30,567 nucleotides of DNA from positions 1-30,567 of the IMG/VR virus record IMGVR_UViG_3300042894_000571, one strand, 5' to 3'. Source of the stretch: a virus. Shown one piece after another: positions 1 to 30,567 of this stretch (within the stretch, counting starts at the first letter, position 1; every line of letters begins with the position of its first letter). The translations under genes were made by a program, and so were the position numbers. The notes beneath the pieces were generated by a model. That model had not been told where the DNA came from. It ran no database searches and saw nothing but the letters and a program-made list of their open reading frames with translations.

Positions 1-127
1 TTTTTTCAATTTATTTTTAAAAATAATTACAAACGCATTTAAAGGCTGTTTAACAAACGATAAAATATAAACTATATCAATATACCAAAAATACATTATC
101 ATTCTTTAAAACAACTAAAAAGGCTAT
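1..127. repeat. Exact terminal direct repeat (circle overlap), left copy
   Basis: Bases 1-127 are identical to 30441-30567. An exact end-to-end repeat of 127 bases is what a de Bruijn assembler leaves when it closes a circular or circularly permuted genome at a k-mer of 127, so it is more likely an assembly overlap than a biological terminal repeat. Unique genome length is then about 30,440 bp. The stretch is AT-rich, noncoding up to base 123, and joins the lysis genes to the early control region. Confidence 0.9.
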
Positions 128-324
128 TTGCTTAACTTGTGAGCAAACATTTTAATAATAGTAGTAGGTTTAAAAAATCTACTGATAAATCTTAATATCC
201 TTCCTGCATTTGTTGTAGCTGGGCTAATTGAATACTCATAAGCAGCAGCGTCTAATACTTCTTGAATCGGTTGTGGAATCTTGTCTAAGTTTGGCATCTC
301 TATATATTTATTTATAAGTTTCAT
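124..324 (-). CDS. Small protein downstream of endolysin, unknown function
   Basis: A 66-residue protein, last gene of the late transcript before the noncoding control region. Its ATG lies inside the 3' end of the M15 endolysin gene (17-nt overlap), so the two are probably translationally coupled. The N-terminal half is acidic and hydrophilic. The C-terminal third is basic and amphipathic (ILRFISRFF then FKPTTIIKMF), but it is too charged and short for a clear membrane span. Its position suggests a lysis accessory role, but no spanin lipobox or signal peptide is visible. I do not recognise the family. Confidence 0.6.
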   Translation of the reverse strand: MKLINKYIEMPNLDKIPQPIQEVLDAAAYEYSISPATTNAGRILRFISRFFKPTTIIKMFAHKLSK

Positions 325-760
325 AAGTTGTTCTTCCGTTTACTTTTTTTGCTTTTAATACTTGCTTTCTGTTTTTGCCTTTCACATAAGATACGTGAAT
401 CCAACTATAATCAAATTCATTCAAAAGCTGATCAAATTCTAAATTCTTTCTAATGTAGTCAAACACTTCTTTATTGGTTGGTTTGCCTTTTGAATCCATA
501 TCAATATCCATTGCCTGTCCAGAACAATGCTGACTTGTAATACTGCCTTTTATGGCTTGATTTAAGTTTAAACCTCTATATACACTTGTTACGTGTATTG
601 GTGCCTTAAAATGCTCTCTAATTGGCTCAAATACCTTTTCAGCTAATAACTTCATATTATCAATAACTGATTGGTTAGGGTTGTTGTTTACTATTCCTAA
701 TTTATCCGCAGTCGCTGATCTTGTACATTCCTCTAGTGTTAAATGTTTACTTATTTGCAT
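308..760 (-). CDS. Endolysin, M15-type D-Ala-D-Ala carboxypeptidase/endopeptidase
   Basis: A 150-residue peptidoglycan peptidase of the M15 family, expected to cut stem-peptide crosslinks at the end of infection. The zinc-binding signature SQHCSGQAMDID (residues 76-87) supplies H78 and D85, and WIHVS near residue 120 supplies the third ligand H122. That is the complete M15 SxHxxGxAxD plus late-His pattern. The length is that of a single-domain phage M15 lysin with no cell-wall-binding domain. No signal peptide is seen, so release needs a holin, and a candidate gene lies directly upstream and overlaps this start by 14 nt. It follows the portal and connector genes, a usual late position. Confidence 0.9.
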   Translation of the reverse strand: MQISKHLTLEECTRSATADKLGIVNNNPNQSVIDNMKLLAEKVFEPIREHFKAPIHVTSVYRGLNLNQAIKGSITSQHCSGQAMDIDMDSKGKPTNKEVFDYIRKNLEFDQLLNEFDYSWIHVSYVKGKNRKQVLKAKKVNGRTTYETYK

Positions 761-914
761 CTTCTTTTTTTGTTAAAAGTTTATAAATCATTATTCCAGT
801 GTATACTATTGACATAGTCAAAAGCAATAATTTCATTGTGCTTTCAATACTTGTAAATGATAGTCCGAATATCGTACCATTTACCGCTAATACTTCTAAA
901 TTCTTACTTGTCAT
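747..914 (-). CDS. Small membrane protein, candidate holin
   Basis: A 55-residue ORF starting MTSKNLEVLAVNG and ending TKKEDANK. Residues 27-47 (MKLLLLTMSIVYTGIMIYKLL) are a clear transmembrane helix, preceded by a weaker hydrophobic stretch (residues 8-20), and the C-terminus is short and charged. Size, one or two helices and position immediately before the endolysin (14-nt overlap) fit a holin that lets the M15 enzyme reach the cell wall. The ATG overlaps the end of the preceding 35-residue gene by 11 nt, as expected in a coupled lysis cassette. The function is inferred from context and hydropathy only. Confidence 0.65.
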   Translation of the reverse strand: MTSKNLEVLAVNGTIFGLSFTSIESTMKLLLLTMSIVYTGIMIYKLLTKKEDANK

Positions 915-1011
915 TTTTATTTTTGTTTAAATATTCATTCATCTTTTCTATATTTTTTGCTTTAACCTTGTAGGTTAGTTGTTTCGGTTCTTTTGGTTTT
1001 TCCTTTTCCAT
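904..1011 (-). CDS. Very small hydrophilic protein upstream of candidate holin
   Basis: A 35-residue, lysine- and glutamate-rich ORF beginning MEKEKPKEPK. The ATG sits one base after the stop codon of the DUF6712-like gene, and its end overlaps the holin candidate by 11 nt, so it fills the only gap between them in the same direction. No hydrophobic segment or recognisable domain is present. The tight packing supports it as a real gene. The function is unknown. Confidence 0.5.
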   Translation of the reverse strand: MEKEKPKEPKQLTYKVKAKNIEKMNEYLNKNKNDK

Positions 1012-1012
1012 C

Positions 1013-1513
1013 TTATAATACCCATCCTATCGGGTTTGGTTTAGTATCTGGATACATATCTGAATTACTATTGGTCCAGTATTCTGGAAACATAGCACTA
1101 GCATTAATAGCCATATAATCAACAAATCGTTTAGCGTAAAAATCGGCAAACGTTCTGTGCTTTTGCACTAAAATATCTAGTTCTTCTTTTGAAACGTTTT
1201 CGCTGTTATCTGTACGGTGTTTAAATACGCCACCGTTTCTAACTTGATAATTAGCAAATGGCAAATAATCCACCATTGCAAAGTGAATCAACATAGGTTG
1301 TACATAATCAGTAACCAAATTAAGATAGTTACCTGTTAAAGTAGTGGTATCTATTTTAGTTGTGATAGCATCGTATAATTTAGTCCCTAAATAGTTTTGC
1401 AAGTGCATCTGCTGAGCTATCTTTATAAACTGAATAAATAAGTCAGTATCTACATTACCATTTAAGATAGTGTTTGCTTTTAGGTCTTTCGGTGTGATAA
1501 ATAGTGTTGTCAT
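1013..1513 (-). CDS. Head-tail connector-like protein (DUF6712-like)
   Basis: A 166-residue protein starting MTTLFITPKDL, with an N-terminal segment GNVDTDLFIQFIKIAQQMHL followed by QNYLGTKLY. I recognise this as the pattern of the DUF6712-type proteins encoded next to portal genes in Bacteroidota phages. It resembles head-completion/adaptor proteins, which are mostly helical and dock under the portal. The gene starts two bases after the portal stop codon, which supports a connector job. The connector role is inferred from position and pattern; no catalytic motif is present. Confidence 0.65.
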   Translation of the reverse strand: MTTLFITPKDLKANTILNGNVDTDLFIQFIKIAQQMHLQNYLGTKLYDAITTKIDTTTLTGNYLNLVTDYVQPMLIHFAMVDYLPFANYQVRNGGVFKHRTDNSENVSKEELDILVQKHRTFADFYAKRFVDYMAINASAMFPEYWTNSNSDMYPDTKPNPIGWVL

Positions 1514-1515
1514 AA

Positions 1516-3258
1516 TTACATATCGTGCGGAGCAATGTACGCTTTAGGGTTATTAGTTGGTGCTATCTCTCCTGCTCTTCTTACATCCGCTGGTGTTGAT
1601 GGTTGTGCTGCTGTATTTTTACCGCTTCCAATTTTTCTATACATTTCACGAACCCAGAAATGTTTGCAAGTTCCGAATGGAAAAGCATCTGAAAGTTTGC
1701 CACCACCTTTCCAAAGAAATATATCATAAGGTTGGTCTGGGTTTGGGTTCATACCAAATCCTGGGTTTACATTGTTTTGGCTCATTGCTTCTATATCTTC
1801 TTTTCGGTAAAGTTTATTAGCAGCCATCATTTTTTTACAAAACTGTCTTTCTGGCGATGCATTACCACCGTATCTATATCGTGTAATATATAATTTTGTG
1901 TCTTGTCCTGAAACGCTTTTAGTTCTTGCAGTACCTGTTGATACCTCGGCTAAAAAAGTAGCGTTTAAATTTTCTGTTTGTGCATCTAATTCTGTTTCTG
2001 TTTCGTAGTTTACAGGTTCTGAACTTATCAATTCCCACTCGTTTAAATCTATATCTTCACCGTATTGTGAAAGGTCAATAGTATGCTCACTTAAACTTGC
2101 TGTTGGCTGTGTAGGTTCTACTTCTACTGTTAGTTCATTATCACCATCTAACGGTTGTAGATTTTTAAAATAAAGGTTTAATGAAATATCATTAAAAGCT
2201 AAAATTTTATTGAAGTCTTTTATTAGTAAATTTTGAAATGGTTTTATAACTGTATTTTGCATTAAAATAGTAGCAGTTTGCAATTCGTCTGCATTGTTAC
2301 CGAATCCAGTATTGTCTTTAATGCCCAGAAGCATAGGGCTTATAACTCTATGTCCAATCATAATTTTTCTCATTGCTTCATCTGCAATAAATTGGTATTG
2401 ATTGTGTGCGTCTGATAACTGAATTGGGTTTATAGTAGCCCCATAGTTATTATTATCGTTAAAAGATAGGATGAACCGACCTGCGTTAGAACTCCCGCCA
2501 AACTTGTTTTGTATATTTCTCTCAATATCCCTTTGCTCTGTTTCGGTCGGTGTCCCATTATTGAAATTTATTAGACAGCTCGGACTCATACCGTTAAGTA
2601 TGTTGTTTAGGTGGAAATTCGACACCTCCTCCTCGATCTCACAGTATTGTAAACAGCCCTGAAAATCAACGGGGCTATAAAAGTAAAAGCCTGTTTTGTA
2701 AGGTTTTATGTATAGTATTTCTTCACCACCATTACCAAAGCCAAAAGCAGGTATTTCTAAAGGTTTGTTTTGTCTGTTTACTTTTGTCCAATCTTCAGCA
2801 TAAAAATAATTTTCTACTTCGCCATCTTCATTACATTTACCGCTTCTTAAAGTTTCAATAGGAAAGTGATTGCACTCAACTATTCGTGTTTTATCGATTG
2901 AATAAACAACCTGCACTGCACATTGTCCCATCGCTTTCAAATCATAACACAATCTTTCAGTTGTATCGTCATCAAACAAAAGCATAGCTTGTGCATAATC
3001 TTCTGGCTTTAATAACTTATCACTTGCATCTATTCCTTTTCCGTATATCATTTGACTGATACCGTTTACTATTGCGTTGTTTGTAGGTGATCCGTTAATC
3101 CTATCTTGCAAGTATCCAAAATAGTTGTTATCTTCACCGTAATTAATCCAGTCTTGGTTTCTTACTTCAACTACTTTCGGGCTTGTATAAGTTGCTAAAT
3201 TTACAACACCAATTCCGCCCATCTTTTTAGGCTCTATTTTATTTATTTTTCGTTTCAT
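1516..3258 (-). CDS. Portal protein
   Basis: A 580-residue protein. The N-terminal two thirds have the layout of portal proteins of Bacteroidota siphophages: an early segment with QDWINYGEDNNYFGYLQDR, then NAIVNGISQMIYGKG, and a middle part with GHRVISPMLLGI leading to an FNKILAFN helix. It would form the dodecameric ring through which DNA is packaged and where the connector docks. After an acidic linker (about residues 375-430) comes a separate C-terminal domain with FCKKMMAANKLYRKEDI, NPGFG, a KGGG turn and CKHFWVREMY. I associate that block with capsid-processing or structural proteins of related phages. The ATG overlaps the preceding gene's stop (ATGA). Confidence 0.85.
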   Translation of the reverse strand: MKRKINKIEPKKMGGIGVVNLATYTSPKVVEVRNQDWINYGEDNNYFGYLQDRINGSPTNNAIVNGISQMIYGKGIDASDKLLKPEDYAQAMLLFDDDTTERLCYDLKAMGQCAVQVVYSIDKTRIVECNHFPIETLRSGKCNEDGEVENYFYAEDWTKVNRQNKPLEIPAFGFGNGGEEILYIKPYKTGFYFYSPVDFQGCLQYCEIEEEVSNFHLNNILNGMSPSCLINFNNGTPTETEQRDIERNIQNKFGGSSNAGRFILSFNDNNNYGATINPIQLSDAHNQYQFIADEAMRKIMIGHRVISPMLLGIKDNTGFGNNADELQTATILMQNTVIKPFQNLLIKDFNKILAFNDISLNLYFKNLQPLDGDNELTVEVEPTQPTASLSEHTIDLSQYGEDIDLNEWELISSEPVNYETETELDAQTENLNATFLAEVSTGTARTKSVSGQDTKLYITRYRYGGNASPERQFCKKMMAANKLYRKEDIEAMSQNNVNPGFGMNPNPDQPYDIFLWKGGGKLSDAFPFGTCKHFWVREMYRKIGSGKNTAAQPSTPADVRRAGEIAPTNNPKAYIAPHDM

Positions 3259-3611
3259 ATTTTATAGAAATTGTTGTCAATATTAGGCAACGTATATTGT
3301 CCTTCGTTTATTGAATAGTCTTGTATTGTTGTATCATCTGCTATGCAAAAAACTCTGTCTTTATAATAAATATCTTCTGTTGAATCACGATTGTAAACTT
3401 TCAAATTGTAAAAGGTATTTACTTGCAAAAAATCTGATGTAACAACAACGGCATTAGTTAAGTCTTTTTGATATACCACTTGTGAAGGGTATCTTGTATA
3501 AACTGTTTTAGTTGTCTCATCTGTAAATTCAAATACCAAATCAACAAGGGTTGTATTTACCGTTGGTATTATAGTTATGGTCTCGTCAAAAATTTGTCTT
3601 AATACTATCAT
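3255..3611 (-). CDS. Virion-associated protein of unknown function between tail tube and portal
   Basis: A 118-residue protein beginning MIVLRQIFDETITIIPTV. An upstream TTG at 3659 would add 16 residues but lies inside a terminator hairpin, so the ATG at 3611 is preferred. The sequence is rich in beta-prone Thr/Val stretches with little charge, typical of a small structural protein. It ends in an ATGA overlap with the portal gene. The motif CGTTATA lies 4-5 nt before the ATG and recurs before other late genes. I do not recognise the family. Confidence 0.7.
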   Translation of the reverse strand: MIVLRQIFDETITIIPTVNTTLVDLVFEFTDETTKTVYTRYPSQVVYQKDLTNAVVVTSDFLQVNTFYNLKVYNRDSTEDIYYKDRVFCIADDTTIQDYSINEGQYTLPNIDNNFYKI

Positions 3612-3642
3612 AACAATATAACGTGAACTTATTTTATTTTGT

Positions 3643-3672
3643 AAAAAAAAAGCACCCAATAAATTGAGTGCT
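3643..3672 (-). terminator. Intrinsic terminator after tail-tube gene
   Basis: On the minus strand a hairpin pairs AGCACTCAAT with ATTGGGTGCT (one T-G wobble) and is followed by nine T residues. It lies between the tail-tube gene and the portal-proximal gene, so it probably lowers expression of portal and lysis genes relative to tail tube and capsid. Confidence 0.85.
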
Positions 3673-3694
3673 AATTCTAAACCTGTTCATATCC

Positions 3695-4231
3695 CTATGC
3701 AGGTGTAATTTGTGTTGGTGTTGCTCCTCCAGCTATTTTAGTTGTTACCAAGTTAGCAGTGATAAACTGTGCCATTAAAGGCTCTTGTCCTGTAATAGTT
3801 AAAGAATAACCGTTTAAGTCGCCTAGGGCTACTCCTGTGCTAATTGTACCGTTAACATCGCATCCTCTAGTCATACCTACTGAAAGATAGTTACCGTTGT
3901 TATCTTGTACAAATACGTGTGGTCTAGTTGCTATAACTTTAGCTAGTTCCACTTGTGTCGGTGCATCTAATTTTGTCAAAACTAAAGTAAGTGTTTGCTC
4001 AAAAAAAGTTGTTCCGTTGTCATTACTTGATGTAATGGTTTGTTCTAATCCCGATGCTGATTTAACATCGTATTGAAATAAAGTGTAAGTAGTACCGCTA
4101 AATGCAGTTACTATTCCACCTGTTATTGTAGCTGTTCCCAAAGTACCGTAGTCGGCTAGAAATATTTTCTGTATTCCTCCGACCGCGTCTTTACAGGCTA
4201 ACTTACGTCCAGTGCTCATTAAACAAGCCAT
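3695..4231 (-). CDS. Putative major tail tube protein
   Basis: A 178-residue protein starting MACLMSTGRKLACKDAVGG. The central segment TSSNDNGTTFFEQTLTLVL, followed by RPHVFVQDNNGNY and a C-terminal LGDLNGYSLTITGQEP, matches what I recall of a conserved Bacteroidota phage structural protein placed next to the major capsid gene. The beta-rich composition and size fit a tail-tube subunit. It is bracketed by two intrinsic terminators (4255-4278 upstream, 3643-3672 downstream), which suggests its own dosage control, as expected for a high-copy virion protein. The tube assignment is inferred; a minor capsid or cement protein is the main alternative. Confidence 0.6.
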   Translation of the reverse strand: MACLMSTGRKLACKDAVGGIQKIFLADYGTLGTATITGGIVTAFSGTTYTLFQYDVKSASGLEQTITSSNDNGTTFFEQTLTLVLTKLDAPTQVELAKVIATRPHVFVQDNNGNYLSVGMTRGCDVNGTISTGVALGDLNGYSLTITGQEPLMAQFITANLVTTKIAGGATPTQITPA

Positions 4232-4254
4232 ATTTGTATATTTATTAAGTTAAT

Positions 4255-4278
4255 AAAAAAGGGCTACCTAAATAGCCC
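4255..4278 (-). terminator. Intrinsic terminator after major capsid gene
   Basis: On the minus strand the hairpin pairs GGGCTA with TAGCCC and is followed by six T residues. It lies just after the capsid stop codon (4285) and before the putative tail-tube ATG. Confidence 0.85.
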
Positions 4279-4284
4279 CTTGAT

Positions 4285-5196
4285 TTATGCTATTCCGTAT
4301 GTTACTGAATCCGCTCCAATTCCAACTTGCAAACCTCTTGAAAAACGTGCAATGAAACGAACATTTTTAGATCCATCTATGTCTGCCATATCGATAGTTT
4401 TAACTACGTTAGCATCGTCAGCTAAACCAAATCCAACAAACAAGTTAGAAATTTGAGTAGCTACCATTGTGTTAGCAGGTAAACCATTTGCAACGAATAC
4501 AGGTACACCATCGAAAGTTAATTCTTGACCGTTGTACCATTGTGTTCCTAATCCTTGTACACCATTGTTTGAAGTAGCTGCAACGCTAAATCCACCAAGT
4601 GCTCTTACGTATGCTTTCGCTACGTTTTGAGAAACAAAGATTCTTAAATCTTCTGTACCGTACAAAGCAGCAGGAATAACATCTACAACTCTACCCATTT
4701 CTGCGATTACGTTTGATGAAGTAATTGTTAAAGGTGTTCCAACAACTGCAGCACCATCAGTTTTAAGTAATTTACCCAATCCGTTTGTAGCATTCCACAA
4801 GAAAGTTTCAGTATCGATAGCAATATCTTTTAAAACTTTAGCGATAAAGAAATCAGAAAAGTTTGAAGGCATAACATCAAATGAACTGTAACCCATTGAA
4901 GTTGCTTCCCAATCTTGCTCGAATGGTGTTTTACAAAGTTGTAAGTTTACTTGTTTTTCTGCAACAGTTAGTACCTTGTCAGATAGTGTTACTACACCTG
5001 TATCGGTAAAGTCACAAGTTGCATCTTGAACAAGTCCAGAAATAACCGCTTTTTTTACAGTAGCTTTAAATTTCACATTTGGAATTACAGTAACTCCATT
5101 GTTTGCGATTGTGTTCGCACTTAATACCGCAGCAGCGATATACTTACCAGCGAATTCGCCAGCATAATTTGATGTAATCGTAGGTTGATTAGCCAT
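4285..5196 (-). CDS. Major capsid protein
   Basis: A 303-residue protein. It is the largest product in the head block with capsid-like composition: many small and aliphatic residues, few charges. The layout fits a HK97-fold capsid protein of Bacteroidota phages: an N-terminal arm with NYAGEFAGKYIAAAVLSANT, a central helix region around FDVMPSNFSDFFIAKVLKDI, and a C-terminal beta region with DGVPVFVANGL and FIARFSRGLQVG. The preceding gene is an acidic scaffold-like protein, the usual partner in capsid assembly, and a strong terminator follows directly. No delta-domain cleavage site can be fixed by eye, although an XkdF-like protease is encoded elsewhere on the genome. Confidence 0.85.
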   Translation of the reverse strand: MANQPTITSNYAGEFAGKYIAAAVLSANTIANNGVTVIPNVKFKATVKKAVISGLVQDATCDFTDTGVVTLSDKVLTVAEKQVNLQLCKTPFEQDWEATSMGYSSFDVMPSNFSDFFIAKVLKDIAIDTETFLWNATNGLGKLLKTDGAAVVGTPLTITSSNVIAEMGRVVDVIPAALYGTEDLRIFVSQNVAKAYVRALGGFSVAATSNNGVQGLGTQWYNGQELTFDGVPVFVANGLPANTMVATQISNLFVGFGLADDANVVKTIDMADIDGSKNVRFIARFSRGLQVGIGADSVTYGIA

Positions 5197-5223
5197 AGTT
5201 TTTAAATTTTAATTATTAATATT

Positions 5224-5799
5224 TTATTTTGACAACATTGCCATTATTCGTGATTCTGTTCCTGATATATTTAAACCAGTGTTTTGTTTACCTAAACTTA
5301 CCTTTTCGGTTGGTTTATGTGTTGTTGGTTTTGTAGCACTAACTGAAGATAAAGTTGCTTTCATTTCTGTTTGCATACCGCTCAAGGCATCTAGCTTGGC
5401 TTGTAATTCATCAATTTTAGGTTGTACTGCTTCCATTACTAAGGCAATTACTTCTTCGATTGTAGGTGGTACTTCTGCAAGTTCTTCAACTACTACTTCC
5501 TCAACTGTTTCTTCTACTTTTTCAGTTGCTAATTCTTCTTCAATTACTTCCTCTTCTTTCAAGGCTTCAACTTCACCAATGATACCGATTTCAGTAACGT
5601 AAATTTTATTACCGTTTTCTAAAAGGTATTCGCCTACTTCTAATGGCTCTTTAATTTCACCGTTAATAGCAAAGATAGGATCACCTACTGCAAAGCTATC
5701 CGATTCAACAACTGTTCCGTTGTCTAGTGTTTGTTGTTCTAGCTTAACTTTGATGTTAAGCAAAGCAGTAATTCTGCTCAATACATCTGTATTTTTCAT
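5224..5799 (-). CDS. Scaffold-like capsid assembly protein
   Basis: A 191-residue protein with a small N-terminal beta domain (residues about 15-75, DNGTVVESDSFAVGDPIF then NGNKIYVTEIG). A very acidic Glu/Val stretch (about 78-110), a coiled-coil segment (PKIDELQAKLDALSGMQTEM) and a Ser/Thr/Lys-rich tail follow. Acidic, helical, low-complexity proteins encoded immediately before the major capsid gene commonly act as scaffolds that are lost on maturation. The NDNGxxxEGDxLxxGxxV-style N-terminal domain is common before capsid genes in Bacteroidota phages. The role is inferred from composition and position. Confidence 0.6.
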   Translation of the reverse strand: MKNTDVLSRITALLNIKVKLEQQTLDNGTVVESDSFAVGDPIFAINGEIKEPLEVGEYLLENGNKIYVTEIGIIGEVEALKEEEVIEEELATEKVEETVEEVVVEELAEVPPTIEEVIALVMEAVQPKIDELQAKLDALSGMQTEMKATLSSVSATKPTTHKPTEKVSLGKQNTGLNISGTESRIMAMLSK

Positions 5800-5858
5800 A
5801 GTTTAATTTTTAAATTTCTAATATAACGAAATGATTGTTTTTTTTGCATTTTCATTTT

Positions 5859-6026
5859 TTATCCTAATACTTCATCTAATCTATCAGCTTGTAAAAACCA
5901 ATAGCCATCACCTTCTTGAATGTCTGTCCAAGTTAGTGTTCCTCCTGATGGCAATTCAAAATAAGCGTTTACAGTATCTAATGCTGTTTGTGCTTCCTCG
6001 TAAGTGTTGTATCTATATTCTACCAT
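5859..6026 (-). CDS. Small fibre-associated protein
   Basis: A 55-residue ORF beginning MVEYRYNTYEEAQTALD and ending LQADRLDEVLG. The ATG lies 7 nt inside the end of the preceding receptor-binding protein gene. Small acidic proteins with a YxTYEEAxxALDxVNA start and a Trp-rich centre often follow fibre genes and may act as fibre chaperones or tip subunits. It fills the gap before the scaffold gene and is too short to appear with a 60-codon cutoff. The role is inferred. Confidence 0.6.
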   Translation of the reverse strand: MVEYRYNTYEEAQTALDTVNAYFELPSGGTLTWTDIQEGDGYWFLQADRLDEVLG

Positions 6027-6997
6027 ACGTTATAATATGTGTTAATGTTTGATTCTATTCCTGTTCTATTTGATGTTCCTACAAATGATATTACTTCTGT
6101 AATATAACCATTCATAAAAACATTTATTGAATATTGTCCTAATCTTATTATTATGTTATTACCTGTCATAGGTGCTTGTACCGTAGTTGGTGTAAGTAAA
6201 CCTCCATTAGCGTAAGCATTTACAACAGACGAACCGCATATTAATTCATATAATCTAGGTTGATTTGCTACATTTCCATTACTCCAAATAGTAACGTTTC
6301 TATATGCTATGTTAGCCGCTTGAGGCAACCAAAATAAATTTGTGTTTACAGTATCACCCATAGATAATATTGCATTGTTGGTAGTAGCTAATAAAGAATT
6401 TCCAAGTGCATAACTAGATACATTGTTTAAAGGTACAGAAGCGTCAGCTAAAGTCAATCTTTGACTACTAGCACTTGTAAACCTTACCGCTACTTTACCG
6501 CCTGATGTTTGTAAATTTCCTAATTCTACTAACCTTGGTTGATTTCCTGCTGCTGTTTGTGTTACGTTTTTACCATTACCGCTTTGGTCATACCACGTAA
6601 CCACAAGTATATCTTGATTTGTATTTACACCATCAGGATTAGTATATCCATTTACAATAGAAGCACAAAACTGTCCTAAATTAGTAGCTGTTGTTGATGC
6701 TCCTGATGCATAAGTTATAGGGCTATCTAATCCTATTGTATAAAATGAATTAAAAGAAACGTTTACCTCTGTTGTTGTTGCACTTGGTGTTGTTGTTGTT
6801 CTTCTTACCCTTAAACAAAAGCCTGTATAAGCACTCCTTAATTTTCGTAAAGAATAAGCGTGATGTGCTGATGGATATAAATCTAAAATATAAGAAAAAT
6901 TACTCCAAACAAGATTGTTACCAAGGTAAACCGAACTGATTTGATTTGTACCAAACTTTATATCTGTTAAACTATTTAATCCTAGTGCTATACTCAT
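6020..6997 (-). CDS. Receptor-binding tail protein with arabinofuranosidase-B/lectin-like domain
   Basis: A 325-residue fibre or tip protein. A short N-terminal attachment segment (residues 1-35, MSIALGLNSLTDIKFG) is followed by AYSLRKLRSAYTGFCLRVRR. That resembles the start of the alpha-L-arabinofuranosidase B catalytic/lectin domain found on many Bacteroidota phage tail proteins. WYDQSGNGKNVTQ and QPRLVELG then match the same fold, and the C-terminal half resembles a jelly-roll lectin. It probably binds or trims host surface glycan. It overlaps the preceding fibre gene by four bases (ATGA) and the following 55-residue gene by seven, so the fibre genes form a coupled group. Confidence 0.7.
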   Translation of the reverse strand: MSIALGLNSLTDIKFGTNQISSVYLGNNLVWSNFSYILDLYPSAHHAYSLRKLRSAYTGFCLRVRRTTTTPSATTTEVNVSFNSFYTIGLDSPITYASGASTTATNLGQFCASIVNGYTNPDGVNTNQDILVVTWYDQSGNGKNVTQTAAGNQPRLVELGNLQTSGGKVAVRFTSASSQRLTLADASVPLNNVSSYALGNSLLATTNNAILSMGDTVNTNLFWLPQAANIAYRNVTIWSNGNVANQPRLYELICGSSVVNAYANGGLLTPTTVQAPMTGNNIIIRLGQYSINVFMNGYITEVISFVGTSNRTGIESNINTYYNVW

Positions 6998-8253
6998 ACT
7001 ATAAAATAAAGTGTTGTAGCATCTTTTGTTCCAATAGCAGCATATTCAGCAGCTGTTACCGTTGTTATTGTATTTGTTGTGTATGTTGTAGCTACGTTCT
7101 TTGATATTTTACCTGCAATATCAGTAGCTAATCCGCTGTATTGAGTATTTGTAGCATTGTCTCCTGTATTGCTTCCGCTTAAAGTACTGATACCTAATTT
7201 AGAACGTATTAAAGTAGCTGTTAATTGTTTGTTTTTCCAAAGGTCTGTACTGCTTTCGTATTGTAAAAAATCCTCATTCGCTAAAGTATTATCTATATAA
7301 ACATTGTGAAGCTCGTCTAATTCCCAACCGTTCATTACTTTTACGTAAATCTTACCTTGTATTGCGTGTGCGTATTCTACGTAACCAATAATTACAATAT
7401 GTCCTGTTAATCCCGTTGGTTTAATGTTTGTTAGTCTTCCCGCAGTTGTAGGTGATAAATATAAAACGTCACCATCTACCCAAGTTTCACCTTGTAAAGA
7501 TCCCGTTGTATTTATATCCTCAATTTGACCCATTGTGATAATGAATCCTTCTTGATTTGTAGCAATAGTTTCAGTTACTAATCCAATTGTGTCAGCTGAA
7601 TTAGCATCGTTATTACCTTGTGCTAATTGAACTGCTAATTTTTGACCTTGTGCTCCGCTTATTCTTACCGCTTGATAATTAGCTTTTGTTAGTGTTGTGT
7701 TCGGTGTAACTTTATTAACAACCCTTGCTACTAAATCAACTCCATTTTTTAAAACAACAGTACCGCCTTTTAATGTAGTTTCTGAACTTCCTAAATTATC
7801 ATTCCATTTTGTTGTTCCTACTGTTGGAGTTCCTGTTGGTGTTATATCTAAAGTAACTTGACCAGCTTTTAATTCAAATTCCCCTAAATCAACATTTGTA
7901 GTTGCACCTGTGTAAGGAACAAATCCTGTTACTGATGGAATTGTAGGCTTGTTTAATATTTGTGCATCGCCACTTGTAGCATTCCAATCAGCGTTTACGT
8001 TTACCTCAGCACCTGATGCTATTCCTGCAAGTTTGTTTTTTTCGGTAGTTGTATAGTCTTCAGTGCTTAATCCTTTACCTGTTACTTTATCTACTTTTAA
8101 AGCATCTTGACTGTTTACATAGGCTGTTGTAGCTAATCCATCTATTAACTTTGCTACTGTTACCTTTTTAGTTGTTGATTGATTTACAATAGGTAATACA
8201 TCGCCTGTATCTAATGTTGTGACTAAATCTAATTCACTTATTTTCTTATCCAT
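6994..8253 (-). CDS. Tail fibre protein
   Basis: A 419-residue fibre-like protein. The N-terminus MDKKISELDLVTTLDTGDVLP is a typical virion-attachment sequence of Bacteroidota phage fibres. Residues about 55-105 hold the common fibre repeat motif YTTTEKNKLAGIASGAEVN then LNKPTIPS. The middle domain (about 160-310) is beta-rich and contains EGFIITMGQIEDINT and a WVDGDVLYLSP turn, seen in many phage fibre/spike modules. The tail has SGSNTGDNATNTQYSGLA and an end ATTLYFIV. It is flanked by overlapping small and receptor-binding genes. The charge-poor Thr/Asn/Gly-rich composition supports a trimeric fibre. Confidence 0.75.
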   Translation of the reverse strand: MDKKISELDLVTTLDTGDVLPIVNQSTTKKVTVAKLIDGLATTAYVNSQDALKVDKVTGKGLSTEDYTTTEKNKLAGIASGAEVNVNADWNATSGDAQILNKPTIPSVTGFVPYTGATTNVDLGEFELKAGQVTLDITPTGTPTVGTTKWNDNLGSSETTLKGGTVVLKNGVDLVARVVNKVTPNTTLTKANYQAVRISGAQGQKLAVQLAQGNNDANSADTIGLVTETIATNQEGFIITMGQIEDINTTGSLQGETWVDGDVLYLSPTTAGRLTNIKPTGLTGHIVIIGYVEYAHAIQGKIYVKVMNGWELDELHNVYIDNTLANEDFLQYESSTDLWKNKQLTATLIRSKLGISTLSGSNTGDNATNTQYSGLATDIAGKISKNVATTYTTNTITTVTAAEYAAIGTKDATTLYFIV

Positions 8254-8485
8254 TTAATATAATTTTATCGTTGTTTTGTTGTAAAATGTAGTCTCCATTT
8301 TCTTGTAGTAAAAAGTAATCTATTACAACTGCTCTTACACCGTAAATATTGCCTATTCCTTGGGCTTGTAACGAACCATCGCAACACTTTACATTATATG
8401 TACCATCAGCACATAAACAACCTCTAGTGCCTCCTTTTGGGCTTGTGTAACTTGGCGTCTTAAATGAATTACTTTTGCTTCGCAT
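8246..8485 (-). CDS. Small Cys-rich fibre-module protein
   Basis: A 79-residue protein with a compact motif CLCADGTYNVKCCDGSLQ at about residues 23-40, with four Cys, followed by AQGIG and a C-terminal LLQENGDYILQQNNDKI. It overlaps the protease gene start side by 17 nt and the fibre gene by 8 nt. I recall short proteins with this Cys pattern in Bacteroidota phage tail-fibre modules but know of no proven function. The repeat-like end (NGDYILQQ, NNDKIILNG) resembles the ends of fibre/appendage proteins. Confidence 0.6.
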   Translation of the reverse strand: MRSKSNSFKTPSYTSPKGGTRGCLCADGTYNVKCCDGSLQAQGIGNIYGVRAVVIDYFLLQENGDYILQQNNDKIILNG

Positions 8486-9089
8486 CTTGAATTAATTTCT
8501 TAATTTCTAATAATTGTAACCCTGCTTCTATTTCTATATCTACTTGGTCAATTTTTGACAAAGGTAGTTTGGCTTTGTCGGCAAAATAGCCTTCAATCGA
8601 AAATCCTTTAACCTTTTTAGTTTTTATAAACTCATTCCAAATTACATCATTTTCAACTTTAATTGTTCCCATCCAAGTTCCTACCGGTACATTCAAATTG
8701 TACAAATTAGATTTGTCTTTTTCGGTGTCTTCAACAATCCAACTTTCTACCATCGTTAATCCTTTGATTGTTTCTTGATGCTCAAAAGTTGCGTTTGATT
8801 GGTTACCGTTTTGAAAAAACATTTCCATACATTTACGGATCGTGTCTTGTGAAAAGTAAATGTAGTATTCACCGTTTTCCTCATCACGTCTGTAAATAGG
8901 TTTATCTGGTACTAACATAGCACCCATAATGATCTTTTTTTCTTTATCTACTTCCGCAAACTTGTACTCTTTTTGCTCGTCTTTTAAGGCTATCCAATTT
9001 TCCTCAATGGCTGGGTTTTCTACAATCGAAATTGCATCAATACCACTCAACTCCATTTCGGTATCCACAATAAGTTCTATAATTTTCAT
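8469..9089 (-). CDS. XkdF-like prohead protease
   Basis: A 206-residue putative serine protease of the phage XkdF / S78-type group, which cuts capsid and scaffold proteins during maturation. Numbering from MKIIELIVD, the expected pair is visible: His104 in ATFEHQ and Ser164 in KGFSIEGYF, with the conserved GTWMG strand between them. ISIVENPAIEENW near the N-terminus is also typical. An in-frame ATG at 9128 would add 13 residues; 9089 is preferred because family members begin at this point. The gene lies between tail and fibre genes rather than beside the capsid gene, which is unusual. Confidence 0.8.
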   Translation of the reverse strand: MKIIELIVDTEMELSGIDAISIVENPAIEENWIALKDEQKEYKFAEVDKEKKIIMGAMLVPDKPIYRRDEENGEYYIYFSQDTIRKCMEMFFQNGNQSNATFEHQETIKGLTMVESWIVEDTEKDKSNLYNLNVPVGTWMGTIKVENDVIWNEFIKTKKVKGFSIEGYFADKAKLPLSKIDQVDIEIEAGLQLLEIKKLIQDAKQK

Positions 9090-9152
9090 AACTGTATAAC
9101 GTTTTAAATTTTTATTTTGTTTTACCATATTGTTAGCGTCAACAAAATGGTT

Positions 9153-11027
9153 TTATCCTATCGATGCACTACTAACTATGTTCCTATCTAATCCTTGCTG
9201 TGTTGTTACGTCATTAGCTACTACGTAAGCCTTGATAGGCTGTTGTCCTTGTTGTGCTATTGTTTCAGCTATTGCGTTTGTTTTAGATGCTCCTACAACG
9301 TTTATTGATGGCTGTGCTGATGCAGGTGTAGATATTGCACCACCGCCACCTCCGCCTGATGCACCTCCACCGCCTCCTGCATTGATAGAACTTGCTGAAC
9401 CTATACCTGCTGCTAATATCGAAGCTATTGATGTTGCTGCACCTATTTTAGTGGCTACTATAGAAGTAGCAGCTATTTTAAGATTTGCTGCATAAGCAGG
9501 GTTTGGAACACCTGGCCCTAAAAAAGGTGGGTTTATTGGTGTTGGTGCAGCCGATGCTTTTGCTAATCCTATTGCTTTTGCTGCTCCTGTAACTACATCA
9601 GCAATAGCTAATCCTTTTTGTACCGCTAATATTCCTAATGCAACCGCTTTATTCTTACCTGCAAATTGTTGTAATATATTTAGACTTGTGTCTAATGCAC
9701 TTCTTTTTGCATCTTTTACCGCTTGTTCGGCTGCTAATTCTCTATCTGTTAATTCTTTTGTTGATGCTAATTTTTCTTCATAAATAGCATATTCAGCATC
9801 TGCCTGACTAATTAAAAAGTTATTTGTCAATTCAGAAGTATCTAAATTATTTGCTTCTAAAACTGATTTCTTTTCGTTGTATTCCCTTAATTCTTTTTGT
9901 GCAGGTGTTTCTTTTGCTTTTGCTATTTCGTCTAATATAGCCATTGCAGTTGTAGCAGACTGCATTTCATTAGCTAACCTTTTTTGTTCTTCTTCACTAA
10001 TTTCTTCATTAGTTTCTTTAACAGTTTTTACTTCCGCTTTTTTATTCTCTTTTTTAGATTTTAAACGATCGTCATCTATTTTTTTAAGTTTTCGATTTAA
10101 CTCTAATGCATATGCTTTTTGATTTGCTCCATCTTCCTCAACTAATTTTAAATATTCATTTTTAGCAGCGATTTTCTGCTTTGTATATTCATCTAATTGA
10201 CTTCCGTGTTCTTTTAAATATTGCTCATTATTTTTTAATGATTTAGCTGCTGCTGCTGAAAGTTTATTAACTTCTCTTTCTGCTTCAGATGTCGCACCTA
10301 TAAAATCAGTTATTGCGTGAACAACATACATAACACCATCTCCAACTTTTGACAATGCAGGTATTACTCTTAAAATAGTATCCTTTATAGTACTGAAATT
10401 TGCTATTAACATTCCAACCGCTACAACTAAAGCACCTATTCCCGTAGAAATAATTGCTCCTCTTAATAATTTTAAACCCGTAGTAGTAGCTGCATTTACA
10501 TAAGTGTAAGCAGTTTGATAAATAGTTAAAGCTTGTTGTGCAAGTGATGTATTTTTAATTACAGTAGTTAATATTTTAAATTGATCTACACTTTCCCCAA
10601 CCGCTTGTAAACCGCTTGAAATAGCCATTGCAGATTGAACTTTTAAAATAGCTTGTTCTACTTCTTTGCTCTCTCCGCCTAATGTTCCCATTACACCTGT
10701 AACCGCAGAAAATCCTCCTGCAACTCCACTTAAAGCCCCGCTTAATGCTTTAAACTTAGCATCAGGATTAAAGGCATCAGTTAAGGCTTTTGCATCTCCA
10801 ATTCTATCAGTTAATTCAGCAGCCTTTTTAGCAGCATTAACTGCCTCTTTTGATGTTGCTCCAAACTTATCTGATAAAATTGCAACCTCTTGTTGTGCTT
10901 GTCTTAATTGACCTTTTAAACTTGTTATTGATTTATCTGTGTTTTCAATAGCATTTCCAAATTTATTAACACTGTTTTCTGCCTGACTAGCATCAACTTT
11001 TATTTTAACCTCTATATCCTGTGCCAT
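9153..11027 (-). CDS. Tail tape measure protein
   Basis: A 624-residue protein. The start MAQDIEVKIKVDASQAENSVNKFG is a typical tape-measure N-terminus. Long helical Ala/Lys/Glu-rich stretches follow, with a central hydrophobic region (about residues 180-250, including IISTGIGALVVAVGMLIANF), a strongly coiled-coil segment (about 255-440) and a Gly/Ser/Ala-rich C-terminus containing GGGGGASGGGGGGA. It sets tail length and helps DNA ejection across the membrane. With the usual 1.5 Angstrom per residue rule the tail would be roughly 90 nm, which is an estimate only. It is the longest helical ORF in the tail block, as expected. Confidence 0.85.
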   Translation of the reverse strand: MAQDIEVKIKVDASQAENSVNKFGNAIENTDKSITSLKGQLRQAQQEVAILSDKFGATSKEAVNAAKKAAELTDRIGDAKALTDAFNPDAKFKALSGALSGVAGGFSAVTGVMGTLGGESKEVEQAILKVQSAMAISSGLQAVGESVDQFKILTTVIKNTSLAQQALTIYQTAYTYVNAATTTGLKLLRGAIISTGIGALVVAVGMLIANFSTIKDTILRVIPALSKVGDGVMYVVHAITDFIGATSEAEREVNKLSAAAAKSLKNNEQYLKEHGSQLDEYTKQKIAAKNEYLKLVEEDGANQKAYALELNRKLKKIDDDRLKSKKENKKAEVKTVKETNEEISEEEQKRLANEMQSATTAMAILDEIAKAKETPAQKELREYNEKKSVLEANNLDTSELTNNFLISQADAEYAIYEEKLASTKELTDRELAAEQAVKDAKRSALDTSLNILQQFAGKNKAVALGILAVQKGLAIADVVTGAAKAIGLAKASAAPTPINPPFLGPGVPNPAYAANLKIAATSIVATKIGAATSIASILAAGIGSASSINAGGGGGASGGGGGGAISTPASAQPSINVVGASKTNAIAETIAQQGQQPIKAYVVANDVTTQQGLDRNIVSSASIG

Positions 11028-11160
11028 TTACTATTTTTTTTGCTTGTTTAAATGCTTCTTTAAATGTTTCTGGCAACTTATTCTTGCCTCTTGCTATTGC
11101 TATTCTTTCACTGTTGCTCTTCAAATCTAATTTTAAGCAGTCTATTATTTCTTTTATCAT
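11005..11160 (-). CDS. Small protein overlapping tape measure start
   Basis: A 51-residue basic ORF starting MIKEIIDCLKLDLKSNSER. It begins 5 nt after the stop of the 847-residue tail protein and ends 23 nt inside the tape-measure gene in another frame, so translation of the two may be coupled. The leader before its ATG (GACTAAAACA) resembles the CACTAAAAC leader motif seen elsewhere. No domain is recognised; a tape-measure chaperone is conceivable from position only. Confidence 0.55.
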   Translation of the reverse strand: MIKEIIDCLKLDLKSNSERIAIARGKNKLPETFKEAFKQAKKIVNGTGYRG

Positions 11161-11164
11161 TGTT

Positions 11165-13708
11165 TTAGTCTTTTATTAATCTTACTGAGAAACCGTATTT
11201 CTTATTGTAGTTGCCTCTGGAGGCATTGCCGTTAGCGTAACTTAGGGTGCGGAACCAGGCGTAAGTAGTATCGGACTCTGACGAACCCCACCAGAACCCG
11301 TAGCCGCCAATGTCGCCGAACGTCCCATTGTAGTCGCGACCCCCTCCCGGAAGACCTGTAAAACCACTCTCATTAGTAGCATTTGTATTAGGGTTTATCC
11401 AAAGCGACGTGCCTGTTGATTTCATTTTGCCTCCTGCATTTGTTCCTAAATAGGTTATTAAAGTGCTCCATTCCGCATCTGTTGGAATGTGATAACCTAA
11501 TGGAGCTAATCCTCTACTATTATTTACTGCATACCAATTATAAAGTTTACCGTAAACAACCCCGTTAGCTGTATTGTTTGCATAACGGCACCAAGCCCCT
11601 GTTGTTAAGGCTGCCCAAGCTGTTGGGTCTGTAACTTCTGGAATAGGTGTACCATCTCTATACGTTTCAACATCAAGGTTTCTATCAGTCCAAAGTTGTG
11701 TTCCTATAAGAACGTCTGTCGATGGCTCTACTACTCTCTGGTCTGTTAGCAATTCAAACTGTGCAACTCCGCTAGTTAAATCTGTTGTCATTGTATTAAT
11801 CAAATACTTTGTGTCTCTTATTAGTATCGTATCATTCAATTTAAGCGTAGTTAATATACTTGTTGGTAGTATAGCACTAATTTTAGTTAATCGTGCCTTA
11901 AAATTAAATATATTGGCAAAGTACTGTGAATAGTATGTTTGATATAAACCGTTGTTTACTATTTCATTTGTTAGTGTACTTTGTTGCTCATTGAAATTTA
12001 ATCCGTATGTTTCTGTTCCTATTAATGTTTCTTGTCCGAATGATTTGTATGTATTGTATTCTATTCCGTTTCCTGTTAGTGAAGTTGAAAACCAAAATCC
12101 TATTCCTGTAGTTACAGTTAATGCAGTAGGATTGTAATCGTATAAAATAACTGGTTTAGGAATGTATCTTTGTAAATCTGTTTTTAAAGCATATCCAACT
12201 TGTAAAACATTATTTGTCCATAGATTTTGAAAGTTTAAATTTTCAAATGGTAGTTTAATAGAATATTCTTCTCCCTCGGCAGGTGGTGTATTTGAATGAT
12301 GCAAAGAACCATATTCAATACCATTAGTAGAATTAAAACCTACATTAATTATTGATTCGCTTTTCTCATAATCAAAGTTTATTTTTTTATGGGTCTTTAC
12401 TCTGTTTAATGTTTTTTTATCTTGTATTACATATTTTGTAATATCAATATCAGAACCTCCTTCATAATAATTATCAATAGTTTTTACGGTGTAATTTATT
12501 CCATCATTTGAATAACAAGTTAAATTGAACATTTTTAAAAGTCCACTAAAGAAGTCTTCTATTTTAATTTCTGGCATATAAGAACTAACTGATATATTCC
12601 CAGATAGTGTTTGAGGGTCCATTGTAGCTGATTTTGTATATCCAGAAATATATGTTCCCATATCTATTTTAAATACAAATTCAAATGTTTCGGTTGTTTC
12701 TATATTAAATGAATGTTTGTTTTGATCTGCATCTGTTCTAATTACATAAGAACTTGTGCCTCCATCACTATCTATAAATGTATCAATTAAATCATCGTTT
12801 AAATATCTATTAATTTTATAAGGCACTGATGTATATCCAGCTTGTGGTGTAATAGTTATTTTAGTTCTTCCTCCATTTGCTCTTATAAAATAATTATCCG
12901 TTAGGTTTACAGTTACTCCAGGTAAATCTTCTAAATTTCCTTTTGTACTTAAATCAATTTTTTGTTTTAAATTTGTTGTAAAAGTGCTTGAATTTTGCAA
13001 CCATAAATAAGCATTTAAAAATCTTGGGTCAGTTAAAAATGTGCTCGGCTCTGAGGTTGTTCCATCAAAGTTAATTCCGAACCTTTGCTCAATCATATTA
13101 AAAACCGCTCTCAATCTTAAAGCGGGAAACAATTCGTTGTATCTTATCGGTGTTTCTTCAAAATTTATATTCCATTCACCACTTCCAAAAGTCCAATAAT
13201 GGTCAGAAGTAATTAAAGGAAACATCACATCTGAACTTGTAGTAGTTGTAGTTACTTTGTCTTTTACAATATCAGCATCGTATTCAAAATCATAAGTAGT
13301 ACTTGTTAAATCTTTTAAATATAAACCCGCAAACGTGTCTTTTAAGTTACCTAACAAACCAATGAAAGTAATTGAATAGTCTTTAGCTTGTCCATCTTCT
13401 ACATTTGCACTTTCTAATTGAATTTTGCCTTTACGAAAAGTAATAGTGTCTATTTCAATATAAGCGTCTGCCTTTACTAATGTACTGAATGGCTCGTCGT
13501 TTGTATTGTCGTACCAATGCCGAAATATTTTATTGTTTTGTTTTGATGCAGGAACAGTAAATGTTTGACTAAAATCAGTAAAGGTTTTACTAATATCGTT
13601 GATGTTTTGTATAGAACTAACTACCGATATTTTTTCGTCGTCAAATAAATCTACTCGGTTGTATTGTCCCGTTTGAACATCTTTTATGTATATGGCTACT
13701 GCTAACAT
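11165..13708 (-). CDS. Tail tip/baseplate protein with C-terminal FISUMP C-type-lectin-like domain
   Basis: An 847-residue tail protein. The N-terminal ~660 residues look like a tail-hub or distal-tail protein of Bacteroidota phages: a start with IYIKDVQTGQYNRVDLFDD, an SKTFTDFSQTFTVPAS segment, and a central beta-rich region. Residues about 667-847 form a FISUMP-type domain, which has the C-type lectin fold. It shows GTQLWTDRNLD, LYNWYAVN, RGLAPLGYHIPTDAEW, GLPGG and a terminal GFSVRLI. The last ~60 residues have GC-rich, NNC-rich codons unlike the rest of the gene and resemble a diversity-generating-retroelement variable region. It would display a receptor-binding surface at the tail tip. 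It directly abuts the preceding tail gene. Confidence 0.75.
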   Translation of the reverse strand: MLAVAIYIKDVQTGQYNRVDLFDDEKISVVSSIQNINDISKTFTDFSQTFTVPASKQNNKIFRHWYDNTNDEPFSTLVKADAYIEIDTITFRKGKIQLESANVEDGQAKDYSITFIGLLGNLKDTFAGLYLKDLTSTTYDFEYDADIVKDKVTTTTTSSDVMFPLITSDHYWTFGSGEWNINFEETPIRYNELFPALRLRAVFNMIEQRFGINFDGTTSEPSTFLTDPRFLNAYLWLQNSSTFTTNLKQKIDLSTKGNLEDLPGVTVNLTDNYFIRANGGRTKITITPQAGYTSVPYKINRYLNDDLIDTFIDSDGGTSSYVIRTDADQNKHSFNIETTETFEFVFKIDMGTYISGYTKSATMDPQTLSGNISVSSYMPEIKIEDFFSGLLKMFNLTCYSNDGINYTVKTIDNYYEGGSDIDITKYVIQDKKTLNRVKTHKKINFDYEKSESIINVGFNSTNGIEYGSLHHSNTPPAEGEEYSIKLPFENLNFQNLWTNNVLQVGYALKTDLQRYIPKPVILYDYNPTALTVTTGIGFWFSTSLTGNGIEYNTYKSFGQETLIGTETYGLNFNEQQSTLTNEIVNNGLYQTYYSQYFANIFNFKARLTKISAILPTSILTTLKLNDTILIRDTKYLINTMTTDLTSGVAQFELLTDQRVVEPSTDVLIGTQLWTDRNLDVETYRDGTPIPEVTDPTAWAALTTGAWCRYANNTANGVVYGKLYNWYAVNNSRGLAPLGYHIPTDAEWSTLITYLGTNAGGKMKSTGTSLWINPNTNATNESGFTGLPGGGRDYNGTFGDIGGYGFWWGSSESDTTYAWFRTLSYANGNASRGNYNKKYGFSVRLIKD
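11168..11356 (-). other. Candidate DGR-type variable region (VR)
   Basis: This segment encodes residues 785-847, from GLPGG to the C-terminal GFSVRLIKD. By hand count 84 of 140 bases in 11211-11350 are G or C, in an otherwise AT-rich genome. About half of the codons from CGC at residue 791 to the end of the variable stretch have the form NNC (GAC, TAC, GGC, TTC, GCC, TCC). That is what adenine mutagenesis of AAC codons produces in diversity-generating retroelements. The ending GFSVR(x)I matches the conserved end of FISUMP-type DGR targets. No template repeat or reverse transcriptase was found in the window. Confidence 0.55.
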
Positions 13709-14821
13709 TTATACTACGTCGTTTATTAAATTAAAAGCATATTCGAACTCTACTTCATAATTTATGTTTTTGTCCTTTAAATGGCTCTTTAAATCGCTTG
13801 ATTGGCTTTTAACAGTTGCAGGTTTACCATCTAATAAAACAGTTTCAGATAAAAGCAAATCAGTTATTAATTCTGAATAGTTTTCATCTACAAAGCCTGT
13901 ATTCAATTTAACAGTTTGCTTCCCGTTTGTATTCATTGTTTTGAACTGCCCAATAGAAGTATTATAATTTATAGCTTGTTGGCTCAATTTATAATCTGTT
14001 CCTTTTACTGATACGCTATTGCTTTGTGCTTTGAAGAATGTAATAGTTTGCCAACCTCCGTATCTATTTACAAAGTCACAAAGCACTGGTGTATATTTGC
14101 ACTCTTCAATCGGATAGGTAAAGAATGTTTTAATAGTTGGGCTTCCACTTGCAGGTGTGTAGGTAATTGTAACCTTGCATCCGTTAATAAAAGCACTATT
14201 CGATTTAACTAAACTAATTGGCACCGTAGTATTGTATTGCCCTGTTAATCCTACGCCAAAATTTACAGAAACCGAATAAACAATGCCATCAATTCTTTCG
14301 TATTTTGCTACTACGGTTGTTGTAGTTGCTGTTGGTTTATCTACTAATACATTCACGTATTGAATTAATGCGTTTGGATAGGTCGATAATTGATAATAAT
14401 AATTAGAAATGTTTGTATTGCTCAACACTTCCATTACTGATTCAGCTGGATTTTGATTCCCACTTGTATAACTTGTAAAACCGTTTACGCCTATGTAGTC
14501 TGTTGTATTTAAAAGGGTATCGACACCCGTAACTGTTTTATATCTTTTTACTCTAAATTTTACCCATTCATTGTTTTGCTCTTGCCCTCCTGCACTGCTT
14601 ACATAAGTAGATTTTATATTGTCTATATATTCCTTCACATAATTTGAAACATTATAAATCGTACTCAACTGTGTTGGGCTTGATATATTTTTTGACAAAG
14701 TATATGTTGGTGTTGCAGGTACTGTGCTACCATTCCAGATAAACAATTCAATCTTACTTCCATTTTGCCCTGTTTCGTTTATTTCGATTATAAACGGACT
14801 TCTTACTTCTACTACTTTCAT
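13709..14821 (-). CDS. Tail protein, candidate distal tail protein
   Basis: A 370-residue beta-rich protein beginning MKVVEVRSPFIIEI. It contains NVSNYVKEYIDNI, a central FTSYTSGNQNPAESV and a C-terminal LLSETVLLDGKPATVKSQS then YEVEFEYAFNLINDV. I recall this end in conserved Bacteroidota phage tail proteins located between tail-completion genes and the tip protein. The neighbouring order (completion protein, this gene, 847-residue tip protein, tape measure) suggests a distal tail or baseplate role. It overlaps the preceding 53-residue gene by ATGA and abuts the next gene with no gap. The exact role is inferred. Confidence 0.6.
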   Translation of the reverse strand: MKVVEVRSPFIIEINETGQNGSKIELFIWNGSTVPATPTYTLSKNISSPTQLSTIYNVSNYVKEYIDNIKSTYVSSAGGQEQNNEWVKFRVKRYKTVTGVDTLLNTTDYIGVNGFTSYTSGNQNPAESVMEVLSNTNISNYYYQLSTYPNALIQYVNVLVDKPTATTTTVVAKYERIDGIVYSVSVNFGVGLTGQYNTTVPISLVKSNSAFINGCKVTITYTPASGSPTIKTFFTYPIEECKYTPVLCDFVNRYGGWQTITFFKAQSNSVSVKGTDYKLSQQAINYNTSIGQFKTMNTNGKQTVKLNTGFVDENYSELITDLLLSETVLLDGKPATVKSQSSDLKSHLKDKNINYEVEFEYAFNLINDVV

Positions 14822-14979
14822 TTCGTGTGGTGTATTGTTTGAACTAATACCTCATCAATATATATCTCCTCTTTACAAGTCCAAAGGTTTACATATTGTG
14901 TTGAATTTATTTCAGCTTCTGCTTCTATTATAAAAGTTGGTATTTCGTCTTGCTCTTTGTATATCTTAACTATGTTCAT
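14818..14979 (-). CDS. Small tail-module protein
   Basis: A 53-residue acidic ORF starting MNIVKIYKEQDEIPTF and ending VLVQTIHHTK. It is joined by four-base ATGA overlaps to the gp10-like gene upstream and the 370-residue tail gene downstream. This is strong evidence that it is translated. It lacks a membrane segment and I do not recognise a family. Confidence 0.65.
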   Translation of the reverse strand: MNIVKIYKEQDEIPTFIIEAEAEINSTQYVNLWTCKEEIYIDEVLVQTIHHTK

Positions 14980-15524
14980 TTTTGATTGAAATTAGACTTG
15001 ATTAAATAATTTACTGTTGATTCTATATCTAAACTAAATGCGTCTGTTATAACGCTTGATAATTGGCTTATATTCTTTTTGACTGCTTTTTCTAAAAACT
15101 TGTTTGGCTCTATACCTTGGTGATAAACTGATTCACGAACCGCATAAGGTGATAATCCTCTTTTGTTTGACCAATCTATAAAATGCTTAACGCTTGGCTT
15201 TACACCTTCTTTAAATGAATATGGCGATCCTTTGCCTTTTTGCTTCCACATCTTGCCTTTGTTGTTTGTTCGTTTGAATGCTGATGTTTGTTTTCTTACA
15301 CCACCTACACCTCGAACTCCTTTATCTACAAAAGCACCATATTTACTCATTAAGATATTTATCTCAATTGAATTTTTAGAAACCTTTGCTCCTTGATTTA
15401 CTAAACTGTTTTTTAATTTCCCCGTATCAACTTTGCCCGTGCTTTCTAAATTAGCTTTTGCATCTTTTACGATGTTATTACTAAAATCATTCAAGGCTTG
15501 TTTTAGGTTGTCAATCTTTAACAT
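14976..15524 (-). CDS. HK97 gp10-like tail completion protein
   Basis: A 182-residue basic protein. The pattern KVDTGKLKNSL (residues about 31-41), SKYGAFVDKGVRGVGG (about 60-75) and the late IEPNKFLEKAVKK is that of the HK97 gp10 / tail-completion family, which joins the tail to the head connector. It sits after the putative tail terminator (7-nt overlap). The many Lys residues and the loop around residues 77-105 are family-typical. The name follows motif layout and context, not a search. Confidence 0.65.
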   Translation of the reverse strand: MLKIDNLKQALNDFSNNIVKDAKANLESTGKVDTGKLKNSLVNQGAKVSKNSIEINILMSKYGAFVDKGVRGVGGVRKQTSAFKRTNNKGKMWKQKGKGSPYSFKEGVKPSVKHFIDWSNKRGLSPYAVRESVYHQGIEPNKFLEKAVKKNISQLSSVITDAFSLDIESTVNYLIKSNFNQK

Positions 15525-15994
15525 TTGTTTATATCGTTTGGTACCGTTAGGTTTATAGTTGTGGTAAATCCTGCTAGCATATTTTCAAATTCTTTGTTGA
15601 TAAATTCGCTTTGTGGATCGCCTTCTAATTCCATCGTGTCAATCGCTATCGTGCTTTGTCTTAACCTTGCCACTAATCGATTGATTACGTACAGTTGATT
15701 TGTCCAGATATAAATTAGGTTGTCATTGCCGTATATGTTGTCTTGAATTACATCTTTACTGATGTCTACTATATCTACGTTTACAATAGTTAATTGAAAC
15801 GTTAATGAATTTTCACTATGCGTTACGTTGTCCATTGTTATATTCGCCAAAGGAAACATTGTCATCTTTGCTAAATCTAATTCCGTTAGTTCTCCAAGCG
15901 TAACTTTATTGCAGAATGGGTTAGATTCTAGTTCGTCTTTCATTGCTTCAATCACTCTGTAAATCGCTTCAACTCCTCTTAAATTATCTGCCAT
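15518..15994 (-). CDS. Putative tail terminator protein
   Basis: A 158-residue protein with NLRGVEAIYRVIEAMKDEL, NPFCNKVTLGELTELDLAK, TMFPLANI and an end FENMLAGFTTTINLTVPND. I recall this pattern in a conserved Bacteroidota phage protein found between tail chaperones and gp10-like genes. The alpha/beta layout and size fit tail terminators that cap the tail tube. It overlaps the -1 extension of the tail chaperone by 11 nt and the gp10-like gene by 7 nt. The role is inferred from order and size. Confidence 0.6.
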   Translation of the reverse strand: MADNLRGVEAIYRVIEAMKDELESNPFCNKVTLGELTELDLAKMTMFPLANITMDNVTHSENSLTFQLTIVNVDIVDISKDVIQDNIYGNDNLIYIWTNQLYVINRLVARLRQSTIAIDTMELEGDPQSEFINKEFENMLAGFTTTINLTVPNDINKC

Positions 15995-16247
15995 TTCTTC
16001 TTTGTATTTTTTTTAGTTCTTCAGCTTCTTTTTTTCGTTTGTCTATTTTATAACAAAGGTTGTTTAAACAAGTATGCATATTTAATTGCTCAACCGCTTC
16101 ATATCTTGTAACGTCTCCTCCAGCAAGTTCGTCAATTGTGCTATACCAATTCCAGTTGATGTCAAATTGAGTTGGCTCTGAAAAGTCTCCTCCTCCGTCT
16201 CCAAATACTTGATAATAGATGCCAGTAAGTCCGTTCCTAAATTCCAA
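15984..16247 (-). CDS. -1 frameshift extension of the tail assembly chaperone (T-like part)
   Basis: An 87-codon open frame with no ATG. Its first possible start is a TTG formed by the T9 tract itself, and an in-frame TAG lies shortly upstream. It encodes FDINWNWYSTIDELAGGDVTR then NMHTCLNNLCYKIDKRK, a pattern I recall from the C-terminal part of Bacteroidota phage tail-chaperone-region proteins, so it is probably translated. Slipping -1 on T_TTT_TTT (16253-16247) fuses residue 165 of the 219-residue protein to this frame, giving about 252 residues, like lambda gpGT. The alternative is a one-base error in the nine-base homopolymer that split one continuous gene. Confidence 0.65.
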   Translation of the reverse strand: MEFRNGLTGIYYQVFGDGGGDFSEPTQFDINWNWYSTIDELAGGDVTRYEAVEQLNMHTCLNNLCYKIDKRKKEAEELKKIQRRNGR

Positions 16248-16741
16248 AAAAAAACCATCGAACCGATAACCGCACTAAGTGGCATTTGCCTTAATTGTTT
16301 GTGATACTTGTCTCCTTCGTATCTTTCAATGTTATACATCCCGTTTTTAATTTCTTGCTTTATCGGTCTGTAAAGTACACCCATTGCAATATGCATATTT
16401 GACCACTCGGATATATTACCGTTTAAATCTAATAATTCACCGTAGGTCATTTTATCAAGTTCTGGCAGCCATCCAAACTTCACACCATCGATTGTAAATT
16501 TCTGCACCAATTCGGGTTGGCTTTCTAATATGCCATCTAAAATCTTAGATATGTTTTCTACTGATTCGTATTCTAAATTTAATACCTGTTCCCGGGACAA
16601 CTTGCAAAATATTTCTATCTTTTTTATTTTTAAATACTCTTCAGCATCGGGTAGCTTTTTTCTACTTTCAATTTCTTGGTTGTATTCTTGATATTGGATC
16701 AGTGTGATGTCGTCTAGTGAACTTGGAACGGTTAGCTTCAT
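16082..16741 (-). CDS. Tail assembly chaperone-like protein (G-like, zero frame)
   Basis: A 219-residue acidic, helical protein starting MKLTVPSSLDDITLIQYQEYNQEI. It contains FTIDGVKFGWLPELDKMTYGE and GVLYRPI. Proteins of this form lie after the terminase block in Bacteroidota siphophages. The zero frame ends 54 codons after a T9 slippery tract, while a second frame continues, the layout of tail chaperones that need two products in fixed ratio for tape-measure loading. A terminator (16801-16826) precedes the gene and CGTTATA lies about 18 nt before the ATG. No usual host-type promoter is seen, so a late factor may be needed. Confidence 0.65.
   Translation of the reverse strand: MKLTVPSSLDDITLIQYQEYNQEIESRKKLPDAEEYLKIKKIEIFCKLSREQVLNLEYESVENISKILDGILESQPELVQKFTIDGVKFGWLPELDKMTYGELLDLNGNISEWSNMHIAMGVLYRPIKQEIKNGMYNIERYEGDKYHKQLRQMPLSAVIGSMVFFWNLGTDLLASIIKYLETEEETFQSQLNLTSTGIGIAQLTNLLEETLQDMKRLSN
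16246..16254 (-). other. T9 slippery tract, candidate programmed -1 frameshift site
   Basis: The zero-frame codons read GTT TTT TTT TGG, so the heptamer T_TTT_TTT (16253-16247) has the canonical X_XXY_YYZ form. After slipping, reading continues as TTG GAA in the -1 frame, which stays open for 87 codons. No strong downstream pseudoknot was identified by eye. Confidence 0.6.
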
Positions 16742-16800
16742 ATAGTTGTTTATTTTAGATATAACGTTAGATATTTAATTTTACGATAAAATATAAGCAC

Positions 16801-16826
16801 AAAAAAAAACACCCCGTTAGGAGTGC
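16801..16826 (-). terminator. Intrinsic terminator before the tail module
   Basis: On the minus strand CACTCC pairs with GGGGTG (one T-G wobble) around loop TAAC, followed by nine T residues. It separates the two small genes after the terminase from the tail chaperone gene, implying a fresh late promoter between 16800 and 16742. Confidence 0.85.
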
Positions 16827-16851
16827 TTTAAATGCGTTGTGTTGTTTTAGG

Positions 16852-17067
16852 TTATTTATTGAAGCAATCAAGTAAAGTTACAATGTCTAAATTTGTTTTG
16901 TTGTATTGGCAAATGCTTGAAGCAACACTAACTGTCAAATACAATGGGCTTATTTGCTCTTTCGCTAAATCGCTTTTTAAACTTTCAATTAAATGCGGAT
17001 ACTTTTCTGCATCTTCATTCATTGCTTGTAATACTTCTGGCTTTAATCTTTCAAATAGTGTTTTCAT
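16852..17067 (-). CDS. Small acidic/helical protein, unknown
   Basis: A 71-residue protein beginning MKTLFERLKPEVLQAM. A GTG at 17112 would add 15 residues, but the ATG at 17067 has the leader ACACTAAAACT directly before it, matching the repeated leader motif, so 17067 is preferred. The predicted helices (residues 1-35, and SICQYNKTNLDIVTLLDCF at the end) show no known domain. It is transcribed from the promoter at 17384 and ends before a strong terminator. Such a short two-gene unit between terminase and tail genes may be regulatory, but nothing in the sequence proves it. Confidence 0.65.
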   Translation of the reverse strand: MKTLFERLKPEVLQAMNEDAEKYPHLIESLKSDLAKEQISPLYLTVSVASSICQYNKTNLDIVTLLDCFNK

Positions 17068-17078
17068 AGTTTTAGTGT

Positions 17079-17135
17079 TTAGTGAGTTGGTAAATGTTTT
17101 GTCTGTTCCCACAGTATGTCTTTCCAGTCTTGCAT
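17079..17135 (-). CDS. Possible 18-residue micro-ORF
   Basis: An ATG one base after the stop of the 69-residue gene opens MQDWKDILWEQTKHLPTH. It fills much of the gap before the next leader motif. Tight spacing favours translation, but an ORF this short can arise by chance. Confidence 0.25.
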   Translation of the reverse strand: MQDWKDILWEQTKHLPTH

Positions 17136-17136
17136 A

Positions 17137-17346
17137 TTAGTTTATTTTAATTTTGTCTGTTCTAATCCAAAAATCGTTTGTATTTATGTCTTTCGCGCCA
17201 ATCCAGTTATAACCAGATGTATAAACAATTAGTTCTAAATCACTAAATTCGTTATAACTTTTAACATTTTTAAATTGTCCAAGATATTTTGCAAATTCTT
17301 TTTTAGTGATTTTTGCTTTTTCCATTCCTATTAGTGATATTGTCAT
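17137..17346 (-). CDS. Small protein, first gene after promoter at 17384
   Basis: A 69-residue protein starting MTISLIGMEKAKITKKEFAKYL. An internal Met at residue 8 is a possible alternative start. It has a short lysine-rich N-terminal helix, then SGYNWIGAKDINTNDFWIRTD. The upstream ACACTAAAA leader and a TATATTTG promoter make it the first gene of a small transcript. I do not recognise the family. Confidence 0.65.
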   Translation of the reverse strand: MTISLIGMEKAKITKKEFAKYLGQFKNVKSYNEFSDLELIVYTSGYNWIGAKDINTNDFWIRTDKIKIN

Positions 17347-17383
17347 AATTTCTATTTTTTAGTGTTTCGCTTTATTGCTGGTA

Positions 17384-17416
17384 CAAATATACAACTAAAT
17401 AAATGTTATAAACAAA
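17384..17416 (-). promoter_or_regulatory. Bacteroidota-type promoter (TTTG-N21-TATATTTG)
   Basis: On the minus strand the -7 element TATATTTG is at 17391-17384 and TTTG at 17416-17413, spacing 21. It drives the two small genes at 17346 and 17067. An inverted repeat GTTATAAA-N7-TTTATAAC overlaps the -33 element (17405-17427) and is shared with the promoter at 23571. Confidence 0.75.
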
Positions 17417-17427
17417 CTTTTTATAAC
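17405..17427. promoter_or_regulatory. Operator-like inverted repeat over the -33 element
   Basis: Perfect 8-bp arms GTTATAAA and TTTATAAC flank a 7-base spacer. Nearly the same sequence lies at 23590-23613 over another promoter, so it may bind a phage or host regulator. Confidence 0.4.
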
Positions 17428-17476
17428 TTATTTTTAATCTTTTTTTAAAATAATTTCTAACTACTTGTAAATCAAA

Positions 17477-18631
17477 CTATCTAACTGCATATTTTCCGTA
17501 GTTCGGTCTGGCTAATTTATCATATAAACCGTAACGGATCGCATCAATCGTGTGGTTAAACATATCAACTGGTACATTGAGAATGTTTCCGTTCTTATCT
17601 TCCTGCCATTTGTAGTTTCTAAATTCTTTTATCATATTAACTGAATCCTTTGTAACGTGTAGTTTGTATCGTTTCATCATATCAATACCGATGTTAACCG
17701 ATCCTTGTCCTTTTGTAGCTGGTTTTATATTCCAACCCATACGATATAACTCTTCGATTGATTTTGGCTCTGCACTATCTGCAAATACTTCTTTGCGTTC
17801 TATTTCATTAAACTTTAACTTTTCGTCTATGTCTCTATTGGTTAGTCCTGTTTGGTATAATAACTCTTTCAGATAAATGTTATCGCCTTGCTGATAAATA
17901 GCTACCAAAGTTGTTGGATCATTCGTAAATCCAAAGTCCATACCGTAACTTAAAAACTTTGCTTCTGGTGGTATTGAGTTACATTCGTTAATTCTAAATA
18001 TTAAAGCCTGTGATGAACCGATTTGACCTTGCCCGTATATTTTCCAATAGTTCTCATCAATGTTCTTTAATCGCTCTATTTCGGCTATTATTTCTTTTGA
18101 TAAAAATAAATTGTCTTTGTACGTTGTGATGTAAAAGTCGGCATCGTCCCGGGGCTTTATCTTATCGTAAATGAAATGAAATTCATCACTTGGGTTGTAA
18201 TCTAAAATTGCCTTTTCAGTTGTTCTAAATATTAACTGCTGCCAGTCTTCAAAGTATAGTTCGTTGGCTTCATTGATATATAAAACATCACGTTTGCGAC
18301 CTCTTACTTTTTGCGGCTGATCTAAAGATATAAATTCAAATAGGTTGCCTTCTAACTTGTATTCTGAATTGCTCTTATTATGGTCTGCTTCTTCATACAT
18401 ATCATAATGTCGTAGTATATCGAAAAAATCCCTCATCGAACTGGCACGAAGTGAAGGATATGTCTTTCTGCAGATGGTTATTGTTTTGCCTTTGTTCTTT
18501 AAAGCATAACCGAATATTAACCACATTAAAATATTATAGGTCTTTCCGCTTCTGGTTCCTCCTTGCTCTATTATTATTCTCTTTGTTGAATTATCTAAAT
18601 GCTCAAATACTTTATTGGTCTGTATCTTCAT
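17477..18631 (-). CDS. terL: Terminase large subunit
   Basis: A 384-residue packaging motor. The ATPase part has Walker A GGTRSGKT (residues 24-31) and Walker B VLYINEA (about 116-122) with the catalytic Glu121. The nuclease part begins at DFGFTNDP (Asp232), followed by FADSAEPK (Asp285) and a late FNHTIDAIRYGLYD, the three acidic positions of the RNase-H-like nuclease. It is rather short but complete for the phage family with PBSX-type terminases. It overlaps the small-subunit gene by 20 nt. It cuts and threads DNA through the portal ring. The headful or cos mode cannot be decided from this sequence. Confidence 0.95.
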   Translation of the reverse strand: MKIQTNKVFEHLDNSTKRIIIEQGGTRSGKTYNILMWLIFGYALKNKGKTITICRKTYPSLRASSMRDFFDILRHYDMYEEADHNKSNSEYKLEGNLFEFISLDQPQKVRGRKRDVLYINEANELYFEDWQQLIFRTTEKAILDYNPSDEFHFIYDKIKPRDDADFYITTYKDNLFLSKEIIAEIERLKNIDENYWKIYGQGQIGSSQALIFRINECNSIPPEAKFLSYGMDFGFTNDPTTLVAIYQQGDNIYLKELLYQTGLTNRDIDEKLKFNEIERKEVFADSAEPKSIEELYRMGWNIKPATKGQGSVNIGIDMMKRYKLHVTKDSVNMIKEFRNYKWQEDKNGNILNVPVDMFNHTIDAIRYGLYDKLARPNYGKYAVR

Positions 18632-18986
18632 CTTTTGGCTTTAGTATTTCTACTTCAAACTTTCGTACCTGATGGCTGTTTTCACTTTCTACAAATTGCA
18701 TTGATAGTTTTTTTCGGTCTTCATCTTCACATAAAACTTTGAACGCTGATATTTGTAAGGTAGCATTGTCAGAACCTACCCACTTGTTTAGCATATAAGA
18801 TACTGCTTTACTTTTGTTAGTTGTGATTGCTTCTTTAATGCTCTCCGATTTATCCAATTCAAGATTATAAAACTGTGAATGTTGCAGGTCTGTATAATGT
18901 TGAAAAATGTGGTTAATCTTCATTATCTTATTCTTTATAACTATTTCAAGTATTTCTGTTTCGTGTTGCTCTTTTGTCTTTCCCAT
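18612..18986 (-). CDS. Putative terminase small subunit
   Basis: A 124-residue protein directly before and overlapping the large terminase gene. It starts MGKTKEQHETEILEIVIKNKIMKINHIFQHY, with a helix-turn-helix-like N-terminal half (KINHIFQHYTDLQHSQFYN), and a helical middle and acidic end (EILKPKDEDTDQ). This is the usual form of a small terminase that recognises the packaging site and recruits the large subunit. The assignment rests on size, helices and position. Confidence 0.75.
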   Translation of the reverse strand: MGKTKEQHETEILEIVIKNKIMKINHIFQHYTDLQHSQFYNLELDKSESIKEAITTNKSKAVSYMLNKWVGSDNATLQISAFKVLCEDEDRKKLSMQFVESENSHQVRKFEVEILKPKDEDTDQ

Positions 18987-18988
18987 TG

Positions 18989-20017
18989 TTATTTTATTTT
19001 ATCTAACCATTGTATTTTTATTTGATTTGCTATTTGTGCTGTCATTACTGGAGGTACACTCATACCAATTAAATATTTAGGTTCTACGTCTTGAAAATCG
19101 TAATCAAGTGGGTAGGTTCCTATTTGTTGTAATTCTATATTTGACAATCCTTTTTCAATTGAATAATGATACAATTCACTTCCGCTTGCAATTGTATTTA
19201 CAACTTGATTTGGGTGTAATTTTATCGAATTAAATCTATTTCCTTTGGGGTGTACACTTGCAATTGATTTGCCTTGTTCACATATTTTCCAATATTGTAA
19301 ATCACAATTTGCTATTTTATGCTGAATAATATCATTTTCAACTTCTTTATAAACTATTTGTTTTTCATTAAACTCCAATTTCAATTTAGGCAAATTCAAA
19401 TCCTTTTTTTGACAAATAAAAAATACCCTTTCACGTTTTTGAGGTACTCCCATTGATGCAGCATTAAGTAGAAATAATTGTACATTGTAACCTGCTTCAT
19501 CAAATGCTTTAAATATCTTTTTTACATAAAGTTTTGCGTTACCTTGAATTAAACCTTTTACATTTTCAGCTAAAACAATTTTAGGTTGTAATTTCTTTGC
19601 AAGTGCTATGTATTCAAAAAACAAATCGTCCAAAACCTGTTCAGCTTGTCCTTCTTTAAATACCTTTTTTTTGCCCCAATCTTTTTCACGATTTCCAGCC
19701 ATTGAAAACGAACTGCAAGGTGGGGAACCATCTAATAAGTCTAAATTATATAGTTCTTGAGGAATATCAGAACGCTTTACAAAGTGCCTTATATCTTCTA
19801 AAAATAAATGTTTTGGTTTATGGTTTAATTGATAAACCTTTGCTATTTTAGGGTCTATCTCAACACCTCCTAAATGATTAAACCCTGCAAGTTTGTAACC
19901 CATTGTAGAACCACCACCGCAAATGAAAGTACCAAAAACATTATAATCATTTTTAGTTATATTCTTTGATGGGTAGCCATCAGCTAAATTCCATTTATAA
20001 GGAAACAAGTGCATCAT
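18989..20017 (-). CDS. DNA cytosine-5 methyltransferase
   Basis: A 342-residue C5-type DNA methyltransferase using S-adenosylmethionine. Motif I FICGGGSTMG is at residues 31-40, motif IV GSPPCSSFS with catalytic Cys101, motif VI AENVKGL, motif VIII PQKRERV and motif X MSVPPVMTAQIA near the end. All core motifs are present and in order, so it should be active. The ORF extends to a TTG at 20044, but the ATG at 20017 (tandem with 20014) is preferred. It overlaps the ParB-like gene by 23 nt. No restriction enzyme gene is near, so it probably protects phage DNA or marks it for packaging. Target sequence unknown. Confidence 0.9.
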   Translation of the reverse strand: MMHLFPYKWNLADGYPSKNITKNDYNVFGTFICGGGSTMGYKLAGFNHLGGVEIDPKIAKVYQLNHKPKHLFLEDIRHFVKRSDIPQELYNLDLLDGSPPCSSFSMAGNREKDWGKKKVFKEGQAEQVLDDLFFEYIALAKKLQPKIVLAENVKGLIQGNAKLYVKKIFKAFDEAGYNVQLFLLNAASMGVPQKRERVFFICQKKDLNLPKLKLEFNEKQIVYKEVENDIIQHKIANCDLQYWKICEQGKSIASVHPKGNRFNSIKLHPNQVVNTIASGSELYHYSIEKGLSNIELQQIGTYPLDYDFQDVEPKYLIGMSVPPVMTAQIANQIKIQWLDKIK

Positions 20018-20531
20018 ATAATATTTTTTCTGGACTTTGTCCAAGTTGTTGTAATTTGTCTTTTACAAAATTAAAATCGTCTTCTGTAAATTCTAATTTA
20101 ATTGTATATTTTTGGTCTTCAAAATCATTAAAGCTTAATTCTTTATTTTTATCTGAATAATCGACGTCTGGTGCTGCTTCCCAAACATCCAAGCCCCATT
20201 CATTTAACTGTTCGCTTTCCCACTCATTTGCTAGTATATCCCAATCCCATTCTCCACCGCTTACATTGTCTTTAATTAAAAACTCTTTTTGTTGCTCTTC
20301 AGTTAAGTCTGTTTTTATAATTGGTATTTCTTTTAGCCCTGCTTCTTTGCAAGCCTTATATCTCATATTTCCACCTAATATAACCATATCTTGATTAACT
20401 ACAATAGGGCGGATGTTTAGCATTTCTGGAAAGTCTTTTACTGACTGAACCAGCTTTTTAAACTTGTCATCTTTTATCAACCTCGGATTATTCGGGTTTA
20501 CTTTTACTTCTGATATTTTTACTACTTGCAT
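19995..20531 (-). CDS. ParB/sulfiredoxin-fold protein
   Basis: A 178-residue protein. Its N-terminal ParB-type domain includes NPNNPRLIKDDKFKKLVQSV and the nucleotide-binding box LGGNMRYKACKEAGL (GGNMRYKA at residues 53-60), the CTP- or ATP-binding signature of the ParB/Srx fold. A C-terminal helical region follows instead of the ParB helix-turn-helix. Such short ParB-like proteins are common beside phage methyltransferase and terminase genes. Here the methyltransferase overlaps its end, suggesting a joint role in DNA modification or packaging-site recognition. It is not a full partition protein and no ParA is present. Confidence 0.8.
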   Translation of the reverse strand: MQVVKISEVKVNPNNPRLIKDDKFKKLVQSVKDFPEMLNIRPIVVNQDMVILGGNMRYKACKEAGLKEIPIIKTDLTEEQQKEFLIKDNVSGGEWDWDILANEWESEQLNEWGLDVWEAAPDVDYSDKNKELSFNDFEDQKYTIKLEFTEDDFNFVKDKLQQLGQSPEKILYDALVSL

Positions 20532-20534
20532 ATA

Positions 20535-20720
20535 TTAATTTGTTAAATTTATTTCATAGAAGCAATCGGGTGCTTTTCTTGTTGGTTTATATTCTTTTGG
20601 TAATGCTTTGCTCTGTTTAATAAATGCTTCTGCCTCTTCTCTTGTATCAATTAATCGGCAATCAATAATCTGTTCTTTGCCTCTTGAATTTAATTGAGTA
20701 ATTGTTATTTTATATCTCAT
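20535..20720 (-). CDS. Small protein, unknown
   Basis: A 61-residue protein starting MRYKITITQLNSRGKEQI. It has a beta strand start, then DTREEAEAFIKQSKALP, a helix typical of small single-domain phage proteins, and ends CFYEINLTN. It ends 3 nt before the ParB-like ATG and follows the HTH gene closely. No function assigned. Confidence 0.65.
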   Translation of the reverse strand: MRYKITITQLNSRGKEQIIDCRLIDTREEAEAFIKQSKALPKEYKPTRKAPDCFYEINLTN

Positions 20721-20721
20721 A

Positions 20722-20934
20722 TTAATTCTTGTTTAATTCGCTTTCAAATATTAACCATTCAGTCTTGCCTTCAAAAAATAGTATTCTGGCTATTATACTT
20801 TGTTGTACGTTGTCTAATGTTTGTGGTCTGGTCTGTAATGGCTTTATTCGCTCTTTCTTTATTATTGTTTTTATTGTCTCTACTTTTACACCGCATACCT
20901 TTGCTAGTTCAGATAGTTTTAAATGTTTACTCAT
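20722..20934 (-). CDS. Helix-turn-helix DNA-binding protein
   Basis: A 70-residue protein with LKLSELAKVCGVKVETIKTIIKKE at residues about 5-28, a clear helix-turn-helix resembling MerR/excisionase-type N-terminal domains. The rest is helical. It overlaps the DnaA-C-like gene end by 8 nt. It may regulate the switch to the packaging and late genes that follow, but its site is unknown. Confidence 0.65.
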   Translation of the reverse strand: MSKHLKLSELAKVCGVKVETIKTIIKKERIKPLQTRPQTLDNVQQSIIARILFFEGKTEWLIFESELNKN

Positions 20935-21301
20935 TATAGTTTACGCAGTTGGTTATTTGCTGTATTTTAGCTTTATCGTTTATTTCTTCTATTCTTTTTA
21001 ATAAACTATACTTCGGGTCAACCGTTTGCATTATCGTGTCTCTAATCGCTTCTAAATGCTTTTTTCTTTTTCTTACCTCTGCAAATAGTTTCACGTTGTG
21101 GTGTATTGTGCAATGAGTCATAGTCTTTCCGAAAAAGTTAAAATGGTCTCTTACATCATATAACGTCATTTTCAAATCTTTGTGCAGGATGTAACAAGCC
21201 ATCGACCTTATATCGACCAGGTCTTGCGTTCTTTTGTTTTCGTAAATATCAACTCCGCAAAGTTGGTTTATTGATTCTCCGATGTATTTTGCTTTATTCA
21301 T
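20927..21301 (-). CDS. DnaA C-terminal domain-like protein
   Basis: A 124-residue protein. Residues about 28-70 (LVDIRSMACYILHKDLKMTL, then YDVRDHFNFFGKTMTHCTIHH) match the layout of DnaA domain IV. That has an RS/R-helix, a turn and a THxTVxHA-like end, here THCTIHH. It lacks the AAA+ ATPase part, so it could bind phage or host DnaA boxes as a decoy, loader or repressor. It overlaps the FEN nuclease end by 8 nt, and the leader before ATG (AACTAAAAACAA) resembles the repeated motif. The fold call is by eye; the biological role is inferred. Confidence 0.6.
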   Translation of the reverse strand: MNKAKYIGESINQLCGVDIYENKRTQDLVDIRSMACYILHKDLKMTLYDVRDHFNFFGKTMTHCTIHHNVKLFAEVRKRKKHLEAIRDTIMQTVDPKYSLLKRIEEINDKAKIQQITNCVNYNE

Positions 21302-22007
21302 TTGTTTTTAGTTTTAATAATAATTTACATTCGATAAACTTCTCACGTGCCTTGTGTTTGTATATCTTTTTAAATAGTTGAAATACTACTCTGATGTAAC
21401 TTTGTTCGCTTAAACAGCCTTTAAATGCTTTCTGAACCCATTTAACTCCATAACCTTTACAAAAGTTTACATTGTCCGAAGTATCGCCTATTATCATTTG
21501 CTCGTAAAAGTTGTATAAGGCTTGCTCTTTCGTAATATCATAGTAACACTGGTGATTCAAATGGTAATTATAAATAATACAAGGTAACTGTTTGTAGTCT
21601 TTGTCAATACTTACTATTATCACTTCGTCTCTTCCGAATGTATCGGTTAGGTTCTTCCAATACGTGGCAACTACGTCATCTGTTTCAACCCCGTATCCTG
21701 CTATTGAATTGTATGTTTCTTTTACGTGCTCTAGCAGTTCGTTTAATATCGGTGGTATTTCTCTGCCTATCCTATTTGCTTTATAGCTTTTTGATATTTC
21801 TTTTCTAAAGTTACCACGTGCTCCAGCGAATGTTAATACTCGGTCTACTTCGTGTATTTCTTCTATCGTGTTTACTATCGACATAAACACCTCATCAAAC
21901 TTTAACCTTGCATTTTCAATAGTGTGATATTGTTCGTCTTCATCGTGCTCTTTTTGTCTGTAACAACTGCTCCAGATTAGGCTATCTGCATCTACTAATA
22001 CTATCAT
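21294..22007 (-). CDS. FEN/PIN-like 5'-3' exonuclease
   Basis: A 237-residue nuclease of the T5/T4 flap-endonuclease type. Start MIVLVDADSLIW, KSYKANR basic arch, GVETDDVVATYW, IIVSIDKDYKQLP and MIIGDTSDNV then GYGVKWVQKAF supply the acidic metal-binding residues and the helix-hairpin-helix typical of phage FEN proteins. The ORF extends to a TTG at 22040, but the ATG at 22007 overlaps the preceding stop (ATGA) and begins the conserved first strand. It removes RNA primers or makes 3' overhangs for ERF-type recombination. All key acidic motifs appear present. Confidence 0.85.
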   Translation of the reverse strand: MIVLVDADSLIWSSCYRQKEHDEDEQYHTIENARLKFDEVFMSIVNTIEEIHEVDRVLTFAGARGNFRKEISKSYKANRIGREIPPILNELLEHVKETYNSIAGYGVETDDVVATYWKNLTDTFGRDEVIIVSIDKDYKQLPCIIYNYHLNHQCYYDITKEQALYNFYEQMIIGDTSDNVNFCKGYGVKWVQKAFKGCLSEQSYIRVVFQLFKKIYKHKAREKFIECKLLLKLKTNE

Positions 22008-22315
22008 AGCTTTTCTATTTCTTGTTTTACTTCCATCCAATAAACTAATTGATGAACTACAAACGTAACTTCATCATTGATAACTAATACACTTTCAACA
22101 TCAGACATTGATTGATATTCACTTAACATTTCATCAACTGCTATTAATGCAGATTGTTTAGCTAACTCATTCCAGAATATTAAAACATCATTTCCTAATT
22201 CATCATTAAATTTTTCTGATTTTTCTTTTTTCTCATCGTCATTTGTCCATTGAATATTCTCTGCTAATTGATAAAAATTATCTACTAACTCTTCTGCTTT
22301 TTCTTTTGGTGTCAT
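22004..22315 (-). CDS. Small paralogous protein A1 (MTPKEKA...EIEKL)
   Basis: A 103-residue acidic, helical protein. Both ends match the 69-residue protein at 25793-26002: MTPKEKAxxLVD at the start and VKQEIE(K/N)L at the end, with a shared ALI(A/V)V(D/E)E core. The two are paralogs, the middle being longer here. It overlaps the FEN nuclease start by ATGA. No known domain is visible; the family appears to be a Flavobacteria-phage-type small protein. Confidence 0.65.
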   Translation of the reverse strand: MTPKEKAEELVDNFYQLAENIQWTNDDEKKEKSEKFNDELGNDVLIFWNELAKQSALIAVDEMLSEYQSMSDVESVLVINDEVTFVVHQLVYWMEVKQEIEKL

Positions 22316-22318
22316 AAT

Positions 22319-22525
22319 TTAAGGTATTAAACGGTTAATCTGTTCTTTCTCTTCATCTGAATAAAACTCTACAAATTCATAGTACTCATCGTAAAAAACT
22401 GAATACTTCAATTTTGGATGTACCATTTGCCATTTCTGTTTCATTGCGTTGGCTTCTTGCTCGTCTAGTAATATTGTGTGCGGGTAGCCCTCTTCTAGTA
22501 GAACCCATCTTTTGTCTTGTATCAT
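22319..22525 (-). CDS. Small acidic protein, unknown
   Basis: A 68-residue protein starting MIQDKRWVLLEEGYPHTILL and ending EQINRLIP, with an acidic Tyr-rich centre (YDEYYEFVEFYSDEEKEQ). The ATG overlaps the 39-residue gene's stop (ATGA). No domain recognised. Confidence 0.65.
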   Translation of the reverse strand: MIQDKRWVLLEEGYPHTILLDEQEANAMKQKWQMVHPKLKYSVFYDEYYEFVEFYSDEEKEQINRLIP

Positions 22526-22641
22526 AATAGTTTTTTTAATTGTTTTAGTAAGTATTTCATTTTATCAACTTTGCCAAATAGATTCCAATTAGATCCAAGT
22601 TGATTTAATTCATTTTCTAATTGTTCTATAATTTCTTTCAT
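22522..22641 (-). CDS. 39-residue helical micro-protein
   Basis: Starts MKEIIEQLENELNQLG and ends LLKQLKKLL; heptad-like leucines suggest a short coiled coil or helical hairpin. ATGA overlaps at both ends with the neighbouring tiny genes are good evidence of translation. Function unknown. Confidence 0.6.
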   Translation of the reverse strand: MKEIIEQLENELNQLGSNWNLFGKVDKMKYLLKQLKKLL

Positions 22642-22799
22642 CTGGTCATTAAATACATCATTTTAATTTCGTAATCTATAAACCCCATTCTTTTAGCATA
22701 TTTTTCAGCTAATTCTTTTGATTTAAAATGTGTAGAACTAAAATCTCTTTCTTCTCTACAAATAAACCAAGCTTCCGGATAATGTTTTATTTTTGCCAT
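22638..22799 (-). CDS. 53-residue small protein
   Basis: Starts MAKIKHYPEAWFICREERD, with STHFKSKELAEKYAKRMGF typical of small single-domain phage proteins. ATGA overlap downstream, and its ATG shares a base with the preceding stop. Unknown function. Confidence 0.6.
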   Translation of the reverse strand: MAKIKHYPEAWFICREERDFSSTHFKSKELAEKYAKRMGFIDYEIKMMYLMTR

Positions 22800-22978
22800 T
22801 AGTAGTAAAATTTATTAATTAAATAATCTATGTTTTCTTTGCAATCTTCAACTGTTGAACAATGTCTTATTGGACAATCACAATCGTTACCGTTGTAATA
22901 CTCATAACTCATATATGAATTGTTATCGTAGTTGTATTCATTTTTTTGAATGATCCATCCTTTATATTTTGTTTGCAT
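22799..22978 (-). CDS. 59-residue Cys-containing small protein
   Basis: Starts MQTKYKGWIIQKNEYNYDNN, Tyr/Asn-rich, then a cluster of four Cys (DCDCPIRHCSTVEDC) that could bind zinc. Chained by overlaps to both neighbours. Unknown function. Confidence 0.6.
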   Translation of the reverse strand: MQTKYKGWIIQKNEYNYDNNSYMSYEYYNGNDCDCPIRHCSTVEDCKENIDYLINKFYY

Positions 22979-23129
22979 CTTTATAAGTTTTAATATTAAT
23001 TTTAGCTGTTTTCTTTTCGCTCTTTACGGGCTGAATATTGATTGATATATCAATGTGGGTTAATTCTTTGTCTCTTTGAAATACGGCTTTCATTTGCTCG
23101 TATATTTGTATCCAGTCTTCATAACTCAT
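22962..23129 (-). CDS. 55-residue small protein
   Basis: Starts MSYEDWIQIYEQMKAVFQRD and has a beta-like middle (HIDISINIQPV) and basic end. Its ATG overlaps the preceding stop (ATGA) and its own 3' end overlaps the next gene by 17 nt. Unknown function. Confidence 0.6.
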   Translation of the reverse strand: MSYEDWIQIYEQMKAVFQRDKELTHIDISINIQPVKSEKKTAKINIKTYKDANKI

Positions 23130-23287
23130 TTGATTATCATTTTGATTGATTCAATGTATTTGTAGTAAAGTGTTTTACTTCTGAACCTTTCAAGTGCTTC
23201 TGGTAGTGTGTAGGCTTGAATGATTGTTTCGATGTCTGTTGCTTCATCGTTTCGCTCTGCCCAATAGGTAACTAAAAATTCTTTCAT
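23126..23287 (-). CDS. 53-residue small protein with leader motif
   Basis: Starts MKEFLVTYWAERNDEATDIE. The strand-helix pattern with LPEALERFRSKTLYYKYIESI resembles small phage proteins of about 55 residues. Directly upstream lies the leader TAATCACTAAAAC with 8 nt to the ATG; its first bases are the stop codon of the previous gene, so here the motif acts inside an operon, not at a promoter. Unknown function. Confidence 0.6.
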   Translation of the reverse strand: MKEFLVTYWAERNDEATDIETIIQAYTLPEALERFRSKTLYYKYIESIKMIIK

Positions 23288-23295
23288 TTGTTTTT

Positions 23296-23305
23296 GTTTT
23301 AGTGA
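23296..23305 (-). promoter_or_regulatory. Leader motif TCACTAAAAC
   Basis: Lies 8 nt before the ATG at 23287. Perfectly complementary over ten bases to the loop region of the candidate small RNA at 28478-28552. Confidence 0.5.
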
Positions 23306-23542
23306 TTAAAATTTAGACATAATTTGTTTTGCAAAAAAAGGCTTAATATTAAAAACAATACAGTCATTGCCTAAATCCTTACCTACAAATGCACTTTTAG
23401 GTAACCAATGTAATTTACCATACATTTGAATTAAAACTGCTTTTTCTGTTTCTTTTTCTACATCTAAAAAGAATCCATCTGGTGTAGCGATTGAACCTAA
23501 ATTTCCATTCGGGTACGTGTAGTGTTGTTTTTCTAATTGCAT
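23306..23542 (-). CDS. Small protein, first gene after promoter at 23571
   Basis: A 78-residue protein starting MQLEKQHYTYPNGNLGSIAT. The core EKETEKAVLIQMYGKLHWLPKS is a pattern of small beta-rich phage proteins. It has a good promoter (TTTG-N19-TATCTTTG) and the TCACTAAAAC leader 7 nt before the ATG, so it begins the run of small middle genes. Unknown function. Confidence 0.65.
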   Translation of the reverse strand: MQLEKQHYTYPNGNLGSIATPDGFFLDVEKETEKAVLIQMYGKLHWLPKSAFVGKDLGNDCIVFNIKPFFAKQIMSKF

Positions 23543-23549
23543 CTTTTTT

Positions 23550-23559
23550 GTTTTAGTGA
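23550..23559 (-). promoter_or_regulatory. Leader motif TCACTAAAAC
   Basis: Lies 7 nt before the ATG at 23542, within the 5' leader of the transcript from the promoter at 23571. Confidence 0.5.
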
Positions 23560-23570
23560 TTAATATTCCA

Positions 23571-23601
23571 CAAAGATATAAATTAATTACTTATAAACAA
23601 A
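23571..23601 (-). promoter_or_regulatory. Bacteroidota-type promoter (TTTG-N19-TATCTTTG)
   Basis: On the minus strand TATCTTTG is at 23578-23571 and TTTG at 23601-23598, spacing 19. An imperfect inverted repeat (CTTTATAAA / TTTATAAG, 23590-23613) overlaps the -33 element and closely resembles the one at 17405-17427. Confidence 0.75.
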
Positions 23602-23605
23602 TTTT

Positions 23606-24025
23606 TTATAAAGTATTTTTATTTATAATTACCGCTTGGCTTTCAGTTAGCATATAAACTGATTTGTTTACTTTGTTTTTGTTGCCTTGTGAGTAGGTTG
23701 TGGCTCCAGCTTGTACGGTGTTTTCTTCAGGTAGTTTTAGTTGGTCAAGAAAATAAAGATAGTTTCCTTTCGTGTCGAATACATAATAAAACTTAAGGCA
23801 GTCTTTGTGGCTCATTAGATGCTCGTATTTGAACTTTTCTAATAGTTTGGTTGGATAGTATTCATTTCTGATTTTAATCTCTAAAATGCAGTTATATCCT
23901 TTCGGTGTTTTACCTTTTGCGTCGTAGTGTTCGTAATCGCCTCCAGTCCATTCTAATTGCCAACCGTCTAAATTTAACAAATGAATTATACCCTGCTCCC
24001 ATTTGTGGGTTTGTTCAGTTATCAT
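23606..24025 (-). CDS. PD-(D/E)XK nuclease-like protein
   Basis: A 139-residue protein. GGDYEHYDAKGKTPKGYN then ILEIKIRNEYYPTKLLEKF fits the D-x(n)-ExK core of PD-(D/E)XK nucleases, as in small phage resolvase or VRR-type enzymes: Asp in HYDA, then Glu and Lys in LEIKIR. The C-terminal half lacks other known motifs. Its position among replication genes fits a Holliday-junction resolvase or DNA-degrading nuclease. The function is inferred from a short motif only. Confidence 0.45.
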   Translation of the reverse strand: MITEQTHKWEQGIIHLLNLDGWQLEWTGGDYEHYDAKGKTPKGYNCILEIKIRNEYYPTKLLEKFKYEHLMSHKDCLKFYYVFDTKGNYLYFLDQLKLPEENTVQAGATTYSQGNKNKVNKSVYMLTESQAVIINKNTL

Positions 24026-24209
24026 AAACTACATTTAGGCTGTTTATCATTTCTTGAATTCTTGTTGGGTTGCACTTGCAGGGATAGTCTAGTTTTAAAT
24101 TAAAAGTACGTGAGTATATTTCGCTTATCATTTTATATTCATCATTTTCAATGTAGTGTCTTTTTACTTCTCTGAACTTTGCCCACCATAGTTTGTCATC
24201 TGTGTTCAT
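24015..24209 (-). CDS. Small protein with CKC motif
   Basis: A 64-residue protein starting MNTDDKLWWAKFREVKRHYI, with KLDYPCKCNPTRIQEM near the end. The NPNCKC of the 55-residue gene at 24615-24782 is similar, hinting at a related metal-binding or structural turn. Overlaps the nuclease gene start by 11 nt. Unknown function. Confidence 0.6.
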   Translation of the reverse strand: MNTDDKLWWAKFREVKRHYIENDEYKMISEIYSRTFNLKLDYPCKCNPTRIQEMINSLNVVYDN

Positions 24210-24427
24210 AATCCTTTTTCTTTTTTATAAATTTCTAATAGTTCTTTTGTTGTGTATTCATCAAATATAATATCTTCATTGTATCTAATTACTAACCACT
24301 CTGCAAATCCAATAGCAAACTCATCTGTATAACTATCAATTATTTGTGGTGCATAGTTTTTGAAATAAAAATCATCATCTTTCATTTTAATCAAAACTTC
24401 AACTATTTTATTCAATTTCATTTTCAT
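24206..24427 (-). CDS. Small paralogous protein B1 (DEFAIGFAEW family)
   Basis: A 73-residue acidic protein sharing DEFAIGFAEW in the middle and the C-terminal ELLEIYKKEKGL with the 68-residue protein at 25061-25267. The N-termini differ. The pair is also similar at DNA level at the 3' end, so the duplication is probably recent. ATGA overlaps on both sides. Function unknown. Confidence 0.65.
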   Translation of the reverse strand: MKMKLNKIVEVLIKMKDDDFYFKNYAPQIIDSYTDEFAIGFAEWLVIRYNEDIIFDEYTTKELLEIYKKEKGL

Positions 24428-24618
24428 TTTTTAAATGTTTCGTTATACCAATACTCAAATTCTCCATCTTCCCATCCACCAATATAAGGACAACTTGCAC
24501 TTCTCATTTGTTCCTTTTCCATTTCTTTGGCTTGTTCAACTATTTCTTTTGGTATAAAGTTTGGTGCAATACAAGATTGAACTACATTTACTAACCATTC
24601 TACTGCTGTTTGTTTCAT
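24424..24618 (-). CDS. Small helical protein, AVEWL family
   Basis: A 64-residue protein starting MKQTAVEWLVNVVQSCI with IPKEIVEQAKEMEKEQM. I recall this MKxTAVEWL...QAKEMEKEQ pattern as a widespread small protein in Flavobacteriia phages and prophages with no proven role. Ends YWYNETFKK. ATGA overlaps at both ends. Confidence 0.65.
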   Translation of the reverse strand: MKQTAVEWLVNVVQSCIAPNFIPKEIVEQAKEMEKEQMRSASCPYIGGWEDGEFEYWYNETFKK

Positions 24619-24782
24619 TTTCTTTTGATTTTAAATTCATTCAGTTTGTGTTTACGGATGTCGCATTTACAATTCGGATTAATCTTTTTGACAATCCACT
24701 TTATTCCAGTTTTAGTGAAGAGCCATTCAAGTCTGTCCCCCCACCCAAGTTCTGCCCAATACTCTAAAAACTCTTTTTTCAT
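24615..24782 (-). CDS. 55-residue small protein with NPNCKC motif
   Basis: Starts MKKEFLEYWAELGWGDRLEW, then WIVKKINPNCKCDIRKHK and a basic end. It joins its neighbours by ATGA overlaps at both ends. Its CKC turn resembles that of the 64-residue protein at 24015-24209. Function unknown. Confidence 0.6.
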   Translation of the reverse strand: MKKEFLEYWAELGWGDRLEWLFTKTGIKWIVKKINPNCKCDIRKHKLNEFKIKRK

Positions 24783-24880
24783 CGGTGTAGGATTTCATCT
24801 ATTGCAACTATCAATAAAATTGCAGTAATTAATGCTATTGCTATTTCACAAATTAAAACTAACCAGTCTCTATTTTCCAT
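24779..24880 (-). CDS. 33-residue single-span membrane micro-protein
   Basis: Starts MENRDWLVLICEIAIALITA and continues through ILLIVAIDEI to LHR, a single strong transmembrane helix with charged ends. Overlaps the preceding gene by 11 nt and the next by ATGA. It might be a superinfection-exclusion or membrane-anchoring peptide, but nothing beyond hydropathy supports that. Confidence 0.55.
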   Translation of the reverse strand: MENRDWLVLICEIAIALITAILLIVAIDEILHR

Positions 24881-25064
24881 ATATTCTTTTTTTTATTTCG
24901 GTTGCTACTTCATTCCAATAGTTGCAGATTTGTGCCTCATTGGCTTTTCTGCTTTTGTAAATTAAACCATTCACTACATTTTGAATATAGTCAATAGGAT
25001 ATTTATTTAATAAAATTATGGCTCTGTCTCTTGGCAAAAATTGCTCATTTAGATTGTACTTCAT
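24870..25064 (-). CDS. Small protein, unknown
   Basis: A 64-residue basic, helical protein starting MKYNLNEQFLPRDRAIILL and ending TEIKKRIYGK. ATGA overlap with the paralog B2 gene upstream. No domain recognised. Confidence 0.6.
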   Translation of the reverse strand: MKYNLNEQFLPRDRAIILLNKYPIDYIQNVVNGLIYKSRKANEAQICNYWNEVATEIKKRIYGK

Positions 25065-25267
25065 AATCCTTTTTCTTTTTTATAGATTTCTAATAGTTCT
25101 TTCATTGGCGTATAATATGTTTTACTACATTCAACCCACTCTGCAAATCCAATAGCAAATTCATCTGCTATTTTTATTAATTTATTAGTATGATTGTATT
25201 TTTCTGGCTCATCATTATAGCAATCCCATAATAAAGCGTGTGGTCTTATTTTATCTTCCAATTTCAT
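25061..25267 (-). CDS. Small paralogous protein B2 (DEFAIGFAEW family)
   Basis: A 68-residue protein starting MKLEDKIRPHALLWDCY. It shares DEFAIGFAEW and the terminal ELLEIYKKEKGL with the protein at 24206-24427. Overlaps the sigma-like gene end by 17 nt. Function unknown; two retained copies suggest the family matters to the phage. Confidence 0.65.
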   Translation of the reverse strand: MKLEDKIRPHALLWDCYNDEPEKYNHTNKLIKIADEFAIGFAEWVECSKTYYTPMKELLEIYKKEKGL

Positions 25268-25796
25268 TTTTTATCTGTTCTTTAATTATTAATACTGTGT
25301 TTCTTAAACTCCAATAGGTGATGCCTACTTCTCGGCTCAATTCGCTTATTTGTATTTGCTCAACAAATACTTTTTGAAATATGAATTTAATGTAGGTTAG
25401 ATTTGCTTTTTGTCTTGTGTAGTCTTCTATGCTTTCAAGTTCTGAATTTAATCTATTTAACCAAACATCCTTAGCATCGTTTTTAAGATAGAAATCTACT
25501 TCGCTGTATTCTTTTATCTCTTCTGGAATATCGATGCTTAAATCGGTTGTTAAATGCTTTTTATTCTTGCGTAAGTCATCGGTGTACATATTTTTTAAAA
25601 CAACATAAACAAAGTAGAAATTTACCTGATTTTCGTCAAACATTATATTGTTGTCCTTTCGTTGGCTGTAACTGTATATTTTTAGATACATATCCTGCAC
25701 GTAGTCTTCAGCTGTATCATTTGAACATCCAAACGATTTAACATAGTCTAGCCATTGTTTGTGCTTTTTTGAAAGAACTTCAAGTATGTTTGTCAT
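25251..25796 (-). CDS. Sigma-70 family (ECF-like) RNA polymerase sigma factor
   Basis: A 181-residue protein. The N-terminal part (YVKSFGCSNDTAEDYVQDMYLKI, about residues 18-40) matches sigma region 2, with AEDYVQDMY the core-binding helix. The last 35 residues (QISELSREVGITYWSLRNTVL) form the region-4 helix-turn-helix. The length fits small phage/ECF sigma factors. It probably redirects host polymerase to phage middle or late promoters, most of which lack the TAnnTTTG element found in the early region. ATGA overlap with the gene upstream. The target promoter is not known. Confidence 0.7.
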   Translation of the reverse strand: MTNILEVLSKKHKQWLDYVKSFGCSNDTAEDYVQDMYLKIYSYSQRKDNNIMFDENQVNFYFVYVVLKNMYTDDLRKNKKHLTTDLSIDIPEEIKEYSEVDFYLKNDAKDVWLNRLNSELESIEDYTRQKANLTYIKFIFQKVFVEQIQISELSREVGITYWSLRNTVLIIKEQIKNEIGR

Positions 25797-26002
25797 AGAT
25801 TTTCTATTTCTTGTTTAACTTCATCTAAATATTTATCAAGTAAACTTCCTTTTGTTGCATAAAATAAACTATCGTGAAAATTTCTAACTTCTTCAACAAC
25901 AATTAATGCACAACTTTTTTCCATAGAATGATCACCAACAAAACAAATTCCTTCATCAATATATTTATCTACTAAATATTTAGCTTTTTCTTTTGGTGTC
26001 AT
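25793..26002 (-). CDS. Small paralogous protein A2 (MTPKEKA...EIENL)
   Basis: A 69-residue protein sharing MTPKEKAxxLVD at the start and EVKQEIENL at the end with the 103-residue protein at 22004-22315. The start codon lies two nt after the helicase stop and the end overlaps the sigma-like gene (ATGA). Function unknown. Confidence 0.65.
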   Translation of the reverse strand: MTPKEKAKYLVDKYIDEGICFVGDHSMEKSCALIVVEEVRNFHDSLFYATKGSLLDKYLDEVKQEIENL

Positions 26003-26004
26003 AA

Positions 26005-26916
26005 TTATAAAAAATTTAATTGTGATTCTTTTATCGTTTGAAGTATGCTTTTACCGTTTAATGCAAAGCCTACATTGTTGTACATCGCTGTTAAAATTAT
26101 CGGGTCATCATACGGTGTGGGAATGCCGCCTGTTTCAACTTCTTTTATCTTTCTAACGTGTATCATTGTTTGGTTCCAGATTGTTGAATGCCCTACTAAA
26201 CGATGTATAACAATAAAATCGTCTGCCCGGTTTACAAACTTGCCTCCGCCTTCAACATCGTTTGCCATTGGTGGTTGTGGATAGCCTGCAAATGGATGCT
26301 GTAAATTATATAACATTCTTAAAGCTGTGGTATTTGCGTGTGTATTTAACCAGATTGATACTTTGTTCTCTTTGCAAAACATTCTTAATTCGGTACACGC
26401 TTGATAATCGTACTCGTGACCGCCAAGGTTCTTCATCATTTCTGGCTCTTTTGCCAAACTGTTGTACGGATCTAATAATATACCATCAAAGTTAAATTCT
26501 TTTTTGACTTTGCCAAACATTTCAATAGCTGTGATATAAGTGTACATAACTGCATTATCTACGAACTTAAAATGCTGATTGATAAAATCTGTGTGCGTTT
26601 TAAAATTAGAATCAGAAACAAGGTTTATTGGTGTTTCATCCAAGAACTCAACTAACTTTCTAATTAATGAATAGCTATCATTTTCTGTTGAGCATATTAA
26701 CCACTTTTTACCGTGCTTTAAAGAATATGCCAACATCAAATAAAGTATCGAAGTTGTTTTACCTACGTTTGCGTGTCCCAGAATGATATTAAAATTTGAT
26801 GGTTTAAAGCGGATGTAGTTGTCTATTTCTGGAATTCCTAATCTGTATCCCTCTTTTAGTTTTCCGCTTCTTATATCCTTTAAAATGGATAGTTGATGTT
26901 TATAGTCTATTAACAT
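26005..26916 (-). CDS. DnaB-like replicative helicase (RecA-type ATPase)
   Basis: A 303-residue helicase-type ATPase lacking the usual DnaB N-terminal domain. Walker A GHANVGKTT is at residues 47-55 and Walker B DGILLDPYN at about 144-152. CSTENDSYSLIRKL and the later IWLNTHANT (sensor-like His) and GGGKFVNRADDFIVIHR follow the order of DnaB-type helicases. It would unwind DNA at the phage replication fork. The leader TCACTAAAAC lies only 3 nt before its ATG. Neighbouring ERF, SSB-like and NinG genes form a recombination-dependent replication block. Confidence 0.8.
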   Translation of the reverse strand: MLIDYKHQLSILKDIRSGKLKEGYRLGIPEIDNYIRFKPSNFNIILGHANVGKTTSILYLMLAYSLKHGKKWLICSTENDSYSLIRKLVEFLDETPINLVSDSNFKTHTDFINQHFKFVDNAVMYTYITAIEMFGKVKKEFNFDGILLDPYNSLAKEPEMMKNLGGHEYDYQACTELRMFCKENKVSIWLNTHANTTALRMLYNLQHPFAGYPQPPMANDVEGGGKFVNRADDFIVIHRLVGHSTIWNQTMIHVRKIKEVETGGIPTPYDDPIILTAMYNNVGFALNGKSILQTIKESQLNFL

Positions 26917-26919
26917 TTT

Positions 26920-26929
26920 GTTTTAGTGA
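26920..26929 (-). promoter_or_regulatory. Leader motif TCACTAAAAC
   Basis: Lies 3 nt before the helicase ATG at 26916. A GGGG/CCCC hairpin (26937-26952) just upstream lacks a T-run and could be a processing or pause signal. Confidence 0.45.
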
Positions 26930-26965
26930 GTTTAAATGGGGCTTTTACACCCCGTTAAGTTAATA

Positions 26966-27340
26966 TCAGAATGGTAGCCCAGAATCGTCTACTTCATAAG
27001 GCAAAGCATTGTTAATTGGCTCTTGTGAACTTACTGCTTCTCTGTTTGGCATTTGTTGCTGTGCTGTTAAACTTAATGAATCTACTTTGTCAATTCTCCA
27101 GCCTTGAATGTTTGCATAGTATTTACCCTTCCATTCTGAACCTCGCAAATTTATACTAACTTTTACCAAATCATCTACTTTAAACTTGTCTAGTAGGTTT
27201 GTTTTGTCTTGTGTAAATTCAATTGGTAACGACTGGGGAAATTGTTCGTCGCTCTGTACTACTAATAACCTTTTTTTAAAATCTTTTGCTCCAATAGTTT
27301 CGGTGTCTCCTATTACTATTATTTTTCCGTTTACTTCCAT
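26966..27340 (-). CDS. DUF3127-like single-stranded DNA-binding protein
   Basis: A 124-residue OB-fold-like protein starting MEVNGKIIVIGDTETIGAKD and containing KVDDLVKVSINLRGSEWKGKYY then NIQGWRIDKV. This is the DUF3127 pattern common in Bacteroidota phages and plasmids. The tail ends with DDSGLPF, like the acidic SSB C-terminal tip (DDDIPF) that recruits host repair proteins. So it is very likely the phage SSB. It is one base from the ERF gene, its functional partner. Confidence 0.75.
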   Translation of the reverse strand: MEVNGKIIVIGDTETIGAKDFKKRLLVVQSDEQFPQSLPIEFTQDKTNLLDKFKVDDLVKVSINLRGSEWKGKYYANIQGWRIDKVDSLSLTAQQQMPNREAVSSQEPINNALPYEVDDSGLPF

Positions 27341-27341
27341 C

Positions 27342-27902
27342 TTATTTAGTTAGTGCCTCTTTTACTTCGGCTGTTAATTGATATTTTTTCTCTATTAATG
27401 ATACATCACCACCTCCAGCAATATATTCTTTTGCTTTGGTAAATTCTACACTTCCATTTATTAAATGAAGTTTTTCTTTTGGCTCATTTTTTGGCACATT
27501 TGAATGATTATTAGTTGCGTCTGCATCTGCTGTGTCATCAATCAGTAATAAGTTACCTAGTGCGTATTTCTTTGCGTATGATGATGCAGAACCGTAACGT
27601 TGTGGCATTGCCATTCCTTTCTGTTCTAAATCAATTCCTACTACTGCCTGGCAATCTATTGTTAAACCGCTTTCACAATCACAAATAGTGGCTACACTTG
27701 ACATCATTGGTGGATTAGCATTTACTAATTGCTCATTGATAGTGAAGTAAACCTTGTATTTTTCGTTCATTGGCTTTAGTGCTTCTAATATATCTTCAGC
27801 ACTTCTAAAGTTGTACTTGCCAAATGAGTTATACTTGCTCTTTTTGGCTTTAAATTCAAACTGAATCTTTGATAGTTTTTCGCCTAATTCTAATTTTTCC
27901 AT
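27342..27902 (-). CDS. ERF-family single-strand annealing recombinase
   Basis: A 186-residue protein. KYNFRSAEDILEALK (residues 30-44) and GSASSYAKKYAL then GNLLLIDD (104-123) are the hallmark ERF motifs, and the C-terminus is a short helical tail. ERF anneals complementary strands during phage recombination and circularisation. Paired here with an SSB-like gene and a FEN-type nuclease, as in typical phage recombination modules. The start ATG at 27902 follows the preceding stop by two bases. Confidence 0.9.
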   Translation of the reverse strand: MEKLELGEKLSKIQFEFKAKKSKYNSFGKYNFRSAEDILEALKPMNEKYKVYFTINEQLVNANPPMMSSVATICDCESGLTIDCQAVVGIDLEQKGMAMPQRYGSASSYAKKYALGNLLLIDDTADADATNNHSNVPKNEPKEKLHLINGSVEFTKAKEYIAGGGDVSLIEKKYQLTAEVKEALTK

Positions 27903-27904
27903 TG

Positions 27905-28120
27905 TTAAGATTTTTTAAGTGTGTAATTAAATTGATTCATAAATTGATAATAGTGATTCATTCCGTTGGATACTATTTCTGCATCAATAACCTCGATGTT
28001 GTTTAATAGTCTTTCGTTTTCATCCATTAGCCTTGTGTTCTCGGCTCTTAATGCTTCGTTTGATTGGCTCAAATAGTTTACCAATTCTTTTGTACTCCAG
28101 CTTTCGTTAATTCTGCTCAT
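27905..28120 (-). CDS. Small coiled-coil protein
   Basis: A 71-residue protein. ELVNYLSQSNEALRAENTRL then MDENERLLNNIEVIDAEI form a leucine-zipper-like coiled coil (about residues 12-48). The TCACTAAAAAC leader lies 7 nt before the ATG. Unknown function; might be a recombination accessory since it directly precedes ERF. Confidence 0.6.
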   Translation of the reverse strand: MSRINESWSTKELVNYLSQSNEALRAENTRLMDENERLLNNIEVIDAEIVSNGMNHYYQFMNQFNYTLKKS

Positions 28121-28127
28121 TGTTTTT

Positions 28128-28138
28128 GTTTTTAGTGA
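28128..28138 (-). promoter_or_regulatory. Leader motif TCACTAAAAAC (one extra A)
   Basis: Lies 7 nt before the ATG at 28120, overlapping the end of the 25-residue ORF. Confidence 0.45.
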
Positions 28139-28216
28139 TTAAATATTGATTAAAGTTCTGACGATAAAATAGGTTGCTATTAACAGCCCGATTTTGATTT
28201 GTGTTTTTGCTTTCAT
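28139..28216 (-). CDS. 25-residue membrane micro-ORF
   Basis: Starts MKAKTQIKIGLLIATYFIVR and ends TLINI: a short basic start followed by a hydrophobic stretch long enough for a membrane helix. It begins three bases after the stop of the 56-residue gene. Short, so translation is uncertain. Confidence 0.35.
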   Translation of the reverse strand: MKAKTQIKIGLLIATYFIVRTLINI

Positions 28217-28219
28217 AAA

Positions 28220-28390
28220 TTAGTTGTTTAAGTATTGTCTTCCTAAATTAATAGCATCGTATTGTCTTGCGAAGTTTGTTCTGTTTAATCTTAAACCTTC
28301 TTTTGTAACTGGGTAAAAGAAAATTCTTTTTGTTCCTGCTTTTTGAATTTTTACAATTACGATTGTTTTGTTGTTTTTTGTAAGTGTCAT
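28220..28390 (-). CDS. 56-residue basic protein, first gene after promoter at 28428
   Basis: Starts MTLTKNNKTIVIVKIQKAGT and includes KRIFFYPVTKEGLRLNRTNF then ARQYDAINLG. It is basic, with beta-strand start and helical end, typical of small nucleic-acid-binding phage proteins, but not recognised. A good promoter and the TCACTAAAAC leader (8 nt before the ATG) support it. A longer ORF over the same bases in another frame starts at TTG and has implausible Lys/Asn-rich composition. Confidence 0.65.
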   Translation of the reverse strand: MTLTKNNKTIVIVKIQKAGTKRIFFYPVTKEGLRLNRTNFARQYDAINLGRQYLNN

Positions 28391-28398
28391 AATGTTTT

Positions 28399-28408
28399 GT
28401 TTTAGTGA
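28399..28408 (-). promoter_or_regulatory. Leader motif TCACTAAAAC
   Basis: Lies 8 nt before the ATG at 28390, within the leader of the promoter at 28428. Confidence 0.5.
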
Positions 28409-28427
28409 TTTTGTTATTATTATGGTA

Positions 28428-28458
28428 CAAAGATATAAACAAATTTTTAATAACCAAA
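28428..28458 (-). promoter_or_regulatory. Bacteroidota-type promoter (TTTG-N19-TATCTTTG)
   Basis: On the minus strand TATCTTTG is at 28435-28428 and TTTG at 28458-28455, spacing 19. It restarts transcription just after the small-RNA terminator and drives the ERF/SSB/helicase block. Confidence 0.8.
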
Positions 28459-28477
28459 TAAAAAGTGAATTATTTTT

Positions 28478-28510
28478 AAAAAAAAATCCTCAACATTTCT
28501 GCGGAGGATC
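28478..28510 (-). terminator. Intrinsic terminator of the candidate small RNA
   Basis: Minus-strand hairpin ATCCTC/GAGGAT (28504-28509 with 28486-28491) followed by nine T residues. It isolates the HNH cassette and small RNA from the next promoter. Confidence 0.8.
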
Positions 28511-28552
28511 TTTCGGGTTCACTAAAACCATTTAAAAACACAATATTTATGA
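28478..28552 (-). ncRNA. Candidate ~75-nt small RNA with anti-leader loop
   Basis: A TATATTTG promoter (28557-28564) would start an RNA at about 28552, and a hairpin ATCCTC/GAGGAT followed by a T9 run ends it at about 28478. Between them GGTTTTAGTGAACC (28516-28529, read on minus) folds as GGTT/AACC around loop TTAGTG. GTTTTAGTGA is the exact reverse complement of the leader motif TCACTAAAAC found before several phage start codons. No ORF of useful size lies inside. It could be a trans-acting regulator of translation. An alternative is a relic leader for a lost plus-strand gene. Confidence 0.5.
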
Positions 28553-28556
28553 TAAG

Positions 28557-28586
28557 CAAATATACTACTTTATTTGTTTAACTAAA
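28557..28586 (-). promoter_or_regulatory. Promoter for candidate small RNA (TTTA-N18-TATATTTG)
   Basis: On the minus strand TATATTTG is at 28564-28557 with a near-consensus TTTA at 28586-28583, spacing 18. It overlaps the last codons of the HNH gene. Confidence 0.55.
28572..28585. repeat. 14-bp direct repeat flanking the HNH cassette, right-hand copy in transcription order
   Basis: The 14-mer ATTTGTTTAACTAA (plus strand) at 28572-28585 recurs at 29149-29162, bracketing a 577-base unit with the HNH gene and its leader RNA. In both copies a TATxTTTG promoter element follows closely on the minus strand. Confidence 0.6.
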
Positions 28587-29039
28587 TAAAATTTGATTTC
28601 TTTTTAAAATAGCATCTTCAATTTTTTTAAATGTTCCAAATGTTTTTTTTATTCCATCAATTCTCATTCTAACAATATATGAAGAATTATTTTTATAAAT
28701 ATTAAAATGTCCAGATTTAGATGTTTTATCTTTATATGAATTTTGTCTTTGTGTGATTAATTGTAGATTTTCTAATTTATTATTTTTTTTATCATTATCA
28801 ATATGGTCAATAACTATATGCCTTCCTTTTAATTCTATATCATTAAAGTTTTCATATACTAATTTATGAATCATTATAGTTTTAATTTTATTATTTTTAC
28901 ATAAATTAACGTGTTTATATCCACTGTTACAAAAACCATATTTTAATATTTTTGGTTTATTTTTAAAACTAATTACATTTCCATAATTGCTAATTTGGTA
29001 ATCACCATCATAATTTTTAACATCAATATATATTTCCAT
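28578..29039 (-). CDS. NUMOD4-HNH homing endonuclease
   Basis: A 153-residue nuclease. The N-terminal NUMOD4 part is YDGDYQISNYGNVISF (residues 10-25). The HNH part follows, with IHKLVYENF and VIDHIDNDKKNNKLENLQL (His79, Asn86/Asn91), and the C-terminal AP2-like part is YIVRMRIDGIKKTFGTFKK (about 121-139). It cuts DNA at a specific site to spread itself. An upstream TTG at 29060 would add seven residues but lies in a hairpin; the ATG at 29039 follows the terminator T-run immediately. The gene is visibly more AT-rich than its neighbours and sits between 14-bp direct repeats, as expected for a mobile insertion. Confidence 0.9.
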   Translation of the reverse strand: MEIYIDVKNYDGDYQISNYGNVISFKNKPKILKYGFCNSGYKHVNLCKNNKIKTIMIHKLVYENFNDIELKGRHIVIDHIDNDKKNNKLENLQLITQRQNSYKDKTSKSGHFNIYKNNSSYIVRMRIDGIKKTFGTFKKIEDAILKRNQILFS

Positions 29040-29043
29040 AAAT

Positions 29044-29086
29044 AAAAACCCACATATCAAAAGGTCGTCGTCTTTATCAATGTGGG
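29044..29086 (-). terminator. Terminator hairpin directly before the HNH start
   Basis: Minus-strand CCCACAT pairs with ATGTGGG, with an inner AAAG/CTTT and a GACGACGAC loop region, then five T residues. The HNH ATG (29039) begins 4 bases after the T-run, so the hairpin may attenuate HNH expression. Its loop can pair with GTCGTCG at 29112-29118. Confidence 0.75.
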
Positions 29087-29124
29087 AATTTGTATAAATT
29101 TTTATTTGTAGCGACGACTCTACT
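29044..29124 (-). ncRNA. Candidate ~80-nt leader or small RNA of the HNH cassette
   Basis: TATCTTTG at 29136-29129 (minus) could start an RNA near 29124, and the terminator at 29044-29086 could end it. GTCGTCG near its 5' end (29112-29118) is complementary to CGACGAC in the terminator loop (29064-29070). A pseudoknot or switch is therefore possible. No ORF lies inside. The -33 element is weak, so the start is uncertain. Confidence 0.4.
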
Positions 29125-29138
29125 AATGCAAAGATAAA

Positions 29139-29696
29139 CTATTTTTTCATTTGTTTAACTAATATATCATATTTTAATTTTTTTGAAATTAATTCTGCCT
29201 TAGTGAATTTGTAATCTCTTTTAATGTCTGATTCGCTTTCTAATTGCTCTACAAACTCAATTCCATAACGTTTAATCAATCCTTTTCTATATTCTAATAA
29301 ATTACCAGCAAGAAACTTATTACAGTGTGTATTGCATTGTTTATGGCAATTCCTTTCATCAAACATTAATCCTGAATATTTCCCTGCAGAAAAGTAATGA
29401 CCTCCAGCCCAATCGGTCGTTTTCATATTTCCGCAACTAATGCAGGGTTGTTTATCATCACGCATTCTAACCCACTTTTGAAAGGCTTTCTTTGCTTCTG
29501 CTTCATATTGTCCCAGCGTTTTAAGTTTATCCTTTAAAATGGCTTTTTCTGCTCGCCATTCTTTTTGCTCTTTCTCTTTCTGTTTATTTTTTGCAAGTTG
29601 AATAGCACATTTATAATCGCAGGTTTGTTGGTTGAACCTTTCTAGTACAAATTTTTGACTGCAAACTTTACATTTCTTCAACTTGATTTCTTTCAT
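29139..29696 (-). CDS. ninG: NinG/Rap-like recombination protein
   Basis: A 185-residue protein of the lambda NinG (Rap) family, a Holliday-junction-targeting recombination nuclease. The N-terminal zinc-ribbon-like Cys pairs are C9-x2-C12 and C26-x3-C30. A basic coiled middle and PCISCGN (about 84-90) then DWAGGHYFSAGKYSG follow, ending with NCHKQCNTHCNKFLAGN, the HNH-like/zinc core of NinG. The length is usual for the family. Its ATG overlaps the preceding stop. It lies in the early block with ERF and SSB-like genes. Confidence 0.85.
   Translation of the reverse strand: MKEIKLKKCKVCSQKFVLERFNQQTCDYKCAIQLAKNKQKEKEQKEWRAEKAILKDKLKTLGQYEAEAKKAFQKWVRMRDDKQPCISCGNMKTTDWAGGHYFSAGKYSGLMFDERNCHKQCNTHCNKFLAGNLLEYRKGLIKRYGIEFVEQLESESDIKRDYKFTKAELISKKLKYDILVKQMKK
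29149..29162. repeat. 14-bp direct repeat flanking the HNH cassette, other copy
   Basis: Identical to 28572-28585 and located in the last codons of ninG (reading AAACAAATG before the stop). Consistent with a target-site or promoter-region duplication when the cassette entered. Confidence 0.6.
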
Positions 29697-29944
29697 TACA
29701 TTTTATCGTTAAATTCGTGTCTTACTATACTGTCAATCTTTTTAGTCATATTGTGAAAGTATGTGCTCTTTTGAACTGTGTAGGTATTTGCTACGTCGTC
29801 ATTTAAAGCTTCGCATAATCCAATTAAATCGGCTTTAAACTTTACCATTTTAGCGGATGTTGGTTTAAGTTCGTCAAGGCTTTCTAATAGTAGCTGACTA
29901 ATGCAGTATAGTTTGTGAATTTCGGTGTTTTTCTTTTTGCTCAT
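29696..29944 (-). CDS. Small early protein, unknown
   Basis: An 82-residue helical protein starting MSKKKNTEIHKLYCISQLL and ending VRHEFNDKM. It is the first gene after the large noncoding region, so it is probably made soon after infection. Leader AACTAAAACACA precedes the ATG. Overlaps ninG by one base. I do not recognise the family; an early host-takeover role is conceivable from position only. Confidence 0.65.
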   Translation of the reverse strand: MSKKKNTEIHKLYCISQLLLESLDELKPTSAKMVKFKADLIGLCEALNDDVANTYTVQKSTYFHNMTKKIDSIVRHEFNDKM

Positions 29945-30156
29945 TGTGTTTTAGTTTTTAGTTGTTTTTTTTATTTTTAATCATAGCTTCGCTTTTATGC
30001 TACATTAGGACCAGAACCCTAAATTAACATTGATTAATTCCCTATTCAATTAATAAAGCAATATCTACACTTTCCTGCTACGCCAATTTCTTATTTACTT
30101 CTCCTTTCGGAATGGCTTTTTAGTTCAGTTGTATTTTAACCTTTCGGAATGTAGCA

Positions 30157-30190
30157 CCCGTTAACAAGCTAAGTTAGAGCGGGATTTTTT
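30157..30190 (+). terminator. Possible plus-strand terminator hairpin
   Basis: CCCG-T-TAAC pairs with GTTA-GAG-CGGG around an AAGCTAA loop, followed by ATTTTTT. No plus-strand gene precedes it, so it could end an antisense RNA or be structural only. Confidence 0.3.
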
Positions 30191-30311
30191 ATTTACAACC
30201 GTTAGATATTACCTTTTGCATTACTGCACCGCCTACCCTCAAATCACTTCAACGTACGGAGTTTGTTTTTAAAGTTCAAACGGATACAACTTATTAGAAT
30301 TTCTTATAAAT

Positions 30312-30349
30312 AAAAAACCCCATCAAGAGGGTGCGAGTCCTGATAGGGT
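30312..30349 (-). terminator. Terminator with a competing antiterminator helix
   Basis: Minus-strand ACCCTATCA pairs with TGATGGGGT (one T-G wobble; 30341-30349 with 30317-30325), followed by six T residues. The 3' arm overlaps bases that can instead pair with CATCAA and AGGGTGC upstream, so the two structures exclude each other. Confidence 0.75.
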
Positions 30350-30402
30350 ATTTAGGTTATTAATTAAGGCAACCTAAATCAATAGGTTGCACCCTAATTG
30401 AT
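30312..30402 (-). ncRNA. Candidate ~90-nt structured RNA or early-operon attenuator
   Basis: From a consensus promoter (TATATTTG at 30414-30407) an RNA starting near 30402 would end at the 30312 terminator. Competing helices are visible. Helix P1 is 30398-30403 with 30321-30326 plus 30389-30395 with 30328-30334. Helix A is GCAACCTA/TAGGTTGC (30383-30390 with 30369-30376). Helix B is ATTTAGGTT/AACCTAAAT (30371-30379 with 30350-30358). P1 blocks the terminator. It lies before the whole early transcript, so it may gate it. Confidence 0.5.
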
Positions 30403-30406
30403 GCAC

Positions 30407-30436
30407 CAAATATATAAACTATTTTTTAATTACAAA
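30407..30436 (-). promoter_or_regulatory. Strong Bacteroidota-type promoter (TTTG-N18-TATATTTG)
   Basis: On the minus strand TATATTTG is at 30414-30407 and TTTG at 30436-30433, spacing 18. It is the only good TAnnTTTG promoter I found between the lysis genes and the first early gene. Confidence 0.8.
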
Positions 30437-30440
30437 TACT

Positions 30441-30567
30441 TTTTTTCAATTTATTTTTAAAAATAATTACAAACGCATTTAAAGGCTGTTTAACAAACGA
30501 TAAAATATAAACTATATCAATATACCAAAAATACATTATCATTCTTTAAAACAACTAAAAAGGCTAT
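30441..30567. repeat. Exact terminal direct repeat (circle overlap), right copy
   Basis: Identical to bases 1-127. Supports circular closure of the contig. Confidence 0.9.

Follow-up and report, generated by a model that had tools for sequence, protein, structure and literature searches.

An orphan variable region on a phage tail protein suggests rewriting by a bacterial diversity-generating retroelement that the phage itself lacks

Diversity-generating retroelements (DGRs) are usually studied as self-contained cassettes and are located via their reverse transcriptase (RT). The BPP-1-type phage DGR (mtd-avd-TR-brt) resembles the locus described here in that variation is restricted to adenines and affects a C-type-lectin domain at the C-terminus of a phage tail protein, and its gene order resembles that of the bacterial source cassettes reported below (target, avd, template repeat (TR), RT). 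Unlike BPP-1, our phage lacks an RT, Avd and TR as well as an IMH-like end and a hairpin. Chromosomal FISUMP DGRs of Bacteroidota (L239, L178 and, in a Chryseobacterium MAG, L238) have the same framework of the variable region (VR), the same 5′ limit and the same PF09603 domain, but they diversify bacterial proteins, which have an IMH-like 3′ end (the start of the L239 target is lipoprotein-like), whereas our VR lies on a tail protein and ends differently. VRs without an adjacent RT, served by a DGR elsewhere, are also known: trans activity within one genome was described for Thiohalocapsa PB-PSB1 (PMC10907252), and remote VRs for RT-carrying phages (PMC12629997). In both, a VR is accepted if it agrees with the TR at every non-adenine site, and the DGR lies in the same genome; for our phage it would lie in the genome of another organism. 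The nearest structural relative, TvpA, is the variable protein of a Treponema denticola DGR, but it is found on the surface of a spirochaete and is served by a DGR of its own. A literature search, which most subscription papers were beyond the reach of, returned no report of a phage VR with a bacterial template lineage.

The window analysed here is the whole of IMG/VR record IMGVR_UViG_3300042894_000571 (30,567 nt); loci are numbered L and genomes or contigs G. Because it is flanked by a 127-bp direct terminal repeat, the genome is probably complete, with ~30.4 kb of unique sequence. Its features are collected in Table 1. The closest sister phage, L001, is a 25.8-kb IMG/VR contig that is 91–94% identical to the window in nucleotide sequence over most of the genome and has 29 ORFs in common with it (capsid 99%, terminase 98% and core proteins mostly 93–99% amino acid identity). 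A search by 3′ flank for further close sisters returned only L001. Along the tail protein gene, nucleotide identity to L001 ranges from 56 to 96% depending on position, and the products of three tail genes (6994–8253, 9153–11027 and 11165–13708) are only 58%, 46% and 67% identical to their counterparts in the sister. Judging by this strong divergence, the adsorption module of the window phage is recombination-prone. Elsewhere in the genome, a NUMOD4/HNH homing-endonuclease-like gene (28578–29060) lies within an unusually AT-rich stretch.

Table 1. Features of the phage genome, in window coordinates
Feature	Position	Strand	Evidence or remark
Direct terminal repeat	1..127	.	127 nt, identical to 30441..30567
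Phage-type 3′ gene end AAGATTAATAAAAGAC, where bacteria have GCGTTGCCTCAGGGATT (probable IMH) followed by a hairpin	11168..11183	(-)	3′ flank comparison, folding
Orphan DGR variable region, CTTCCGGGAGGG to GGTTTCTCAGT	11184..11353	(-)	NNC-rich; differs from relatives almost exclusively at template-adenine sites
FISUMP / Fib_succ_major domain, residues 666-846	11171..11713	(-)	PF09603 E=3.6e-42
Tail protein gene, 847 aa	11165..13708	(-)	ORF; PHROG and Pfam; alignment with sister phage
DUF3127 protein adjoining ERF	26966..27340	(-)	PF11325 E=2.4e-26
ERF-family single-strand annealing protein	27342..27902	(-)	PF04404 E=1e-30; phrog_155 E=7e-36
Direct terminal repeat, second copy	30441..30567	.	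identical to 1..127

Most of the tail protein (residues 14–656) matches phrog_38559, a PHROG of unknown function, and is followed by the FISUMP domain, for which AlphaFold2 gave a model with a pLDDT of 93.4. Foldseek returned no matches to this model at E ≤ 0.001, and a PDB sequence search with the FISUMP profile found nothing. The best VIA-align match among the chains re-aligned was TvpA (variable protein 1 of Treponema denticola, 2y3c), with Z 8.4 across 144 residues at 16% identity, and many C-type lectins ranked below it. As a Z of 8.4 barely exceeds the usual top score of unrelated models, structural support is moderate; together with the PF09603 assignment and the lectins in the ranking, it suggests that the domain adopts a C-type-lectin fold. 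The tail protein therefore meets, on profile, model and TvpA match, one trait of DGR targets, a C-type-lectin fold with a C-terminal VR.

The sequence-only reading had assigned a DGR footprint to the C-terminal 63 codons of the tail protein, at 11168–11356 on the minus strand. The position is correct, 27 of the 63 codons are NNC, and the GC count given for the segment, 84/140, is exact: 11210–11349 is the most GC-rich 140-nt stretch of a genome with a GC content of ~0.32, the best stretch elsewhere reaching 72/140 (GC over the whole of 11168–11356 is 52.4%). The footprint itself runs from 11353 to ~11184, but the final ~6 codons (11168–11183) had to be removed from it, being AT-rich phage sequence outside the VR. 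The VR, which has the grammar of a DGR VR, consists of the last ~57 codons of the tail protein. Within the FISUMP domain, GC3 rises from 0.24 in the upstream half to 0.68 in the VR half, and NNC codons increase in frequency from 0.11 to 0.49.

None of the criteria for a DGR cassette (RT, TR near RT, Avd) is met by the window phage, in agreement with the earlier claim that the seemingly complete circle contains neither RT nor TR. A domain search of the window found no RVT_1, and tblastn found no RT or Avd (with the L239 Avd as query), even at E ≤ 10. No second site in the window is compatible with the VR under A→N, the best non-self site having 46 violations over 168 nt, and a repeat search returned just the terminal repeat and chance matches. 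The sister phage L001 has no detectable RT either. Two TR-specific patterns had 0 matches in 2.9 million viral contigs, which also yielded no RT closely related to that of L239; a shorter TR pattern gave, among the matches listed, mostly unrelated loci. Annotated phages contained no TR or VR, and plasmids no TR. Among related viral records, an RT was found only in G038, which is a separate contig (18.6 kb) and carries RT, TR and VR of its own; a weak RVT_1 match in G033 (E 2e-4) fell below the cut-off. Three other viral records deserve mention. IMGVR_UViG_2509601030_000011 (L040/L049) carries a compact FISUMP DGR whose TR shares the reading frame of the RT ORF (413 aa). A jumbo-phage-sized contig of 322,477 bases (L267) contains VR-like FISUMP sequence at three places and gave no match to the RT query used. 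A 121-kb phage contig (L019:9983–11749) encodes three tandem FISUMP domains, of which two resemble VRs in GC and NNC bias.

Viral contigs and bacterial genome contigs yielded 22 and 96 matches, respectively, to a degenerate VR pattern. Among the bacterial matches were DGRs with TR and RT in Flavobacterium sp. CYK-55 (L239), a Flavobacterium MAG (L178), a Bacteroidetes MAG (L181) and a MAG titled Chryseobacterium gleum (L238), the RT of which is cut off by the end of the stored stretch. MAG names are quoted as recorded, some of them being questionable. The L239 cassette consists, in this order, of a FISUMP target, bAvd (PF22296, E=4e-15), the TR and the RT (RVT_1, E=6e-21), an arrangement also carried by L178, and the VR of L239 differs from its own TR at 30 of 67 adenines and at 0 of 101 other sites. 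Complete DGRs of the window VR lineage (FISUMP target-Avd-TR-RT) thus lie in Flavobacterium chromosomes, and the similar TR adjoining an RT that the sequence-only reading had proposed to seek in host genomes exists in host-type genomes (L239/L178; 127/177 identical to the window VR). The nearest TR to the window VR is that of L239, from which it differs at 33/67 adenine and 12/101 non-adenine sites (framework identity 0.90); an exact cognate, matching at all non-adenine sites, was not found. TR patterns in 398 Flavobacterium genomes matched L178 and L239 only, four one-mismatch matches being unrelated, and gave 0 matches in 397 family genomes. No TR with the phage-type 3′ end was found in Flavobacterium genomes, where the single match was a low-GC FISUMP.

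Four Flavobacteriaceae/Flavobacteriia MAGs (G048, G050, G054 and G055; L240, L275, L299–L303, L317, L322) have VR-like FISUMP matches scattered over the genome, ranging in number from several to 15. A DGR RT was detected in none of the four, and in G048, which holds the closest VR (L240), no TR was found either. Either orphan or multi-target VRs occur in chromosomes too, or these VRs belong to DGRs that were not binned; TR/VR repeats that break assemblies are perhaps a reason for MAGs with VRs but without RT or TR.

Four bacterial TRs, found independently of the window, were used to class the VR sites into 78 template-adenine and 90 other sites. Between the window VR and the chromosomal VR L240 (Flavobacteriaceae MAG), 38/78 adenine sites differ, against 1/90 others (p 1e-14), while the upstream flank is only 67% identical. 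Non-adenine third positions are the same at 43 of 44 sites (98%), compared with 46% of third positions just upstream, a pattern that selection at the protein level cannot explain. In framework, the window VR is closer to L240 (identity 0.99) than two VRs from the genome of L240 are to each other (0.92), and FISUMP domains without NNC bias reach only about 0.56–0.77.

The same restriction is seen between phages. An identical VR in a close relative would have told against the earlier reading, but L001 differs from the window at 37/78 adenine sites and 3/90 others; for phage L044 the counts are 39/78 and 2/90. By codon position (1/2/3), the differences between window and L001 number 15/17/8 in the VR and 12/10/28 upstream. 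The VR framework of the two phages is 97% identical and their FISUMP domain 87% in nucleotides; for L001 or L044, the upstream module is 81–87% identical to that of the window, the non-adenine VR sites 97–98% and the adenine sites ~50%. Taken with L240 and the L239 TR, these comparisons show that the window VR meets a second trait of DGR targets, the confinement of differences to template adenines. Because the adenine states of two RT-less sisters are largely independent while the framework is nearly the same, adenine-restricted change, or replacement by DGR-made sequence, postdates the split of window and L001.

Phages L044, L045 and L009 have only the FISUMP domain in common with the window, and their VR framework is of the same Flavobacterium type. 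The 84-kb phage L048, in which there is no RT, has a second framework type: its VR differs from the TR of L238 at 29/70 adenine and 4/98 non-adenine sites, with flanks 54–73% identical to bacterial genes. Unrelated RT-less phages carry DGR-type VRs whose frameworks follow two bacterial TR types. The donor VR was not identified, since no sampled chromosomal VR matched adenine-site states of a phage VR above background. A 47.9-kb contig, L266, with only the FISUMP domain in common with the window, has adenine-site states 0.75 alike and shows third-position drift; the states it has in common with the window imply that some VRs also move from phage to phage as passive sequence.

The ends of the VR differ between phages and bacteria. 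The 5′ limit of phage/bacterium identity is the start of TR/VR homology (GGTCTTCCGGGAGG), and none of the phage VRs examined reaches into the bacterial 5′ flank. On the 3′ side, bacterial VRs continue as GTGCGTTGCCTCAGGGATT or GTTAGGTGCCTCAGGGATT, followed in several cases by an inverted repeat, whereas phage VRs change at GGTTTCTCNGT to AAGATTAATAAAAGAC or similar. A third trait of DGR targets, an IMH at the VR 3′ end with a hairpin, is accordingly not met by the phage VRs; bacterial VRs end in TGCCTCAGGGATT-type sequence, some with a hairpin, and by analogy with BPP-1 we infer that this end is probably the IMH and its hairpin. For BPP-1, the 3′ end and hairpin are listed as conditions for a recipient VR and for efficient homing (PMC3240598), and loss of the inverted repeat strongly lowers homing without abolishing it (PMC12875486, PMC3240598). 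Because the phage VRs are without the bacterial 3′ end, import by recombination within the VR is preferred over canonical retrohoming.

Near-identical phages give a view of shorter timescales. Over positions 2500–6661 of L034, this RT-less contig differs from the likewise RT-less L029/L030 at three nucleotides, all at template-adenine sites of the VR (AAC TAC versus AGC GTC at L034:3480–3483); the chance that three random differences all fall on the 64 template-adenine sites is ~3e-6. This is a possible recent VR change, although a mixed-strain assembly is not excluded. The change is internal, with the adenine sites 3′ of it the same in both, and does not look like a single 3′-anchored retrohoming event. 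Rewriting is not continuous, since the VR is identical in L039/L041/L042/L044, and again in L035/L043, despite scattered differences elsewhere; that it is active at present is an inference.

Taken together, the data suggest that the window VR was rewritten by a bacterial DGR absent from the phage, which borrows the mutation machinery of a host or its products. The sequence-only reading had left open diversification in trans and capture by recombination; the origin outside the phage common to both is supported, but the evidence does not separate them. We consider it probable that 11184–11353, in what is a tailed phage of Flavobacterium type, is an orphan VR made by a bacterial chromosomal DGR and imported by recombination, again after the sister split. 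Canonical retrohoming in trans, in which RT and TR RNA of a host DGR rewrite the phage VR directly, IMH-primed, during infection, would also leave the framework unchanged, restrict differences to adenines and bound the tract by the 5′ extent of the TR. It has precedents in trans-diversification inside one genome (PMC10907252) and in a plasmid-borne BPP-1 DGR, by which a reporter carried by a replicating phage is rewritten (PMC3240598). We nevertheless find it unlikely, as every phage VR examined is without the TGCCTCAGGGATT-type end and hairpin named as recipient conditions in PMC3240598, and as the internal L034/L029 change left the 3′ adenine sites unaltered. Little more can be said for a fossil VR, left by a phage lineage in which a DGR was once present and from which RT and TR have disappeared. 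The absence of RT, Avd and TR, the VRs identical among some near-identical phages and the third-position drift in L266 fit such a relic, but a fossil would drift equally at all sites, and the RT-less syntenic sisters contrast sharply at adenine and other sites while their flanks and genomes differ by 6–13%. It would also need many independent RT losses, as the VR-bearing phages have only the FISUMP domain in common with the window, and no TR of the VR family was found in viral contigs; we give it a low probability.

Exchange of the whole module, in which phages swap the FISUMP domain together with its VR, or acquired the pair a single time from a host, without any rewriting of the VR in the phage, would account for FISUMP modules on unrelated phages, for the VR states common to window and L266 and for the mosaic tail gene. 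Against it, the VR and upstream identities between window and L001/L044 disagree, so that the VR has a history separate from that of the module carrying it, and we regard this explanation as improbable. An origin without any DGR, from ordinary diversifying selection on a lectin surface combined with local codon bias, is effectively refuted: variation is expected on C-type-lectin surfaces and GC-rich patches can be imported, yet neither predicts the near-complete third-position agreement with a chromosomal gene whose flank has diverged, nor the lower framework identity of comparable FISUMP domains without NNC bias, and the adenine-site classes were derived from independent TRs.

Under the preferred reading, import by recombination, a bacterial FISUMP target-Avd-TR-RT DGR would make the sequence by mutagenic reverse transcription of its TR, with errors at template adenines, and the product would enter the FISUMP tail domain of the phage by recombination inside the common VR framework, probably in an infected cell. 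The donor could be cDNA of the TR that carries the mutations, or else a chromosomal VR that had been diversified beforehand. A Flavobacterium host is inferred only, and is consistent with the terminase, for which the best E-values among the matches listed are those of Flavobacterium phages. The annealing protein of the phage meets the criterion of an ERF domain and is a candidate helper, which might insert DGR cDNA or VR DNA of a host into the genome of the phage by annealing; this role is inferred, and from its position the adjoining DUF3127 protein is possibly an SSB-like partner. If import was repeated after the split from L001, the phage would thereby refresh a probable receptor-binding surface, itself inferred, without carrying an RT. 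A broader proposal, that Bacteroidota phages routinely exploit host DGRs through FISUMP landing pads that match a host TR and take up host mutagenic cDNA via a phage annealing protein, independently of an IMH, is possible but for now doubtful.

The locus makes testable the question of whether mutagenic DGR cDNA can integrate without an IMH, via general single-strand annealing. If the template of a phage tail VR lies in bacterial chromosomes, surveys based on RT would miss some of the phages whose host range evolves through DGRs, and bacterial hypermutation would be able to work to the benefit of a parasite of its bearer.

Follow-up and report, generated by a model that had tools for sequence, protein, structure and literature searches.

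Phage-encoded small RNAs that pair with phage mRNA include sar of P22 and OOP of lambda (PMC12197685), each of which is antisense to a single target, and sar is known to block translation initiation of ant (PMC12197685). The c4 RNA of P1/P7 and the CI RNA of satellite P4 are phage RNAs of ~70-80 nt that pair with short leader segments and control lytic genes; both are derived from that same leader transcript, and their action is confined to one operon. Additional phage-encoded regulatory small RNAs, several of which act in trans, are VpdS (phage VP882), PreS (lambda), and 24B_1 (Stx phage phi24B) (PMC12197685). They are linked to Hfq and have host, mixed, or single-gene targets, and the review attributes no phage-wide leader motif to them (PMC12197685). 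Silencing of a translation-enhancing element near the start by a multi-target small RNA has been reported for GcvB and yifK in enterobacteria (PMC3879156), where the small RNA is chromosomal and its targets are amino-acid genes with Shine-Dalgarno motifs. Finally, the stoperators of Cluster A mycobacteriophages are phage-wide asymmetric motifs that differ between related phages (PMC6550527, PMC9283540), and these are recognized in DNA by a repressor protein. In the open-access literature that we searched (PMC12197685 and others), no family was found that combines one phage RNA with a co-varying phage-wide leader motif.

The RNA analysed here is similar to these systems in part. Unlike sar and OOP, it matches many leaders encoded elsewhere and co-varies with them between lineages; unlike c4 and P4 CI, it has its own promoter and terminator and many targets; unlike GcvB, it is directed at a shared phage leader; and, in contrast to stoperators, the motif is apparently read by an RNA. 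Complementarity to several mRNAs encoded elsewhere, which is the criterion for a trans-acting antisense RNA, is met, whereas location on the strand opposite to the target, which is the criterion for a cis-antisense RNA, is not, as the unit shares a strand with its targets and lies at a separate site. The RNA likely behaves like a trans-acting antisense RNA rather than one of the cis-antisense sar/OOP type, with its expression and its effect on targets being inferred.

The window (the whole stretch of DNA that was analysed, 30,567 nucleotides) is a single virus record, IMGVR_UViG_3300042894_000571, with nearly all genes on the minus strand. Besides genes for portal, terminase, and endolysin, it encodes ERF, a DUF3127 SSB, a DnaB-like helicase, and NinG in a region devoted to replication and recombination. 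A direct repeat of ~200 bp is present at positions 1-200 and about 30360-30567, suggesting that the genome is complete and terminally redundant. Among the window proteins tested, which did not cover every gene, neither an integrase nor a repressor was detected. These phages look like viruses of Bacteroidota, which are their likely hosts and probably do not use Shine-Dalgarno pairing; the host itself is unidentified. The helicase is absent from 399 Flavobacteriaceae genomes except for two remote matches, and the lack of prophage copies in these genomes argues mildly against a role in lysogenic immunity.

The small RNA unit and the leader motif in the window

The initial annotation had claimed that a promoter and a T9 terminator enclose a ~75-nt noncoding unit whose core lies in a GGTT/AACC hairpin, and both claims held. 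All elements were located on the minus strand, and the promoter-to-terminator span (28477..28552) corresponds to a predicted transcript of ~75 nt that is syntenic and conserved in relatives. The -7 promoter element TATATTTG (28557..28564, minus strand) fits the Bacteroidota consensus TAHHTTTG (PMC6847099). Considering that transcription in Flavobacterium starts 4-5 nt past this box (PMC6847099), the start is predicted at 28552 or 28551, which gives the length of ~75 nt; under the same rule the window RNA would begin exactly at UCAUAA (28547..28552, minus strand), the complement of the start-codon segment UUAUGA, and most freshwater relatives also have CATAA ahead of the core. The hairpin GGUU-UUAGUG-AACC (28516..28529, minus strand; GGTT-TTAGTG-AACC at 28529-28516 in the DNA), whose stem shows covariation, contains the antisense core GUUUUAGUGAAC (28517..28528, minus strand), which is the complement of UCACUAAAAC and identical in 10 distinct sequences. 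An intrinsic terminator (28477..28509, minus strand) closes the unit, with an ATCCTC/GAGGAT stem at 28509-28486 and T9 at 28485-28477. Folding of the unit gives z = -4.3, much of which is supplied by the terminator. A search against Rfam gave no match above the gathering threshold for the window (best weak match, E = 1).

It had also been claimed that four start codons are preceded by TCACTAAAAC at a distance of 3-8 nt and two others by variants, and this was confirmed and extended. On the minus strand, TCACTAAAAC is located at 28399..28408, 8 nt before the ATG of gene 28220-28390 (56 aa), which is the first gene past the small RNA and has its own TATCTTTG box; at 26920..26929, 3 nt before the ATG of the DnaB-like helicase gene (26005-26916); at 23550..23559, 7 nt before the ATG of gene 23306-23542 (78 aa); and at 23296..23305, 8 nt before the ATG of gene 23126-23287 (53 aa). 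Variants on the same strand precede about five other start codons. The two already claimed are CACTAAAA at 28130..28137 for gene 27905-28120 (71 aa), directly upstream of the ERF and SSB genes, and CACTAAAAC at 17069..17077 for gene 16852-17067 (71 aa). Those added here are CACTAAAA at 17357..17364 for gene 17137-17346 (69 aa) and the weaker variants TTACTAAAAC at 22542..22551 for gene 22319-22525 and ACTAAAAC at 29948..29955 for gene 29696-29944. One further exact sense copy of TCACTAAAAC, at 24718-24709, is intragenic and was missing from the initial annotation.

The enrichment of the motif in leaders is not due to chance. With at most one mismatch, 11 matches are present in the window vs 3.9 expected, and among 1,500 permutations of its ten letters the motif itself occurs in 4 leaders and every other word in no more than 1. 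The tendency of motif-bearing genes to be early genes (9/34 vs 1/22, p = 0.07) is only suggestive. Gene starts were assigned by a simple ORF rule.

A terminator-like hairpin is located directly ahead of the helicase leader in the window (26930-26965, minus strand) and in L116, L123, L125, and L147, and it bears a T-run in several relatives. Given the position of this hairpin upstream of the leader, helicase mRNA must come from read-through, processing, or an unseen promoter.

Conservation of the unit and the motif in relatives

Relatives were gathered by a helicase search, which returned both close and distant phage contigs, followed by a search with the core pattern. A plain core-plus-T-run pattern gave 66 viral matches, most of which lack the promoter and hairpin and represent chance matches, while genuine members carry the complete architecture. 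The place and sequence of the unit are kept in L001-L005, L010, L011, L071, and many more, and the -7 box precedes it in nearly all relatives whose contig extends that far. The unit sits at the same position just past ninG, directly after it in L004. A NUMOD4/HNH endonuclease gene (28578-29060, minus strand) separates ninG from the small-RNA promoter in the window and is missing at that site in L004; this gene looks like a recent homing insertion.

The core GTTTTAGTGAAC is constant in ten distinct versions of the RNA; this invariance arises partly by construction because most sequences were found using that pattern. The hairpin stem was examined in 10 distinct sequences, in which 96% of cells are paired and the covariation score is 0.36 vs 0.078 for shuffled data (0 of 500 shuffles reached it). 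The pair flanking the core switches among G-C, A-U, U-A, and U-G with pairing retained, and diverged members place the loop UUAGUG within other stems such as GGU/ACC (L128) and AGUUU/AAACU (L125). The letters of the terminator stem vary between relatives, and the presence of a stem is retained.

Two parts of the initial picture need correction. First, the antisense segment had been placed in the loop only, whereas in most closer relatives CAUAAU and a few bases ahead of the core extend it through the start codon, being antisense to ...AUUAUG; the L025 RNA UCAUAAUUUUGUUUUAGUGAAC, for example, is the exact complement of GUUCACUAAAACAAAAUUAUGA. Second, display of the antisense segment in a hairpin is not universal among lineages, unlike complementarity, which nearly is. 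In L131, L137, L145, and L149, the antisense segment is divided into two arms around an internal segment that is absent from the leader and in most of these phages forms a small hairpin, a layout found in marine lineages.

One could propose that the unit encodes a micropeptide, considering that the window unit contains an ATG with 13 codons (ATGGTTTTAGTGAACCCG... reads MVLVNPKDPPQKC). However, this ATG is missing in L005, L010, L071, L073, and others, and conservation tracks complementarity rather than the reading frame. The frame is not conserved in the relatives compared, and the micropeptide was rejected on the absence of a conserved ATG; this reading is all but excluded, and the unit is noncoding with its own promoter and terminator.

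The leader motif follows the RNA type. In phages with a TTAGTG-type RNA, CACTAAAA has a density of 8.1 per kb in leaders vs 0.073 per kb in gene bodies, and of 0.12 in the leaders of phages with other RNAs. Sense copies are upstream of starts in 101/119 cases, in contrast to 0/20 for antisense copies, 17/20 of which are the small RNA itself. Counted by ortholog, 12 phages have the motif at the helicase, 10 at the 71-aa gene (28120), 7 at the gene starting at 17067, and 6 at ERF. In a G-U test on leader variants, variants that break pairs were enriched too. The motif is specific to the phages: before ATG in 60 Flavobacteriaceae genomes it is found at 2.0 per Mb, below the backwards control at 2.7, compared with 131 in the window. 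When 84,980 genomes were scanned with a strict pattern, 22 matches were returned, 0 of which have the promoter and terminator. Host origin or host targeting was rejected on the absence of these elements from the genome-scan matches and the lack of motif enrichment in Flavobacteriaceae.

Cultured relatives are all distant (helicase identity 32% or less). A like scan detected no such RNA in Maribacter phage Panino (scanned over part of its genome) or Flavobacterium phages Fpv5 and mumin9-1. Cellulophaga phage phi38:1 (L176/L179, NC_021796) has a repeated leader motif of another kind, (A)AACACTATCAAA, at about 12 places, mostly ahead of early genes (e.g., 11455, 11971, 14924, 19240, and 24424), and the same kind of scan of phi38:1 found no small RNA complementary to its leader motif AAACACTATCAAA.

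Another noncoding unit, ~95 nt long and also conserved, was observed in the window at about 30420-30315 (minus strand); it comprises a TATATTTG box, a terminator, and an element, CTATTGATTTAGG, that is invariant. It is also present at L005:391, L010:3287, L104:3609, L105:5556, L106:4817, L113:812, and L120:4779, and RNAalifold predicts 23 pairs for it, 7 of which are changed on both sides.

Joint change of the RNA and the leaders

At least seven other lineages have a different leader motif together with a small RNA that is altered in a complementary manner. The L106 RNA contains CTTTGTTTTGGTTTAAA and its helicase leader TTTAAACCAAAACAG; in L131, hairpin-joined segments GGATTTGTTAAT...TTGTTTATA correspond to the helicase leader TATAAACAATTAACAAATCC, and in L149, TTTGGTAG...GTTTTATTGTT correspond to AACAATAAAACACTACCAAA. 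Helicase leaders of L147, L130, L145, and L155 are likewise matched by their own RNA (RNA CTGTTTTTGTTTAA and leader TTTAAACAAAAAACAG in L147, TTTGTCCTTG and CAAGGACAAA in L130, CTATTGTCCTAGA and TTTAGGACAATA in L155). In the differing lineages, pairing of the own RNA with the helicase leader reaches -15 to -21 kcal/mol, while the median for RNAs of other phages is near -7 to -8.

Permutation tests show that this correspondence is not accidental. For the helicase leader alone, own vs cross pairing among 17 representatives gives z = -7.54 (p = 1e-5), and for all leaders in 14 group representatives z = -6.84. In the all-leader test, gene-body decoys (z -0.8 to -1.4) and sense-strand RNA (+0.6) served as controls, and reversed RNA gave z = -2.7, implying that part of the pairing signal is base composition. 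In a 27 x 27 RNA-leader matrix the trace is -52.8, and the lowest value among 20,000 permutations is -28.2. Relatedness is only partly controlled in these tests. The match is not perfect everywhere: sister TTAGTG-group RNAs fit the leaders of the window equally or better (its own RNA ranks 8 of 27), L007-L009 have a drifted RNA (TTAGTAAT) that their leaders match less well, and the helicase leader is mismatched in L160 and L171, where the units picked may be wrong.

Phages with RNA types C and D fall within the type A phages in a tree of helicases, whose sequences are very similar (those of L120 (A) and L121 (D) are nearly identical), so the RNA and its leaders have switched together recently and across short evolutionary distances. 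With the partial control of relatedness noted above, the sequence comparison shows that pairing between the RNA and its targets is maintained by co-variation. The event that would have refuted the initial reading, i.e., retention of the leader motif after loss of the complementary loop, was looked for among relatives and was not met: nearly all relatives that have a clear leader motif and the post-ninG region on their contig possess a promoter-to-terminator unit complementary to the motif.

These data bear on two rival readings. The first holds that the unit is merely the terminator of the ninG operon with a spurious promoter and matches the leaders by chance; its location directly behind ninG (behind the HNH gene in the window) and the good terminator at its end are in favour. 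However, the core is kept though terminator stems diverge, the stem around it covaries, and leader co-variation is seen in several lineages (p = 1e-5). On conservation and co-variation this reading was rejected, and it is all but excluded.

Under the second, a phage repressor or another DNA-binding protein would bind the shared motif as a DNA site, the copy in the unit being another such site and co-variation arising from changing protein specificity. Stoperators are asymmetric, scattered over the genome, and different between immunity groups (PMC9283540, PMC6550527); therefore, co-variation alone cannot exclude this reading. Stoperators are placed in one orientation. The repeated motif of phi38:1, for which no matching RNA was found, also speaks for a DNA site. 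On the other hand, the unit copy is always reversed and lies between a promoter and a terminator, the spacing of the motif is fixed relative to ATG and not to the promoter, the surrounding stem covaries, the antisense segment runs through CAUAAU, the start-codon complement, in most freshwater relatives, and it is interrupted in the two-armed marine RNAs by a segment that the leader lacks. The start-codon complement and the split arms fit RNA pairing better than a DNA operator. The locus does not meet the description of a stoperator-type element, namely a uniformly oriented DNA site that involves neither a transcript nor RNA structure, and a DNA site appears very unlikely.

Proposed action on early genes

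Sequence comparison establishes the unit, the motif of the regulon, and the way both have changed together among lineages; what follows is inferred with regard to expression, repression, and timing. We consider it likely that the unit encodes a small phage RNA that base-pairs in trans with early-gene leaders, most probably blocking initiation. The 5' part of the RNA and its hairpin loop would be antisense to the leader common to an early-gene regulon, which comprises the helicase, the operon leading into the ERF recombinase and SSB, several small genes, and NinG in some relatives. Pairing would span the mRNA from about -20 to +3, the entry site for ribosomes working without Shine-Dalgarno pairing. 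In Flavobacterium, low structure favours initiation, as do adenines at positions -3, -6, and -11 to -14 (PMC6847099); as the pairing covers the favourable adenines, repression is expected, an inference made without expression data. The RNA may thus block initiation on all regulon mRNAs at once, and early synthesis could be lowered, for instance, after the RNA accumulates. Its possible purposes are lowering early genes, balancing them, or acting on co-infecting relatives. In the absence of expression data, it remains an inference that the RNA is made, that it is paired in the cell, and that initiation is blocked.

It is also conceivable that the RNA pairs with the leaders yet helps expression, either by opening an inhibitory structure or by shielding the 5' ends of mRNAs from decay. 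Activation of targets is known for some bacterial small RNAs, and structure might matter near the helicase leader, where the terminator-like hairpin lies just ahead. However, both the start codon and the A-rich segment favourable to initiation are covered by the pairing, and A-rich leaders are unlikely to be structured, so there would be little to open; activation is thus considered unlikely. The initial reading of a trans-acting small RNA on shared leaders is supported, while its production during infection and the choice between blocking and helping remain inference.

If the RNA acts by pairing as proposed, its scope would differ from that of phage antisense RNAs in the open-access literature searched, which have one target or act on host genes: a single RNA apparently addresses a whole phage gene set via a shared leader word, and changes to this word have several times been accompanied by changes to the RNA. 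Across the lineages, matched and mismatched pairs of RNA and leader are naturally available as a series for testing. Two questions are thereby made testable, namely post-transcriptional gene timing in Bacteroidota phages and the joint change of specificity in a regulatory RNA and its many-target regulon.
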